Of a DNA stretch of 64,000 nucleotides, positions 1-64,000 are shown in pieces. The position numbers and the translations under genes are program-made. The notes beneath the pieces are model-generated. The model ran no database searches. It saw nothing but the letters and a program-made list of their open reading frames with translations, and had not been told where the DNA came from. This DNA comes from Acidobacteriota bacterium. Its GTDB lineage: Bacteria; Actinomycetota; Acidimicrobiia; Spongiisociales; UBA5794. The stretch is from assembly GCA_022562055.1 (NCBI GenBank), contig JADFQA010000013.1:1-64000 (forward strand), written 5' to 3'. How positions within the stretch are numbered: position 1 is the stretch's first letter; each line of letters starts with the position of its first letter.

Positions 1-103
1 CGCGAGAGGGTGGGAGGGAGCGGGAAATGGTGAGAAACGTTGAGAGGCGAAAACCCAGTCAGGACAGGCGTTTCACGGGTTTCCCCAGGTCAGCGGCACC
101 CCC

Positions 104-154
104 AGAATCGGGCTCATAACCCGAAGGGCGCTGGTTCAAATCCTGGCCTCGCTA
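104..154 (+). tRNA. 3' fragment of a tRNA-Met (CAT anticodon), probable old attachment site
   Basis: Only the anticodon arm and 3' half are recognisable. A 5-bp anticodon stem (TCGGG/CCCGA) encloses the loop CTCATAA with anticodon CAT at 115-117, followed by a variable region, a GGTTCAAATCC T-loop and a CCTCGC-type acceptor 3' strand. The sequence upstream has no D-arm and no strand that would pair with the acceptor end, and the T-stem has mismatches, so this is not a functional tRNA. A 3' tRNA half next to an integrase remnant (223-390) is the classic footprint of a site-specific integration event. The att interpretation is inference. Confidence 0.55.
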
Positions 155-222
155 TGAAGAAAGCCCTTGTCTGATGGTTGCCGTCCGGGGCTTGGTCGTG
201 TGTTCTGCTGTTCTACCGGCGG

Positions 223-390
223 CTATCCGGTAGAGGGATCCGGGTTGAGGAGGGCGGCCATGCTGGCGGCGGCTTCGGTGTGCGTCTCGTCGAGGATGTG
301 CTGATAGGTCGCCATGGTGACCGCCGGACTGGAACGGCCGCGCCGTGCGAAGACGACCTTGAGCGGCCCGCAGGTTGCGGAGCACGGCGC
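223..390 (-). pseudogene. C-terminal remnant of a tyrosine-type phage integrase
   Basis: On the minus strand one frame reads LKVVFARRGRSSPAVTMATY followed by QHILDETHTEAAASMAALLN and a TAG stop at 223-225. This matches the end of actinophage-type tyrosine recombinases, where the usual text is LGHSSPAVTMATYQHI; the conserved GH pair is degraded here and the final Tyr is retained. Upstream in the same frame there is a stop at about 400, and only broken pieces resembling the catalytic HTCC/RHT region are visible in other frames. The catalytic domain is therefore gone. It lies beside the tRNA-Met fragment, as integrases normally do. Confidence 0.6.
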
Positions 391-683
391 TGCCTATGTG
401 GGGCAGCACGTGAAGGTGGACCATCCGCTGGTAGCCGGCGAAGATGCCTGGCGCGGCCTGGACCTCTCTGGCGGGCAGCCGGCAGCGCAGCTAGAACCCG
501 GTGCCCGTGAGCTGCGGATGTCGGCCGGCTCTATGATCCTGCCGTTCGGCGCTGAGTCGGGCGGATCCGTGCCGCACCATGGAACGGACCTGGCCTGAGG
601 CGTTCGCCGGATGTGCTGTCCGGCCTGGACTATCATCGCTGGAAGCTGCGGTGGTCAGTGCATCTCGATGGCTGGAGGAATCG

Positions 684-1343
684 GTGGTTTCGGCAGACGA
701 TTCGGCAATGTTGGATGCTCAGCGGGATCATTGGGAGTTGGTGCTTTCCGCGAACGTCGATTTGTTCGGGCTCGATCCAAGCGAGTCGGCGGTGGCCGCG
801 GCGACGGGCTTCGAGGAGGCGGATGCCGTGGATTTGTTGGAGCTGGGGGCCGGCCAGGGACGTGACACGTTGTATCTGGCGGCAGCCGGGTTCTCAGTCA
901 CGGCGTTGGACTACACGGAGACCTCGTTTCGGACCATCGGCACCAAGGCTGCCGAGCAGGGGGCGAGTGTGGTGTGTGTCCGCCATGATGTCCGTGGGTC
1001 GCTGCCATTCCCCGATGGGTCGTTCGATGTGTGTTATTCGCACATGTTGTTCTGTATGGCGTTGACGACGGGCCAGCTCGAGGCGCTGGCCGCTGAGGTG
1101 CGGCGGGTACTGCGTCCCGGTGGTCTGGTGACCTACACCGCGCGGACAACCGACGACGCTCACCACGGAACTGGAATCTATCGGGGTGACGACATGTACG
1201 AGCATGGTGGGTTCATTGTGCACTTCTTCGACCAGGAACTGATCGAACGTCTGTCGGTCGGTTACAAGATCGTCGACCGATTCAACTTTGAAGAGGCCGG
1301 TTTACCACGGCGGCTCGTGTCGGTGACGATGCGGAGGCCCTGA
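684..1343 (+). CDS. Class I SAM-dependent methyltransferase
   Basis: A 219-aa protein. SAM-binding motif I (LLELGAGQGRDT) is at residues 51-62, followed by an acidic LDYTE strand and a motif LPFPDGSFDVCYSH around residue 105. It closes with a RVLRPGG-type turn, so the Rossmann methyltransferase fold is clear. The substrate is not evident. I place the start at GTG 684 because GGAGG lies 5 nt upstream at 675-679; the open frame runs further upstream, but that part is unlike the family, and ATG 708 is the alternative. It sits alone between the integrase remnant and a convergent broken ORF, in a region that looks like a former insertion. Confidence 0.85.
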   Translation: MVSADDSAMLDAQRDHWELVLSANVDLFGLDPSESAVAAATGFEEADAVDLLELGAGQGRDTLYLAAAGFSVTALDYTETSFRTIGTKAAEQGASVVCVRHDVRGSLPFPDGSFDVCYSHMLFCMALTTGQLEALAAEVRRVLRPGGLVTYTARTTDDAHHGTGIYRGDDMYEHGGFIVHFFDQELIERLSVGYKIVDRFNFEEAGLPRRLVSVTMRRP

Positions 1344-1396
1344 GTATCGCTTCGGCCCCATCTACGGAGTACGGATCCTGGGTTGAGAGGCATGCT

Positions 1397-1720
1397 TTAC
1401 GTGCTTAGCTGTGCTCGTGAGCGAACGGCATCGGAAAGTTCCTCGACACCCGGTACGGTTCCGGCGGCGGTGACATCGCCACCGATCATGAGCGTCGGGA
1501 TGGCGGGGACCCGATACGAGGTGATCTGCTCGTAGTCGGAGACGACGTCGATCAAACCTACCGGATGCCAATCGGTACCCCCTTTGGACTCGTGAGCCAG
1601 CAGATCTTCGAAGGCGCCGGGTACACCGTGTGGTATCCGGCAAGTGATCGTTGTACGCCCTCCCCCGAACAGGGATGTAGCGTACGTGCCCGTCTCGACG
1701 ACGTGGCCGCGCGGACTCAG
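1397..1720 (-). pseudogene. Thioredoxin-fold protein remnant lacking a start
   Basis: A minus-strand frame open for 107 codons reads like the second half of a thioredoxin-like protein. It has an LIDVVSDYEQITSYRV segment, the cis-proline turn VPAIPTLMIGG, a short beta-hairpin and a terminal helix VEELSDAV. The expected CxxC region is replaced by TITCRIPHG. There is no ATG, GTG or TTG at the 5' end, and a TAG stands at 1721-1723 in frame, so the gene is 5'-truncated or frameshifted. Family assignment rests on pattern only. Confidence 0.4.
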
Positions 1721-1940
1721 CTAGTGGAGGTCGGCGTGGATTCCTACATAGTGTTAATCCGAGTGGGTCAGTACGCCAGGCCGTGATCAGGCGCGGAGGT
1801 GCCCAACGTGGTTCTTGTCGCGTGCTCTTTGACATCCTTCGTTCGACGTCGGCCGTCTGATCGAAGTCGTTGATTGTCGTACGGGCGTCACCCGGCGGAC
1901 CCTTTCCTCCGGTCGATGTCGGAGCTCTGCCAGTCGGCTG

Positions 1941-2609
1941 TCACATCTGGGCGTCGACGAGTTCTTCTTCGTCTACTGCGCGGCCGGGTCGTACCAGGTA
2001 GATGAGTGGGATGGATAGCAGCGTCACGATGCCTTTGATCAGGATGTTTGTGCGGATGATGTCGGCCACGACCGCGCCCGAGAACACACCACCGAATGCG
2101 ATGAGCGCAAATATGACGGAGTCGATCGGAATGGCGACGATGTTGGATGACAGCACCCTTCCCCATTGCATTCGTTCGCCGAAGTTCTTCACCCAGCGGG
2201 AGTAGATCTCGGTGTCGACAAGTTCGGAGATCACCTCGGCAATGATCGATGCAAACACGATTCTCCATACGGGTCCGAGCACGTCGCCAAACAACTCTGA
2301 CTGGGGTCCTGTTTCCGGGATCAGGTTCATGTTCGTCACGATCCAGAACAACCCAGCCATCACAAGGTTGATCGCTGCACTGGCAAAGATCAGCGTCCGT
2401 GCGACTCTCTTACCGGCGACCTTGTGGACCATGTCGCGAAGGGTGAACGTGATCGGATAGATCAGCGTGCCTCCGTCCATTGCGAACCCGCCGATGTCGA
2501 CAATGCGCAGACTGGTGATGTCGGCAAGGAGCTGCGCTGACACGTAGGCGGCGGCAAGAAGCGCCAGGATCTGGGCACTTCGGACGGTCATCTTGGCTGC
2601 CGAACTCAT
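1941..2609 (-). CDS. yhhQ: Queuosine precursor transporter, YhhQ/DUF165 (VUT) family
   Basis: A polytopic membrane protein of about 222 aa with roughly six hydrophobic segments. The family signatures are visible: GTLIYPITFTLRDMVHKVAG near the N-terminus, VFASIIAEVISELVDTEIYS in the middle, and SSNIVAIPIDSVIFALIAFGG. YhhQ proteins import queuosine precursors such as preQ0/preQ1 for tRNA modification. I chose ATG 2609 because a TACGCT -10 hexamer ends 7 nt upstream, suggesting a leaderless mRNA. A TTG at 2654 would add 15 residues but has no ribosome site. It follows the PPOX gene (2666-3055) on the same strand. Confidence 0.85.
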   Translation of the reverse strand: MSSAAKMTVRSAQILALLAAAYVSAQLLADITSLRIVDIGGFAMDGGTLIYPITFTLRDMVHKVAGKRVARTLIFASAAINLVMAGLFWIVTNMNLIPETGPQSELFGDVLGPVWRIVFASIIAEVISELVDTEIYSRWVKNFGERMQWGRVLSSNIVAIPIDSVIFALIAFGGVFSGAVVADIIRTNILIKGIVTLLSIPLIYLVRPGRAVDEEELVDAQM

Positions 2610-2616
2610 GGTCGCA

Positions 2617-2622
2617 AGCGTA
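2617..2622 (-). promoter_or_regulatory. -10 element (TACGCT) for leaderless yhhQ transcript
   Basis: On the minus strand TACGCT ends 7 nt before ATG 2609, the spacing expected when transcription starts at the start codon. No Shine-Dalgarno sequence precedes that ATG. Confidence 0.45.
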
Positions 2623-2665
2623 CTCGGAGGAGCAGGCCGCTGATTGTCACTCAACCAGCGGACGG

Positions 2666-3055
2666 CTAGCCGCTGAAGGAGTCAATTTCCACGGTGCAGT
2701 TCAACCGAACCTCGCCCTCTTGCGTCCACGGATACTCATCGAGATCAAGGTACTTCTTGGCGAGCTGGTTGATGAGCCACTTCCCATTGGTATCGGTCTC
2801 GACGACACGGCCCTGCATCGTCACGTTGTGATACGCATCACCGGCAGCCACGAAGCTGATCGAGACCCGTGCGTCGCGTTGTAGGTTGTTGGCCTTCACC
2901 CGGCCGAGCACAGTGCTGAACAATAGGTTGTCGCCGTCGCGATCAATCCACATCGCGGTGACGTGAGACGCACCGTCATCAAGCGTGGTCGCGATGAAGA
3001 CCATCATCTTCTCGTCGACCATGTCCTTGATGCTCTGAGGAAGCTCTACACCCAT
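2666..3055 (-). CDS. PPOX-class (pyridoxamine 5'-phosphate oxidase-like, F420-type) enzyme
   Basis: A 129-aa single-domain split-barrel protein. It shows the PPOX-class layout: a FIATTLDDGASHVTAMWI strand pair near the N-terminus, NLLFSTVLGRVKANNL, then ARVSISFV and GRVVETD. Small members of this class in actinobacteria bind F420 or flavin and act as reductases. The exact substrate cannot be read. It is transcribed divergently from prpE, and yhhQ follows closely downstream, so the two may share a transcript. Confidence 0.8.
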   Translation of the reverse strand: MGVELPQSIKDMVDEKMMVFIATTLDDGASHVTAMWIDRDGDNLLFSTVLGRVKANNLQRDARVSISFVAAGDAYHNVTMQGRVVETDTNGKWLINQLAKKYLDLDEYPWTQEGEVRLNCTVEIDSFSG

Positions 3056-3140
3056 GGTTTGACTCCTTCTCCAGGGTGCCCCATCGTAGGTCCCCTCGAC
3101 GATCTCCGCCGACGCCGGTCATGGGGCCGGTGCCATTCGC

Positions 3141-3146
3141 TATCTT
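3141..3146 (+). promoter_or_regulatory. -10 element (TATCTT) for leaderless prpE
   Basis: TATCTT ends exactly 6 nt before ATG 3153 and no ribosome binding site lies between, consistent with a leaderless mRNA. Confidence 0.5.
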
Positions 3147-3152
3147 GAGTCC

Positions 3153-5051
3153 ATGACCGACTCATTCCATGCCACATACAGGCGATCATTGGACCATCCT
3201 GAAGAGTTCTGGGCAGAAGCGGCACAAGACATTGACTGGACCAAACCGTGGCACACGGTGCTTGACCGCCAGGCAACACCGGCCGCTCGGTGGTTCGTCG
3301 GGGGAGAGATGAACACGTGTTACAACGCGCTCGACCGGCACGTCGAGCGTGGTCGAGCCGAGCAAGCCGCCCTGATCTACGACAGTGCAGTCAGGGGCGT
3401 GGTCGAAACGTACACCTACGCCAGTCTTCTCGATCGCGTCGCACGGTTCGCCGGAGTTCTCGTCGCTCGCGGTGTCGGCAAGGGTGATCGAGTCATCATC
3501 TACATGCCGATGATTCCCCAAGCGGTCATTGCAATGTTGGCGTGCGCGAGGATCGGCGCTGTCCACTCTGTCGTGTTCGGCGGGTTCGCCGCAGGTGAGC
3601 TCGCTGTGCGCATCGACGACTGTGAGCCGAAGGCCATCGTTTCGGCTTCGTGCGGTATCGAGGTCGATCGGATAATCGAGTACAAGCCCCTTCTCGATCG
3701 GGCGATTGAGATGGCGACGCACAAACCCGATCATTGTGTCATCTATCAGCGCGACATGTTGACAGCCGACATGCAGTCGGGTCGAGACCTCGACTGGGAG
3801 GAGGAGATGTCGATGGCGGCACCGCACGACTGCGTTCCGGTCGCGGCCACCGACCCGCTGTACATCCTCTACACGTCGGGGACAACGGGACAGCCGAAGG
3901 GGATCGTTCGAGACAACGGTGGCCACGCCGTTGCCCTGAAGTGGTCGATGCAGAACGTCTACGACGTGAGTCCCGGAGAGGTGTGGTGGGCGGCATCCGA
4001 TGTCGGTTGGGTCGTAGGTCACTCCTACATTGTTTACGCCCCCCTCATGCACGGCTGCACATCGGTGCTTTACGAAGGTAAGCCGGTCGGAACGCCGGAT
4101 GCCGGTGCGTTCTGGAGAGTCATTGCAGACCACGGTGTCGTGAGCATGTTCACCGCTCCGACCGCTATCCGAGTGATCCGCCAGCATGACCCGGACGCAT
4201 CGTTGCTCGCCGACCATGACCTGAGCAGGTTGCGATCACTGTTCTTAGCCGGAGAGCGCCTTGACCCGGCAACGCTCGCCTGGTCAGAGGAGAAGCTGGG
4301 CGTTCCGGTAATCGACCATTGGTGGCAAACCGAAACCGGTTGGGCGATTGCAGCGACATCGCTGGGCATAGACAGCTCCCCAGTGAAGCCTGGTTCTCCG
4401 GGGCGACCGGTTCCGGGGTGGGAGGTGGCGGTGCTTGGTCCAAACGGTGCTGAACTTCCAGCAGGCGAGATCGGTGCGCTGTGTGTGAAGCTCCCGATGC
4501 CTCCGAGTTCGTTTCCGACACTCTGGAATGCGGAGCAACGGTTTGTTGAAACCTACCTCTCCGGGTTCGCGGGATTCTATGAGACTGCCGACGCGGGTTT
4601 TATCGACGACACCGGTTACGTCTTTGTCATGGCTCGGACCGACGACATCATCAACGTTGCCGGTCATCGTCTTTCCACCGGTGCTCTCGAAGAGGTGCTC
4701 ATGTCGCATCCTTTGGTTGCCGAGTGCGCCGTGATCGGTGTCGCGGATGATCTGAAAGGGCAGCTTCCGATCGGGTTGCTGGTTCTCCAGGTCGGTGTCG
4801 ATCAGAACACCGAAGACGTTGTTAGCGATGTGGTTGCTGCGGTTCGTGAGCAGATCGGTCCGGTCGCGGCGTTCAAGTCGACTGCTGTCGTCAAGCGTCT
4901 TCCGAAAACACGGTCTGGCAAGATACTCAGAGGAACGATCGCCAAAATCGCTAATGACGAGGCCTGGAAGATGCCGGCCACGGTCGATGATCCGGCGATC
5001 TTCGACGAGATCACCGAAGCGCTGGGCACGATCGGCTACCCACATCGGTAG
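3153..5051 (+). CDS. prpE: Propionyl-CoA synthetase
   Basis: A 632-aa member of the acyl-CoA synthetase (ANL) superfamily, the usual length for PrpE. The ATP-binding motif YTSGTTGQPKG is at 240-250, the WWQTETG adenylate motif at about 390, the hinge segment YETADAGFIDDTGY near 475-490, and the catalytic lysine lies in KTRSGKILRG near 590. It converts propionate (or a related short acid) plus CoA and ATP to the acyl-CoA in the cytosol. The N-terminal YRRSLDHPEEFWAEAA cap is typical of acetyl/propionyl-CoA synthetases, and the pattern favours PrpE over Acs. An SDR with a good ribosome site follows 53 nt later. Confidence 0.88.
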   Translation: MTDSFHATYRRSLDHPEEFWAEAAQDIDWTKPWHTVLDRQATPAARWFVGGEMNTCYNALDRHVERGRAEQAALIYDSAVRGVVETYTYASLLDRVARFAGVLVARGVGKGDRVIIYMPMIPQAVIAMLACARIGAVHSVVFGGFAAGELAVRIDDCEPKAIVSASCGIEVDRIIEYKPLLDRAIEMATHKPDHCVIYQRDMLTADMQSGRDLDWEEEMSMAAPHDCVPVAATDPLYILYTSGTTGQPKGIVRDNGGHAVALKWSMQNVYDVSPGEVWWAASDVGWVVGHSYIVYAPLMHGCTSVLYEGKPVGTPDAGAFWRVIADHGVVSMFTAPTAIRVIRQHDPDASLLADHDLSRLRSLFLAGERLDPATLAWSEEKLGVPVIDHWWQTETGWAIAATSLGIDSSPVKPGSPGRPVPGWEVAVLGPNGAELPAGEIGALCVKLPMPPSSFPTLWNAEQRFVETYLSGFAGFYETADAGFIDDTGYVFVMARTDDIINVAGHRLSTGALEEVLMSHPLVAECAVIGVADDLKGQLPIGLLVLQVGVDQNTEDVVSDVVAAVREQIGPVAAFKSTAVVKRLPKTRSGKILRGTIAKIANDEAWKMPATVDDPAIFDEITEALGTIGYPHR

Positions 5052-5104
5052 TGACCGACCAAGGCGACGATCACTTCTAAGCTCCGGCTCAGAAACGGAG
5101 GCAC

Positions 5105-5872
5105 ATGGATACGGGACTTGCAGGCAAGGGAGTGTTGGTCACCGGTGGCGCCGGCGGCATCGGTACTGAGATCGTGCGTGCTTTTGCGCAGGAGGGCGCC
5201 AAGGTTGTGGTCCACTACCACACCTCTCGGGACGCAGCTGTGGAGCTCGCAGCCGAGATCGATGGTGTCGCCCTTGGTGCCGATCTGACCGACGAGGCCG
5301 AGGCGGACGCGCTCATACCCGCCGCCGTCGAAGCTCTTGGTCGGCTTGACGTTGTGTGTGCCAACGCCGGGTGGTGGCCTGGCGATGACACGCCCATTTG
5401 GGAAATGGACCTTGAGCGGTGGCGCACCACCATCGACGCCAATCTCACGACAACCTTCCTTACGGCGCGGGCCTTTTTTCGCCACCTCGTGACCACAAGA
5501 ACAGGTTCGCTGATCTTGACGGCGTCGACCGCCGGACAGTTCGGCGAAGCAGGTCACTCGGACTACGCGGCTGCCAAAGGCGCCCTCCAGTCAGGGCTTT
5601 TGCTGTCTCTCAAGAACGAGGCTGCCCGTATCGGAGATGGCGTGCGGGTGAACGCGATCAACCCGGGATGGATCGTTACTCCGCGCAAGGAAGGATCGAT
5701 CACACAGGACCACGTTGAGTGGGCAACCGCAACTATGTCGCTCAAAAAACTGGGGAGACCTCAGGATGTTGCTACCGCTGCTGTGATGCTTGCGTCGGAC
5801 ACCATCTCAGGGCACGTCTCGGGTCAGGTGATCACGGTGGCCGGCGGTATGGAGGGGAGGATCATTCAATGA
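5105..5872 (+). CDS. Short-chain dehydrogenase/reductase (SDR)
   Basis: A 255-aa classical SDR. The cofactor motif TGGAGGIG lies at about residues 13-20, the NAG motif within CANAGWWPG, the catalytic serine in ILTAS, and YAAAK gives the catalytic Tyr and Lys. The C-terminal INPGWIVTP and GQVITVAGG motifs are standard. GGAGG sits 5 nt before the ATG. Its stop overlaps the start of the class V aminotransferase (ATGA at 5869-5872), so the two are translationally coupled and probably act in one pathway. The substrate is unknown. Confidence 0.9.
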   Translation: MDTGLAGKGVLVTGGAGGIGTEIVRAFAQEGAKVVVHYHTSRDAAVELAAEIDGVALGADLTDEAEADALIPAAVEALGRLDVVCANAGWWPGDDTPIWEMDLERWRTTIDANLTTTFLTARAFFRHLVTTRTGSLILTASTAGQFGEAGHSDYAAAKGALQSGLLLSLKNEAARIGDGVRVNAINPGWIVTPRKEGSITQDHVEWATATMSLKKLGRPQDVATAAVMLASDTISGHVSGQVITVAGGMEGRIIQ

Positions 5873-7044
5873 TTGATGTTGCCGCAGTTCGCGCCGACAC
5901 ACCCGGCGTCGACCATGTTGTTCACTTCAACAACGCAGGGGCGTCTCTCATGCCTCGGCCCGTGTATGACAAGATCACTGAGGTTCTCAAGGAGGAGTTT
6001 CTCGGGGGTGGGTACGAAGCAGAGCGCGCTCACGTCGAAGAGATCCAAGCTGTCTACACCTCGCTCGCAAGACTCGTCAACGGGGCAGTGGACGAGATCG
6101 CGGTCGTCGACAACGCGACTGTCGGGTGGCAGCAGGCGTTCTATGGCATGCGGTTCGAGCCTGGTGATCAGGTGTTAACGACGACCACTGAGTACGGCGC
6201 TAATTTTGTGGCCTACCTCCAGATCGCGCAGCGGAAGGGGATTACTGTCGACATTGTTCCTGATACCGAGACCGGCGAGATGGACGTTACCGCGCTGGAA
6301 TCGATGATCACGGACCGCACCAAGTTGATCTCCATCAACCACATGCCGACGAGCGGTGGCCTCGTCAATCCAGTTGCTGAGGTGGGGAAGGTTGCCCGGA
6401 GTGCTGGTGTGCCATTCCTTCTCGATGCGTGTCAGACGCTTGGGCAGATGCCAATTGATGTTGAAGCTATTGGCTGTGACATGGTCATGGGTACGAGTCG
6501 TAAGTTTCTGCGCGGTCCGCGTGGTGTCGGATTTCTTTGGGTACGGGGCTCGATGTTGGACAGGCTCGATCCGATCGTGCTCGACCACCATGGCGCTAAA
6601 TGGACGTCTCCGACGAGTTTCAGACCGGTCGCTACCGCACGACGGTTTGAGCATTGGGAGTCGATGATCGCGGCAAAAATCGGGTTTGGTGTCGCTGTTG
6701 ATTACGCACTTGATCTTGGACTTGAGTTGATCTGGGAAAGGGTCCAGGACTTGTCGAGCGAATTGCGTGTACGGCTTCAGGAAACTCCTGGTGTGACCCT
6801 TCACGACCGTGGTCGGGTACAGGGCGCAATCGTTACATTTGATGTTGCCGGGGTGGATCCGCACGTGGTTCGTGATGTGCTCAAGTCGGGCGGCATCAAT
6901 GTGTCTTTCAGTACCCGCGCTTCGAGTGTTATCGACTTTGATCGGCGCGGTATCACGTCGCTTGTCCGTGCGGCGCCGCATTACTTCAATACGAGTGACG
7001 AAATCGGCACACTTGCCGAGGCGGTTGGCGGTTTGGTGCTCTGA
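5869..7044 (+). CDS. Class V PLP-dependent aminotransferase (cysteine desulfurase/epimerase-like)
   Basis: A 391-aa fold-type I PLP enzyme. HFNNAGASLMP near the N-terminus, INHMPTSGGLVNPV, LLDACQTLGQMP (PLP-binding Asp) and the lysine in GTSRKFLRGPRGVGFLWV (Schiff base) are diagnostic of the class V/NifS-like family. The active-site loop Cys of true cysteine desulfurases is not apparent, so a desulfurase role is not supported; isopenicillin epimerase-like or lyase roles are equally possible. ATG 5869 overlaps the SDR stop, which indicates coupling. Confidence 0.82.
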   Translation: MIDVAAVRADTPGVDHVVHFNNAGASLMPRPVYDKITEVLKEEFLGGGYEAERAHVEEIQAVYTSLARLVNGAVDEIAVVDNATVGWQQAFYGMRFEPGDQVLTTTTEYGANFVAYLQIAQRKGITVDIVPDTETGEMDVTALESMITDRTKLISINHMPTSGGLVNPVAEVGKVARSAGVPFLLDACQTLGQMPIDVEAIGCDMVMGTSRKFLRGPRGVGFLWVRGSMLDRLDPIVLDHHGAKWTSPTSFRPVATARRFEHWESMIAAKIGFGVAVDYALDLGLELIWERVQDLSSELRVRLQETPGVTLHDRGRVQGAIVTFDVAGVDPHVVRDVLKSGGINVSFSTRASSVIDFDRRGITSLVRAAPHYFNTSDEIGTLAEAVGGLVL

Positions 7045-7167
7045 CAGGCGGCGACCGTTTTTCCGTTAGGGACTGTATGGTTCCGCTCCAACACGGTGCC
7101 GAAGTCTTGTAACCGGACGGCTGAATCCCGAGAGGCAGGGGGCGTGTTTGGCGATGTAGCGCGGGTG

Positions 7168-7173
7168 TAAAAT
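7168..7173 (+). promoter_or_regulatory. -10 element (TAAAAT) for leaderless ABC exporter gene
   Basis: TAAAAT ends 6 nt before ATG 7180 with no Shine-Dalgarno sequence in between; predicted leaderless start. Confidence 0.5.
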
Positions 7174-7179
7174 TGTCGC

Positions 7180-9120
7180 ATGATGCACGGAAGTTCCTTC
7201 GGCGCGTTCATGCGCCAAGATGATTCTCAGTCACCTCCACCGATCGACCGTGCATTGCTCAGGCGCGTACTGACTTACGCGACTCCGTACCGGCCTCAGC
7301 TTGTCGTCGTTCTCATAACCATCTTCGTGATCTCGACGTTGACGCTCGGCCCACCGCTGCTCATGCGGACGTTGATCGACACGGCCATTCCCAAGGAGAA
7401 CCTCAGCTTGGTGACATGGTTGGGCCTCGGCATGGTCGCGATCCCGTTGATCAATGGAGTGGTCGGCGTTCTCCAGCGGCGGGCAACAGCGCAGATGGGC
7501 GAGGGCATCATCTTCGACCTGAGAGGGCAGCTGTTCGACCATCTCCAGTCGATGTCGCTCGGGTTCTACACGAACACAAAGACCGGTGAGCTGATGAGCC
7601 GCCTGAACTCCGACGTGATCGGCGCCCAGCAGGCCGTCACTGCGACGTTCGTGTCGTTGGTGGCAAACACTTTCACCGTCATTGTGACGTCAATCATCAT
7701 GCTGAGACTCGAATGGCGCCTCACGCTGCTGGCAATTTCGATACTGCCGGCGTTCATCTACGCATCGCGTAAGGTCGGCGTCCGACTGCGGGAAGTGCGT
7801 CGACTCCAGATGGTGAACAACGCGACCATGAACGCGATTATGCAGGAGACCCTGTCGGTTTCTGGGGCGCTGCTGGTCAAGTTGTTTGGTAGGGCGACCT
7901 ACGAATCGGACCGTTTTAGTAACTCTGCTGCCCATGTGCGCGATCTCGGTGTTCGTCAGGCAGTGATCGGAAGATGGTTCTTCATGGCGCTCGGGCTGCT
8001 CTCGGCACTTGGTACGGCAGTGACCTTCTGGCTTGGCGCCGTATTTGTCATCAACGGTGCCATCACTATCGGTACGGTTGTCGCACTCAGCGCGTACCTC
8101 GGCTTGCTCTACGGTCCGCTCACCGCGCTTGCAAACGCCAGGGTTGAGTTCACGACTTCGATGGTTTCGTTCGAGCGCGTGTTCGAGGTGCTTGACCTAC
8201 CGCTCGATGTGCCTCTGCCGGTCGACCCAGTGGACCTGGAGAACGTTGCCGGCTTGGTCGAGTTCCGCGACGTCTCGTTTGCTTACCAGGCGACTGCTGG
8301 TGCCGGTCTTGAGTCTGTGGCACGGTTTGGTTGGGGAGACAGCGGACAAACCGACGACATCCTCCGGCAGCGCTCGTCTGCGTTGACCCTCCAGGATGTG
8401 TCCTTCGTCATCCACCCTGGGCAGACCGTCGCCCTCGTTGGGCCGTCGGGCGCTGGCAAGACGACGATGACGTACCTGGTGCCGAGGTTGTATGACGTAG
8501 TCAGCGGGGCCGTGTTGATCGACGGTATCGACGTTCGCAACATCTCTCCCCGCACGCTGTCTCAGGCAGTAGGCGTCGTCACTCAAGAGACGTATTTGTT
8601 CCATGACACAATCGAGGCGAACCTCAGATACGCGAAGCCATCAGCAACCCTTGACGAGATGCGTGCTGCGGCCGACGCGGCGAACATACTCGACTACATC
8701 GATTCGTTACCTGACGGTTTCGCAACCAGGGTCGGCGAGCGCGGATATCGACTCTCCGGCGGCGAAAAACAGCGCGTCGCCATTGCGAGAGTGATCTTGA
8801 AGAACCCGTCGATTCTGATCCTCGACGAGGCGACCTCGCATCTCGATTCGCAGTCTGAGGCGCTCGTGCAAGACGCGTTGGAGCGCGTGATGCGGGACCG
8901 CACGTCGCTTGTCATTGCCCATCGCCTGTCGACCATTGTGAACGCCGACGCCATCCTCGTCGTCGACAACGGGCGCATACAAGAGACCGGGACTCACGAA
9001 GAGCTGCTTGCCCAATCGGGACTGTATGCCACCTTGTTCGAGAAACAGTTCAGGGACGTTTCGGCTGATGGAGCGGACAGGGCTGACGCCACAGAGCGGG
9101 CCGACGCCGCTGACAGATAG
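7180..9120 (+). CDS. ABC exporter, fused permease and ATPase (MsbA/MDR type)
   Basis: A 646-aa half-transporter expected to act as a homodimer in the inner membrane. About six membrane segments occupy residues 35-310. The nucleotide-binding domain has Walker A GPSGAGKTT (421-429), the Q-loop VTQETYLF, the signature LSGGEKQR (525-532), Walker B ILILDEAT and the H-loop IAHRLST. An unusual stretch of about 30 residues (373-403, including GWGDSGQTDDIL) sits between the A-loop FAYQ and the strand leading to Walker A. The C-terminus is a short acidic repetitive tail built from RADA-type units. The substrate cannot be read. Confidence 0.88.
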   Translation: MMHGSSFGAFMRQDDSQSPPPIDRALLRRVLTYATPYRPQLVVVLITIFVISTLTLGPPLLMRTLIDTAIPKENLSLVTWLGLGMVAIPLINGVVGVLQRRATAQMGEGIIFDLRGQLFDHLQSMSLGFYTNTKTGELMSRLNSDVIGAQQAVTATFVSLVANTFTVIVTSIIMLRLEWRLTLLAISILPAFIYASRKVGVRLREVRRLQMVNNATMNAIMQETLSVSGALLVKLFGRATYESDRFSNSAAHVRDLGVRQAVIGRWFFMALGLLSALGTAVTFWLGAVFVINGAITIGTVVALSAYLGLLYGPLTALANARVEFTTSMVSFERVFEVLDLPLDVPLPVDPVDLENVAGLVEFRDVSFAYQATAGAGLESVARFGWGDSGQTDDILRQRSSALTLQDVSFVIHPGQTVALVGPSGAGKTTMTYLVPRLYDVVSGAVLIDGIDVRNISPRTLSQAVGVVTQETYLFHDTIEANLRYAKPSATLDEMRAAADAANILDYIDSLPDGFATRVGERGYRLSGGEKQRVAIARVILKNPSILILDEATSHLDSQSEALVQDALERVMRDRTSLVIAHRLSTIVNADAILVVDNGRIQETGTHEELLAQSGLYATLFEKQFRDVSADGADRADATERADAADR

Positions 9121-9142
9121 ATCTGCGTCTGCGGCAACCGGT

Positions 9143-10420
9143 TCAACCGTCGCCGAGACTTGCCTGTGACGCCCGAGTCGGTTTGACTGCTGAGCTCTTG
9201 AACCCGGGGAATCCCGCCGCCTGCCACGAGTCGTATGCCTCCGAGTTTGGGATGTCGCGCATCTGCCGCTTGGCCTCCTCAAGGCGAAAACCGAGGAAGT
9301 CGCTGTAGGCCTGGAGCGCATCTTGGTCGGGTAGGTCGTCGACGATTTTCAGCATCAACGGTTCGAATATTGCTGATCGCCACTTGATCGCTGCGACCGC
9401 CTTGCCAGTCTTCGACATCCTTCCGAATTTGACTTCGTGATAGTTGAGGTCTGACAAGATGACCTGGGCCTGGTTTTCGGAAGCGTCGATGCCAGCGATT
9501 TGCCGAAGCCGCTGGGAGTGGTGATGACGTCCGCCAACTTTCACCCGAATTTTCACATTTGCTCCATCGTCGACCGGGATCAGATTGATATCGTCGATTG
9601 CGAACCCGAGGTCGTTGAGGCGGGTGATGCGTTCCCTAATTCGATAGTGGTCGCCCGCGGTGACGATCAGTGACGTCGTAAGCTCCTTCCACAGGCCGTG
9701 GTAGCGAGCAGCGATGTCGTTCCCGAGGGTCAGGTCCGCATCGTCGAGGTCGCCACCCTGCTCGACGGCGATGTCGGCCATCTCGCCCGCGACGTTCATC
9801 TCCATGATCTCCAGATCCTCCAAGCGTTGGCCCCTGGACATCCGCGAATACACCCGCGACGTCTCCGCGTCGATCATGATCGCTTCGATCAGCGAGGCGT
9901 CCCACCGGTATAACGTGTTCGAGAGCGAGCAGTCACCCCAGTACAACCCGTTGAGGTGCAACTCCACGAGTAGCCCGGCGAAGGCGTCGAGGAGCGCGTC
10001 TCGCTGGTTCCCGAATCCGTGCCCTGACACGAGGTCCCGATACGGGAAGGCGTGGGGCACATACGCCGTGATAACAGCACCAGACCATTCTCGGTCCCGC
10101 GGGACCCAGGGGCGTTCGACGGACCCGACCGCGCGGGCGGTGTGGCGGGTGGCGTCTTCCATCGAGCGAAGTACCTTGAACTCGTGTCTGGCGAGATGCA
10201 GCGGCATTTCCTTGATTGCGTACACGCCTTCGCTGTATGCAACGAAGACGACGGGGTGTCGATGAATACCTTTCGGCATCTCTACGAGGCGGTCATGTGT
10301 CCACTCAGAGATCGGTGTCGCCCAATCGAGATCGACAAAGTCAGGATGACCGAGTCTGGTGTGAATGTGCGGTGTATTGATCATCTGAGTCCGGTTCCCA
10401 CTCGGCTTGGCAGAAGGCAT
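9143..10420 (-). CDS. DUF4032 protein with kinase-like fold (LPS-kinase related)
   Basis: A 425-aa protein. The first half resembles a small-molecule/LPS kinase core: a lysine strand VYAIKEMP, the catalytic loop LHLNGLYWGDCSLSNTLYR (Asp and Asn in place) near residue 155-175, and a metal-binding DAE in IMIDAETSRVY. The second half is the DUF4032 domain. Proteins of this type are common in actinobacteria, and the substrate is unknown. The start is ATG 10420; a second ATG 12 codons later is possible. It is convergent with the ABC exporter. Confidence 0.75.
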   Translation of the reverse strand: MPSAKPSGNRTQMINTPHIHTRLGHPDFVDLDWATPISEWTHDRLVEMPKGIHRHPVVFVAYSEGVYAIKEMPLHLARHEFKVLRSMEDATRHTARAVGSVERPWVPRDREWSGAVITAYVPHAFPYRDLVSGHGFGNQRDALLDAFAGLLVELHLNGLYWGDCSLSNTLYRWDASLIEAIMIDAETSRVYSRMSRGQRLEDLEIMEMNVAGEMADIAVEQGGDLDDADLTLGNDIAARYHGLWKELTTSLIVTAGDHYRIRERITRLNDLGFAIDDINLIPVDDGANVKIRVKVGGRHHHSQRLRQIAGIDASENQAQVILSDLNYHEVKFGRMSKTGKAVAAIKWRSAIFEPLMLKIVDDLPDQDALQAYSDFLGFRLEEAKRQMRDIPNSEAYDSWQAAGFPGFKSSAVKPTRASQASLGDG

Positions 10421-10612
10421 TACCGAAGCCTTCAGAACATGACAAACTCGTCCCCGCCTGGTCCGGCGGGAAGCTTGTTGGTCGTCACGCTACACACGCT
10501 TCGACGTAGCAGGCGCAAGTGATCGCCGCGTCAGTCACTGGGACGAACGAGAGTGGCGGTGTGCGATCACGGCGGAGCCGGCCCCCGAGATCTCACACAA
10601 GAGAAGTCCCCG

Positions 10613-11020
10613 TCAGTCCTTTGGTTGGAGAACAATGACCGGGATCTGGCGAGTTGTCATTCCCTCATACTCGGCGAAGTTTGCAAAGTCCGCCTTCTGC
10701 TTCTCCCAGATTGGTGACCGCTCATCGTCGCTCAAGACACGAGCTGTAACTGGGAGGGTCTCGGTTCCGACCTCGATCCTTGCATCGGGATTGGCAACGA
10801 TGTTGTGGTACCAGGCCGGGCTACTCGGTGCGCCAGCGGCCGACGCAAAAATTGCGTACGCTTTGTCGAGCTGTTGAAACATCAGAGGATGAACGCGAGA
10901 TTGACCACTCTTCGCCCCGGTACTGTGGAGGAGCAGCAGCGACGCTCCTTCGAACATGCCCCCGACCTTGCCCGCGTTCTGGCGGAACTCGTTGACAATG
11001 TCACTGTTGAAGTCACTCAT
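10613..11020 (-). CDS. F420-dependent nitroreductase-type protein (Ddn family)
   Basis: A 135-aa split-barrel protein of the deazaflavin-dependent nitroreductase family. The hallmark strands LLLLHSTGAKSGQSRVHPLM, PAWYHNIVANPDARIEVG and the closing IPVIVLQP are all present. Family members use coenzyme F420H2, which implies F420 biosynthesis in the host. ATG 11020 is chosen because AAAGGGA lies 5-8 nt upstream; the frame extends to 11053 without a better signal. It is downstream of the LCP gene on the same strand. Confidence 0.88.
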   Translation of the reverse strand: MSDFNSDIVNEFRQNAGKVGGMFEGASLLLLHSTGAKSGQSRVHPLMFQQLDKAYAIFASAAGAPSSPAWYHNIVANPDARIEVGTETLPVTARVLSDDERSPIWEKQKADFANFAEYEGMTTRQIPVIVLQPKD

Positions 11021-11112
11021 ACCGTCCCTTTTCGTCTGGAGAGATGGACACACAATAGGGGTGACGCGCTGCTAGAGATGACGCGCATCCTCGAAGGGTG
11101 CCAACGGATGAA

Positions 11113-12123
11113 CTATTCGGGCGGGAACGGGGTCCCTGCCCTGAACGCTGCCAACAACTCCGAAGCGGCTGGCTCGATAGTGATCACATACGACACGCCG
11201 TTCTGGTTGGCGATTTCTACGGGTAAGGTTCGCATTTCTAGTTGGTCGGCGTTGAGCGATAGGCCAGCCCGACCAAGCTCGAGTAGCACGCCTGGTGTCA
11301 CCCCTTCATCTGCTGTGATCTGCTCTGCGAACGTGCCGACGAAACCCGGCAGGTTGAATGCCGAACCAACCCTCGTCGCCTGTTTGAACATGGTCAAAAG
11401 TACTTCCTGTTGGCGACCCGTGCGGCCGATATCGCTGCCGCGAACGCTTACCCACTTGCCGTTCTGTTTTTCCTGGTAAAAGCGGGATCGTGCGTATGCG
11501 AGCGCCATCTCACCGTCAAGCCGCTGTGTCCCAGCTTCGACGTTGAGGCCAGATTTCCTGTCGCGAGCGGGGTAATCGAAGGTGATTTCAATGCCGCCGA
11601 GCGAATCGACGATGCGCCCGAATCCGCCGAAGTCGATCTCAATGTAGTTGTTGATCGAAATGGCGAAGTTGCTCTGGATTGTTTGGATCAGCAGATCTGG
11701 ACCGCCAAACACGAAGGCGGCATTGATTTTGTTCACCCCTCGGCCGGGAATGTCGACCTTCAGATCTCGAGGAAGCGAAATCAACTGGCCGGTGCCGTCC
11801 TTGTTGATCTGGGCGATCATGATCACGTCGGTGCGTTTGCCGGAGAAGTTGCCGAAGTTGTCTTCCCAATCCTCGGGGAGATCCTCGCGGGAGTCGCTGC
11901 CAACGAGCAGCAGCGTTCGTGGCTCGTTCTCGACGACCGGCCGGAGCGATGTCAACTCCGATGCCGGGATCTTGTCGATCTTCGCATCCGCCCACAAGAT
12001 AAACCCGACCGCGCCGAACACCATCGTGATGGCGACGAGGAGAAACCCGAGGAGTACCTTCTTCGTGCGAGACATCCGTCTCTTCGTGGGTGCGGGCGCG
12101 GGTGGTTGCAGTTGATCGTGCAT
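11113..12123 (-). CDS. LytR-CpsA-Psr (LCP) family cell-wall glycopolymer ligase
   Basis: A 336-aa type II membrane protein with one N-terminal membrane segment (KVLLGFLLVAITMVFGAVGF) after a basic cytoplasmic tail. The extracellular LCP domain has LLLVGSDSRED, RTDVIMIAQIN, LISLPRDLKVDIPG, KINAAFVFGGP, IDFGGFGRIVDSLGGIEI and LDGEMALAYARSR, with the conserved Asp/Arg residues that bind pyrophosphate lipids. These enzymes transfer glycopolymers onto peptidoglycan. ATG 12123 is preferred, with AGGA upstream. It is divergent from the cytosine deaminase gene. Confidence 0.9.
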   Translation of the reverse strand: MHDQLQPPAPAPTKRRMSRTKKVLLGFLLVAITMVFGAVGFILWADAKIDKIPASELTSLRPVVENEPRTLLLVGSDSREDLPEDWEDNFGNFSGKRTDVIMIAQINKDGTGQLISLPRDLKVDIPGRGVNKINAAFVFGGPDLLIQTIQSNFAISINNYIEIDFGGFGRIVDSLGGIEITFDYPARDRKSGLNVEAGTQRLDGEMALAYARSRFYQEKQNGKWVSVRGSDIGRTGRQQEVLLTMFKQATRVGSAFNLPGFVGTFAEQITADEGVTPGVLLELGRAGLSLNADQLEMRTLPVEIANQNGVSYVITIEPAASELLAAFRAGTPFPPE

Positions 12124-12180
12124 GGGGGTTGTCCTGCGTTCGACGTGAGGACCGGGCCTGAAGGATAGTGCAACCCTGCG

Positions 12181-12194
12181 TGAACGCACGTTCG
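12181..12194. promoter_or_regulatory. LexA/SOS-box-like palindrome between LCP gene and cytosine deaminase
   Basis: GAAC-N4-GTTC flanked as TGAACGCACGTTCG. It agrees with the Gram-positive LexA core CGAACRNRYGTTCG at every position but the first. It lies just upstream of the predicted -10 of the deaminase gene, where a repressor would block transcription. A GAAC-N4-GTTC core is expected about once by chance in 64 kb, so the call is tentative. Confidence 0.35.
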
Positions 12195-12200
12195 CATGCG

Positions 12201-12206
12201 TATGGT
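12201..12206 (+). promoter_or_regulatory. -10 element (TATGGT) for leaderless cytosine deaminase gene
   Basis: TATGGT ends 6 nt before ATG 12213 with no ribosome binding site; predicted leaderless transcript. Confidence 0.45.
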
Positions 12207-12212
12207 TACGGC

Positions 12213-12656
12213 ATGGACGATCACGGATATCTCAGTTTGGCAATCGCAGAGGCGCGTAACGGTCTCGCCGAAGGGGGCATCCCCATTGGTGCAGTTCTCG
12301 TGGCCGGAGGCGACGTGCTTGGTCGCGGGCGCAACCGCCGTGTGCAGATGGGGTCAGCAATCCGACATGGCGAAACCGATGCCCTTGAAGCCGCGGGACG
12401 ACAGCCAGCGTCAGTTTACCAACGGGCAACAATGTATACGACACTCTCGCCATGTGACATGTGCACGGGCGCAATTCTGCTGTACGGCATCCCGCGTGTC
12501 GTGATCGGAGAGAACACGACGTTTGTTGGCGGCGAGAGTTACCTGCGTCAACGCGGCGTCAACGTGACCAATCTTGACTCCGCAGAATGCAAACAGCTTA
12601 TGGCCGATTTCATCGCCGCCAGCCCAGAACTGTGGAACGAAGACATTGGTGAGTAA
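12213..12656 (+). CDS. Cytosine deaminase, yeast FCY1-type zinc enzyme
   Basis: A 147-aa member of the cytidine deaminase superfamily. Zinc and catalytic residues are His52 and Glu54 in HGETDA and Cys81/Cys84 in SPCDMC. What separates it from TadA and guanine deaminase is the match to the fungal cytosine deaminase: [29 protein letters not shown], a C-terminal KQLMADFI helix and the terminal WNEDIGE, a tail that in FCY1 closes the active site. It should convert cytosine to uracil (salvage). The upstream open frame to 12168 is discounted because the family starts at MDDHGY and a -10 hexamer fits. Confidence 0.85.
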
Positions 12657-12688
12657 CGGTTCGTGAAACCGAAGTCTTTGCGGCGCAC

Positions 12689-12694
12689 TATTGT
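12689..12694 (+). promoter_or_regulatory. -10 element (TATTGT) for leaderless ilvD
   Basis: TATTGT ends 6 nt before ATG 12701 and there is no ribosome binding site; predicted leaderless start. Confidence 0.5.
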
Positions 12695-12700
12695 CGTGGT

Positions 12701-14368
12701 ATGAGCATCAAGATCCACTCCCAGGATGTCACGATCGGTCCGGCTAGTGCCGGCGCCCGTGCAATGCTGCGTGCCGTCGGCCTCGGCGAAGATGACTTTG
12801 CGAAAGCGCAGGTCGGCGTCGTGTCGGCCGGAAACGAAGTTACACCGTGCAACCTGACGGGTCCAGAGCTTGCCGGCCTCGCCAAGCAAGGTGTACGTGC
12901 AGCTGAAGGCGTCGCACTTACGTTCGCAACTATCGCGGTTTCGGACGGCATCGCGATGGGTCACGAGGGGATGCGCGCCTCGCTCGTTTCCCGCGAGGTG
13001 ATTGCCGACTCGGTCGAGTTGATGATGCACGCGCAGCGTTTTGATGCAATGGTGTCGATCGCGGGGTGCGACAAGTCGTTACCCGGCATGTTGATGGCAG
13101 CAGCGCGGCACAACCTACCCTCGGTGTTCCTTTATGGTGGATCGAGTCTGCCCGGCAACTACAAGGGTAAAGACATTTCAATCGTCGATGTTTTCCAGAG
13201 CATCGGTGCTCACAGCGAAGGGCTAATCGACGACGCCGAATTACTCGCGATTGAGCAATCCGCTTGCCCGGGCGTCGGGTCGTGTGCTGGGATGTTCACC
13301 GCAAACACCATGGCATCTGTCGGAGAGGCGATTGGCATGTCGCTGCCGGGTACCGCAACATTGGCAGCGTCCGACCCGCGTTTGAGAGAATTTGCACGTC
13401 AGTCCGGTGAGGCGGTCATGGGTCTGCTGAGGGCCGATATCCGCCCTCGCGACATCATGACTTCCGATGCATTCGAAAACGCGATCACCCTGGTCATGGC
13501 GCTCGGAGGGTCGACAAACGCAGTTCTGCATCTCATGGCCATAGCGCACGAGGCCGGAGTCGATCTCAAGCTCGAAGACTTCGATGAGATCTCCCGTCGC
13601 ACCCCGCATCTCGGCGATCTCAAACCGTTCGGAAAGTATCATATGATCGATTTCGACCGTATCGGCGGTGTTCCGGTCGTGCTGAAGGCTTTGTTGGACG
13701 GTGGACTTTTGTACGGCGATTGCATCACGGTGACAGGAAAGACGATGGCCGAGAACCTCGCTGGAGTCGAGTTCCCCAGCGGCCAAGACGTCGTGCTGCC
13801 GCTTGAAAATCCGATCGCCACGCAAGGAGGCATCGCGATTTTGCGCGGAAATCTCAGCCCCCAGGGTGCCGTTGTGAAGATTGCAGGCATCGAGTTGGAT
13901 GTGTTTGAGGGGCTGGCGCGCGTGTTTGATGACGAACAACACGCCCTCCAGGCCATGTGGGATCACGATCTCCGTGCCGGCGATGTCGTGATCATCCGCT
14001 ACGAGGGACCCAAGGGCGGCCCCGGTATGCGTGAAATGCTCGCGATCACCGCGGCCATCAAGGGAGCCGGTCTTGGCAACGACATTCTGCTCATAACCGA
14101 CGGTCGGTTCTCGGGTGGCACCACCGGTCTATGTATCGGTCATGTGGCTCCCGAGGCAGCGCACGGTGGTCCGATCGGTCTTATCGAAGAGGGTGACCGG
14201 ATACGCGTCGACGTCTCTGCCCGGACTCTGGACATATTGGTGGACGACGCAACGCTCGATGCCCGCCGGGAGAAGTGGGAGTGCATCCCTGCGCGCTACA
14301 CGACGGGTGTGCTCGCAAAATATGCCAAGCTCGTCGGTTCCGCCGAAAACGGAGCCGTCTGCGACTGA
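12701..14368 (+). CDS. ilvD: Dihydroxy-acid dehydratase
   Basis: A 555-aa IlvD/Edd-family enzyme. It dehydrates 2,3-dihydroxy-isovalerate and -methylvalerate to the 2-keto acids in valine and isoleucine synthesis. Cys50 ([10 protein letters not shown]), Cys123 ([10 protein letters not shown]) and Cys195 ([16 protein letters not shown]) are the three expected Fe-S ligands, the pattern of [2Fe-2S] dehydratases. The C-terminal [19 protein letters not shown] motif is intact. It is a single gene with its own -10, not linked to other ilv genes here. Confidence 0.95.
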
Positions 14369-14599
14369 GGATCGTCGAGATATCGGATCACGTCAGCGTT
14401 TGTGGCCCGGTTCGTTGATTCTTTTCGCGCTCTGGTGTTGCTGGCAGGTCGGTACGGAGCTAGAGGATTGTGCGTTTGACCGTGAGCAAAGGCGGGTTTT
14501 AACGAAATTCGCTTGCGATCAACGGTCGGCGGTCGCCACCGCGGCATGTGCGCTAGCGGGGTCTCACGCCACGCGAGACCGCCATCACTCCCGCTCGGC
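14369..14599. other. Gene-less stretch after ilvD
   Basis: No convincing coding frame, tRNA or terminator was found. A short imperfect hairpin with GGTCTC/GAGACC arms is near 14560-14580. The stretch runs into a decayed HAD-phosphatase remnant. Confidence 0.4.
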
Positions 14600-14763
14600 C
14601 CGTGGTTGTACAAGACCCAATTTCTGATGCGGCGGCGGGGCCCGCCGGGGGGTTGGGCCTCGTGATTGGTGTAGCCCGTCAAGACAACGGAGAAGCTCTG
14701 GCCGCGGCGGGAGCTGACGTCGTTGTCACGGTCCTTGCTGACGTTTCGACGGTTGGCTTCTAG
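14600..14763 (+). pseudogene. C-terminal remnant of a HAD-family phosphatase/beta-phosphoglucomutase-like hydrolase
   Basis: One plus frame reads a degraded VVQDPISDAAAG segment followed by GLGLVIGVARQDNGEALAAA and GADVVVTVLADVS, ending TAG at 14761-14763. This resembles the end of beta-phosphoglucomutase-type HAD proteins (VEDAxxGxxAxxAGxFGLVIGVxRxxNxxALxxxGADxVVxDLxxL). The expected Asp pair and linker are shortened and there is no start, so this is a relic. Confidence 0.45.
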
Positions 14764-14832
14764 GGTACGCCCACCGATTTCGCTGATGAGGGTCGTCTCG
14801 TGCAGGCACCAACAGACGCTACAGTGCTGGGC

Positions 14833-15093
14833 ATGAAAATTTCGATTGAATACTGCGTCGCCTGAAACTACACAGGCCGTGCGGTCAGCATGGCAGAAGG
14901 ACTGCTCAAAGAATTTGAGCAGTACATCGACGATTTTACTTTGATCCCCTCAAGAGGAGGCGTGTTCGAAGTGCAGGTTGGCGATACCTTGGTGTACTCC
15001 AAGATTGAGACTGAGCGCCACGCTGAGTACGAAGAGGTCGCGGCCCCGATCCGTAAGATTCTCGACAGGCCCGATCCCGAACCCACCCAGTAG
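14833..15093 (+). CDS. selW: SelW/Rdx-family selenoprotein with in-frame TGA (Sec11)
   Basis: ATG 14833 opens a frame that meets TGA at 14863-14865 and continues in frame to TAG 15091-15093, giving 86 residues if TGA is read. The N-terminus MKISIEYCVA-U-NYTGRAVS is the Rdx signature: a beta strand, then CxxC/CxxU at residues 8-11, with Sec at the second redox position as in selenoprotein W. The rest (AEGLLKEFEQYIDDFTLIPS, GGVFEVQVGDTLVYSKIETE, RHAEYEE, IRKIL) is the standard thioredoxin-like SelW domain. A SECIS-like hairpin follows the TGA (14876-14894). An internal ATG at 14890 would give a protein without its redox centre. The GTG of the EamA gene overlaps the stop codon. Confidence 0.8.
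14876..14894 (+). promoter_or_regulatory. Putative bacterial SECIS element downstream of TGA codon
   Basis: A 7-bp stem, GCCGTGC paired with GCATGGC (one G-U pair), closes a GGTCA pentaloop. The apical loop begins 17 nt after the TGA codon and opens with GG. Bacterial SECIS elements sit directly after UGA inside the coding region, with a stem and a G near the start of the apical loop at about this distance (established knowledge). Function here is inferred. Confidence 0.6.
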
Positions 15094-15992
15094 TGACCGG
15101 CAGCCGCAAGACTCTGTCGACCTCTGAGGGTTCGCACAGTGGCGACTTCCAGAAGCGACATTGGCTGCTCGTTGCCATCGTCGCTCTGGTGTTCGGTTCA
15201 GCTTTCTTTTGGATTGCACTTGCGCTGCGGTCCTTCGATCCCCGGTTCCTTGCCGTGGCCCGTGTTGCACTCGGTGCTGGCGCGCTGTCGCTGATCCCGT
15301 CCGCCCGCAAGAGAATCGAACGCGTCGACTACCTTCGGATCATCATTGCAGGTGTGGTCGGTCAAGCTGCACCAGCCATATTGTTCGCTCTCGCCGAGCA
15401 GCGAATTGAGTCTGCCCTGACAGGTATGATCACCGGTGCTGCTCCGATAACGGCTGCGATCTGGGCTGCCCTCTTTATGGCTAAATTGCCCCCTCGTCGG
15501 CGAGTTTTGGGGCTCGCCATCGGTTCCGTGGGCATCGTGATTCTGTCGCTGCCATCGCTGGGGGAGGGCGGTTCGAGTCTCCTCGGGGTGCTCTTTGTCA
15601 TCATTGGAATTTCGGGATACGGCCTCGCCGCGAACCTGCTTGTCCCGATGCAGCCGAAATACGGTTCGCCGACCGTTATTTTGTGGGCGCTGATTGTTGC
15701 GACAGTTGTGTTGGCACCGATCGGCATTCCGGCATACAGCGCGGGTGCGTCGTCGGAATCGATTGGTGCGCTTTTGATTCTCGGAGTGGTCGGCACCGGT
15801 TTGGCGCGGACGGTGCATGTGTCGTTGATCGGAAGAGTCGGGGCATCTCGTGGATCTGTGATCGGCTATTTTCTACCCCTTGTTGCCCTCTTCCTTGGCG
15901 TCGTTGTACTCGACGAGACCATTGTTGCGATTCAGCTCGTCGGTATGGTCGTGGTGGTGTTCGGCGCCTACGTCCTCAGCCGAGCCGACTGA
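15093..15992 (+). CDS. EamA/DMT-superfamily transporter (RhaT-like)
   Basis: A 299-aa membrane protein with about ten hydrophobic segments in two EamA repeats. The first covers residues 27-160 (VFGSAFFWIALALRSFDPRFLAVAR is typical of the repeat start), the second 170-297 (ending VALFLGVVVLDETIVAIQLVGMVVVVFGAYV). DMT permeases export small metabolites such as amino acids; the substrate is not readable. GTG 15093 overlaps the TAG of the SelW gene, so expression is probably coupled to it. Confidence 0.85.
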   Translation: MTGSRKTLSTSEGSHSGDFQKRHWLLVAIVALVFGSAFFWIALALRSFDPRFLAVARVALGAGALSLIPSARKRIERVDYLRIIIAGVVGQAAPAILFALAEQRIESALTGMITGAAPITAAIWAALFMAKLPPRRRVLGLAIGSVGIVILSLPSLGEGGSSLLGVLFVIIGISGYGLAANLLVPMQPKYGSPTVILWALIVATVVLAPIGIPAYSAGASSESIGALLILGVVGTGLARTVHVSLIGRVGASRGSVIGYFLPLVALFLGVVVLDETIVAIQLVGMVVVVFGAYVLSRAD

Positions 15993-16080
15993 CGTCGCGT
16001 CTCAATACGTCCCTGGAATCACTGAGTGTGCGCGCACTCATGCTTGCTAATCTGCGTAGGATCGTCGAGAGGGACCACCC

Positions 16081-16500
16081 ATGGACACTGCTGAATTTCT
16101 ACGAGGTACACCGCTGTTTGCGAGTTGCTCTGATAAGCACGTCAAAAGCATCGCAAGACTGGCGCGTAGGAGAACTGTCGCGGCGGGCGAAAAGATTATT
16201 CGTGAAGACAGTCAAAGCACCATGGGGTTTTACATGCTTGTTGAGGGATCCGCCGTGGTAACACGCGGGGATCACCTGCTCGCCGAGTACGCCCCCGGCG
16301 ACTACTTCGGTGAAATCGCTCTGCTGCTTGATGACACGGTGCGGACTGCCACGGTGTCGGCCAAGACCGACGTCACTGTCTTGGTCATCACTCGGTGGGA
16401 TTTTCGAGCGCTCGTCAAGACGAATCCTGAGATCGCGGTCGAGCTGATGGCGGTGTTGGCGAAGCGCCTTGCGGATACCGACCGAGTGCTCAGCGAATAG
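16081..16500 (+). CDS. Stand-alone cyclic-nucleotide-binding domain protein
   Basis: A 139-aa cNMP-binding (CAP-like) beta-barrel domain with no DNA-binding or enzymatic domain attached. The phosphate-binding cassette YFGEIALLLDDTVRTATV keeps the key Glu and Arg (GE...RTA), so cAMP or cGMP binding is plausible. GAGAGGGA lies about 10 nt before ATG 16081. It directly precedes a class III cyclase-ATPase gene, suggesting that it senses the product of its neighbour. Confidence 0.85.
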   Translation: MDTAEFLRGTPLFASCSDKHVKSIARLARRRTVAAGEKIIREDSQSTMGFYMLVEGSAVVTRGDHLLAEYAPGDYFGEIALLLDDTVRTATVSAKTDVTVLVITRWDFRALVKTNPEIAVELMAVLAKRLADTDRVLSE

Positions 16501-16564
16501 GGCGCGGTTCGGGTTCGGGAGTAGGAACGTTGTGTAGACAGCTCGTTGGGTGTCGGGTCACGCG

Positions 16565-19500
16565 ATGGTGACCAGCGGCGTCAAAACCATCATGTTCACG
16601 GACCTTGTCGGCTCGACGAGGATGCGTGATCTCCGTGGCGACGACGTAGCTGATCGCATCAGTAGCGAGCACGACGCGATCGTCGAGGCTGCTGTGTCGT
16701 CAACGGGGGGTCGCATAGTGAAGCGCCTCGGCGACGGTGCGCTCGTCGTGTTTTACTCTTCAGTTGATGCCGTCAGGGCTGCGCAGCGGATCCAAGAAGG
16801 CGTTCGGGTGCACAACCGGTCGGCCGAGGAATCTCACCAAATCGACGTTCGTATCGGTATTAACGTGGGAGAGGTCGTCACTGATGCCGATGGTGATGTA
16901 ACGGGTCTACCGGTCGCTGTCGCGTCGCGTGTTTGTGATCAGGCTAATGGTGGTCAGATCGTGGTGACGTCGGCTGTCCAATCGATGATTGGGCGGAGGG
17001 CGAGGTTCCCGTTTTTGTCCATCGGCATCCATGTTCTTAAGGGGGTGGCCGAGCCTGTGGAACTGTGGTCGGTCGAGGAAGCTTCTCCAACGGCGGGGCT
17101 GGGCCGTGGCGGATCGGTTCCTCTGCCTCGTTTCGTTGCGAGGGGTGCCGTATCCACGCTCGTCGGGCGCGGCGATCACATCGCTCAGCTCGACGCTTGT
17201 TACGAGGCCGCCGCTGGCGGTGTGCAGTTCGTCACGGTGGTTGGAGAACCCGGTATCGGAAAGACCGCGTTGGTCTCAACATGGTGTTCTGCGTTGGAGG
17301 GGGAGGGGGCGATGGTGGTTGCGGGGCGCTGCACTCCGGATGTAGCTTTGCCGTATCAGCCTTTCATTGAGGCCGCCAGGCAAGTATTGGAATCTCATCC
17401 CGAACTGCTGCCAACACTTGGCCCGGCCGCCGGCAACGTTGCGCAGCTTGTCCCGAGTGTGAACGTGGTGTCGTGGCTCCCACCACCGCCCCAGACCGAT
17501 TTGGACACCACTCGCTATTTGATGGCAGAAGCTTTTGCGGCCCTGTTGAGACCGCTCGGCAGCGTCTCCCCAACGGTCATCGTGCTCGAAGATCTTCACT
17601 GGGCGGACGAGGACTCCTTGGCCGTTCTTGCCCACCTCGTGCGATACCAGGACCGACTCCCCCTCATGATTCTTGGCACCTACCGCGATACCGATCTCGT
17701 TGCTGGTCATCCGTTGCCTGCATTGGTCACCGATTTCCGCCGCGAACGCAGGCTCACCAAGATCCCCTTGCAACGCCTCGATGGGGGAGAGGTTGGCGAG
17801 ATGGTGGGGAGGCATTTCGGTGCCGAGGTCTCAGAGCTGGTGGTTGCATCGATTTCTGGCGAGACGCAGGGCAATCCTTTTTTTGTCGAGGAGGTTGTAG
17901 CTCACCTCATCGACGTCGAAGCATTAGACCAAGATGGCCAATGGGTGTCCGACGTTCCGATCGAGGACTACGGCATTCCCGAGGGGATCCGGGACGTGGT
18001 CGGCCGTCGCCTAGAGCTTCTCGGCGAGGAGGCAGTTGCAGTCCTTGAAGTTGCGGCAGTGATCGGACCTACCTTTTCACTGGATGTCGCAGCCGCGATC
18101 GAGGGACTGAGCGAGGAACAGTGCGATGATGTCATTGGCAAAGTCACAGCCGCGGGGATTGTCGGCGAGGGCGACGGGCCGGACGAATTTACTTTCACCC
18201 ATGCCCTCATACGGCAGACGTTGTACGACGATCTGTCGGCGAGGCGGCGGACCCGCCTCCACAGAAACGTCGGTGAGGAACTTGAGCAACGGAACGAGCC
18301 CGCTTCGGTGGTACTTGGCCATTGGTTGAACGCTGGCAGTTCCGATAGGGCACTTCGAGCAGCGCTGCGTGCAGCGGACGCCGCGCAAGAAGCTTCGGCC
18401 GGCTCGGATATCCTGCGTTATCTGCAGTTGGTTTTGGATTTGTGGGACGACTTTGACGATCCAGAAAAAGTGGCTCGACAATCGCATGCCGAGATCGTGA
18501 TCCGCTTGGCGCGAACGCAAATGGACTTTGCCGATCCGCGCATCCAAACGGTCGATCTGGTTGCCTCGGAAATCCAGGATGGACATGTAGACGATGATGA
18601 GGTGAGGGGGCAGCTTTACTCCATTCACGCTGGAGGGCTGTGGCAGGTCGGACGCCAAGCTGAAGCTGAAGCCGCTGATCTGGAGGCGCTTCGGCTAACA
18701 AAGGACGACCCTCCAAACTCCGCGCGGGCCGAAGCCCTCGCTGGCTACGGACGCCGTCTGGTACTCCAAGCAAGATTGCGCGAGGGGATCGGGTTCGCTG
18801 AGAGGGGTCTTGCGATGGGCCGAATCGTCGAATCTGACCTTGCTATCGCATCTGCTGTGACCGCTCTCGGGACTTCCTATGGATTCCTGGGTGAACTCGA
18901 GAAGGCGAGTGTCCATTTCGAAGCTCTGAGTGCTCTTGCGCAGAGGACGGGCCGTTTGTCGTTGAGGCTTTTGATGCACGTGAACTGGGGTTCAATCCTC
19001 CATGACAGCGGCAAGCCGACCGACGCCCTGCATCTCTTTGAGGAGGGGATTGAGCGCGCCACTGCATTGGGTGAAAACAACAGGTACGAGGCTATGCTCC
19101 GCGTCAATGCGGCATTCACCCTGTTCGATCTCAGCCGGTGGGATGAAGCGGACAGATACATAGGAGCTGTTCCGCCCTCCGACCGGATAGACCACCCCGG
19201 CATCAATCGTGCGCTGTGCGTTCTCACAATGGCCGCCGAGCGCGGCGACGCCAACAGCATTGCTGACGAACGGGGGCGCCTCGCCGGTGTAGATGTTGCA
19301 GCTCTGAACCCGCAGATGAAGGGGCCTATTTGGGCGGCGACTGTTGCGGATCTGCGGTGGCGTGGAGAGCTTGTCGAGGCCTACGACCTCGCCGCTGAGG
19401 CATTGGTTGTTATCTCTGATGGCGACGCCTGGCCCTACGTAATCCGTCTCAGCGCCTTCGCCATCGAAGTGGTAGCCGACGGCGCCCATGTAGGCATCGG

Positions 19501-19843
19501 TGATCACTCATGGTTGGCGTCTGCAAGGCTGTGGCACGCTCGATTTGCACAGGAACATCCGCCGGGGGCATACAGTGCAGAATTTCACGTCACTGCAACG
19601 GCCGACTTGGCCAGAGCCGAAGGAGAGAATGACCCTGATTTGTGGCGCATCGCGGTGGATGCGTGGGGTGAGCACAGTTACTACGGAGCCAAGGCCCGGT
19701 GGCGTCTTGCAGAAGCGGAGCTCGAAGAAGGTGGATTAACGTCAGAGGTCGCGACGCTGCTCGACAATGCCGCTTCTGTTGCGACGCGCTTGGGGGCGCA
19801 ACCGCTTCTGCATGCGGTTCGATTACTTCGTGACACGACGTGA
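16565..19843 (+). CDS. Class III adenylate/guanylate cyclase fused to AAA/STAND-type ATPase and TPR-like region
   Basis: About 1092 aa. The cyclase domain (residues 7-180) has metal Asp13 in FTDLVGST and the second acidic motif LGDGALVVF. The usual catalytic Asn of the GxxVNxAAR motif is Ala here (GLPVAVASRV), so activity is uncertain. An AAA_16-type ATPase follows, with Walker A VGEPGIGKTAL around residue 225 and Walker B VIVLEDLHWADED around 340. The remainder is a helical TPR-like superhelix. This architecture is common among actinobacterial signal-transduction ATPases. ATG 16565 is preferred; GTG 16550 is possible. It follows the cNMP-binding gene and leads into an unknown gene 1 nt after its stop. 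Confidence 0.85.
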   Translation: MVTSGVKTIMFTDLVGSTRMRDLRGDDVADRISSEHDAIVEAAVSSTGGRIVKRLGDGALVVFYSSVDAVRAAQRIQEGVRVHNRSAEESHQIDVRIGINVGEVVTDADGDVTGLPVAVASRVCDQANGGQIVVTSAVQSMIGRRARFPFLSIGIHVLKGVAEPVELWSVEEASPTAGLGRGGSVPLPRFVARGAVSTLVGRGDHIAQLDACYEAAAGGVQFVTVVGEPGIGKTALVSTWCSALEGEGAMVVAGRCTPDVALPYQPFIEAARQVLESHPELLPTLGPAAGNVAQLVPSVNVVSWLPPPPQTDLDTTRYLMAEAFAALLRPLGSVSPTVIVLEDLHWADEDSLAVLAHLVRYQDRLPLMILGTYRDTDLVAGHPLPALVTDFRRERRLTKIPLQRLDGGEVGEMVGRHFGAEVSELVVASISGETQGNPFFVEEVVAHLIDVEALDQDGQWVSDVPIEDYGIPEGIRDVVGRRLELLGEEAVAVLEVAAVIGPTFSLDVAAAIEGLSEEQCDDVIGKVTAAGIVGEGDGPDEFTFTHALIRQTLYDDLSARRRTRLHRNVGEELEQRNEPASVVLGHWLNAGSSDRALRAALRAADAAQEASAGSDILRYLQLVLDLWDDFDDPEKVARQSHAEIVIRLARTQMDFADPRIQTVDLVASEIQDGHVDDDEVRGQLYSIHAGGLWQVGRQAEAEAADLEALRLTKDDPPNSARAEALAGYGRRLVLQARLREGIGFAERGLAMGRIVESDLAIASAVTALGTSYGFLGELEKASVHFEALSALAQRTGRLSLRLLMHVNWGSILHDSGKPTDALHLFEEGIERATALGENNRYEAMLRVNAAFTLFDLSRWDEADRYIGAVPPSDRIDHPGINRALCVLTMAAERGDANSIADERGRLAGVDVAALNPQMKGPIWAATVADLRWRGELVEAYDLAAEALVVISDGDAWPYVIRLSAFAIEVVADGAHVGIGDHSWLASARLWHARFAQEHPPGAYSAEFHVTATADLARAEGENDPDLWRIAVDAWGEHSYYGAKARWRLAEAELEEGGLTSEVATLLDNAASVATRLGAQPLLHAVRLLRDTT

Positions 19844-19844
19844 C

Positions 19845-20297
19845 ATGGGGTCTGTCGTTCCCTTTACCCTTGCTGAGGACGACTACCGACGCATCGCGTT
19901 CATGCGCGACAACCTAGAAATTGCCAGCGGGTCTCCTGCTCTGAATCGGCGTGACTCGTGGCATGCAATCGTTCGCGGTGCCCGGTTCGTTATAACGATT
20001 CATGATGAGTCATTTCTCGTTCTGCAGCGTGAGTTCAAGCGTTTTGACAAGAACCGGCGTCGTCTTGAAGTTTTAGCCCAAGACGACACGCTTCGGTGGA
20101 CCGTTGAATCTGTCGGACGGTTTGCGGGCCATGTAAAACGCGTCGATCGTTCCTTGGTCGGTACGCTCACGCGAAGTGGCGCGTCGTGCATTGCCCCCAC
20201 TGAAACCGAGCAACTCCTGGTTGCAATGCTTGATGCACTTCAAGTGCGCCTGGTCCTGTCGGTGCCCTGGATTGGTTTGGCCTTCCGCGGATTTTGA
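19845..20297 (+). CDS. Hypothetical protein downstream of cyclase-ATPase
   Basis: A 150-aa protein I do not recognise. ATG 19845 begins 1 nt after the cyclase stop, which suggests co-translation; the frame is open upstream with alternative ATGs at 19767 and 19806. It is basic and mixed alpha/beta, with segments RRDSWHAIVRGARFVITIHD and VKRVDRSLVGTLTRSGASCI and a hydrophobic C-terminus (LVLSVPWIGLAFRGF). No catalytic motif stands out. Confidence 0.6.
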   Translation: MGSVVPFTLAEDDYRRIAFMRDNLEIASGSPALNRRDSWHAIVRGARFVITIHDESFLVLQREFKRFDKNRRRLEVLAQDDTLRWTVESVGRFAGHVKRVDRSLVGTLTRSGASCIAPTETEQLLVAMLDALQVRLVLSVPWIGLAFRGF

Positions 20298-20340
20298 TCA
20301 TCCGGTCAGGTATCAGTCTTCGCACTACCCGCCCCACAAA

Positions 20341-20396
20341 GACCGTTCTAGCGTCCAATAGTGCAGGATCCTGCACTATTGGACGCTAGAACGGTC
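20341..20396. repeat. Perfect 56-bp palindrome with no loop
   Basis: Two 28-nt arms are exact reverse complements meeting at GGATCC with no spacer. Left arm starts GACCGTTCTAGCG and right arm ends CGCTAGAACGGTC. It lies between two co-directional plus-strand genes. As RNA it would form a very long hairpin, but there is no U-tract on either side. It could be a bidirectional terminator, a protein-binding or mobile-element relic, or an assembly artefact. Confidence 0.9.
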
Positions 20397-20539
20397 TGGA
20401 ATCGGCGTTCGTACTGCCCGCACCTCGAAGCCGCGTGGATCGAGGGGCCAAGCACTAGAGTTTGACGGAACCCCACGGTCCAGTCGCCGCTTTGGTGGTG
20501 CACGGTTATGTGGGTCATCGAATCGCCGACAGGTTGATC

Positions 20540-23500
20540 ATGGTGCAAATGGCTAGCCGAGAGTTATTCGGGTTCGTTCACCGGGCAGGAACAGAGCGGT
20601 CGGGCGCGAGGGTTCTCGCTGAACTCAGTCGCTTCATCGGGAACCGGTTGTCGGTACACCGAGTAACGGTGTACGCGCTAGATGGTGAACACCTAGTTCC
20701 GTTGGTGTCGGAGTATTCATCGGGAACGACTGACGTGCGGCAGTTCGCCAGATGGCGAGGGGCGATGTCCTTGGCTACGACCGAGATGGCCGATGATCTG
20801 CGTGGTAGTGAGCGGCCGATCTTGGTAAGGAACCCCAGAGACGCGCTGCCAAGACGTCTAGTAAAGGCATTGGGTATCCAGCCGTTTCTCGTGGTAGCCC
20901 TCCGTGCTGATACGGAGTTCATCGGTGCCTTGATTGTTGAGGGCGACCCCGATTCCCTGATCGCCCAAGAGGACTCGATTGAGACGCATGCCGGGGTTGT
21001 CGCCCTAGCCCTTGAGGCTGTCAAGACGTTTCGGATCGGACGCGAGCGGATCCGAGGAACAAAAGCGTTGCTCGAAGTTGGAGCCGTGCTTGCGAGATCG
21101 ACCTATCTCATTGAGGTCCTCGCTTCGGTCGCCCGCAATTCTGCCCGGGTGTGTGATTTCGAGCGCTGCTCGATATTGCTTTTGGACGAGGCGGGGACAC
21201 TCAAACCGGTCATGAGTCAGTTCGCCGATGGCCATACTGATATGGAAATGTGGGATATGTTCCGCTCGATAGAAGCGGATCTTCCCGCCGCTCGACAAGT
21301 TCTCGACTCCGGCAAGCCCGCTGCTTATTCGGACCCAGAGAACAATGCAGACTTGAATCCGGCGTTGTGGATTCGTCCGTTCGGCAGCAAGTCGATCCTC
21401 TTTGTCCCGCTCACGGCCTGGGACGAGCGTTTCGGGGTGCTCATGCTCGACCATCAGGAGCGCCGTTCGATCAGCCCAGCGCAGATCAGTGCTACCCAAG
21501 TGGTAGCCGACCAAGGCGCTGCCGCGATCGGTGTCAGCCGACTCCTCGAACGTGAAGCAGCGAGTCGTCATCGCGCTGTGACGGCGTTGGCGGATCTCAG
21601 CGCCCGAGAAGCACAACAGGCCGCCGTTGCTGCGGTGAGTCAGGTGGCGGTGACGGGTTCAGACCTCGGTGAATTGATGAGCGAGGTGGTCCGGGTCCTT
21701 ACGAAGACACTGGACGTTGAGTATGCGAAAGTGCTCGAACTCTTGCCCGATGGTCGAAAGATGCTTCTGAGGGCAGGTGTTGGCTGGGATGTTGGGTTGG
21801 TCGGCACGGCCACAGTGGAGAGCGGTGTCAGCTCGCAGGCTGGGTTCACGTTGGCTTCTTCTGGTCCGGTCATTGTCGAGAACCTCGATACCGAACAGAG
21901 ATTCCGTGGACCCGAACTCCTCGTCAACCACAGAGTCGTCAGTGGCGTGAGCGTGATTATTGGAGGTCGGGAGAAGCCGTACGGAGTGCTTGGCATCCAC
22001 ACGGTCCGACAGTGCGTTTTCACCGCGGAAGACGTTAACTTCGTGCAATCGCTCGCCAACGTGCTTGCTGGCGCAATCGAGCGAGATCGAGGAGATAAGG
22101 CGATAATAGACAGCGAGGGCCGTCTCCAGACGATCCTCAACACCGCCAGCGACGCCATCATTTCAGTCGACGAGAAACAAACAATCACTCTCTTCAATGA
22201 GTGCGCACGCCAGATATTCGGGTATAGCTCTGACGAGGCGCTGGGACAGCCTCTCAACATGTTGTTGCCGATCAGATCCCGTCAGGTGCATGGTGAGGAT
22301 GTGCGGCGCTTCGCCGGCGGCGAGCAGGACTCGCGCGGTATGGCTGAGCGCTCTACGCTGCTGGGGCGCCGCAAAAACGGGGAGGAGTTTCCCGTCGAGA
22401 TCACGATCTCGAAAGCGAGGCTTGGAGACCAGTTGATCTTCACCGCGATCGTCCGTGATGTGACCGCGGTACATGCCACCCGGTTGCTTATGAGAAAAAC
22501 TGAGGAGCGTTACAAGAATCTGTTCGAACGTTCGCCGATCGCGATATGGGAACAAGACTTCTCCGCCGTCGGTGCGTGGCTTGATGGTCTGCGAGATGCT
22601 GGTGTTATCGACCTCGGTGTGTATCTGGCAGCGCATCCAAAAGAGGCAGAGGTCGGTATGATGCTGGTAAGAACACTCAGCGTCAACCCCGCCGGCCTCG
22701 ATCTCATCGGAGCCAGGAGCCTCGAAGAAATTCTCGAGACCGCTCCCGAGGAAGCCCACGACGCGGGGATCCGGCAGTCCTTCATCGTGCAGTTCCTTGC
22801 CATCTGGGACCAGGTCGACCGTGTCGAGTTCGAGTTCACTGCCACGGACCCCTCAGGCGATCGCATTGATTGCGCGCTCCACTTTGCCGCCGGACGAACC
22901 GGTGGTCGGCTCGACCTTGACAGTGTCATCGTTGCTCTCGTTAACATCACCGAGCGAAAAGTCGCCGAGGCGCTCCTGAGGGATTCGGTACGCTCAAAGG
23001 AGGAACTCATCGCCTCCGTTTCGCATGAAATCAGAACGCCGCTCACGGCGATCCTCGGATTCGCCGAACTGCTCAGCAACGACGCCAGCGGTTTTACCAA
23101 GGAAGAACATGCTGAAATGTTGCGAGTGCTCGTCAGCGAGAGCATTGACGTCGCCAACATTGTTGAGGATCTGCTCGTTGCCGCCAAGTCCGACACCGGG
23201 AACCTGCAGGTCATGCGTGTCCCTGTTGATCTTCGGGCGCAGGCAGCGCAGGTGCTCGAAGCGTGGGATCAGAGTGTTACCGGCCATATTCGATTGGTGG
23301 GCGGCCAGGTGCGATGCGTTGGTGATCCCGCCAGAGTTCGTCAGATTGTTCGCAATCTGATCAGCAACGCCCTCCGCTACGGCGGCGATCACATTCGGAT
23401 TGAAGTCGGGCGCCACGAGTCCGCCGGCTACATCGTCCTCGTCGACGATGGACCGGGAGTGCTGCCCCAAGACGTGGATCGCGTGTTCGAGTTCTACCGC

Positions 23501-23725
23501 AGCGGCGAACAGGTACCCGGTCTCACCGTTGCGATGGGTTTGGGTCTCGGGATATCTCGGCGCCTCGCCCGAATCATGGATGGTGATGTCACCTACCGCC
23601 GCAGCGACGGAGAGACGGTTTTCGAACTCGCTCTCCCGCTTGCGGTATCCGTTGATGTCGGGGTCAACGCCACCGACTCTGCTGACCCCAATTACTCGTT
23701 ACGGTCCACCAGATCTGATGCTTGA
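20540..23725 (+). CDS. Multi-GAF, PAS sensor histidine kinase
   Basis: About 1061 aa with no evident membrane segment, so probably cytosolic. Three GAF-like domains fill the first half. A PAS domain follows (ILNTASDAIISVDEKQTITLFNECARQIFGY), then a second PAS-like segment. The kinase core has the H-box SVSHEIRTPLTAILGFAELL (phosphoacceptor His), an N-box NLISNALRYGGDHI, G1 DDGPGVLP and G2 GLGLGISRRLARIMDG. No response regulator gene is adjacent. The frame is open to TTG 20462; ATG 20540 or 20549 looks more natural. Confidence 0.88.
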   Translation: MVQMASRELFGFVHRAGTERSGARVLAELSRFIGNRLSVHRVTVYALDGEHLVPLVSEYSSGTTDVRQFARWRGAMSLATTEMADDLRGSERPILVRNPRDALPRRLVKALGIQPFLVVALRADTEFIGALIVEGDPDSLIAQEDSIETHAGVVALALEAVKTFRIGRERIRGTKALLEVGAVLARSTYLIEVLASVARNSARVCDFERCSILLLDEAGTLKPVMSQFADGHTDMEMWDMFRSIEADLPAARQVLDSGKPAAYSDPENNADLNPALWIRPFGSKSILFVPLTAWDERFGVLMLDHQERRSISPAQISATQVVADQGAAAIGVSRLLEREAASRHRAVTALADLSAREAQQAAVAAVSQVAVTGSDLGELMSEVVRVLTKTLDVEYAKVLELLPDGRKMLLRAGVGWDVGLVGTATVESGVSSQAGFTLASSGPVIVENLDTEQRFRGPELLVNHRVVSGVSVIIGGREKPYGVLGIHTVRQCVFTAEDVNFVQSLANVLAGAIERDRGDKAIIDSEGRLQTILNTASDAIISVDEKQTITLFNECARQIFGYSSDEALGQPLNMLLPIRSRQVHGEDVRRFAGGEQDSRGMAERSTLLGRRKNGEEFPVEITISKARLGDQLIFTAIVRDVTAVHATRLLMRKTEERYKNLFERSPIAIWEQDFSAVGAWLDGLRDAGVIDLGVYLAAHPKEAEVGMMLVRTLSVNPAGLDLIGARSLEEILETAPEEAHDAGIRQSFIVQFLAIWDQVDRVEFEFTATDPSGDRIDCALHFAAGRTGGRLDLDSVIVALVNITERKVAEALLRDSVRSKEELIASVSHEIRTPLTAILGFAELLSNDASGFTKEEHAEMLRVLVSESIDVANIVEDLLVAAKSDTGNLQVMRVPVDLRAQAAQVLEAWDQSVTGHIRLVGGQVRCVGDPARVRQIVRNLISNALRYGGDHIRIEVGRHESAGYIVLVDDGPGVLPQDVDRVFEFYRSGEQVPGLTVAMGLGLGISRRLARIMDGDVTYRRSDGETVFELALPLAVSVDVGVNATDSADPNYSLRSTRSDA

Positions 23726-23773
23726 TAGGCGTGCGGTGAACCTCACGATTGTCGAGAGCGACCACAGACGCGT

Positions 23774-23807
23774 CGTTGTCCCGACTTCGATGAAGTTCGG
23801 GACAACG
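23774..23807. terminator. Strong hairpin between convergent genes
   Basis: A 15-bp stem with one bulged T pairs CGTTGTCCCGACTTC with GAAGTTCGGGACAACG around a 3-nt loop. It sits between the histidine kinase (plus) and the secreted-protein gene (minus), where a bidirectional terminator would be expected. There is no T-run. Confidence 0.55.
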
Positions 23808-23844
23808 ATCAACCTAAGCTACAGCTTTGCTCCACCTGGCGCGC

Positions 23845-24207
23845 CTATCCGCCTGTGTCGAAGTGGTGACACGCGTAGGGGCCATTGCCGACACCGCTTA
23901 GATCGTGATAGGCGCTGCCGTCGTCGGTCATGCACGGCTGACCTGCATACACCGCGGCGGAGATGAGTAGCTCGGTACCGAGAAACTCTGAACCATCCAC
24001 GGAGAATACCTTCACGACAGTCGCTTTCGTGTTGTTCGATCCACCTCCGGGCGCAAAGCAATGCGTCCAGTCATTGGGACCGGCGGGGACGCAGGACCAG
24101 CCGGCGTTCGATAGCGTTCCAGCGCTTTGGCCACCGGCAGATGCAGCGGGGGCCATCGCGAGCATCATTGCCGTTGCCAGGCCTATCGTCGCAAGTAGTC
24201 GTTTCAT
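23845..24207 (-). CDS. Small secreted Cys-containing protein
   Basis: A 120-aa protein with a clear Sec signal peptide: MKRLLA, a hydrophobic core ATAMMLAMAP and an AASA-G cleavage region near residue 24. The mature part has Cys in GWSCVP, THCFAPGG, GQPCMTDD and PYACHHFD, enough for two disulfides, plus Gly/Ser-rich loops. AAGGAGGG lies 7 nt before the ATG, among the best ribosome sites in the window, suggesting high expression. I do not recognise the family. Confidence 0.75.
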   Translation of the reverse strand: MKRLLATIGLATAMMLAMAPAASAGGQSAGTLSNAGWSCVPAGPNDWTHCFAPGGGSNNTKATVVKVFSVDGSEFLGTELLISAAVYAGQPCMTDDGSAYHDLSGVGNGPYACHHFDTGG

Positions 24208-24276
24208 TTCTATCCCTCCTTTGGTACATGCACTTTGTTGTGCATTGAAATTGGCGAGTGTTGTGGGTCGACGTAC

Positions 24277-24528
24277 TTAGCTGTGTTCGCTTACGGCGAA
24301 GATTTCGTCGGCGACCAGGCCGTGCGCCTCACGATGAACGGTTGCGGCGTCCTCAGCGGTGTCCGCCTCAACCAGGCAAAAGATCTTGCCCTCGTCTTGG
24401 CTCACCCAGTACCTGAGGTAGCTAACGCCATACTTCTCTTGGGTATCTAGGTCCTTCTTGTGTGCGTCTGCGACGTCGTCGGCCGAAACGCCACCGTCCA
24501 AATTGTGGACATCCATAAACAGGGCCAT
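24277..24528 (-). CDS. DUF4242 small protein (SCO4226-like, possible nickel binding)
   Basis: An 83-aa ferredoxin-like-fold protein: MALFMDVHNLDGGVSADDVADAH, then YGVSYLRYWVSQDEGKIFCLVEA and a terminal helix with REAHGLVADEI. This is the DUF4242 pattern; a Streptomyces member binds nickel (established knowledge for that homologue only). GAGGAGA precedes the ATG by 5 nt. Confidence 0.82.
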   Translation of the reverse strand: MALFMDVHNLDGGVSADDVADAHKKDLDTQEKYGVSYLRYWVSQDEGKIFCLVEADTAEDAATVHREAHGLVADEIFAVSEHS

Positions 24529-24757
24529 GTCGTTCTCCTCAGAGCGGGTATGTGTCTGTGTTGAACGTCTGTGGTCGGTGCGTTCTAGTCATGAGGGTGT
24601 ACTACCCATCTCTGCGCGAGCGAACACTCAGATTTGGATCGGGATCGCGTGACGGGCGCAGCGGCCACGGGGAGTACCCGCCCCGTCGGTGGGTCTTTCT
24701 AGAACGCGATTCCGCTACCGCCATACACGCAGAGTCCAGCGGACGAAGTCCGAAGCG

Positions 24758-27400
24758 TTAACGTGCCGCGAGAATGCCCCGTTTGCGGGCAGCGTCAACA
24801 GCAGCGCCTCGTGTCGGCACGTCGAGCTTCATCAGGATGGCCGAAACGTGGTTTTCTGCTGTTCGATAGGAGACGAAAAGCCTGTCAGCAATTTCGGCGT
24901 TGGTAAGGTTCTCGGCGAGCAGTTGGAGGACCTCGGCCTGTCTAGCTGTCAGCCCCGCCGCGTGGTCTCTTGTGGAGCGCGACTTGCCGCGTGACACCAC
25001 AACACCCTGGTTCTGAAGGACCCGTCTCACCTTCGCTGCTGTGGCCGTTGCCCCGAGTTGCTCGAAAATGCGTACGGCTTCTATCTGTTCGTTCTCGCTG
25101 CCGTGCATGAGAGCAAGGCCCTCCTCGTATGGAATCGCTCGTTTCCGCCAGAACTGTGCTGACTTCGCGTAGTCGCCGCGGATGATCCAACCGTAGAAGT
25201 CCGCCGTGCCCTCGGGCACAGCGTCGAGCAGCCCAAGTTTCCACATCCAGAAAGCGAACGCACCGCTCGGCCACGGTCTTCCTGCTTGCAAACCCATCGC
25301 GAGCACCGTGCGAAGGTCGGACTTCCACTTTGTGTCGTCCTGACCTGTTAGCCACATATGCTCGGCGAGGACGGCGGCTGCCGGCTCCATGACCGTCAGC
25401 TGCTGGGCCGTCTGCGCCAGCGACCACATGCGGGTGAGCGCGGAACGTGCCGTAGATCGACCCCTTCGCGTCTGTAACGTTGCGAGTACTCGCCATGAAA
25501 GCGTGGCCGATTCGGCAGATGAGTCGACCGACTCGGACGCAGCATTTTCGGCTTCAAGCCAGGCTCCCGTCCACAATAGATATTCACTATGCATCGATCT
25601 CGCGGTGGCTTCGAGCGCGGGCGTCTCATTTCGAATGGCGGTGTCATGTGCCCTCCGTACGAAATCCATCGCTCGCCCGATGTTACGGTCATCACCCGAC
25701 ATCGAAGCCAGGTTAAGTAGCGCCCGTACCTCTTCGTGTGCATATCTGCCGCGTTGCGCCAACCTGAGGCCCTCTTCGACCAGCGACATCCCGCGCTGGT
25801 CGCCACCGCTGTACATGATCGCACCCTCAATCTCCAGTGCGATGAGAGTGGCTATCTCATCGGCAGACTCCACGGCGACCGCAGTTGCCTGCTCGGCTAG
25901 GAGCAGCGCCATTGGGATGTCTTCGTAGCTGAGCCAATTCATGAGTGCGCGGATGCTTAAGGCTTGGGCGAGATCTCCCGTCGCTCCATACGGTTCCAGA
26001 ATCCTGACGGCATCAATTAGGTAAGCCAACGCGTCAGCGTTTTTCAGATGTGACCTCATGATGCGTGCGGCGAGGGTCAAGGTTCGTGCTAGCGCTTGAT
26101 CTTCGCCGACGGATCGGCGGATTTCGATTGCCCGGTCAACAAGTGTGAGCGATGAGACGTCGTCGAGGTAGTACTCCTCTAGCGCCCAATCTTCCAAGAT
26201 GTCGGCTTGCTCGCTGATCGGCATTTGTGCGAGATGTGGTTCGAGAGCCCGGAAATGGGCAACCGCTTCGCGTGTACTCTTGCTGGCCGATGCTGCTCTC
26301 GCAGCTTTGGGAGCATGGGCGATGATCGACTGGATATCACCAGCTTCTCTTGCGTGATGCGCAAGTAGCGACGGGTCGGCGTTCGCTGAGATCTGCTTCA
26401 GCACCAGTGCGTTTAATCTGCGACGGTCGGTTGAAGAGAGCGAGGATTCGAGTGCCCTGCGCTGTAGTTCGTGGGGAAAGGTCACCGTGCCATAGTCAAT
26501 GCGGAGAAGGCCCTGTCGGACGCATTCATCCAACTGTGAGTCGGCTACATCGAGTATTTTACCAATCAGAGAAAGGTCGGCTTCACCGGGAACGACCGAG
26601 ACGAGGTCGAGAATCTGTCTGGCCCCCGTGGAAACTTTCAGAGCTCTTGCAAGCACTGAATCTTGTACTGACGTCGGTGCCGCTTCGACTCCTGACGAGA
26701 CGACTTCTGTGACGAAGAGCGGGTTTCCGTTTGTCAGGGAGTGAACCGTGGCGAGGTCGAACGGCCGATCCCCGATTATCGCGGCGGTTGCCTCGGTCGA
26801 AAACCTATTGAGACGCATTCGGATGAGGCTCCGCGGTGGGAGAGTGCCAATTACCTGGCGCAGAGGGTGGCTGGCGTCGACCTCGCTGTCGCGATATGTG
26901 AGGATCAGCAGGCCATTGGTCTGAGCAATGCGCCTAGCGAGAAACTTGATGATGTCGAGCGTTGCCTCCCCTGCCCACTGGGTATCTTCGAGCACGAGCA
27001 ATGTTGGACGCAGTGCTCGAGACAGTAGATCGAGTAGGACTTCCATGACTGCCCTACGGTCGCCGTCCGATAACGAACGTGCAACGGAGGTCTCCTCCCG
27101 AGCGATGTCCCAAATGGGTCCGAGAGGTTGAGGCGTAAGAAGGTCGTCACACGTACCGAACAGCACATGAGCCCGGTCCTCAATATCGGAAATGAATTGG
27201 CCGATGAGAGCGCTTTTGCCGATTCCTGCCTCACCGCGGATAAGGATGACGCGGCCACCCAACGAATCGAGATCGCCAACAGCTCTATTCAGTGTTTCGA
27301 TTTCAGAGTCCCGCTCAAACAGCAATACATAGCTCCTGCGTGGGGTCGCTCCGTTGTCTCGTGACGACTTGCTCGCTCGGACGTTGCCTCGGCGGGGCAT
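24758..27400 (-). CDS. LuxR-family regulator with N-terminal AAA/STAND ATPase (MalT-like)
   Basis: An 880-aa regulator. The N-terminal ATPase has Walker A IRGEAGIGKSAL at 54-65 and Walker B LLVLEDTQWAG near 135. A long helical TPR-like sensor region follows. The C-terminal 65 residues are a GerE/LuxR helix-turn-helix (LTARQAEVLQLLAENLTNAE, IADRLFVSYRTAENHVSAIL). It should bind DNA when its sensor region is engaged. It lies downstream of the amidohydrolase and IMPase genes on the same strand. Confidence 0.9.
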   Translation of the reverse strand: MPRRGNVRASKSSRDNGATPRRSYVLLFERDSEIETLNRAVGDLDSLGGRVILIRGEAGIGKSALIGQFISDIEDRAHVLFGTCDDLLTPQPLGPIWDIAREETSVARSLSDGDRRAVMEVLLDLLSRALRPTLLVLEDTQWAGEATLDIIKFLARRIAQTNGLLILTYRDSEVDASHPLRQVIGTLPPRSLIRMRLNRFSTEATAAIIGDRPFDLATVHSLTNGNPLFVTEVVSSGVEAAPTSVQDSVLARALKVSTGARQILDLVSVVPGEADLSLIGKILDVADSQLDECVRQGLLRIDYGTVTFPHELQRRALESSLSSTDRRRLNALVLKQISANADPSLLAHHAREAGDIQSIIAHAPKAARAASASKSTREAVAHFRALEPHLAQMPISEQADILEDWALEEYYLDDVSSLTLVDRAIEIRRSVGEDQALARTLTLAARIMRSHLKNADALAYLIDAVRILEPYGATGDLAQALSIRALMNWLSYEDIPMALLLAEQATAVAVESADEIATLIALEIEGAIMYSGGDQRGMSLVEEGLRLAQRGRYAHEEVRALLNLASMSGDDRNIGRAMDFVRRAHDTAIRNETPALEATARSMHSEYLLWTGAWLEAENAASESVDSSAESATLSWRVLATLQTRRGRSTARSALTRMWSLAQTAQQLTVMEPAAAVLAEHMWLTGQDDTKWKSDLRTVLAMGLQAGRPWPSGAFAFWMWKLGLLDAVPEGTADFYGWIIRGDYAKSAQFWRKRAIPYEEGLALMHGSENEQIEAVRIFEQLGATATAAKVRRVLQNQGVVVSRGKSRSTRDHAAGLTARQAEVLQLLAENLTNAEIADRLFVSYRTAENHVSAILMKLDVPTRGAAVDAARKRGILAAR

Positions 27401-27441
27401 GATTCTGGCCCGCCACCGCCCGAATTCGCAGCGACATCAGG

Positions 27442-28983
27442 CTACTCGTCCCACCACCGTACACCAGGGTCGGCGGGAACCGCAACGCCGTCAACATAGG
27501 TTTCTAAGACAACGGTAGCGCGTAGCTCATCCGGAGTGCTGGTGGTCGGGTCTCGGTCGATGACGACGAAGTCAGCCGGGCTCCCAACGCGCAGCGGCGC
27601 CGACTCCCTCAGCGCTGCTGCACTACCGACTGTGAACAGCGCCAGGGCTTGCGAAGCGGTGAGAGCTTGGTTCGGGGCGATCCCGCCCCTGTCGATTGCA
27701 GCTGCCATGCCCCAGAATGGATTAGGCGGTTCCACCGGGCAGTCCGAACCGCCCGCCAACAGCACTCCGGCGTCGATTAGCGATCGAAGCGGATATGTGA
27801 ACGGCAATCTCTGCGGTCCGACGCGCGATTCGAGCCAATCAGTTTCTGATACGAGGAACGCCGGCTGGACCGACGCGATGACTCCCGCACGTGCGATGCG
27901 TTCTATCAAGTCGCCGGTGAGCACGGATGCATGTTCGATCCGGAGTCGTCGCGGGTCGCACCCTGAGGCGATCAGACGCTCGAAACTGTCCAGGATGGCC
28001 CCTACGGCAGCGTCGCCAATTCCGTGAAATGCTACGTCACCTCCCAACGCGATCGACACCTTGGCGAGCATGGTGTCGTACTCGGTGAGTCTGAGGGTCC
28101 CAATCGTGTCGACATCGCTGAACGGTGCGCACAACGCTGCTGTGTGTGCTCCGAGAGACCCATCGGCGAACCGCTTGAGGCCCCGCCACACCAGCCGCGG
28201 CCCAGCTGCACCGATTTGGGTCCTCGCCTCGGCGAGATCATCGCCAGATTCAGCAATTACATAGGCGTAAACCTTGAGGGGCAGTTGACCGGCGACCTCA
28301 ACCATGGCGTCGACTTCGTCACCGTATCGAAGCATTGCCCCGATCGCAGTTAGACCCAGGCCGGCTAAGGCACGCATAGCTTTAACGAGGTCGCCAGCCT
28401 GGACGCGTGGCCGCGGAACCGCCGCCAAAACGGTCGCGATAGCCGTTTCGCGCAGAACTCCGTTGGGAACCCCGTTGGCATCGCGATCGAAACTTCCCCC
28501 GGCTGGATCTCGGGTGGCGGCCTCTATACCTGCGGCCTGCAATGCCATCGTGTTCGCCACCGCGACATGACCGCAGTACCTGGTAACGATGACCGGACGG
28601 TCAGCTACAGCAGCATCAAGTTCCAAGGCTGTCGGAAGTCTGCGCTCGGCCAGGTGGTCGTCATCGAGGCGGGGTGCATGGATGGGCTTCTTGTCCGGGT
28701 CTGCGGCCGCGGCTTTGCGGAGAAGACTTTGTACCTGGAAAATGGACGCCGCGGACTTGAGAGACATTCCCGCGAGGAGGTCGGCGTACCAAATAGGGTG
28801 CAGGTGGGCGTCGCGTAGCCCCGGGATTATGGTCGCTCCAGGGAACCGCTCTTGTGGAATTGCCGGCGAGCTGAGTCTGCTGTAGTCCCCGATGGCCGCC
28901 AATACGCCGTCTTCGATGAGGAGTGTGTTGCCCAAGACCGCGTCATGGCTGCGGACGCTGTCGGCGACTACAAGCTTCTTCAC
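27442..28983 (-). CDS. Amidohydrolase superfamily protein (YtcJ-like)
   Basis: A 513-aa metal-dependent hydrolase. It shows the metal motif DAHLHP near 59-64, the lysine segment LKRFADGSLGAHTA, HGIGDAA, RIEHASVL, and the C-terminal metal Asp in GGSDCPVEPPNP. The small beta-sandwich made from both termini (ADSVRSHDAVLGNTLLIEDG and SPADFVVIDRDP) is typical of the YtcJ/imidazolonepropionase-like group. The substrate is unknown. It is 11 nt downstream of the IMPase gene, so the two are probably in one operon. Confidence 0.88.
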   Translation of the reverse strand: MKKLVVADSVRSHDAVLGNTLLIEDGVLAAIGDYSRLSSPAIPQERFPGATIIPGLRDAHLHPIWYADLLAGMSLKSAASIFQVQSLLRKAAAADPDKKPIHAPRLDDDHLAERRLPTALELDAAVADRPVIVTRYCGHVAVANTMALQAAGIEAATRDPAGGSFDRDANGVPNGVLRETAIATVLAAVPRPRVQAGDLVKAMRALAGLGLTAIGAMLRYGDEVDAMVEVAGQLPLKVYAYVIAESGDDLAEARTQIGAAGPRLVWRGLKRFADGSLGAHTAALCAPFSDVDTIGTLRLTEYDTMLAKVSIALGGDVAFHGIGDAAVGAILDSFERLIASGCDPRRLRIEHASVLTGDLIERIARAGVIASVQPAFLVSETDWLESRVGPQRLPFTYPLRSLIDAGVLLAGGSDCPVEPPNPFWGMAAAIDRGGIAPNQALTASQALALFTVGSAAALRESAPLRVGSPADFVVIDRDPTTSTPDELRATVVLETYVDGVAVPADPGVRWWDE

Positions 28984-28994
28984 CGTGTTAGCCG

Positions 28995-29789
28995 CTAGGT
29001 CCGTGTGCTCAGATGAACCGGAACCGCGGGTTCGATGAGTTCGAGCAATCGGTCGTGGATCTTTCCGTTGCTTGCGATCACGATCCTCGACTCGGGGACT
29101 TGTGGAGCGCCGTGCTGGTTGGTGGTTTTGCCTCCGGCCTCTGTCAGAATGACGATGCCCGCGGCACTGTCCCAGGGCGACAGGTCGAGTTCAAAGTATG
29201 CGTCGAATCGTCCTGCTGCGACCCACGCGTAGTCGAGCGCCGCCGAGCCGAGGCGCCGGATGCCGTTGACTTCTCTGAGGACGGCCGCGAAGGGTGCAAT
29301 GTACTCGTCGGTGTAAATGTCGTGGTCGTAGGGAAACCCCGTGACTACCACGGACTGGTGCATCTTTTCGACATTGCTGACGTGAATCGGTTCGCCGTTA
29401 AGCGTTGCGCCTTCGCCACGAGACGCGGCGAATGTTTCGCTTTGAATCGGGTTGGTGATCACACCGACAAGACCGATATCGTCGTCCCACAGTGCAACCG
29501 ACACGCTAAAGAGCGGGATTCCGTGGATGAAATTCACCGTGCCGTCGAGTGGGTCGATGATCCATCGGCGTCCCGATGTTACGTCTCCTGATCCTTCTTC
29601 CGCCATGATTCCATCATCTGGCCGCAAGTCGCGCAGCAGTTCTACGATCGCCTTTTCCGAAGCCAGGTCGACCTCGGTCACAGGGTCGAGCCGTCCCTTT
29701 TGGGTCACCGAAACCCTGTCGCCAAACTTGGTTGCGAGAATTTCAGCGCCGGCGCTGGCTGCCTTAAGAGCTACGTCGAGATCGTCCAT
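28995..29789 (-). CDS. Inositol monophosphatase family protein
   Basis: A 264-aa Mg-dependent, Li-sensitive-type phosphatase. Metal ligands are in MAEEGSGDV, WIIDPLDGTVNF and SPWDSAAGIVILTEAGG. It hydrolyses inositol-1-phosphate or related sugar phosphates (or histidinol phosphate in some family members). A TAGAGT -10 lies 6 nt upstream of the ATG. It is divergent from the Lnt homologue. Confidence 0.9.
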   Translation of the reverse strand: MDDLDVALKAASAGAEILATKFGDRVSVTQKGRLDPVTEVDLASEKAIVELLRDLRPDDGIMAEEGSGDVTSGRRWIIDPLDGTVNFIHGIPLFSVSVALWDDDIGLVGVITNPIQSETFAASRGEGATLNGEPIHVSNVEKMHQSVVVTGFPYDHDIYTDEYIAPFAAVLREVNGIRRLGSAALDYAWVAAGRFDAYFELDLSPWDSAAGIVILTEAGGKTTNQHGAPQVPESRIVIASNGKIHDRLLELIEPAVPVHLSTRT

Positions 29790-29795
29790 TTGGTC

Positions 29796-29801
29796 ACTCT
29801 A
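29796..29801 (-). promoter_or_regulatory. -10 element (TAGAGT) for leaderless IMPase gene
   Basis: On the minus strand TAGAGT ends 6 nt before ATG 29789 with no ribosome binding site; predicted leaderless start. Confidence 0.45.
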
Positions 29802-29865
29802 CGGCAGTTTCGGGAGGCTGAACTCGCACAAGAACGTTGATCGCCTGTCCTTCCGGGGACAAACC

Positions 29866-31380
29866 GTGCAACCCACTAACCTCCCCTGGATGGCTGGACT
29901 CGGTGCTGCAATCTTAAGTGGACTTCTCCTGTGGGCGTCCTTCCCCCCAATCGGCTTCGGGGTGCTCGCGTTTATCGCGCCCGTCCCGTTGTTGTGGGCC
30001 ATTCGCCACTGCGAATCGGCCTTCACTGCGCTGATGTATGGGTGGGTCACAGGGGCTGTGTATTTTGGTCTGCTGCTGTTCTGGATCAGCGAACTCGGCA
30101 TGGTCGCTTGGCTTCCACTCACCTTGTACCAAGCGACGACAATGGGGGTGTTGTCCCTAGTTCTGTGGCTGTTCAAGTTGTGGCCTGAGCGCCGTTGGTG
30201 GTTCATCACGATCGGTCTCTGGGTGGGTCTCGAGATCCTTCGCAGCTACTTCCCGTTTGGCGGTTTCCCCTGGGGAGCGATCGGGTACGCAACGGCTGGG
30301 CTTCCCGGTGCAATCGGCTCCGTGCAGTGGATCGGTCCGGCGGGTTGGTCGGCGCTCACGATTGGCGTAGCCGCAGGGATCGTGCTGCTCATCGAGGAGA
30401 AATCGCAATGGCAGTACGTTGTTGACTCCAGTGTCGCGGTAATTATTCTGATCACAGCCGGTTCGTTTTTTGGCCCGTCTCCCCAGGGTCCGTTGATCAA
30501 TGTAGCGATCATCCAGGGTGGCTCACCGTGCCCTCAGGTCCACTGTCAGAACGAGAATCAGCGTATCTACGACAGTCACCTTGCGTTGACTCGCGGCCTC
30601 CCCGACCTCTCTGTTGAACTTGTCGTTTGGCCCGAGAACTCATCGGGGCCTCCCGTCTCGCCCCTCGACAATGATACGGCGCGAGATGAGATCACTGCAG
30701 AGGCGGCGCGCCTCGGGGCGTACCTTCTTGTAAGCGGTACCCTTACCCTGTCACCCGAGGAGTTCAGAAACTTCAACGTTATGTACGCGCCGGGCGGGAA
30801 TCTCGTCGGGATCTACGACAAACGTCATCCCGTCCCCTTTGGTGAGTTTGTCCCAATGCGCGAGTTGCTTTCGTTCATTCCCCAGCTCGATCAGGTACCG
30901 CGCGACATGAAACGAGGCAGCGATCCTGTCGTGTTCCAGACCCTGTTTGGTGGTATCGGATCAGTGATCTCGTTCGAGGGGGCGTTCTCTCGCTATATGC
31001 GTGAGGAAGCGCTCGAAGGAGCTCAATTGATGATTGTCGCGACCAATGAGTCGTCGTTCGGCCCGGGACCGGCGAGCGACCAGCTTTTGGGGCTGACGAG
31101 AGTGAACGCAGCCGCGGTTGGGCAAGATCTGGTTCACGCAGCAATCACCGGAAAGTCAGCGTTTGTTCAGGCTGACGGTACGGTTATCGGCGAAACGGAT
31201 CTTCTCACCGAAGAGGTGCTGGTCGGCGCTGTGCGGCTGCGTACGGGGCCTAGGACGTTGTTCACATCGCTCGGTGAGTGGTTTGGGGTGCTCTCAATGT
31301 TGGCCGCTGTCGTCGCTTTCTTGATCCCGGGTAAAGATCGGCCGCAACGGCGTTCCAGCGTCGCGCGGTCTTCGCGATAA
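29866..31380 (+). CDS. lnt: Apolipoprotein N-acyltransferase (Lnt) homologue with Cys-to-Ser at the nucleophile
   Basis: About 504 aa: some seven membrane segments (residues 9-200), a nitrilase-like catalytic domain, and a last membrane segment near the C-terminus (VLSMLAAVVAFLIPG). Lnt adds the third acyl chain to lipoproteins. The catalytic Glu257 (VVWPENSS) and Lys319 (IYDKRHPVPFGE) are present, but the nucleophile position in the expected ICFE/ICYE motif reads ISFE (Ser369). GTG 29866 is preceded by GGGGA; ATG 29890 is the alternative. The open frame further upstream overlaps IMPase and is not coding. Confidence 0.82.
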   Translation: MQPTNLPWMAGLGAAILSGLLLWASFPPIGFGVLAFIAPVPLLWAIRHCESAFTALMYGWVTGAVYFGLLLFWISELGMVAWLPLTLYQATTMGVLSLVLWLFKLWPERRWWFITIGLWVGLEILRSYFPFGGFPWGAIGYATAGLPGAIGSVQWIGPAGWSALTIGVAAGIVLLIEEKSQWQYVVDSSVAVIILITAGSFFGPSPQGPLINVAIIQGGSPCPQVHCQNENQRIYDSHLALTRGLPDLSVELVVWPENSSGPPVSPLDNDTARDEITAEAARLGAYLLVSGTLTLSPEEFRNFNVMYAPGGNLVGIYDKRHPVPFGEFVPMRELLSFIPQLDQVPRDMKRGSDPVVFQTLFGGIGSVISFEGAFSRYMREEALEGAQLMIVATNESSFGPGPASDQLLGLTRVNAAAVGQDLVHAAITGKSAFVQADGTVIGETDLLTEEVLVGAVRLRTGPRTLFTSLGEWFGVLSMLAAVVAFLIPGKDRPQRRSSVARSSR

Positions 31381-31408
31381 TTGCCACTGGATTCGGCGCG
31401 AGCGAGAT

Positions 31409-32701
31409 CTAGATGGATTTCTCGTAAGCCGTAATTGCGGCGTCGAGGATATCGATTCCCTTGTCAAGGTCGTCCATCGTGACGTTGAGGGGCGGGACGA
31501 ATCGGATGACGTTACCGTCGGGACCGCAATTGAGAATGAACATTTTGTTCTCGCGTGCGTACGCCCCTACCGATTTCCATGCATCTTGGTTTGGTGTGTT
31601 GCCGGTGCTCACGAGTTCGATACCGATCATAAGGCCGAGGCCGCGTACGTCTCCGATGGTCGGGTGGTGTTCCCTCATGTCGTTGAATCGACCGAGCGCG
31701 TGAACCGAGCGTTCCGTGACACCGGAGATAACGTCTCGCAACGCATCCACGGTCGCCATCGACGCAGCGCACGCGACCGGGTTGCCGCCGAACGTAGACC
31801 CGTGTGAACCGGGCGGCCATTTCTCAAGGAGTTGCGTGGATGCACCAAGTGCTGAGAGCGGGAACCCGTTCGCAATGGCCTTACCCATAACAAGTATGTC
31901 CGGTTTGACGTCGTACACCTGACTGGTGAACCAATCACCGGTACGACCGAATCCGGTCTGTATCTCATCAAAGATCAATTTGATGCCGTGTTCATCAGCA
32001 AGGTCGCGGATCGCCGCGAGGAAATGCCTTGTGGCCGGGTAGTACCCGCCTTCTCCCTGCACCGGCTCGATTAAGAAACACGCTACCTCGTGCGGCGTGA
32101 TTTCGTGCTTGAACATCAGTCGTAGTTCGTCTAACGCCCGCTCAGTCGCGGCGTCCTGGCTCACACCCCAGCGGTAGGGGTGTGGGAACGGTGTGACAAA
32201 CACGGACCCGACCAGAGGGTGATACCCCTGGCGATATGCAGCCTTTGACGTTGTGTACGACACGGCTCCCATGGTGCGTCCGTGAAACCCGCCGCGAAAC
32301 ACAATGACACCCTGGCGTCCGGTCGTTTTGCGGGCTAGTTTTACGGCACCTTCGATCGCCTCCGATCCTGAGTTCATAAAGAAGAACTTGTCGATCCCCT
32401 CCGGAGTGACTTCCTGGAGCCGATTGGCGGCACCGAGCAAGCTATCGAACCGGAACACGCCCCCGGCGTGCCAGAGCTTGTCAACTTGGGCGTGGACGGC
32501 CGCCTTGACGTCGGGGTGTTGGTGCCCAAGGTTGCTGACGGCAATGCCACATGCGAAGTCGAGGTATGAGTCGCCGTCCTTGGTGGTGACGTAACTCCCG
32601 CTCCCGCCGACGATCTCGACGTCAGTGTCCCAGGAGACGAGCGGGGCAATGACGCGTGCATACTGCGATGCAACTTGTGACGAGGATACGTTGTTGTCCA
32701 T
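31409..32701 (-). CDS. gabT: Class III aminotransferase (4-aminobutyrate aminotransferase-like)
   Basis: A 430-aa fold-type I PLP enzyme. Motifs: YLDFACGIAVSNLGHQHPDV, MNSGSEAIEGAVKLARKTTG, FRGGFHGRTMGAVSYT, EPVQGEGGYYP, LIFDEIQTGFGRTG (cofactor Asp) and the Schiff-base Lys in LVMGKAIANGFPLSA. The pattern fits GABA/acetylornithine transaminases, with GabT the closer guess. ATG 32701 matches the family N-terminus. It is convergent with lnt. Confidence 0.85.
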   Translation of the reverse strand: MDNNVSSSQVASQYARVIAPLVSWDTDVEIVGGSGSYVTTKDGDSYLDFACGIAVSNLGHQHPDVKAAVHAQVDKLWHAGGVFRFDSLLGAANRLQEVTPEGIDKFFFMNSGSEAIEGAVKLARKTTGRQGVIVFRGGFHGRTMGAVSYTTSKAAYRQGYHPLVGSVFVTPFPHPYRWGVSQDAATERALDELRLMFKHEITPHEVACFLIEPVQGEGGYYPATRHFLAAIRDLADEHGIKLIFDEIQTGFGRTGDWFTSQVYDVKPDILVMGKAIANGFPLSALGASTQLLEKWPPGSHGSTFGGNPVACAASMATVDALRDVISGVTERSVHALGRFNDMREHHPTIGDVRGLGLMIGIELVSTGNTPNQDAWKSVGAYARENKMFILNCGPDGNVIRFVPPLNVTMDDLDKGIDILDAAITAYEKSI

Positions 32702-32840
32702 GTGGCATTCTGTCACATGACACGGGGGTCCGGAGCGCACCGGACCAAGGTGGCGCGGCGTATGTCGGCGGTGTTCGTGAATGCTAACGACGGGCCGGAC
32801 ACGTGTGGTGTATCCGGTCCGTGCTGGTGGTCTGATGTAG

Positions 32841-33830
32841 CTAGCCGAGCAGGCCGGTGGTCTTGGCCTGCTGCTCAATCCACTCGTATGTTGGGCGGAG
32901 GCCATCTTCAAGCGTGGTCGACGGTTCCCAACCGAGGACCTCGTTGAGGAACGTATTGTCACTGTTGCGACCTCTGACGCCTTGCGGTCCGTCGACATGT
33001 TCAATCACTAACTCGGACATGCCGGCGATGTTCGCAATGATGTGTGCGAGTTCGTTGATGCTCACCATGCGATCGCGGCCAAGGTTCACGGGCGCGTCGT
33101 TGAGACCCTCGGCGTCCATGATCCGTTCGAGACCCTCGATACAGTCGTCGATGTGCATGAAGCTGCGAGTCTGCTCGCCGTCACCCCAGATTTCGACGGG
33201 ACCGCCCTTGTGGATTGCAACGGCGACCTTGCGACACAATGCCGCCGGAGCCTTCTCTCTTCCGCCGTTCCAGGTGCCACGAGGACCGTACACGTTGTGG
33301 AAGCGAACCGACCGCACCACCGGAAGGAGTCCTTCCATGTTGTAGTAGTGCACGATCTTCTCAGAGGTCAGTTTTTCCCACCCGTAGGCATCCTCGGGAT
33401 CTGCTGGATACGCCTGATCCTCCCGCAACGGCGTCACGTCTGTGACCTTCTGCGCTCCGGCGGGGTAGACGCAGGCTGAACTTGTGTAGAGGTATCTGCC
33501 GACGCCGGCGTTTGCCGCGGCGTGGACGGAGTTCAGGTTGATCAGCAGGTTGCTGTGGATGATCTCGGCGTGGTGAGACGAGATGAACCCCATGCCACCC
33601 ATGTCCGCGGCCAGTGCGTACACATCGTCAAAACCGCCAGTAACCGCAAAGGCTTTTTCTGCTGCGTCCTTTTCCCGTAGATCGAGCATCAAAAACTCGT
33701 CAGCGGTGGTTTCGCCGAATTCGGTGCCTTTTATGTCGACACCCCGTACCCAGTATCCGCGCTCCTTGAGCCGGGTCACCAAATGATGACCAATAAACCC
33801 GCCTGCGCCCGTCACTAATGCCTTCTTCAC
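32841..33830 (-). CDS. NAD-dependent epimerase, GDP-mannose 3,5-epimerase-like
   Basis: A 329-aa extended SDR. NAD motif GAGGFIGHH is at residues 8-16. The string LAADMGGMGFI, the catalytic SSACVYP and YGWEKL (Tyr/Lys), and FHNVYGPRGTWNGGREKAPA are hallmarks of GDP-mannose 3,5-epimerase, which makes GDP-L-galactose/gulose. GTG 33830 is preceded by AAGGTGG. It fits with the GDP-sugar genes gmd and fcl 4-5 kb away. Confidence 0.85.
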   Translation of the reverse strand: MKKALVTGAGGFIGHHLVTRLKERGYWVRGVDIKGTEFGETTADEFLMLDLREKDAAEKAFAVTGGFDDVYALAADMGGMGFISSHHAEIIHSNLLINLNSVHAAANAGVGRYLYTSSACVYPAGAQKVTDVTPLREDQAYPADPEDAYGWEKLTSEKIVHYYNMEGLLPVVRSVRFHNVYGPRGTWNGGREKAPAALCRKVAVAIHKGGPVEIWGDGEQTRSFMHIDDCIEGLERIMDAEGLNDAPVNLGRDRMVSINELAHIIANIAGMSELVIEHVDGPQGVRGRNSDNTFLNEVLGWEPSTTLEDGLRPTYEWIEQQAKTTGLLG

Positions 33831-34076
33831 TGTTCCACCTTTTTGTTGTGTGGTCGGTCTTGCAGACCTTCCGAATATAGATCGCCCGCTGTGCGCCCGC
33901 CCTGGCTGGCCGCCCGATCAGGTATCGGGTGAGGTCTCGGACGGGTACCGCTACTCTGAGTGGTCGATTAACGCCTCTATGTGGCATAGTAAACGTCTTA
34001 TCACGATCGGTCTAGGCGTTTTTCTGGAGTCGGCGATTTTCGTCCCGGGCGCCCTCGTGCAGCATTCCGAAGCCTG
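33831..34076. other. Intergenic region between epimerase and purM
   Basis: It carries the epimerase ribosome site at its left end. An open plus-strand frame crosses it into purM but reads nothing recognisable and is judged non-coding. Confidence 0.4.
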
Positions 34077-35096
34077 TTACCAGACAAGAGAGACTGCGCC
34101 CGAGCCGGGTGTGGTCACTCCTATCGCGGCCCCGCTGCGGCCAAGCGAGGAAATTGTTGAGATGGTTGTGTTCACGTCTTGAGGAGACACGAAGAGCACG
34201 AACCCGATACCCATGTTCCAGGTCGCATACCAATCATGTTTGTCTCCACCGCTCCAACCGGCAAACACGTTGAAAACTTCAGGCGTGATCCATGAACCGA
34301 CCTCGATAACCGCATCCACGTCACCGGGCAAGATACGCGGAACGTTGCCGATCAATCCCCCGCCCGTGACGTGACACAGGCCTTTCACGTCGACAGCGTC
34401 GATGAGTTTCTGCACCACGGGGGAGTACAACACGCTCGGTTCGAGAACAACGTCGGCAACAGTTCGGTCGGTGCCTGGAAACGTGGCGCCTAACGAGGTG
34501 TTGTCGGCGATCAACTTGCGAATCAGCGAGAAACCATTTGATCGAAGGTTCGGGCTGTCTATCCCGATGACGACGTCGCCTTGCTGAATTCGCGATCCGT
34601 CAATCATCCGGGAAGCCTCAACGACGCCAAGGGCGGTCCCGGCGATATCAAACGCATCAGGTTCCATCACACCGGGGTGCTCTGCGATTTCGCCTCCGAG
34701 CAGCGCAATGTCAGCCTCGATGCAGGCCTGAGCAACCGATTCGACGATCCGGGTAACGAGCTCTGACCGGAGGTGGCCTACAGCGATATAGTCGCTCATC
34801 GCAATAGGCTGGCCACCTGCGGCCGCGATGTCATCGATACACATGGCAACAAGGTCCCAGCCAAGTCCGTCGACTGAGTCCGTTTGACGAGCTATCTCAG
34901 CCTTGGTGCCGACGCCGTCAGTGGACATCATCAACACCGGTTCGGTGTACCCGGTTGGAAACTTCAGACCTGCGGCGAACCCTGCGAACCCTCCAACGAC
35001 CTTGTTTCCCCAGGTCGCGGTCACTGCGGGTTTAATCCTGGCGACCGTCTCATCTGCAGCGTCGAGGTGAACACCAGAATCGGCGTAGGACGTCAT
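34077..35096 (-). CDS. purM: Phosphoribosylformylglycinamidine cyclo-ligase (AIR synthetase)
   Basis: A 339-aa PurM. It shows YADSGVHLDAADE at the N-terminus, MSTDGVGTKAEIARQTD, DLVAMCIDDIAAAGGQPIAM, ALLGGEIAEHPGVM, HVTGGGLIGNVPRILP and the C-terminal MGIGFVLFV. It performs the fifth step of purine synthesis, FGAM to AIR. Its ATG overlaps the purF stop (ATGA at 35093-35096), so the pair is translationally coupled. Confidence 0.95.
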   Translation of the reverse strand: MTSYADSGVHLDAADETVARIKPAVTATWGNKVVGGFAGFAAGLKFPTGYTEPVLMMSTDGVGTKAEIARQTDSVDGLGWDLVAMCIDDIAAAGGQPIAMSDYIAVGHLRSELVTRIVESVAQACIEADIALLGGEIAEHPGVMEPDAFDIAGTALGVVEASRMIDGSRIQQGDVVIGIDSPNLRSNGFSLIRKLIADNTSLGATFPGTDRTVADVVLEPSVLYSPVVQKLIDAVDVKGLCHVTGGGLIGNVPRILPGDVDAVIEVGSWITPEVFNVFAGWSGGDKHDWYATWNMGIGFVLFVSPQDVNTTISTISSLGRSGAAIGVTTPGSGAVSLVW

Positions 35097-36589
35097 GTCG
35101 AATGTTCCAGAGCCAGTTTGTTTGTTGTTGTTGGGATGTCGGTCGCGTAGTCGCCAGACAAGCACGCCGTACAGAACTGCTCCCGTGGGAGGTTTGTCGC
35201 ATCGAGAAGACGGTCGAGGTCGAGGTAGGCAAGCGAGTCGACATCGAGAAACTCGGCGATCTCTTCGACGGACCTTCCGGCCGCGAGGAGGGTGTTGCGG
35301 TCCCCGGTATCCATACCGTAGAAACAGGGCCAGCGATACGGAGGTGAGGAAATACGAAGATGGACTTCGGTAGCGCCGGCATCGCGCACCATTGTTACGA
35401 GCTGTTTTGTGGTTGACCCACGAACGATCGAGTCATCAACGAGCACCACTCTGCGCCCGGCGAGTTCTTCAGGCATGGCGTTGAGCTTCAGTCTGACACC
35501 GAGGTCACGCATAGATTGGGCCGGCTCAATGAACGTCCGTCCGACGTACCGGTTTTTCACCAGCCCGTCTGTGTAGACGAGCCCGGTTTCGGCCGCATAA
35601 CCTTGTGCGGCCGGGATCCCCGACTCGGGTACAGGGACGACGATGTCAGCATCAACCGGCGCTTGCTCTGCCAAGCTCATTCCCATACGTCTGCGGGCCC
35701 CATGGACGTTGACCCCGCTCATGATGGAATCGGGGCGCGAGAAATATACGAACTCGAACACACAGAGCTGTCGTTTGTCTTGCTCGGGGAACGGGAAGCG
35801 GCTCTCCATGCCACCCTTCGTGAGTACGACCATTTCTCCTGGCTCGATCTCCCGCAAGAACTTTGCCTCAACGATGTCAAGAGCGCAGGTCTCTGATGCG
35901 ATGATCCATGCGTCGTCGAGTGTCCCGAGAACGAGTGGCCGAAACCCGAACGGGTCCCGAATTCCGATGAGGGTGTCGACATCGAGAATCGTGAGACTGA
36001 ACGCGCCGACGAACGACGGTGCCGTCTGTGCGACCGCGTCGGCGAGCGAGAGTCCGGAGTCCACGGCGTTGCCGATCATCTCGGTCATGATGTCGCTGTC
36101 GCTCGTCCCCGGATTGCCAAGAAGCGCTGCTAGTTCGTGAGTGTTGGACAGGTTGCCGTTGTGTGCCAGCGCAAGCCCCGACCCGTTGGCATGGCGGTAG
36201 ATCGGCTGACTGTTCATCCATGCATTCGACCCCGACGTTGAGTATCTGGTGTGTCCGATAGCGATGTCACCAGTGAGACCGCTGAGGGTTGTTTCGTCGA
36301 AAACTTGGGCGACGAGACCGAGATCCTTATAGACGGTGATGGTTTCACCATCGGACGTGGCGATCCCCGCGCTCTCCTGGCCACGGTGTTGGAGAGCGAA
36401 CAATCCGAAGTAGGTCAGGCGTGCGGTGTCACGATTCGGAGCGAACGTACCAAAAACGCCGCAGGCTTCGCCTGGGCGATCGTCCGCGAGGACCGGCGGC
36501 GGAAGTGCTCTCTCAAACACGTAGTGAGATGATAGCGGATGTTGGTCGGGCGATGTCTCTCCGATTGCGTCCGGATATTGTTCGAACAT
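35093..36589 (-). CDS. purF: Amidophosphoribosyltransferase
   Basis: About 498 aa. The N-terminal nucleophile Cys follows a propeptide in GEACGVFGTF, so the enzyme is processed as in Bacillus-type PurF. The glutaminase domain shows LQHRGQESAGIATSDG, IGHTRYSTSGS and LAHNGNLSN. The PRPP motif is RVVLVDDSIVRGSTTKQLV, and C-terminal cysteines (WPCFYGMDTG, EQFCTACLSGDY) suit a 4Fe-4S cluster. It makes phosphoribosylamine, the committed purine step. ATG 36589 matches the family; the open frame upstream is not family-like. It is divergent from wecG. Confidence 0.95.
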   Translation of the reverse strand: MFEQYPDAIGETSPDQHPLSSHYVFERALPPPVLADDRPGEACGVFGTFAPNRDTARLTYFGLFALQHRGQESAGIATSDGETITVYKDLGLVAQVFDETTLSGLTGDIAIGHTRYSTSGSNAWMNSQPIYRHANGSGLALAHNGNLSNTHELAALLGNPGTSDSDIMTEMIGNAVDSGLSLADAVAQTAPSFVGAFSLTILDVDTLIGIRDPFGFRPLVLGTLDDAWIIASETCALDIVEAKFLREIEPGEMVVLTKGGMESRFPFPEQDKRQLCVFEFVYFSRPDSIMSGVNVHGARRRMGMSLAEQAPVDADIVVPVPESGIPAAQGYAAETGLVYTDGLVKNRYVGRTFIEPAQSMRDLGVRLKLNAMPEELAGRRVVLVDDSIVRGSTTKQLVTMVRDAGATEVHLRISSPPYRWPCFYGMDTGDRNTLLAAGRSVEEIAEFLDVDSLAYLDLDRLLDATNLPREQFCTACLSGDYATDIPTTTNKLALEHST

Positions 36590-36784
36590 GGCGGAGCGAG
36601 GAGGTCGCTGATCAGGCCAAAAGTTGGCGCTTGGTCCTCGACTCGAATGCACCCACCATAGGTGACGCTGGTAAACAATCGAGGAGGCCGACGCCGGTCC
36701 AACAGTGCGACGGGCGATTCGTACAGGGACTATCAAGACAGGTAATCTCGCGTCATCACGTGCCCCGTTCCCTAAGTAGAACCC

Positions 36785-37566
36785 GTGTCAGATACCGTCG
36801 CCCTCCCAGAAAAAATTACCGTCATCTCGACGGGTATCTCCGCAACATCGCTTGAGGAGGTCGCGGGTCTCATCGTCGACCCGCCGCCCGAGGGATTGAC
36901 GGTCGCCGTTTCGAACGTGCAGTCCGTAATGATGACGCGCTCTGACAAGGAGTATGCGGCTGCTCACGCTCAAACATCTGTCGCAACAACTGATGGCGTG
37001 CCACTCGTGTGGGCGTTGCGAAAGCTCGGGCGACCGGAGCAGACACGTGTTGAGGGTTTCGAGATAACGTCGCGTGCGATTGAACTCGGTCTTGAAAAGG
37101 GACGCCGCCACTTCTTTTATGGCACAACTGCGGACACGCTGGAACTATTGGAGACCAACCTGAAGCAGAAGTACCCATCTATCCAGATCGCCGGGACCCA
37201 TTCACCCCCATTCGGCCCGCTCACCGAGGAAACGGTGAAGGACGTCATCCAACGCGTCCGAGAGTCAAACGCTGACATCCTGTGGCTGAGCATGGGTCTT
37301 CCAAAACATGACATCTTAATGGTCAGGGCGCATCCTGAGCTTCCGGGTGTCTCCATCAGCGCGATCGGTGCCGTGTTCGACTGGTTTGCGGGGAACGTGA
37401 CAAAAGCACCCGAGTGGATGCAAAAGACCGGTCTGGAGTGGTTGTACCGCCTCTCCAAGGAACCGCGTCGTCTGTGGCGCCGCTATATCTACAACAACCC
37501 TGCCTACCTTGTCCTGCTCGGTGTTCAGGTCCTCAAGTTCAGATTCAAAAAGACCAAGGCGGACGC

Positions 37567-37570
<4 letters not shown>
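36785..37570 (+). CDS. WecG/TagA/CpsF-family glycosyltransferase
   Basis: A 261-aa GT26-family enzyme. [100 protein letters not shown] and [16 protein letters not shown] are the standard family blocks. It adds a sugar (ManNAc/ManNAcA type) to a lipid-linked intermediate in exopolysaccharide or teichoic acid synthesis. The GTG start overlaps nothing upstream; its stop overlaps the GTG of gmd by 4 nt. Confidence 0.9.
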
Positions 37571-38367
<797 letters not shown>

Positions 38368-38371
38368 CACG

Positions 38372-39313
38372 ATGTCTCGCGCTGCCAAGGTTTTCGTGGC
38401 GGGGCATCGCGGCATGGTCGGTTCAGCAATCGTGAGGGAGCTGCAGGCCAGGGGCTACACGAACCTCGTCGTTCGCACCGCCGCCGAGCTTGACCTTCGC
38501 AACCAGGCCGCGGTTGTTGAGTTTTTCGAGCGTGAGACACCGTCGCATGTGGTGCTCGCCGCGGCCAAGGTCGGTGGCATCCGTGCCAACAACATCTACC
38601 GTGCCGAGTTCCTCTACGACAACCTCGCCATCGAGATGAACGTCATCGAGCAGTCGTATCGGAATGGCGTTGAGAAACTGCTGTTTCTCGGGTCGTCGTG
38701 TATCTATCCAAAACTTGCCTCGCAACCCATGGTCGAGGAGGCTCTGTTGACCGGTGCGCTTGAACCGACCAACGAACCGTATGCGATCGCGAAGATCGCC
38801 GGCCTAAAGCTGTGTGAGGCGTATTGGGATCAATACGGTGCCCATTTCATCTCGGCCATGCCCACCAACCTTTACGGGCCGAACGACAACTACGACCTCG
38901 ACAATTCGCATGTTCTGCCGGCGTTGTTGCGCAAGTTCCACGAGGCGAAGAACGCTGGCGCAGAATCCGTCGAAATCTGGGGCGACGGTTCGGCGCTACG
39001 CGAATTCATGCACGTTGACGACCTCGCTGCGGCATGTGTGTTTTTGCTGGAGAGCTACGACGAGAAGCAGTTCGTGAACATCGGGACTGGTGAGGAAGTG
39101 TCAATTGGAGAGCTCGCTTTGACGATCAAGGACGTCGTAGGGTTCGCTGGAGAGTTGGTGTTCGATACCTCCAAACCAAACGGTGCGCCACGCAAACTCA
39201 TGGACTCATCAAAGCTGCACGCGCTCGGTTTCACTTCGAAGGTGTCGCTCCGAGACGGTATCGAGTCTGTGTACACCGACTTCGTCGACCAGATCGAGCG
39301 GTACACCCGGTAG
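38372..39313 (+). CDS. fcl: GDP-L-fucose synthase
   Basis: A 313-aa extended SDR, also called Wca[19 protein letters not shown] is the cofactor motif. [52 protein letters not shown] (Tyr/Lys) and the catalytic region [16 protein letters not shown] are diagnostic. It performs the epimerase-reductase step to GDP-L-fucose, using the product of Gmd. ATG 38372 follows the gmd stop by 4 nt; TTG 38357 would overlap. It is intact although the adjacent gmd is broken. Confidence 0.92.
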
Positions 39314-39326
39314 GCCGAACCGTTAG

Positions 39327-40160
39327 CTATTCGCCCTTGAAGGATGGCGCACGATTCTCTTTGAACGCATTCATCGCTTCACCGATATCGTGTGACTTGA
39401 GAAATGAGCTGTTCCATAGCGCAATGTAGTCAAGAGCTTGGTCGACGCTCATGTCGTCGCCAGCTTTCATCACAGCCTTGGTCCCCTGTACGACAAGGGG
39501 AGAGTTTGCGGCGATCTCGGCACCTACCGCCATCGCGTGTGTGTACACCTCTTCATAGTCGGCGAGTACCTTGCTGACGAGGCCTATGCGCAGCGCTTCC
39601 CGTGCGTCAAAGTCTCTACCGGTCAACGCAAGCTCATTGGCCTCTCCGCGGTTGATGATGCGGGGAAGGCGTTGCAGAGTCCCTACGTCGGCGGTGATGG
39701 CGATCTTTGTTTCGCGTACCGCGAACTTTGCGTTGGCGGCGGCGAACCTAATGTCGACCGCGGTGATGAGATCCATCCCTGCCCCGATGCAGGCTCCGTG
39801 GATCGCGGCGATGACAGGCTGGCGGGCCTTGTCAAGAACCGTGAAGGTGTGTTGCATCAGCTTGATCTGCTGATACAAGGCACGGTTCTGTTTCGCCATC
39901 GATTGATCGTCGGCTACCGCAAACAGCCCAGCGAACTCTGCGAGGTCGAGACCTGCGGTGAAGACACGGCCCTTGGCGGCAATAACGATGACACGCACGT
40001 CGTCTTGGTCCGAGACTGCCTCGATGATGGCGGGGAACTCCGTCCAGAAGTTCGGCGCCATTGCGTTGAGCTTGCGCGGGCGGTCGAGCCATACGGTGGC
40101 GATGTGGTCGGCGTATTCGACCGAAATGACGTCGCTTGGTGGGAGAGCTGTGGTGTCCAT
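39327..40160 (-). CDS. Enoyl-CoA hydratase/isomerase family protein (dienoyl-CoA isomerase-like)
   Basis: A 277-aa crotonase-fold protein. The oxyanion-hole motifs are VFTAGLDLAEFAG and IHGACIGAGMDL. The segment RETKIAITADVGTLQRLPRI closely follows the active-site strand of delta3,5-delta2,4-dienoyl-CoA isomerase (ECH1), with its acidic residues in place, so isomerisation is more likely than simple hydration. It acts in unsaturated fatty acid beta-oxidation (family knowledge). It is convergent with fcl with 13 nt between. Confidence 0.82.
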   Translation of the reverse strand: MDTTALPPSDVISVEYADHIATVWLDRPRKLNAMAPNFWTEFPAIIEAVSDQDDVRVIVIAAKGRVFTAGLDLAEFAGLFAVADDQSMAKQNRALYQQIKLMQHTFTVLDKARQPVIAAIHGACIGAGMDLITAVDIRFAAANAKFAVRETKIAITADVGTLQRLPRIINRGEANELALTGRDFDAREALRIGLVSKVLADYEEVYTHAMAVGAEIAANSPLVVQGTKAVMKAGDDMSVDQALDYIALWNSSFLKSHDIGEAMNAFKENRAPSFKGE

Positions 40161-40297
40161 GCGACAACCCTACCGGAGGTACAAGGCTCGCGGCGCCGGT
40201 CCGGCGCCTTGCATCGAGTCCCGGTGGTACTTCTCAATGCCCTGCCAAACAGGATCGCCGCAGATCTGCGAAGGTCTGTGGCGACGACGGAGGAACA

Positions 40298-41071
40298 ATG
40301 AGTCTTGAGACAATTCATCGGAAACCCGACAATGGACACGCTACGCCAATAGTATTGCTGCACGGCGCTTGGCATGGTGCGTGGGCTTGGGACAACGGGT
40401 TTGTTGATCGACTTGTCGATGGCGGATTCGAGGTGCTGGCCTTAAGCCTGCGCGGACACGGCGACAGTAGCGGTTCCGCTCGATTTGCCTCCCTGGGCAA
40501 GTATCTCGCCGATCTGTCGTCGGTGGTCGAGGATCTCGACCGCGCACCTGTGGTCGTTGGTCATTCGATAGGCGGGCTCATCACCCAACGCCTCATCGCG
40601 AAGCGGCCGGTGGCGGGGGCGGTCCTCATGGCATCCGTCAGTCCACGCGGGCCATGGGCTTTGACGTTGTCCACAGCAACGAAACATCCATGGTTGTTTG
40701 CAAAGTCGGCCGTCACTCTGAGTCTGGGGCCGCTCGTGTCGAGCGAGTCCTTGGTGCGTGATCTGTTCTTTACCACCGACACACCTGAACAACTCGTGGG
40801 GTGGACCTCTGAGCGTCTTATGGCTGAGTCGTACATTGCGTATGTCGGCATGTTCCTCGGCGCACCCGCAAAGAAGGTCAAAGGCTTGCCGATGCTCGTC
40901 ATCGGTGCCGACTGGGACGCCGTGTTTCCACCCACCGTTGTTCGGTAGACCGCTGCTGCGTACGGAGTTGAGGCGGAGATATTTGCAAGTATGGGTCATG
41001 ACATGATGCTCGATACCGGTTGGAAATTGGTGGCGGATAGAATCATGGAGTGGACCACCAGTCTGTCCTGA
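40298..41071 (+). pseudogene. Alpha/beta hydrolase interrupted by an in-frame TAG
   Basis: GGAGG precedes ATG 40298. The fold motifs are HGAWHGAWAW (oxyanion hole), SLRGHGDSSG, the nucleophile elbow VVGHSIGGLI and the acid strand VIGADWDAVFPP. TAG at 40946-40948 interrupts the frame at codon 217. The same frame continues for 41 codons with AAYGVEAEIFASMGHDMMLD, which supplies the catalytic His and C-terminal helix, then TGA 41069-41071. The truncated product would lack the His. A CAG-to-TAG change or a sequencing error explains it most simply. Confidence 0.8.
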
Positions 41072-41127
41072 TGGCGGGACGGGTGGTGTGAGGGCTTAGG
41101 TACCTAGCGAACGGGTCGACACTATTG

Positions 41128-41156
41128 TTGACAATGCGAGGGATCGTCCATACTCT
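41128..41156 (+). promoter_or_regulatory. Sigma-70-type promoter of the metH leader
   Basis: A consensus -35 TTGACA at 41128-41133 is followed 17 nt later by TACTCT at 41151-41156. Transcription would begin a few bases before the SAM riboswitch. Confidence 0.6.
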
Positions 41157-41165
41157 TGCGCCAAC

Positions 41166-41253
41166 GCGATCATCCAGAGCGGTTGAGGGACAGGCCCTTC
41201 GACACCGCGGCAACCGGGGTAACACACGGTGCCAATGCCTGAACGATGAGCGA
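41166..41253 (+). promoter_or_regulatory. SAM-I (S-box) riboswitch
   Basis: The core shows S-box landmarks in order: CAGAGCGGTTGAGGGACAG, GGCCC, GAcaCCgCGGCAACCGG and GGTGCCAATGCC with closing GATGAGCG. The 5' CGATCAT and 3' ATGAGCG strands can form P1 with one mismatch. It lies between a promoter and metH, so excess SAM should switch off methionine synthase. The family was assigned by pattern, without a covariance search. Confidence 0.85.
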
Positions 41254-41270
41254 CCCGAGACGGCGTAGCC

Positions 41271-41300
41271 ATCTTGAGTGCTCACCGAGCGCGTCAAGAT
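41271..41300 (+). promoter_or_regulatory. Hairpin downstream of SAM riboswitch (possible expression platform)
   Basis: ATCTTGA pairs with TCAAGAT (7 bp), with an inner GCTC/GAGC helix. No U-run follows, so a simple intrinsic terminator is not supported. Confidence 0.45.
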
Positions 41301-41368
41301 AACTGAGCTATTCCACAAGGATCGGGTTCATGAAACGTCCGCCAAAACGTCGATGTTTGTACGGTGCT

Positions 41369-41379
41369 CCCCGTAGGGG
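41369..41379 (+). promoter_or_regulatory. Hairpin holding the metH ribosome binding site
   Basis: CCCC-GTA-GGGG places the only Shine-Dalgarno-like sequence (AGGGG), 6 nt before GTG 41386, inside the 3' arm of a small hairpin. This could couple the riboswitch to translation. Confidence 0.45.
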
Positions 41380-41385
41380 TCTCGC

Positions 41386-44300
41386 GTGACTTCCTATATC
41401 GAGGCTGTCAGGTCTCGCGTAGTCATCTTCGACGGGGCCACCGGCACCACTCTGCAGCAGGCTGGTCTAACCGAAGATGACTTTGGTGGCCCCGATCTTG
41501 AGGGCTGCAACGAGCTGCTCTCCGTAACCCGGCCCGACATTATCGAAACGTTCCACGATTCGTTTCTCGCAATCGGGTGCGATGTTGTCGAGACGAATAC
41601 GTTTGGTGGTTCCTCGATAACTCTCGCCGAATATGGGATAGCGGACAGGGCCTACGAACTCGCAAAGATCTCCGCCGAGATAGCGGTTCGTGTCGCCAAG
41701 GACCACGCCACTGTCGAACATCCGCGGTGGGTTGCCGGTTCTATCGGGCCAGGCACGAAGTTCGCGTCCCTTGGACACATCCGATATGCAGAGCTGCGCG
41801 ATAGTTATGAGGAGCAAGCGAGAGGCCTTCTCGACGGAGGCGTCGATCTCTTCATCGTCGAGACTCAGTTCGACTTGCTTGGTCTGAAAGCCGCGGTGAA
41901 TGGTTGCAAGGCTGCCATGTCACATGTGGGGCGTCCCGTGCCCATCCAGGCTCAGATCACCATGGAGCTCAACGGCCGCATGTTGCCAGGGACCGAGATC
42001 GGCGCGGCCCTCGCGGCGATCGATCCGCTTGGTATTGACGTAATCGGTCTCAACTGTGCGACCGGACCGTCCGAGATGACCGAGCATATTCGTCACCTAT
42101 CCCGCCACTCAAGGATGCCAATTTCGGTGATTCCGAACGCAGGTCTCCCGTCTGTCGTCGATGGCGAGATGCACTACGACCTCGCAACGGGGGAACTAGC
42201 CCGACGCCACGTAGAGTTCATTTCGGAGTACGGAGTCAGCGTCGTGGGCGGATGTTGTGGGACGACGGTCGACGACATGCAAGCAGTCATCGACCTGTGT
42301 CGCGACCTCGAACCCGCCAGTCGAACCCCAGTTCACGAGGCGGGCGCCACTTCGATTTACTCGTTCGTTCCGTTTAAGCAGGACACCTCAATGTTGATCA
42401 TCGGCGAACGCACCAACGCCAATGGGTCGAAGAGGTTCAGGGAGGCGCTTCTTAAGGAGGACTGGGATGCGTGTACCCAGGTGGGGAAGGACCAGGTTGC
42501 AGAGTCCGCCCACCTCGTCGATGTGTGCGTGGACTATGTCGGTCGGGACGGCGCCGCGGACATGGACGAGGTCGCCCAACGGTTCGCAACCCAGGTCGTT
42601 GCACCGCTCGTCCTCGATTCCACGGAGCCCGAAGTCATGCAGGCGGGTCTTGAGCGAATTGGTGGTCGCTCGGTACTCAACTCGGCCAACCTCGAAGAGG
42701 GGGATGCGCCAGGGTCGCGTCTCGATCGTGTTCTAACGCTCGCCAAGGAACACGGCGCTGCGGTGATCTGTCTGCTAATCGATGAGGACGGTCAGGCGCG
42801 TGACGTTGAGTGGAAGATGCGGGTTGCCCACCGGCTGTTCGATATCGCCACCGACAGGTACGGCCTGGAACCGTCTGATCTCATCTTTGACGCGCTCACG
42901 TTTCCGCTGTCGACCGGTGGGGAGGATCTTCGCCGCGATGCAATGGCCACGATGGACGCGATCAAACGGATCAAACGCGAGCTGCCGGGATGTTCGACGA
43001 CCCTCGGTATTTCCAACGTTTCCTTTGGCCTCAACCCGGCTTCACGCCACGTCCTCAACTCGGTCTTTCTGAATGAATGTGTTGAGGCTGGCCTCGACTC
43101 CGCCATCCTCCACGCTGGTCGTATCGTGCCAATGAGCCGGATAACCGACGAGCAACGTACCGTGTGCCTCGACCTAATTTATGATCGCCGGACTCCCGAC
43201 TACGACCCGCTCACAGAACTACTCGAGATTTTCGCCGACGTGAAATCTGTCAAGAACGTCGACGAGGACCGCACCGGATGGTCTGTCGAAGACCGCCTGA
43301 TTGCTCGGATCATCGACGGTGAAAGGGAAGGACTGTCTCACGACCTGGACGAGGCACTTGAGACTGTGGGCGCCCTCGCAATAGTGAACGACATCCTCCT
43401 CGCAGGCATGAAGATTGTTGGCGAACGCTTCGCTAGCGGTGAAATGCAGCTCCCGTTCGTGCTCCAATCGGCGCAAACGATGAAGGCTTCGGTCACCTAC
43501 CTTGAGCCCCACATGGAAAAAGCGGATGCCACCGGTAAAGCGTCGATTGTTCTCGCAACCGTCCGCGGTGATGTGCACGACATCGGTAAGAACCTTGTCG
43601 ACATCATCCTCACAAACAACGGATATGTAGTGCACAACCTGGGTATCAAGATCGGAATCCAGGAAATGCTGGCAAAGGTTGTGGAAGTTGATGCCGATGC
43701 GATCGGGATGTCGGGGTTGCTTGTGAAATCGACTTTGGTCATGAAGGACAACCTCGAGGAGATCGCGCGACAGGGACTCGAATCAACGCCCGTTCTTCTC
43801 GGTGGCGCCGCGTTAACGCGCAAATACGTTGAATCCGACCTGCGTTCGGTGTACGAGGGTCCGCTGTTTTATGGCAAAGACGCCTTCGCTGGTCTTGCGG
43901 TGATGGAACAGATCGCTGAGATGAAACGAACCGGGGATACCGTGCCCGACTTTGGTCGAATCTCGACGAGACGATCCTACCCACAGGTCGCCAACAGGGC
44001 GGCCCCCGCCGATGTCCCGAAGCGTTCCCCAGAAGTCGCCACCGACAACCCGATATACGTTCCTCCGTTCTTAGGCTCGCGGGTTGTGAAGGGCATCGCG
44101 ATTGATGAGATCGCTACCTTTATCAACGAGACGGCTCTGTTTAGAAACCAATGGCAACTCAGACCGGAGGGGGGCGAGACAGATGCCGAGTTCAAGGACC
44201 GAATCAGGCCTGAGTTGCGCAAGCGCCTCGCCGGTGTGAAAACCGACGAGCTGCTCAACCCACAGGTTGTGTACGGGTATTTTGCGGTGAACGGTGACGG

Positions 44301-44889
44301 TGACGATCTTATTGTGTGGGAGGACGACTCAAGGACTGTCGAGCGGACGAGGTTTGCGTTTCCGCGCCAGCGCCAGGCCCCGTTCCTGTGTATTGCCGAC
44401 TTCTACCGGCCAGTTAGCTCCGAACAGCCGGACTATGCAGCTTTCCATATCGTGACGATGGGAGAAAGAGTCTCTGAGGTCACAGCCAACCTGTTTGCCG
44501 CCGATGAGTACCGCGATTACCTCTTCACCCACGGTCTCGGTGTTGAGATGGCCGAGGCTCTTGCGGAACTGTGGCACAAACGCATCCGAGACGAGTGGGG
44601 TTTTGGCGACGAGGACGGGCCCACCGTGTTGGGTCTGTTTCGGCAGCAGTACCGGGGCAGTAGATATTCGTGGGGATATCCGGCGTGTCCGGATCTGCGC
44701 GACAACGCTCGTGTTGCCGATTTGCTCGGTGCCGAGCGGATAGGGATAAACGTCAGCGAAGACACCGGATGGCAGTACCAACCCGAGCAAACGACCTCAG
44801 CAATTATTGCCCATCATCCGCGGGCCAAGTATTTCATTACCCGAGAGGACAAGTATTTCATTATCCGAGAGGACAAGTCCGATGAGTGA
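41386..44889 (+). CDS. metH: Cobalamin-dependent methionine synthase
   Basis: An 1167-aa multidomain MetH. Homocysteine domain: zinc ligands Cys224 (GLNCATGP) and Cys290-291 (GGCCGT). Folate domain from about 330 (LIIGERTNANGSKRFREAL). B12 cap about 630-715. Cobalamin domain with DVHDIGKN, the axial His at 731. Reactivation (AdoMet) domain about 880-1140 (ADFYRPV, AEALAELWHKRIRDEWGF, RGSRYSWGYPACPD). It makes methionine from homocysteine and methyl-THF in the cytosol. The C-terminus carries a tandem 8-residue duplication. It is controlled by a SAM riboswitch, and a metF-like gene follows. Confidence 0.95.
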   Translation: MTSYIEAVRSRVVIFDGATGTTLQQAGLTEDDFGGPDLEGCNELLSVTRPDIIETFHDSFLAIGCDVVETNTFGGSSITLAEYGIADRAYELAKISAEIAVRVAKDHATVEHPRWVAGSIGPGTKFASLGHIRYAELRDSYEEQARGLLDGGVDLFIVETQFDLLGLKAAVNGCKAAMSHVGRPVPIQAQITMELNGRMLPGTEIGAALAAIDPLGIDVIGLNCATGPSEMTEHIRHLSRHSRMPISVIPNAGLPSVVDGEMHYDLATGELARRHVEFISEYGVSVVGGCCGTTVDDMQAVIDLCRDLEPASRTPVHEAGATSIYSFVPFKQDTSMLIIGERTNANGSKRFREALLKEDWDACTQVGKDQVAESAHLVDVCVDYVGRDGAADMDEVAQRFATQVVAPLVLDSTEPEVMQAGLERIGGRSVLNSANLEEGDAPGSRLDRVLTLAKEHGAAVICLLIDEDGQARDVEWKMRVAHRLFDIATDRYGLEPSDLIFDALTFPLSTGGEDLRRDAMATMDAIKRIKRELPGCSTTLGISNVSFGLNPASRHVLNSVFLNECVEAGLDSAILHAGRIVPMSRITDEQRTVCLDLIYDRRTPDYDPLTELLEIFADVKSVKNVDEDRTGWSVEDRLIARIIDGEREGLSHDLDEALETVGALAIVNDILLAGMKIVGERFASGEMQLPFVLQSAQTMKASVTYLEPHMEKADATGKASIVLATVRGDVHDIGKNLVDIILTNNGYVVHNLGIKIGIQEMLAKVVEVDADAIGMSGLLVKSTLVMKDNLEEIARQGLESTPVLLGGAALTRKYVESDLRSVYEGPLFYGKDAFAGLAVMEQIAEMKRTGDTVPDFGRISTRRSYPQVANRAAPADVPKRSPEVATDNPIYVPPFLGSRVVKGIAIDEIATFINETALFRNQWQLRPEGGETDAEFKDRIRPELRKRLAGVKTDELLNPQVVYGYFAVNGDGDDLIVWEDDSRTVERTRFAFPRQRQAPFLCIADFYRPVSSEQPDYAAFHIVTMGERVSEVTANLFAADEYRDYLFTHGLGVEMAEALAELWHKRIRDEWGFGDEDGPTVLGLFRQQYRGSRYSWGYPACPDLRDNARVADLLGAERIGINVSEDTGWQYQPEQTTSAIIAHHPRAKYFITREDKYFIIREDKSDE
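44827..44874 (+). repeat. 24-bp tandem duplication at the 3' end of metH
   Basis: Two 24-nt units (44827-44850 and 44851-44874) differ by one base (acc/atc) and encode KYFITRED-KYFIIRED just before the stop. In frame, so it lengthens the MetH tail by eight residues. Confidence 0.9.
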
Positions 44890-44924
44890 TCGCCGGCAAG
44901 CAAGAGTGAAAAGGAGGCTTAGCG

Positions 44925-45710
44925 GTGTTCACCAAACACGATGAGTGGCTCGAGGTTGCCGAGGTCAACCCTCCAGATCTGCCTTCGATGGATCACCTGA
45001 TGCTTGCGGGGGTGTGGCGTCATGTGTTGATCACTGACAACGTCTTTGGGAAAGTGAGGGTGTCGCCGTACGCGTACGCTGCCCGGATCACACACGATAC
45101 GCCCGAAGTCCACCCCACGGTGGTGGTGTCGACCCGTGACCGAAACATTCTGGCTATCGAATCAGAGGTTCGGGGTGCGCTTGGTAACGGCGTGAACTCG
45201 TTTTTCGTCGTGATCGGAGACACCGTCCCCCAGGTCGATCACTACTCGCACCACTACGAGATTGTTGAGCACCTACGTGCCCTCCAGGCCGATATGCCTT
45301 GGTTTGAGGTTGGGATGCCGACCCGTTTTCGCAAGTGGCAGTTCCGCAAACGCGTCGATCTTGGTGCTGAGTTCCTTGTTGCCGGACCCGTACTAGACCC
45401 GGTCACCGTCGCCGAAAATATGGCGATGCTCGAACGTCGTGACGACGATCCACCGGTGTTTCTTGCTGTCATCCCGCCGTTCTCCCCTGGCTGGGTTAAG
45501 CGAGCGGAGGGGTTTGGGGCTATCTCCGCCACGGACGACCTGAAGAAGCGCCTTCTGGGGCTGCTTCCAGCCGAGCGTCGCGCGTTCGGGTGGGACGTAG
45601 CTCGGGAGACGGCCGAGGCTGCTCGCGAGGCGGGAGCAAGCGGAATTGTGCTCATGGGTCTTAAGTATTCAACCGTGATCGACGAAGCTCCGCTTGCATG
45701 GCGGCGCTAA
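44925..45710 (+). CDS. Methylenetetrahydrofolate reductase-like protein
   Basis: A 261-aa TIM-barrel protein. HPTVVVSTRDRNILAIESEV, ALGNGVNSFFVVIGDTVP, PWFEVGMPTRFRKWQFRKRV, LGAEFLVAGPVLDPVT and the terminal ASGIVLMGLKY follow the MTHFR family order, although it is shorter and more divergent than canonical MetF. It would supply methyl-THF to MetH. AAGGAGG sits 7 nt before GTG 44925, and it follows metH by 35 nt, probably in the same transcript and so under the SAM riboswitch. Confidence 0.75.
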   Translation: MFTKHDEWLEVAEVNPPDLPSMDHLMLAGVWRHVLITDNVFGKVRVSPYAYAARITHDTPEVHPTVVVSTRDRNILAIESEVRGALGNGVNSFFVVIGDTVPQVDHYSHHYEIVEHLRALQADMPWFEVGMPTRFRKWQFRKRVDLGAEFLVAGPVLDPVTVAENMAMLERRDDDPPVFLAVIPPFSPGWVKRAEGFGAISATDDLKKRLLGLLPAERRAFGWDVARETAEAAREAGASGIVLMGLKYSTVIDEAPLAWRR

Positions 45711-45740
45711 AAGCGCAATCTTACAGAAACCAGATTGCGC
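45709..45740 (-). terminator. Intrinsic terminator overlapping the rhomboid stop
   Basis: On the minus strand GCGCAATCT and AGATTGCGC form a 9-bp stem around a 10-nt loop, followed by TTTT. The stem begins inside the last codons of the rhomboid gene. It may also end metF transcripts from the other side. Confidence 0.7.
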
Positions 45741-46551
45741 CGATCGCGGCTACTCCGACAGCGGCGCCGACCATCGTTCGAAGCCGCGCGGCATTTGGAC
45801 TCCGGGGGATCTGCCGCCACAGATAGGTAATGAGGACACCACCGATGAATCCTCCGAGATGCGCTTGCCAACTGATTTGAGGTATCGATAACCCGATGAC
45901 GGCGTTGATCAGCAGCAGCGTGGTCATTTGCCGGAACATGGCGTTGCCGGCCGGGGTGTGGCGCGTGCTGTAGCCCTGGAGAAACCATGCGCCGAAGATT
46001 CCAAAGATTGCGCCCGACGCTCCCACAGCTACGAACGGGCCCGTTGCAATGATCAATGAAACGAGCGTGCCGACAACCCCTGAACCGATGTACAGCATCA
46101 GGAAGGGTCCTGATTTGGTCGAGCGCTCCAATGTCGGCCCGAGCACATACAGCGCGTACATGTTGAGTCCGACGTGCCAGATACCGGCGTGGAGGAACAT
46201 TGCCGTGAACACCCGGTGTATCTGTCCTCCCTCTATCAGCCACGATGCGGCCGCGAAGTTCATGAAAATCGTATTGTCCAGTTCGACACTGAGTGCCCGC
46301 ACGACAAACACGGCCACGTTGATTGCGAGCAGCGTCATCGTCACCGGGGCCGTTTCGAACGACGGCCGGCCAAAACCCTGTCGCGCGTTGACCACGCGAG
46401 TCGTGCCCGCCTTTTTCACACATTCTGGACATTTCTGTCCGACGGGCCCGGTCACCGCACATTCTCCGCAAATGTACTTGTCACATTCGCTGCAGCGCAG
46501 CTTCGTGGGTGTGTGCGTGTGCCGGTAACACGCTGGGTGGCTCTCGTTCAT
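45721..46551 (-). CDS. Rhomboid intramembrane serine protease with N-terminal zinc-binding domain
   Basis: A 276-aa protein. A B-box-type zinc finger occupies the first 45 residues (ACYRHTHTPTKLRCSECDKY, ICGECAV, GQKCPEC). Six or seven membrane segments follow. Catalytic Ser lies in GASGAIFG and His in WQAHLGGFIGG; the LHAGIWHVGLNMYAL loop holds the conserved His/Asn. It cleaves membrane proteins within the bilayer. ATG 46551 has a TAGTCT -10 hexamer 7 nt upstream. Confidence 0.9.
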   Translation of the reverse strand: MNESHPACYRHTHTPTKLRCSECDKYICGECAVTGPVGQKCPECVKKAGTTRVVNARQGFGRPSFETAPVTMTLLAINVAVFVVRALSVELDNTIFMNFAAASWLIEGGQIHRVFTAMFLHAGIWHVGLNMYALYVLGPTLERSTKSGPFLMLYIGSGVVGTLVSLIIATGPFVAVGASGAIFGIFGAWFLQGYSTRHTPAGNAMFRQMTTLLLINAVIGLSIPQISWQAHLGGFIGGVLITYLWRQIPRSPNAARLRTMVGAAVGVAAIGAIWFL

Positions 46552-46558
46552 TTCGCCG

Positions 46559-46564
46559 AGACTA
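46559..46564 (-). promoter_or_regulatory. -10 element (TAGTCT) for leaderless rhomboid gene
   Basis: On the minus strand TAGTCT ends 7 nt before ATG 46551 with no ribosome binding site. Confidence 0.4.
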
Positions 46565-46699
46565 GTGGTGTCGCTGTGGATAACCGTGCACACAACGGTT
46601 CGGGCGAATGCCCTAGGACGCACCGTCGTCGCTACTGGCCTGTCAGCCGGTCGCCGAGACCGGTTCTAAGTCACGGCAACGATCACGCGGTAAAAGCTG

Positions 46700-47167
46700 T
46701 CACACAGTAAAGGAGGTTGTCGTTGCAATGGTCTCGCCGTTGCTGGCGAGGCGCAGGCGAACAGGTCCCGCGGGAATGTCCCCGAAATGGAACGATCCAA
46801 CAGCGTCGAGCTGTTGCATCTGTTCTCCTGCGGTGTGCACAAGGACGATGTGACCTTCGATGTCAGGGATAACCTGGCCGGTGATCGATCGGTCCCGTTC
46901 GTTGATTTCGAACTCGAAAGTGATCGTCTCCGACTCGAAGCTCATAACCCGTGGCAACACACCAACCGACCGCACGGAGACGGTTTCGTCGCGCAGCGAG
47001 TCGTATGTCATCTGGGCCAGGTCGCCATCGAGTGTCCTCAGCACATAGAGGCTTGACGCGAGGGAGACGAGGTTGTCAGGCTCCGGGTGGAGCAGCTCAA
47101 TTCCTTGTCGCAGTTTGTTCAGCATGGTCCGTTCCCGCTGTTTCTGCTCGTCTGGGTCTACATCCAC
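46700..47167 (-). CDS. Hypothetical beta-sandwich protein downstream of ECF sigma factor
   Basis: A 155-aa cytosolic protein. An N-terminal helical part (EQKQRERTMLNKLRQGIELL) leads into strands ITFEFEINERDRSITGQVIP, GHIVLVHTAGEQMQQLDAVG and FHFGDIPAGPVRLRL, which look like a carboxypeptidase-regulatory or Ig-like sandwich (GxF-x-FxxIPAGPxxLRL). GAAGGGG precedes GTG 47167 by 6 nt. It follows the sigma gene by 52 nt on the same strand and lacks a signal peptide, so it may be a cytosolic partner, possibly an anti-sigma or substrate protein (inference). Confidence 0.7.
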   Translation of the reverse strand: MDVDPDEQKQRERTMLNKLRQGIELLHPEPDNLVSLASSLYVLRTLDGDLAQMTYDSLRDETVSVRSVGVLPRVMSFESETITFEFEINERDRSITGQVIPDIEGHIVLVHTAGEQMQQLDAVGSFHFGDIPAGPVRLRLASNGETIATTTSFTV

Positions 47168-47219
47168 CTGAATCCCCTTCGTACACAACAGAGTCGCTGA
47201 GAGGTGTCGTGATACATTG

Positions 47220-47768
47220 TCATGGGGCACCCTCCAACAGGCTCTCCAACTTTGCAAGACAGCGTGATCGTGTAGGCCCTAGAGAACCGACGGGTTTCCC
47301 AATAGTTTCGGCCACCTCTGTGTAGGTCAATGGCGGGTCCAATGTGAGCAGCGCGAGAAGCTGCCGGCATGGTTCGTCGAGATTCAGGAATGCTTCCCCG
47401 ATTCGGCGGCGCTCATCGTTATCGATCGTTTCGCTTTCGGGGGAGTCCAGCGCGACAAACTTGTCTTCGAACTCGGTCGGTGTTTCGCGCGACAGTTTCT
47501 TGGAGACCCGCATGGCCTCGTTGCGCGCAGTTGTTGACAGCCACGAGGCGAGATAGTCCGGGTTTCTGATGGAGCCGAGGTTCTCGACAAGTTTGCACCA
47601 GACGGTTTGATAGACATCCTCTGCCGTTGCGCGGTCGAGACGATACGGTGAGAGAACCCACCACACCAGGCGGTGGTAGCGCTCAAGTAGCTCATCCCAC
47701 GCATCCCGGCTACCCGCATCGGCGGCCGAGAGAAGGGAGGCGTTGCTTGAGTCGGTGTGTCGTGCCAC
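47220..47768 (-). CDS. ECF-type sigma-70 family RNA polymerase sigma factor
   Basis: About 182 aa. Region 2 has ERYHRLVWWVLSPYRLDRAT, AEDVYQTVWCKLVENLGSIR and YLASWLSTTARNEAMR. Region 4 has LNLDEPCRQLLALLTLDPPL followed by the helix-turn-helix YTEVAETIGKPVGSLGPTRSRCL. There is no recognisable anti-sigma gene beside it. I prefer GTG 47768 because TATCAT ends 6 nt upstream (leaderless); TTG 47813 is the alternative. It is divergent from the protease/CHAT genes and is likely to control them. Confidence 0.88.
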   Translation of the reverse strand: MARHTDSSNASLLSAADAGSRDAWDELLERYHRLVWWVLSPYRLDRATAEDVYQTVWCKLVENLGSIRNPDYLASWLSTTARNEAMRVSKKLSRETPTEFEDKFVALDSPESETIDNDERRRIGEAFLNLDEPCRQLLALLTLDPPLTYTEVAETIGKPVGSLGPTRSRCLAKLESLLEGAP

Positions 47769-47774
47769 TTCGAA

Positions 47775-47780
47775 ATGATA
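47775..47780 (-). promoter_or_regulatory. -10 element (TATCAT) for leaderless sigma-factor gene
   Basis: On the minus strand TATCAT ends 6 nt before GTG 47768, which also helps choose that start. Confidence 0.45.
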
Positions 47781-47857
47781 GGGAGCGCCACATTGAACAG
47801 TCGATTCTGGCAAACTGTGCCCGGTAGGGTCAAGGGTCAGGTGACGAGGAGTTCACG

Positions 47858-49110
47858 ATGAGTTCTGCACGAGGTAAGGGTTCGAACGGGGGAGAGAAGC
47901 GACCGGACAAGAGTCCGCTTGACGGACCACGGGCGAAGGTGGGGGGAAGCGAATTCGTCATTCTGGAAAGAGCTTTGGCTCCCGGTACCACTACGTAACA
48001 GGTGAGTTGGTGGCGGATGCTGCAGCCGCCGACGAAGTGTTGTCCGCACTTCGCACGATGGGCGTCGAAGTGTCCACGATTGTTCCGATCGGCAATACTG
48101 ATCTGGTTTCAATTGCAGTGGACGCACGCACCTCGATCGACCACGTCGCGAGTCTCCTCAACGGGTCTCTCCCGGTCGAACCGAATCATGTTCTCACGAC
48201 CCATTCTCACCTGGGCGGTCTGGGGGTGCTGAGACCGCAGGCAGTTGACCCCTCAAAGATCCCAACTCGTGAGCTTAAGGGCCGTGGCGCCGGTGTCACG
48301 ATCGGCGTTGTCGACTCTTCGTTCTATGCCCCCGGCGACGCAGGCCACCCTGTATGGGCAATCGATGGAATTGTCTTCGACACCGTCGCACCCGTTCCCT
48401 CAACCGCAGGAGTCCACGACGTGTCGATCGGTCACGGCAACGCGGTGGTGAGCATCATTAAGCAGCTCGCACCGCAGGCCTTGGTGTTCACGTCGACAGT
48501 CCATACGGAGAAGGGCGATGTAGCCGGTGCAATGTCCGATTGTTCTGTCGCAGCCGCGATCGAAGAGCTCCTCGGCAAACATCGAATCCACATACTCGTA
48601 CTTCCCCTGGGTGGATCGACCAGGGCGGGAGCAATGCCTGCTATCACACGCGCTCTTGACCCGTATCTGGCGTCAACTGTCGTGATTGCATCGGCTGGCA
48701 ACAACGGTGACGATCCAACGGTGTATCCGGCGTCGGACCCTGACGTTGTCGGTGTTGCGGCTTGGAGGTCGACAGCGGTGGATCTCGGCTATGCCAAGGG
48801 CGCAGCGAAGGTTGTTATGGAACCCTTTGCCGGGCTCCCGAAACTTTCGCTTGCACCATGGTCAAACGGTGGCGTGTGCGCCCAGCTTGCCGCTCCAGGC
48901 GTTCGTGTTCCCACCCCGTTCTTGACAGGGTCGTTTGCGATCCGCGGCGGAGACAAAAACACCGGCGACTACGTCACAACGCAGAATTTCGACGGCTGGG
49001 CGTTGTTCACCGGCACATCATTTGCTGCTCCGATCGCGGCTGGGGTTGCCGCCGGGGAAGTGGGTGGCACGACGCCAACGGTCGGTGACATCCTCGACTC
49101 CCTGTTCTGA
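47858..49110 (+). pseudogene. Subtilisin-like (S8) serine protease with a frameshift near the N-terminus
   Basis: AGGAG precedes ATG 47858, giving MSSARGKGSNGGEKRPDKSP and on to EFVILERALAPG. At about 47984-47990 the frame must shift to reach YHYVTGELVADAAAADEVLS; restoring one T in ggt(t)ac would repair it. As read the first frame stops at TAA 47997-47999. The catalytic part (from 48007) is complete: Asp in GVVDSSF, His in IGHGNAV, oxyanion Asn in ASAGNNGDD, Ser in GTSFAAPIAAG. It has no signal peptide, so it is probably cytosolic. GTG or ATG restarts near 48007 could still give the catalytic domain. Its stop overlaps a small ORF (TGATG at 49108-49112). Confidence 0.85.
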
Positions 49111-49235
49111 TGTCAGATGGAGCGGGCGACAATTTTGTTATCCCCTTGGGAGTAGTCCGCAAGCCGCGGTTGGATCGAATTCGCCGGACGACCGTGCATG
49201 TCTGGGGGAGTTCGGCGGCTCGCGTTGACGGTTAG
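49110..49235 (+). CDS. Small ORF (41 aa) between S8 protease and CHAT gene
   Basis: ATG 49110 overlaps the protease stop codon and the frame ends at TAG 49233-49235, 3 nt before the TTG start of the TPR-CHAT frame, which is in the same phase. The peptide is basic (VRKPRLDRIRRTTVHVWGSS). It may be a separate coupled small protein, or the true N-terminus of the CHAT gene cut off by an amber codon. No homologue recognised. Confidence 0.45.
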   Translation: MSDGAGDNFVIPLGVVRKPRLDRIRRTTVHVWGSSAARVDG

Positions 49236-49238
49236 CTC

Positions 49239-51788
49239 TTGAGCACTCCGGACCTTGAACGGGCGCGTCGGGCCTATGCCGTCAGCAGGGGTGACCCGGT
49301 GCGTGCGATCCGCGAAGCTGAGGCTCTGATTGCTGAAAAACCAGGGGTCGATGCGGAGATAGTCGCGTTGTCTGCGATCGGACTAGCTAAGCGCATGGTG
49401 TTTGAGGCGGATGTCGCGGTCGAGTTCTTGGAACGAGCCGCCGATCTTGCCCGCTCCGCAGGGAATGGTCAGCTCCTCGGTGAGACACTTCGCAGTTTGG
49501 CCTTTGACTACGCAAGCGGCGGTGACATTCCGCGGGCGGTCGAGACCATTCAACAGGCCAAGGCGCTGCTCGACGGCGATGACTTGATGAAGGCGGAGCT
49601 TCAGCACGCGTTCGTGATGTTGCAGGATGCTCGGTACGTGGAGGGGATTTCGCTCATAGACAACGTGCTCGACTCGTTCGACATTGCTGACCCAAGCCTC
49701 CTCGAACTGATGCATGGCAACCGCGGATCCGCACATCTGACGTTGGGTCGTGTCGAGTTGGCGATTTCCGACCACCATGTTGTTTACGACATCGCTACTG
49801 AGAACGATCATCCGGCTACGGCGGCGGATGCCGCGTTGCACCTGGCTCAGGGATACGCCGACCTCGGCCAAATGCCGATCGCGATGCACTGGCAGGGTGT
49901 TGCTGGGGAGTTGTACGACACACGAGTACCGCACCACGTGGTCGGGCACATGGAGCGCGCTATCGTCCTCATCGAGGCAGGGTTGTACGAGGAAGCGACA
50001 GGCGTTCTCGAGGTGACCATCCCCCGATTAGAAGCGTCGGATGGGAACGAAATCATCGTTCGGATGGCACTGCTGCACTTGATCGACGTTCATATGCGCG
50101 CTGGGAGGAAAGCCGAGGCGCTTCGGGTTGTCGAGTCGATGAAGATCCCCACCGACAACTCGCGGTTCGCTCCGGATCTCCTTCTCGCCGCCGCCCGGGT
50201 TCGTCTCGCCAATGGCGTTGCAGACAACACGACTCTTGCGAGCCTCCTACTTGATGGCGAAGAGACCGAGCACGATGAGGGGGTTCACGCAATGGCGGTC
50301 AGGCTCGAAGCTGTCCCGCTTGCGATCCGGTTGGGCTCGACGGATATTGCAAGATAGCTCTCCCAAAGTGTCGCACACGATGTCGGCGGTTTACGACTCG
50401 ATCTTCTCCGGGCGATCGCCAACGCTGCGCTGGCGGTGGCAGCCGGCGACTTTGTAAGTGCGCTGCAGCTTCTTGGTGAGACTGTGTTGATGTTGGACCG
50501 GCTCCGAGTCACACTTGGTGCGACCAAACTACGGTTGCTCGTCGCCCGCCAGGGTCACGACACGGTAACTCTGGCCGTCGGTATCGCGCTTGCCGAATCG
50601 GACCCTGACCTGCTGTTCACTTGGTTGGAACGCAGCAGAGCCTCGACGCTGACGCTTGAACGAATGGCACACACCCCCGCCATCGACGGGGCGAGAGTCG
50701 CGCTGAGGAAAGTGGCCCAGGCGTTGGCGGATGACCCTGGAAACGCCGACCTGGTGGCCGAGGTGCCGATCCGAGAGGCCGATCTCGCCAACGTAACGCG
50801 CGCGGCTGGCGGCACAAAACACGTCGCAAACGAGCTTGTCACCCTCGTGGACGTTGTACCAAGACTCGATGGGCGTACTCTCGTGATGTTCTTTGAGCAT
50901 GGGACCCGACTCAGTGCTCTGGTTGCGGACGCTGCCGGTCGACGCATCGTCCAGTACGGCGAGCTTTCGCCGATCTCCGCTTCGGTACGTCACGTGGCGG
51001 CGGGGCTGCGTCGTATCGCTCGCGACGCTGGGTCTCCGAAGGGGATTGATGCGGCTGGCGTCTTGGTGCGACATCACGTCGAACGGTTGCGAGCGGCACT
51101 GCTCGATCCGCTGGGGTCGGTGGGTCGGCTGCTCATTGTCCCTTCGCCCTCAAACGAGGTGGTCCCGTGGGTTTTGCTGGCTGCGGTCCCCGTCGAAGTA
51201 ACGCCGTCGGTGCAGACTTGGCTTAGGCCGCAGCTACCAGTGAATGGCACCCGAGTTGTTGTAGCCGGGCCAGGTCTGACCCGCGCCGAGGAGGAGGTGA
51301 CGGCCGTCGCTGAAACGCTGGACGCCTCAGTGGTGAGAACTGGCCAAGACTTGCTTGCCTCTCTGGACAACAGTGCGGTTCTTCACGTGTCGACCCATGC
51401 CACACCGCGCTACGACAACCCGATGTTTAGTTTCATCTCCATGGATGACGGCCCAGTCCGGATTTACGACTTCGAGTCGGTCGGATCGTCACCACGTCTG
51501 GTTGTGTTAGCGGCATGTGATGCAGCAGCGTCGTCGTCCCGCGCGGGCAGCGACGTGATGGGCCTTGGAACAGCATTCTTGGGTCTGGGATCGACCTCGG
51601 TTGTCGCGCCGCTGTTCGTCGTGTCTGATGAGATGACGACAGCCGTTATGGCGGGGTTCTACGAGGCCTTAGTGGCGGGGTTGGACACCGCCCAAGCATT
51701 GGCTCGAGTAGTGGCAACCGCGAAATCGGCTCGCGAACGTTTTACCGCTGGGTCGTTCATTTGTCTCGGCCGAGCGGTGTGTCTGTAG
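49239..51788 (+). pseudogene. TPR-CHAT (caspase-like) protease interrupted by an in-frame TAG
   Basis: The frame codes for an 849-residue protein with one TAG at 50355-50357 (codon 373) where the text otherwise runs smoothly from IRLGSTDIAR to LSQSVAHDVGGLRLDL. The first 600 residues are TPR-like helices. The C-terminal CHAT domain has the catalytic His in LHVSTHATPRYDNPM (codon near 51396) and Cys in LVVLAACDAAAS (51516), with LGLGSTSVVAPLFVV and a terminal FICLGRA. CHAT proteases act in regulated-proteolysis and conflict systems (family knowledge). The TTG start is forced by a TAG just upstream. It follows the S8 protease. Confidence 0.82.
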
Positions 51789-52275
51789 CTCGGCGAAGTC
51801 CTCTGGCTCGTCGGTAACACCCCATCGGCGCGCTCCACGACGAAGGCTTGTCAGAATTCTTCGAAAGTTCTGTATCAGAGGCAGGGGTGTGCCCTCTATT
51901 GGGTTGTCGGCGTAGCCACGAGGGGGGCCGCCGGCAGAGCGGGGGGTACAACCAGGTGGGGCACGGGACGGTTTTGGACCCGGGCCTGACCGATGGTTGG
52001 ACCGTCGCATACATGCGAGGGGCATTTGGACGGCGGGCCACGGGTGAGGGCTATCGATCTTGTAGGGGAGATCGGTAGCCTCCACCGCGTGTAGGGGAAA
52101 TTTGCGCGAGGTGGCAAGACGGCTGATTCTTGTCGGGCGTATTTGTTACGTCTGTCAGGCAGTCGAAAGGCGGGCCGTGCGCACCGACAATATGTCGATT
52201 ATGTGGCGCGGTTTTCGTAGTAATTGTGGGTCGGCAAATGCACCGATCCGGAGGCATACGCAAGGGAGCGCTCCT
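51789..52275. other. 487-bp region without a supported gene
   Basis: Both strands carry only short unrecognisable frames. It is GC-rich with runs such as AGGGGGG. Two similar GTAGGGGA blocks occur at about 52062 and 52092. The right end holds the ribosome site of the VOC gene. No tRNA, repeat array or terminator was identified. Confidence 0.4.
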
Positions 52276-53052
52276 ATGGGTAAGACAGGCGGATTCAATT
52301 GGGTCGACTTGATGTCGACCGACGCAGCAGGGTCCAAGGAATTCTATGCAAAGCTGTTCGACTGGACGGCAACGGATGTGCAGACACCCGACGGAAGCGT
52401 CTACGCGCTTCTTTCGCATGACGGCGACCTCGTTGCCGGCTTAGGTGAGCACTCGAGCGAGATGATTGAGCGTGGCGTGCCGTCGGTGTGGGCCAGCTAT
52501 GTGACGGTCGATGATGTCGGGGCGAGTGTTGCCAAAGTCGAAGGACTCGGTGGCACGGTCGTGCGGCCCGAGATGGAGATTCCGGGTTCTGGGACCATGG
52601 CCGTTATCAACGACCCCACCGGCGCAACGGTTGCGATGTGGCAGGACGGCGGTCACACCGGCGCCGACAAGTTCAATACACCGAACTCTCTCACATGGAA
52701 CGAGCTGCTGACACGGGATCCGAGCGCGGCAACCGAGTTCTATTCGGCAATGTTCGGCTGGACGTTTGATCCAATGGAAGGTGCTGATCCAGCGTACAAC
52801 ATCATCATAAATGACGGTGCTCCAAATGGTGGCGTGATGGATGCTGGGAGCGTTCTGCCAGACGGAGTCCCGAACATGTGGGGTGTGTACTTTTCGGTCG
52901 CCGACGCCGATGCCACCGCGCAAGCTGCCGTGGCTGCAGGAGGGTCGATCGTTCGCGAGCCATTTGACGCTCCGGGGGTGGGCCGCATCGTGATAATCGC
53001 TGACCCGCAGGGCGCGGTTTTTTCGGCGATCGTGTCGGTGCCGCAGGAGTAA
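52276..53052 (+). CDS. Two-domain VOC (glyoxalase-like) protein
   Basis: A 258-aa protein of two tandem vicinal-oxygen-chelate modules. Module 1 starts GGFNWVDLMSTDAAGSKEFY, module 2 starts SLTWNELLTRDPSAATEFYS. Each ends in a GRIVIIADPQGAVFSAI or GTMAVINDPTGATVAMW strand pair. This CFP30/27-kDa antigen-like layout is common in actinobacteria; enzymatic function is unknown. AAGGGAG precedes ATG 52276 by 8 nt. The long upstream open frame is not family-like. Confidence 0.88.
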   Translation: MGKTGGFNWVDLMSTDAAGSKEFYAKLFDWTATDVQTPDGSVYALLSHDGDLVAGLGEHSSEMIERGVPSVWASYVTVDDVGASVAKVEGLGGTVVRPEMEIPGSGTMAVINDPTGATVAMWQDGGHTGADKFNTPNSLTWNELLTRDPSAATEFYSAMFGWTFDPMEGADPAYNIIINDGAPNGGVMDAGSVLPDGVPNMWGVYFSVADADATAQAAVAAGGSIVREPFDAPGVGRIVIIADPQGAVFSAIVSVPQE

Positions 53053-53092
53053 ACGCAAACGGTCCGGGCTCCCACTGCGAGGCCGTGGAGAC

Positions 53093-53116
53093 GGGGTGCC
53101 GCTTGGGCGGCACCCC
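53093..53116 (+). terminator. GC-rich hairpin after the VOC gene
   Basis: A perfect 10-bp stem, GGGGTGCCGC with GCGGCACCCC, closed by a TTGG loop, 40 nt after the VOC stop. No U-tract follows, as is common in high-GC genomes. Confidence 0.65.
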
Positions 53117-53206
53117 GCTCTCGTCCATCCAAACTTCGTAGAACGATACTAAGACGCATAGGTTGTAGGGTGCGAACGTGTGATCAAGCAACAGCCGGTA
53201 GGAAGT

Positions 53207-54022
53207 ATGGATCGCAGGGAGAAGGGAAGGGTCCGGTTCGTGACAGCGGACCCGACGGCCCGTGTCAGCAAGGCTCACGTACGCGCCCTCGACGCGGATC
53301 GAGTCGAGCGATACCTCAATCGGATCGGTGTGCGACCATCGGGCCCCCCGACGCTCGCAGCACTCGGCGCCTTATCCCATGCTCATTGCACGACGATTCC
53401 GTTCGAGAATCTCGACATTCACCTTGAGAAAGCTATCTCGCTAGTCCCGGATGAGATTGTTGACAAGATCACATCCGGGCACCGCGGCGGCTTCTGTTAC
53501 GAACTCAACGGGGCGTTCGCTTCACTGCTGACGTCGCTTGGGTACGACGTAGATCTGCTCGAGGCCCGCGTGTACAGCGGTGGTCGGCTGGGGGTGCGTT
53601 TCGATCACCTAACGCTTGTTGCGTATTTCGAGGGAGGAGAGTGGTTGATAGATGTCGGCTTTGGCATCCTGATTCCCGCGCCGATTCGAATCGACGAACT
53701 CGGCTCGGCCGGCACCTTCTACTTAGCTCCCACCGAGACAGATTGGATCGATCTTGTCGACGCCGGCGTGCTGCAGTACAGCTTCGACCGGCGGCCCCAT
53801 CGACTTGTAGATTTCGCGGCTGCGTGCATATACCACCAAACGTCAGTCGATTCGGCTTTCACGAAGAAGACCATCTGCACGTTGCCAAACGATCGGGGAA
53901 AAGTCACAATCTCGGGCCGTGACTTGATCGTCACAGTCGACGGAGTGAAGAGCCGACGCACAATTACAGACGACGACGAACTCAAGTCGCTGTACGAGAC
54001 GGAGTTTGGGCTGTCGTTGTAG
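53207..54022 (+). CDS. Arylamine N-acetyltransferase
   Basis: A 271-aa NAT. The Cys-His-Asp triad is visible: Cys97 in HRGGFCYELNG, His134 in VRFDHLTLV and Asp149 in WLIDVGFG. The N-terminal block RYLNRIGVRPSGPPTLAALG with HCTTIPFENLDIHL is typical. It transfers acetyl or propionyl groups from CoA to arylamines; in mycobacteria NAT is tied to propionyl-CoA and lipid metabolism (family knowledge). AGGAA precedes ATG 53207; the open frame starts at 53180. Confidence 0.9.
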   Translation: MDRREKGRVRFVTADPTARVSKAHVRALDADRVERYLNRIGVRPSGPPTLAALGALSHAHCTTIPFENLDIHLEKAISLVPDEIVDKITSGHRGGFCYELNGAFASLLTSLGYDVDLLEARVYSGGRLGVRFDHLTLVAYFEGGEWLIDVGFGILIPAPIRIDELGSAGTFYLAPTETDWIDLVDAGVLQYSFDRRPHRLVDFAAACIYHQTSVDSAFTKKTICTLPNDRGKVTISGRDLIVTVDGVKSRRTITDDDELKSLYETEFGLSL

Positions 54023-54046
54023 GACGCGGAGGGGGAGGATTTGTGT

Positions 54047-54539
54047 TCAAAGGATCTGCCCCAGGACCATTCGAGTTGCGATCAGCGTAAGTGTAGTTTT
54101 GTACAGAAGTACAAACGTCCGTCCGTCGACCTTGTCGAGTATCCGGCTGCCCACGATGGTGCCGGCGATCACTGCGAGAACTGTTAGAAAGAGCAACGTC
54201 GTGTATTCGGACCACGCAAATCCGGCGACACCGAACACGATGATCTTCACAACATGGCCTTGCATCTGGCACACTGCCTTCGTGCCAATTACCTGGTGCC
54301 TGGTGAGTCCAAGATGGAGGAAAAACGGCGCGATCAGCGGACCTGAGCTGCCGAACGAAGACCCGCGATCCGTTCGATGCGATTTGGATGACGCCGTGCA
54401 GCGGTATCGCGACGACCGGAGGGAGGAAGGAGACCAGCGCGCCGAGCAGCAAGATACCGCCACCCATCCCGATGATGGCGGATACGATTGCGGTCGCAAA
54501 CGAGATTGCGACGAGCAGGGCGAGCGTTGTTGGTTCCAT
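54047..54539 (-). pseudogene. TauE/SafE-family sulfite exporter with internal deletion and frameshift
   Basis: ATG 54539, preceded by GGAAGG, gives MEPTTLALLVAISFATAIVS and the standard AIIGMGGGILLLGALVSFLP and LHGVIQIASNGSR. At about 54360-54370 the sequence passes into another frame that reads SSFGSSGPLIAPFFLHLGLT, then HQVIGTKAVCQMQGHVVKI and a C-terminal repeat. In normal family members about 90 residues separate these parts. The protein is therefore too short and out of frame. Confidence 0.8.
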
Positions 54540-54753
54540 CACCTTCCGTTGGTTGACTAGGTCTAGTGTTCCATGGCGATTCCCACAAACGGCGGGGCCA
54601 CGGAGAAAGCTCTGGGCAATTGTCCCGCGTGAAACGATTGGGATTGTTTCGGGGAGAACCCTGGGGAGCGGGGTTTGCGGTGCAAGAACGACCATTCTTG
54701 GGCGCGCTGATCCGTGTGAAGGGACACGAAACGGCGTAGATTGGTCCGCGGCG

Positions 54754-55431
54754 CTACCTTGCGAGACCGCGTCGTATGATCGTGAGCGTCTGGTCAATGA
54801 CGGCTGCGTCGTCGACCGGGAACGGTGTCGGGTCGTTGTTCTTGTTGATCAGAACCAGCGCGGTGCCATGGACAGAACCCCACAGAGCGATCGCTGCCTG
54901 TTGCGGATCGACATCAGCGCGAATTTCTCCCGTTTTCATACCCTCCGCGATGAGCGCTGCAACGATGACGAGCAGTTGGTACCCCGGGAGTGACTGCCTT
55001 TCGTCTTCAGTCATGTCACCTGGGAGCGTGAAGGTCCACATCGCTACATACTGTTCACCGCGGTGGATGCCAAACTTGATGTACGCCTCGCTTATCGCTT
55101 GGAGGCGATCAAGCGCAGATCCGCCCTGGAGCGCGGACAGGACAGCTTCTTCGAGCTCTGCAAAGCGGCGCGTGCAGCACTGGAAGAACAGTTCGTCCTT
55201 GTCGGCAAAGTGGATGTAGAGCGACGGCGGTGTGACGCCGACGAGATCCGCAATGGCGCGCATCGAAACACTGTCTGTAGAGCCCTTCTGGATGAGAAGC
55301 TGCTCAGCAGCATCGAGGATTTCTTCTCGGAGCCTGTCGCCTTCCCCCTTGCGGGCACGCTGTCGCGTCGTTCCGACCCCCGGCGCAAGCGCTCGCCGGG
55401 GGCCACGTGAGATGTGGAATGGGTCTGACAT
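54754..55431 (-). CDS. TetR-family transcriptional regulator
   Basis: A 225-aa repressor. The N-terminal HTH is ILDAAEQLLIQKGSTDSVSM, RAIADLVGVTPPSLYIHFAD, KDELFFQ. The C-terminal ligand domain (AYIKFGIHRGEQYVAMWTFT and on) resembles TetR_C 13-type. Its ATG overlaps the MMPL stop (TGATG at 55429-55433), so it is co-translated with the transporter it most likely regulates. Confidence 0.9.
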   Translation of the reverse strand: MSDPFHISRGPRRALAPGVGTTRQRARKGEGDRLREEILDAAEQLLIQKGSTDSVSMRAIADLVGVTPPSLYIHFADKDELFFQCCTRRFAELEEAVLSALQGGSALDRLQAISEAYIKFGIHRGEQYVAMWTFTLPGDMTEDERQSLPGYQLLVIVAALIAEGMKTGEIRADVDPQQAAIALWGSVHGTALVLINKNNDPTPFPVDDAAVIDQTLTIIRRGLAR

Positions 55432-57650
55432 CACGCCTCTGTGGGTAGGCGCTCCAGTGTAGGTGCGGGATCGGCATCGAGTTCGACCGTGTCGGAGATC
55501 CCGATACGAGCATGGAGCCGAACCATCCAACGTGGCGCCCACCAGTTGACCGATCCAGCCAGTGTCATAAACGCTGGTACGAGGGTTGCTCGTACGATGA
55601 ATGCATCGACGAGCACGGCCAGAGTCATGCCGATGCCGAACATTTGGATTGTAAGGACGCTCGACGTGGCAAATGCGATGAACACTACGGCGATCAAGAC
55701 TGCGGCTGCGGTCACGATGCGACCCGTCTTCTCGAGACCGAGGGCGACCGAGGCTTCGTTGTCGCCGGTTCGGTCGTACTCCTCTTTGATGCGCGAGAGG
55801 AGAAAGACTTCGTAGTCCATGGACAAACCAAAGGCGATCACGAAGATCAGGATCGGCATCGTCAGATCGATGCTCCCGGTGCTGGTGAACCCGATGATGT
55901 CAGCGAGGTTTCCGTCCTGGAAAATCCACACCAGCGCCCCGAAGGTCGCCGTGAGCGACAGGACGTTCAAGATGATCGCCTTTATGGGCATAATCACCGA
56001 CCCAAACATGACGAACAGCAGCACAAACGTGACGGTTGCGATGATAAGTATGGCCCAGGGGAGCGATCCGAACAGCGACGCCTTGGTGTCGACGAAGTCA
56101 GCCGCTGAACCACCGATGAGGACATCGAACGGTGTCTCGATTGCGCGAGCGTCGTTGACAAGGGTTTCCGCTGCCGGGCTGATTGGATCGGCGCTCGTGA
56201 TCACGGACAGATAAGTATCGGTTCCGTTGCTGAATCGGGCGCTGGCGGGCGTCGGTTCAGCTACCAGACGTCCGTCAACGTAGGTGCCGCTGAACGCATC
56301 GACGCGGGCGACGTTGTCGATTGCCGACAGCGTGGCTGCGTACAACGCAACGGAAGCATCGTTTCCTGGAACACCCGCAATCACAGCATCAAGAGGTGTT
56401 GATTCGAAGGATATGAAATCGCTCCGAAGGATGTCGCCGACAATTCGTGCGTTCGAGGTCTCTTGGAGTACCCGGTCATCGGACTGGCCAAGCTGAATTC
56501 TGGTGAAGGGGAGTCCGAGCACGATGAGAAAGACGATCGCAACGGAGGCGATCATGACCGGACGCCTCATCACCGTGATCGCGATTCGGTGCCACACCCC
56601 GGACCCTTCAGCAACCGGCTTGATCTTGCGCACCCGGCCTCTTTCGATCCTGTGGCCGAGCGTGGCGAGTGTCGCGGGGAGAACGATGACTGCACCGAAC
56701 GCTGCCATAGCCACTACGGCAATACCGGCGTAGCCGAACGATCGGAGAAATGCCAGATCGAAGACGAGCATTGCGCTCAGCGAAGCTGCAACGGTGGCAG
56801 CGCTAAACAACACCGTCCGACCCGCGGTGCGCGTTGTGCGTACGGCCGCCTCGTGCGGCGAGAAGCCGAGCGAGAGTTCCTCTCTGAAACGCGACACCAC
56901 CAGCAGCGAGTAGTCGATGGCTAGGCCGAGACCGAGCGCTGTGGTCAGGTTGAGAGCGAATATCGAGACCTCGGTGATACCGGTGAGTATCTGGAGGATG
57001 GCGAGTGTTCCCACGATTGCGAGTCCGCCGATTAGGAGCGGCAGGGCCGCTGCCACGAGGCTGCCGAAGATGAGAACTAGGAGAAGTCCCGTGAGGGGGA
57101 ACGCGATGGCCTCGGCTGTGGCGAGGTCGTTTTCGATCGTTTCGGTCATCTCGGCAAACAGAGGACCGGAACCACCGATCTGCACTTCGACTCCGTCGAT
57201 TGTGCCCTGGTACTTTTCTGCGAGATCCCCAGAGCGGGTCAAAACTTCGCTTTGTGTGCCCTCGACGCTTACGAAGATCAGGGCGCGGGTGCCGTCGGTC
57301 GATTTCAGCGCGGCGGGAGAACCGAGTTCCCAGTACGAGGAGGTGCCGGTAACAAATTCCTCCGCGGCCAGTCGCTGTGAAATGCCGACCCCGGTTTGTG
57401 CGACCAAAGGGTCGTCGACGCTACCGGTGGCAGTGGTGATCACGATCGCCATTGCCGGGCTCGATACACCGAACTGGTCCTCGAGGTAGTTGTCAGCCAA
57501 CACCGACTCGGCGCCCGCATCCTGGAAACCCCCGCTCGACAGCGACTCCGCGACCGAACCACCGTAGGCACCGGCGGCGACAAAACCCACAAGCGTCGCG
57601 ATCAGAATGATCTTGCGCCACCTGACGATGGCCTGTCCAAGAGTTTCCAC
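55431..57650 (-). CDS. MMPL/RND-family transporter
   Basis: A 739-aa membrane protein with twelve predicted segments in two halves. Conserved MMPL features: an N-terminal segment and large periplasmic loop, ALGLGLAIDYSLLVVSRFREE in the first half, FVIAFGLSMDYEVFLLSRIKEEYDRTGD in the second. MMPL proteins export lipids or hydrophobic compounds using the proton gradient. GTG 57650 has AGGAG 6 nt upstream. It is followed by an overlapping tetR gene. Confidence 0.92.
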   Translation of the reverse strand: METLGQAIVRWRKIILIATLVGFVAAGAYGGSVAESLSSGGFQDAGAESVLADNYLEDQFGVSSPAMAIVITTATGSVDDPLVAQTGVGISQRLAAEEFVTGTSSYWELGSPAALKSTDGTRALIFVSVEGTQSEVLTRSGDLAEKYQGTIDGVEVQIGGSGPLFAEMTETIENDLATAEAIAFPLTGLLLVLIFGSLVAAALPLLIGGLAIVGTLAILQILTGITEVSIFALNLTTALGLGLAIDYSLLVVSRFREELSLGFSPHEAAVRTTRTAGRTVLFSAATVAASLSAMLVFDLAFLRSFGYAGIAVVAMAAFGAVIVLPATLATLGHRIERGRVRKIKPVAEGSGVWHRIAITVMRRPVMIASVAIVFLIVLGLPFTRIQLGQSDDRVLQETSNARIVGDILRSDFISFESTPLDAVIAGVPGNDASVALYAATLSAIDNVARVDAFSGTYVDGRLVAEPTPASARFSNGTDTYLSVITSADPISPAAETLVNDARAIETPFDVLIGGSAADFVDTKASLFGSLPWAILIIATVTFVLLFVMFGSVIMPIKAIILNVLSLTATFGALVWIFQDGNLADIIGFTSTGSIDLTMPILIFVIAFGLSMDYEVFLLSRIKEEYDRTGDNEASVALGLEKTGRIVTAAAVLIAVVFIAFATSSVLTIQMFGIGMTLAVLVDAFIVRATLVPAFMTLAGSVNWWAPRWMVRLHARIGISDTVELDADPAPTLERLPTEA

Positions 57651-57685
57651 GAGTTCTCCTAGGATAACGATTATAAGTATTCAGC

Positions 57686-57696
57686 GTTAAGTTAAC
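57686..57696. promoter_or_regulatory. Palindromic operator candidate upstream of MMPL
   Basis: GTTAA-G-TTAAC lies in an AT-rich stretch between MMPL (minus) and the divergent PLP-enzyme gene (plus). It is a plausible TetR binding site given the linked regulator; no second copy was found. Confidence 0.3.
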
Positions 57697-57858
57697 ATCG
57701 ATAATACATTTCCTCAAGACCGAGTTCGTGATCGTCGCTAGCCGACTGTGCGGCGACGGTGGCGGTCCACGCCTTTCAGGCCGATGTTTCGGTTGTCGGT
57801 TACAAAATGTAAAGTTGGCTTTGGTCCTATGGACACGGCCGCCGCGCAGGGAGCAGAT

Positions 57859-59343
57859 ATGGCACACCAGACACTGGGGTTATACGAATCGGTTGTTGAT
57901 GAGGACGCCCTGACCCGGACCGTGGATCGCTTTCGGTCGCTGAATATCAAGCTGCCAACCTTTGCCGAGCTCTCCGATCCGTCGACTATTCCCGGTTCGA
58001 TTCGTGATCGGCTGGGTGATATAGATCCCGATGAGCCGCATCCGCTGAATCTATTTCGCGTCCATTGGTACAACGACGCCTCGCGTACAGGTCAATCCGA
58101 ACACCCCGGTTTCATCGAACTTCCCAAAGAGCTCACCGGTGTCGACGCCCGCATCATTCTTGCGATCGGAGACCGATTCCCCATGATCACGGCACACAAG
58201 GTCTTGGCGGCGTACTCCTGTCTTGCACCGCGCGTCGTCGCCGGTGCTTTCGACCCGACTCAACACCGTGCAATTTGGCCGTCGACAGGGAACTACGCAC
58301 GCGGCGGTGTTGCGATTTCACGGATTATGGATTGTCGTGGCGTCGCGGTGCTGCCGGAGGGGATGAGCCAGGAACGTTTCGACTGGCTGGACGAGTGGAT
58401 TGCGTCGCCCGATGATGTCATCCGAACGTACGGCGTCGAGTCGAATGTCAAGGAGATCTATGACGAGTGCAGGCGGCTGGCACAAGATCCCGAGAACGTC
58501 ATCCTCAATCAATTTTCCGAATACTCCAACCACCTCGGCCATTACCAGGTGACAGGGCGGGCTCTTCATCACATCTTCGAGTTGTCCGGTGGAAGCCGTC
58601 TGGCGGCGTATGTCTCAGCCTCGGGGTCGGCCGGCACGCTCGGCGCCGGTGACTATCTCAAGGAGAAGACCGGCTGCGCCATCGTCCCGGTCGAGGCGCT
58701 CGAATGCCCGACGATGTTGTACAACGGGTTCGGCGATCACAACATCCAGGGCATCGGCGACAAACACATCCCGCTCATCCACAACGTGACAAACAGCGAT
58801 GACATCGTCGGCGTCTCCGACCGGGCGACCGACGCGTTGTTCATGGTCTTCAACACCGACGCCGGTCGCACATTGCTTGCCTCGATTGGCGTCGACGCCG
58901 GTGTCATCGATCAACTCACCCACATGGGCCTGTCCTCTATCTGCAACATGCTGGCTTCGATCAAGTACGCCCAGCACCACCGGCTTACATCCGATGACGT
59001 GATTGTCACGGTGGCTACCGACGGTGCCGCGATGTATATGTCCGAGATCGACAAGTTCGTCGCTCGTGACTACCCGAACGGTTTTGGGGGTAACGAGGCG
59101 GCGGCGGCCTTTGGCGAGCATCTCGCCGGCGAATCGTCAGCCCATCTCATGGAGCTTGGACAGGTCGAAACAGATAGGGTGTTCAACCTCGGCTACTTCA
59201 CATGGGTAGAGCAACAGGGCATTGATTTCGAGCACTTTGAGGAACGTCGAAGCCAGGACTTTTGGGACGGCACACGCCACTACCTGTCAAAGTGGGATGA
59301 GATGATTGCGGACTTCAACGATCGTACGGGTGTTGTGGTGTAA
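57859..59343 (+). CDS. PLP-dependent enzyme, tryptophan synthase beta-like fold (cysteine synthase/lyase-like)
   Basis: A 494-aa protein of the fold-type II family as annotated in many actinobacteria. PLP Lys is probably in MITAHKVLAAYSCL. GNYARGGVAISRIM resembles the substrate-binding loop, and VSASGSAGTLGAGDYLKE the phosphate-binding glycines. The reaction cannot be read. AGGGAG precedes ATG 57859 by 7 nt, so I prefer this start over ATG 57829 or 57784. Confidence 0.75.
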   Translation: MAHQTLGLYESVVDEDALTRTVDRFRSLNIKLPTFAELSDPSTIPGSIRDRLGDIDPDEPHPLNLFRVHWYNDASRTGQSEHPGFIELPKELTGVDARIILAIGDRFPMITAHKVLAAYSCLAPRVVAGAFDPTQHRAIWPSTGNYARGGVAISRIMDCRGVAVLPEGMSQERFDWLDEWIASPDDVIRTYGVESNVKEIYDECRRLAQDPENVILNQFSEYSNHLGHYQVTGRALHHIFELSGGSRLAAYVSASGSAGTLGAGDYLKEKTGCAIVPVEALECPTMLYNGFGDHNIQGIGDKHIPLIHNVTNSDDIVGVSDRATDALFMVFNTDAGRTLLASIGVDAGVIDQLTHMGLSSICNMLASIKYAQHHRLTSDDVIVTVATDGAAMYMSEIDKFVARDYPNGFGGNEAAAAFGEHLAGESSAHLMELGQVETDRVFNLGYFTWVEQQGIDFEHFEERRSQDFWDGTRHYLSKWDEMIADFNDRTGVVV

Positions 59344-59472
59344 TCATCCTCCCAACCCTGGCATCGCTCTGGCCGGGCACTGCACGTCTCGGCAGCATCG
59401 ACCCCAAATACCGGGGACTCGGCTTTGCGCATTGACCGTCTCGTACCGGTGAGGGTTTGCGCCGGAACTGTG

Positions 59473-60498
59473 TCAGCGGTCCTTGAAGATGTCGGGTCGA
59501 TCCGTGATCACTCCGTCTACCCCCAGCGTCGCAAGCCGGTCGAATACGTCGGACTCATTCACTGTCCACGGAATCACCACCATTCCTAGCCGGTGCGCCT
59601 CTGCAATGCGGTCCTTCGTGACACTTGCAGCCTTCGGTGACCACACCGTTGCGCCGACGTCAGTGTATGCCGCGAGTTCGATGGACTCGTCGGAAGTGAG
59701 CATCGCGAGCGATATGCCGGGATCGACGGCGTTGATTGCACCGATCGATCGGCGATCAAAGCTCTGCACGGTAACTCTGTCCCGAATCTCGAAAGCGGCA
59801 ATGACATCGAGCAGACGTAGCTCGAATGGCCCGGCGGTCGTCCCGTCGAATTCGTCACCGATTGCATCGGGGAAGCGGGCGCTACGCTTGGTTTCAACAT
59901 TGAACCTCACGCGGGCTGCGTTCTCGCGCTGTCTGTCCGTTTTAGATTGGTCGACCGAGTACCTCGCAACGAACTCAATCAGCTCAGCAAATGTGACGAT
60001 CCCGAAGTCGTCACCCGCAATGGACGTCGCAGCCGAGTCCTGCTGCGGAAATCGCCCCGCATCTGGGTTGCGACTGCAATCGAACCAACGAAGTTCGGCC
60101 GCGGTCAACACACGCACAGCTAGGTCTTGCGAGGACGCAGCCGGGGCGTCAGGGTCGGGAATGTCTGGTGGGGCGTCAGTCTTGAGGCCGCATTTCTTGG
60201 CATCGATGACGGGGTCATGCCAGATCACAACCTCGTTGTCGGCCGTGAAATGAAGATCAAGCTCGAGCGTCGAAACGCCGAAATCGAGCGCGGTTTCGAA
60301 CGATGGCAACGTGTTTTCGGGTTTGAGACCGCGGGCTCCGCGGTGTCCTTGTAGTTCAAAACGGGCCAGTGGCTGCTCGACGAGCGATTCTTTGGTGTCC
60401 GTGGGCAGAACTCCGTTGTCTGTCGTGCACGCCGCCGCGACCATCGCAAAGGCGAGTGCGGGCACGAGAAGCAGTGGCGAGCGAACTCCTAATCTCAT
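59473..60498 (-). CDS. Glycerophosphodiester phosphodiesterase, secreted lipoprotein
   Basis: A 341-aa protein with a lipoprotein signal (hydrophobic LLLVPALAFAMV, lipobox VAAAC with Cys near 24). The GDPD TIM barrel shows GHRGARGLKPENTLPSF, LELDLHFTADNEVVIWHDP, FNVETKR, VQSFDRRS and PWTVNESDVFDRLATLGVDG with GVITDRPDI. It hydrolyses glycerophosphodiesters to glycerol-3-phosphate and an alcohol outside the cytosol. A TACGAT hexamer lies 9 nt before ATG 60498. Confidence 0.9.
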   Translation of the reverse strand: MRLGVRSPLLLVPALAFAMVAAACTTDNGVLPTDTKESLVEQPLARFELQGHRGARGLKPENTLPSFETALDFGVSTLELDLHFTADNEVVIWHDPVIDAKKCGLKTDAPPDIPDPDAPAASSQDLAVRVLTAAELRWFDCSRNPDAGRFPQQDSAATSIAGDDFGIVTFAELIEFVARYSVDQSKTDRQRENAARVRFNVETKRSARFPDAIGDEFDGTTAGPFELRLLDVIAAFEIRDRVTVQSFDRRSIGAINAVDPGISLAMLTSDESIELAAYTDVGATVWSPKAASVTKDRIAEAHRLGMVVIPWTVNESDVFDRLATLGVDGVITDRPDIFKDR

Positions 60499-60585
60499 CA
60501 CGGATAGATCGTACGACACCCTTGGTGCCCGTCCCAAGAGGGCGGTCGGGTCCGCGGTCGCGCAATAGGTGGATGGGGGCTTAGT

Positions 60586-62070
60586 TCAGATTCCATGTTC
60601 GGTGACGGTCCAGGTGGTCGTTGTCACCCGGTCAGCGAGATCGTCGTCGTGTGTCACGAGCAGCAGTGCCCCTTGGTACTCGGTGAGCGCTGCTTCTAGC
60701 CGTTCGATCGAAGGGAGATCAAGATGGTTGGTCGGCTCGTCCAGTACGAGCAGCCACCTCGGCGTACCGAGCGCCATTGCTAGCGCCAGCTTCCTAGCTT
60801 CACCCGGCGATGGTTCGTTCGAAGCCAGAAGTGCCGAGGGGCTTGACCCAAGTGCTGATACGATCGACAGCACTCGGCCTCTCTCACCTGGTGGCAGCGC
60901 CCGCACATCCTCCAGCCGCTTCTCGGCCTGTTGGACCGATGTTTCTTGCTCGAGGTGCAACAGCTTGTCTGCGGGGACTGTCGCGGCGTTGATGAGGTGG
61001 CGCAACAAGGAGGTCTTGCCGACGCCGTTGGGTCCGGCAATTCGGATGCGGTCGCCACGTCTGACCTCGACGTTTACCGCAAAGAGAGTCGCCGCTCCGA
61101 CAGTCACGTCGCCGCGGTACCGGACCAAGAATTCCTTGTTTGCGCGTGTTGACTCGAAGTTGATCGCACCACCCCGAATCTTCCCTATGCCCGTGGCTGC
61201 GATCTCCTCCGACACTGCGTGGAGCGTCTTTGTCATTGTCGAGACAGTCTTTGCGCCCGTCTTCTGGCCACGTTCGTGGCGGTAGGTGGCCGCTGATCCT
61301 CTCGTGTCGAGGTCACTCTTGCTGGCGCTTCTGCGCTCGCGAATCCGCTTAGCGTCCTGCAAAGTTGTCTTTCTATACTGCTCGTCGAGGCGTCGTGCGA
61401 GCTTCTTTTCGTATGCCTTCAATTTGTCGTACGCCGCGACTTGGTCTGCAGTTTTTGCTTCCCAAGCCTCGTGGGCGATGTCGTAACGCCCGCTCCATAA
61501 CTCGACGCGACCACCGTCCGCGACGCGGATGGTCTTTGCTGTGAGTTGGTTCAAGAGGGCGCGATCGTGGGAAACAACAACCCCGCAACCGTCGAATGTT
61601 TCGAGCGAGCGAACGAGAACATTGCGAGCTTCAGTGTCGAGGTGGTTGGTTGGCTCGTCGAGGAGCAGCACGTCGGGGTACCTCGACAACGCTGCTCCGA
61701 TCTGCCACCGCTTTCGTTCTCCCGGTGACAACGTAGTCCAGCGGTCGAGCTGATCGGGCTCGAGGTTCAGACGAACTCGCATTCGAACAGCGTCTCGTTC
61801 CCAGCCCTCTGAGAAGGTCTCGATGTCGGGGGTCAGTTCGTCTACCCGTTGTGCGCAGAGAACGGGGGCGAGGCCGGCGGGGTCCGTCACCACCGAACCG
61901 GTATCGGGCGAGCGGGCACCAGAGATAAGGGACAACAGGGTGGTCTTCCCGGCTCCGTTCGGTCCGACGAGGCCAGTCCAACCGGGACCGAGGTCAAAGG
62001 TTGTATCCACGACGACGGGGACTGCGGACGAGTAGCTAAAAGAAACGCGTGAAAAATGGACAGCTGGCAT
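60586..62070 (-). CDS. ABC-F family ATPase
   Basis: A 494-aa protein with two ATPase domains and no membrane segment. Domain 1: Walker A GPNGAGKTT, signature LSPGERKR, Walker B LLLDEPTNHLD. A charged helical linker follows (ARRLDEQYRKTTLQDAKRIR). Domain 2: GPNGVGKTS, a less usual signature EPSPGEARK, LLVLDEPTNHLD. ABC-F proteins act on ribosomes; some give antibiotic resistance, which cannot be decided here. GGGAG lies 7 nt before ATG 62070. Confidence 0.9.
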   Translation of the reverse strand: MPAVHFSRVSFSYSSAVPVVVDTTFDLGPGWTGLVGPNGAGKTTLLSLISGARSPDTGSVVTDPAGLAPVLCAQRVDELTPDIETFSEGWERDAVRMRVRLNLEPDQLDRWTTLSPGERKRWQIGAALSRYPDVLLLDEPTNHLDTEARNVLVRSLETFDGCGVVVSHDRALLNQLTAKTIRVADGGRVELWSGRYDIAHEAWEAKTADQVAAYDKLKAYEKKLARRLDEQYRKTTLQDAKRIRERRSASKSDLDTRGSAATYRHERGQKTGAKTVSTMTKTLHAVSEEIAATGIGKIRGGAINFESTRANKEFLVRYRGDVTVGAATLFAVNVEVRRGDRIRIAGPNGVGKTSLLRHLINAATVPADKLLHLEQETSVQQAEKRLEDVRALPPGERGRVLSIVSALGSSPSALLASNEPSPGEARKLALAMALGTPRWLLVLDEPTNHLDLPSIERLEAALTEYQGALLLVTHDDDLADRVTTTTWTVTEHGI

Positions 62071-62228
62071 AACAACTCCCGTGTTCGGGGCGGGCGACAA
62101 ACCCGGAGGTGATCGATTCCTCAGTTGGTGTTGTTCATGGTGTCCATGTCGACGACGCGGCCAGTGTATCGCGCATGTGGGCGATCGTGCAGCGCCAGGG
62201 TCGCCGGGCGCTTGTTCGGTTGCTGTGC

Positions 62229-62531
62229 TTATCCGTCGATCATTGGAACAATGATCGCAAAGCTGGGATTCGTGGCTGCGATTCGCTCACCGACCACGGC
62301 CTGATACTCGTCCGAGGCGAACGCACGTTGCGCCGACTCTGCCGAGGAAAATCCGAGAATGACGGTTGTCGCTCCGGCGCCGTTTCCTTCACCAAGATCT
62401 ACGGTGCTGTCTGTGACGGCCAAAACAGTCCCCTCTCCGAGTTCCACAAGGCCAGCGACTGCCGAGGCCCGATAGGTGTCGAGACGTTCGGTGTCCGTGA
62501 CGTCGTAATTGATGATAAGTAGGGCGGGCAT
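62229..62531 (-). CDS. DUF1330 family protein
   Basis: A 100-aa ferredoxin-like dimeric-barrel protein. MPALLIINYDVTDTERLDTY, VILGFSSAESAQRAFASDEY and QAVVGERIAATNPSFAIIV match DUF1330. AAGGAGAA precedes ATG 62531 by 5 nt. Function unknown. It lies downstream of the nitronate monooxygenase gene on the same strand. Confidence 0.85.
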   Translation of the reverse strand: MPALLIINYDVTDTERLDTYRASAVAGLVELGEGTVLAVTDSTVDLGEGNGAGATTVILGFSSAESAQRAFASDEYQAVVGERIAATNPSFAIIVPMIDG

Positions 62532-62602
62532 AACTTCTCCTTGTCAGCCGTTCACGATGAAACGGTAGGTGGTCATCCGGTCGACGAGTGCGTCTCGCGA
62601 AT

Positions 62603-63549
62603 TCACGGTGTGGTCCTTCGGATTTTCGGGAATCGTCTGATGATCTCTGCGGCCGGCCTAATTTGGTCGATGCCGCCGATGCCCTTACCTGCCCACACGA
62701 CTCGAAACGAGACGTCAGCATCAGCCGCGGCTTGCCGATGTCGAATGGCGAGCGGTTCTTTCGTGTCCTGGAGTTCGTTCTCGCGGCCGGCCCACTGGTC
62801 AGTGAGGTTGGTTCGGATCGACCGGCCAACGTACCCCGCTGGGCATTGCGGGCCACGGACGAGGTCATAGACGGTGCTTTTGATCGTGTCTGCACCATCG
62901 GAGCGGACGATGAGCCGCTTGGCTTCGTCTACGTCGAGAGCCTCATGTGTTGCGTAGAGAGCTGAGCGAAGTGCAACACCGGCCGCTCCGAACGCCTGGA
63001 CAGCGGCGAGGTCGTCACGGTCGTTAATTCCTCCGGCGGCAACAACGGTGTCTCGGGAATCGCCATGCTGATCGCCGGCAGAAGCTCTGACAACTTTTCG
63101 TCAAGGCGGCCATGGCCGCCAGCTTCGCTTTCCTGTACAACGATGACGTCGGCGTAGGCATTCGCGGCGACGATCGCTTCGGCCACAGTGCCTACCTGGC
63201 AAACAGCGACAACACCAGCCGCCTGGATCGCACCGATGTGCGGTTGTGGATCTCCGAACGAGAGCCACACTGCGGCGGGCAGGTGCGACAAAACGGCCGC
63301 AAGCGCACCCTTTGCCATGTTCCAAGTGATAAGACCGATACCGAACAGGGAGTGGTCGACCAGACTGATCTCACGTTCGATCCACTCGGGGTCTCCGTAT
63401 CCACCGCCGACGAAACCGAGGTCGCCGGCATTCGACACCGCAGCGGCGAGAACACCCCCTGAGATGTTGGCCATCGGTGCGCCCAGAACGGGTCGCTGGA
63501 TACCTAACACACCGCAGAGATGTTCGGGGGATGCTCCGATTCTTTGCAT
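62603..63549 (-). pseudogene. Nitronate monooxygenase/2-nitropropane dioxygenase-like with one frameshift
   Basis: The first frame gives the NMO N-terminal half: IQRPVLGAPMANISGG, AVSNAGDLGFVGGGY, GIGLITWNM, AAGVVAVCQVGTVAEA and the catalytic QESEAGGHGR. After IPETP at about 63046-63049 the reading frame must shift by one base to continue with VVAAGGINDRDDLAAVQAFG and GVALRSALYATHEALD and on to TGA 62603-62605; restoring one G in cc(g)gtt repairs it. As read the product lacks part of the FMN phosphate site. It is divergent from the YgjP-type gene. Confidence 0.82.
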
Positions 63550-63638
63550 GCGGAGAAATGTACCAACTAGTAGGCACATCCCACAACGTTTGACGACCGG
63601 TATAGATTCTTGTCGCAGCTTCGTGCGAAACTTCAACC

Positions 63639-64000
63639 ATGGGAAGAAAAGACGAGACGCATACAACTCTTGTCGTCGGAGGGGTCACCGTCTATGTGGT
63701 GCGCAAGCGCGTGAAGAATCTCAACCTCTCGGTGAGAGCGCCTGACGGCCGGGTACGGCTCTCGATGCCGCTCCGCGCGACTGACCACGAGGCGTCGGTG
63801 TTTGTAACGTCGAGGCTCCGCTGGATAGAGCAGCACCAGAAGTCGCTCTCGGAAATCGTTGTACTCGAAGCTCCCTCATACGAACATGGCGATTTGGTTT
63901 CGGTCTGGGGGCGGGATTACGTGGTTTCCGAGGCCGGGTCCGATTGGAACGGGAGGGCGGTTCTCGATAGTGCCGAGCCCCGAATATTTCTGCCGGGTGG
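63639..64000 (+). CDS. YgjP-type (DUF45) metallopeptidase, partial at window end
   Basis: 121 codons are visible. VRKRVKNLNLSVRAPDGRVR, SMPLRATDHEASVFVTSRLR and WIEQHQKSL form the conserved N-terminal part of the DUF45/YgjP (M48-related) family, followed by the beta-strand WGRDYVV. The zinc HExxH motif would lie beyond the window edge. In other genomes the family is often next to helicases or restriction genes, which cannot be tested here. Confidence 0.82.
   Translation, partial: MGRKDETHTTLVVGGVTVYVVRKRVKNLNLSVRAPDGRVRLSMPLRATDHEASVFVTSRLRWIEQHQKSLSEIVVLEAPSYEHGDLVSVWGRDYVVSEAGSDWNGRAVLDSAEPRIFLPG

Follow-up and report, generated by a model that had tools for sequence, protein, structure and literature searches.

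Among the selenoprotein families of the Sargasso Sea, the SelW-like proteins were the largest, with 48 genes (PMC1088965), and they also ranked first in the GOS samples, where 427 sequences carrying a CxxU motif were found (PMC2398784). Selenoproteins of Actinobacteria, SelW-like ones among them, were on record in 2006 for Symbiobacterium thermophilum, which was then placed in that group (PMC1794560). In a 2026 review the family appears as CxxU, with a single Sec (PMC13188914). The GTDB class Acidimicrobiia includes Actinomarinales (PMC7771536). Among open-licence papers, we found none that reports a SelW selenoprotein in Acidimicrobiia and none on selenocysteine in Actinomarina; the single match for Acidimicrobiia mentioned only SelA/SelB, in bins of sponge symbionts from various phyla.

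We analysed a stretch of 64,000 nucleotides (the window) on contig 13 of a 2.93-Mb draft genome, which has 83 contigs and is 97% complete. One gene in this window almost certainly encodes a bacterial SelW-like selenoprotein of the Rdx family, in which the UGA at 14863-14865 is decoded as Sec via SelB and a downstream hairpin. It shares with the described bacterial SelW-like selenoproteins (PMC1088965, PMC2398784, PMC13188914) the size, the CxxU motif, the UGA at the second redox position and the SECIS element right after it. We see no essential difference between them; the window copy comes from a lineage, probably the Acidimicrobiia, for which we found no report of this protein.

The selW gene and its product

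The predicted selW gene (261 bases; 14833-15093, forward strand) starts with the ATG at 14833 and ends with a true stop codon, the TAG at 15091-15093, which shares one base with the GTG that opens the following gene. The only interruption of the frame is the TGA at 14863-14865, the predicted Sec codon, which occupies the second redox position of the motif TGC GTC GCC TGA (C8-V-A-U11; 14854-14865, forward strand). The coordinates, the frame and the location of the TGA at the second position of a CxxC motif, as given in the original prediction, proved exact to the base. Upstream of the ATG, we see no clear Shine-Dalgarno motif. Translated with U for TGA, the predicted product has 86 aa including one Sec: MKISIEYCVAUNYTGRAVSMAEGLLKEFEQYIDDFTLIPSRGGVFEVQVGDTLVYSKIETERHAEYEEVAAPIRKILDRPDPEPTQ.

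When C was placed at position 11, the protein gave a full-length match to the Pfam Rdx family PF10262 (residues 2-74, E 2e-20, 73.2 bits against a cut-off of 22.6), and it scored 61.5 bits with TIGR02174 (CXXU_selWTH), above the cut-off of 34.2. Both matches extend across the TGA, and the proposal that read-through yields a full-length Rdx/SelW protein is borne out by them. With the NCBIfam equivalog SelTWH_Campy (NF041051) the score was 77.7 bits, under the curated cut-off of 88. Judged by these profile scores, the predicted protein is a member of the wider family and lies outside the narrow NF041051 equivalog.

From the established biology of bacterial selenoproteins, SelB-GTP with Sec-tRNA(Sec) would be expected to bind the hairpin loop, and the UGA at 14863-14865 would be decoded in competition with release factor 2. 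This would give a full-length redox protein of the thioredoxin-like type, whose active site is Cys-x-x-Sec and for which established knowledge suggests a thiol/selenol role. If decoding failed, a 10-residue fragment would be released.

Directly downstream lies an ORF from the ORF list which we named an EamA/DMT-like transporter from its sequence (15093-15992, forward strand). Its counterpart in the same-genus genome L118 is 81% identical, and the transporter was not found at the SelW loci of the other relatives. The gene ilvD is found near SelW in several family members, and the locus shows no synteny with L018 or L019. A conserved neighbourhood was considered as added evidence and set aside as weak, since the transporter is shared only within the genus and synteny with L018/L019 is lacking.

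The predicted SECIS hairpin

A bacterial SECIS hairpin is predicted at 14876-14894 on the forward strand, from its fold, its fit to the bacterial SECIS model and covariation in 28 relatives. It consists of a 7-bp stem (GCCGTGC, 14876-14882; GCATGGC, 14888-14894) and the pentaloop GGUCA (GGTCA in the DNA, 14883-14887). The stem begins 11 nt past the TGA, the gap from the TGA to the loop is 17 nt, and the calculated stability is -11.6 to -13.0 kcal/mol. The published bacterial SECIS model comprises a loop of 3-9 nt with G in the first two positions, a stem of 4-16 bp, a distance from UGA to loop of 16-37 nt and an energy of at most -7.5 (PMC13188914). The selW hairpin satisfies this model in its loop, its stem, its spacing and its energy; it is as originally described and does fit the bacterial pattern.

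By itself the hairpin is only modestly significant. Its shuffle fraction is 0.05. Among 2001 TGA triplets on both strands of the window, 6.2% pass a filter like the published model and 1.0% have a hairpin as stable as that of selW. Taken alone, then, the hairpin is weak evidence, as 1-6% of the TGAs in the window do equally well. The weight of the case rests on the protein, the relatives and the decoding genes, which together are strong evidence.

In an alignment of 28 sequences, the stem positions pair in 90% of cells, compared with at most 48% when the partner strand was slid. The covariation score was 0.187 against 0.132 for shuffled data, and none of 500 shuffles scored as high, with relatedness still present in this shuffle control. 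Changes on both sides were found at three stem pairs. Part of the conservation of the hairpin reflects coding constraint (R-A-V-S/R-M).

Set beside bacterial SECIS elements of the E. coli fdhF type, the SelW element occurs in more than one register. In the 30 class loci that we fetched (L098-L127), as in the window, the stem mostly occupies nt 11-17 and 23-29 after the UGA and encloses an N-G-U-N-N pentaloop, whereas in most other phyla (L018-L096) it lies about 4 nt further downstream, with the G-U of the loop kept. The element has therefore shifted its register between lineages while the loop signature was retained.

Relatives, selection and the decoding of UGA

A protein scan of 84,980 species genomes, using search patterns without the Sec codon, gave 80 loci from many phyla. 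In all 80 the Sec codon is TGA and the first motif position is Cys, which makes C8 and U11 invariant. The nearest named match, L018, is an Actinomycetota MAG. Within the class, SelW was found in 154 of 395 genomes; every match among those listed has one TGA, and so do the inspected matches from the class that span the motif, with a single exception. That exception, in genome G004 (L145), is one of the weaker matches followed up and represents a true Cys form, YCTQC(HC). We detected neither selC at the threshold used nor selB at E 1e-60 in G004, which has probably lost Sec with conversion to Cys. Another weaker match (G148) is a fragment at a contig end that does not include the motif. Whether the column holds U or C, a check that the original prediction had proposed, is thus answered by TGA in all cross-phylum and nearly all class relatives.

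The same prediction held that selenocysteine is rarely reported for this kind of actinobacterium. This view does not stand, since besides the SelW genes we found tRNA-Sec in 246 of the 395 class genomes (62%). Both SelW and selC are present in 137 genomes, SelW only in 17, selC only in 109 and neither in 132 (Fisher p about 1e-19, with the kinship of the genomes not corrected for). Most of the 17 absences of tRNA-Sec are probably draft gaps, because 13 of these genomes have selB.

We compared the window gene with its relatives on either side of the TGA and found pS higher than pN both before and after it. After the TGA, the comparison with the same-genus gene gave a pS of 0.58 and a pN of 0.18; pooled pN/pS was 0.43 before the TGA and 0.55 after it. 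Both flanks are under purifying selection, and the suggestion that frame and protein pattern are conserved on both sides, against random decay, is upheld.

The host genome, searched family by family, contains all the genes by which a Sec-decoding organism is recognised. The tRNA-Sec gene selC (C24:4028-4118) aligns over its full length and scores 70.7 bits in Rfam (gathering score 47), and ARAGORN calls it tRNA-SeC(tca). The genes selB (C10:31106-32872, 343 bits) and selA (C10:32891-34222, 423 bits) lie in tandem and both score over their cut-offs, and selD is located at C35:17550-18479 (395 bits). Hence the search for selA, selB, selC and selD, proposed as a check from the start, recovered all four, and the lack of selB or selC that would have spoken against the prediction was not observed. 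An in-frame TGA also occurs within selD, in GAG-U-GCK, which we take to be the active-site Cys/Sec position of SelD. Like known selenophosphate synthetases with Sec, selD would be a second selenoprotein gene of the host; SelD belongs to a family other than SelW and bears on Sec decoding only.

These data also bear on other explanations of the TGA. An ordinary Cys-type gene could have become a pseudogene by a recent nonsense mutation, as a single base separates TGC from TGA and the source is a draft of 83 contigs. We regard this as very improbable, given that the TGA is common to all 80 distant relatives and to the class, that purifying selection persists downstream of it and that the genome has the Sec machinery. 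An error of sequencing or assembly at the TGA might be suspected in an assembly that also holds a suspicious TGA in a second tuf copy and a damaged gmd-like gene (both described below). The codon is, however, also TGA in independently assembled genomes, among them the same-genus genome L118 and genomes in a single contig (G002 and G322, for example), and such an error is hardly credible here. Genome-wide reassignment of UGA to Cys or Trp, for which nothing speaks except the in-frame UGA, is highly unlikely, as UGA ends 6 of the 11 neighbouring genes checked, tRNA-Sec, selA, selB and selD are present and the in-frame TGAs found in the genome are mostly at redox-motif positions. Decoding of the selW UGA as Sec remains by far the best reading.

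Further selenoprotein candidates and a double-UGA SelW

Among the families searched, three more genes of the host genome are likely selenoproteins. These candidates are an AhpD-like protein with the motif GCHYU (L155, G000:C23:1496-1657; SECIS loop GGTCT, spacing 18), a second CMD-family protein, CMD-like, with CFYU (L156, G000:C47:4412-4525) and a PrdB/GRDB-like protein with VUPVC (L157, G000:C52:7559-7798; loop GGTCG, spacing 17). The hairpins of L155 and L157, with GGUC pentaloops at spacings of 17-18, are of the same kind as that of SelW. In the peroxiredoxin-family genes (PF00578) of the host genome we found zero in-frame TGAs, and inspection by eye of the window's other in-frame TGAs at C/U motifs gave no second convincing selenoprotein.

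In a second copy of tuf (EF-Tu; L013, G000:C12:54628-55506), an in-frame TGA replaces the codon that encodes Gly in the intact copy L012, and a few scattered differences separate the two copies; an assembly error is more likely here than Sec. In a gmd-like gene of the window (GDP-mannose 4,6-dehydratase, named from sequence; about 37560-38360, forward strand), about 100 middle codons are missing and the frame changes around 37985-38070, so the gene is a misassembly or a pseudogene. The sole Rfam match in the window is a SAM (S-box) riboswitch at 41167-41252 (forward strand, 71.4 bits).

A different form of SelW was observed within a single genus of the class, the only representative of its family among the genomes examined. 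Here, 16 of 20 SelW genes (L140-L143, L162-L173), including those of two single-contig genomes, carry TGA at each of the two redox positions (T-Y-U-V-P-U), and the remaining four copies (L158-L161) have C-V-P-U, with Cys at the first position. With Cys placed at both positions, one double-TGA SelW matched Rdx at 7.9e-15. Ahead of the first TGA, the N-terminal strand shows conservation at the protein level, with codon-level evidence there coming from few sites. These genes have one imperfect hairpin, whose loop lies 17 nt past the second TGA and 26 nt past the first. Judged from these sequences, a single SECIS element probably decodes two UGAs that are two sense codons apart, which would give a diselenide SelW (U-V-P-U). 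This double-UGA form appears to be undescribed in open-licence papers. The step from C-V-P-U to U-V-P-U offers a natural series for studying how one SECIS element handles two codons.

Overall, both the protein family and the method of decoding are well known, and they are common in this bacterial class. Our data correct the annotation of the window gene, which automatic gene callers would cut at residue 10. Moreover, the use of Sec is common in the class, including streamlined members of roughly 1 Mb (in one family, genomes of 0.6-1.1 Mb), and selenium use is therefore predicted for these organisms.
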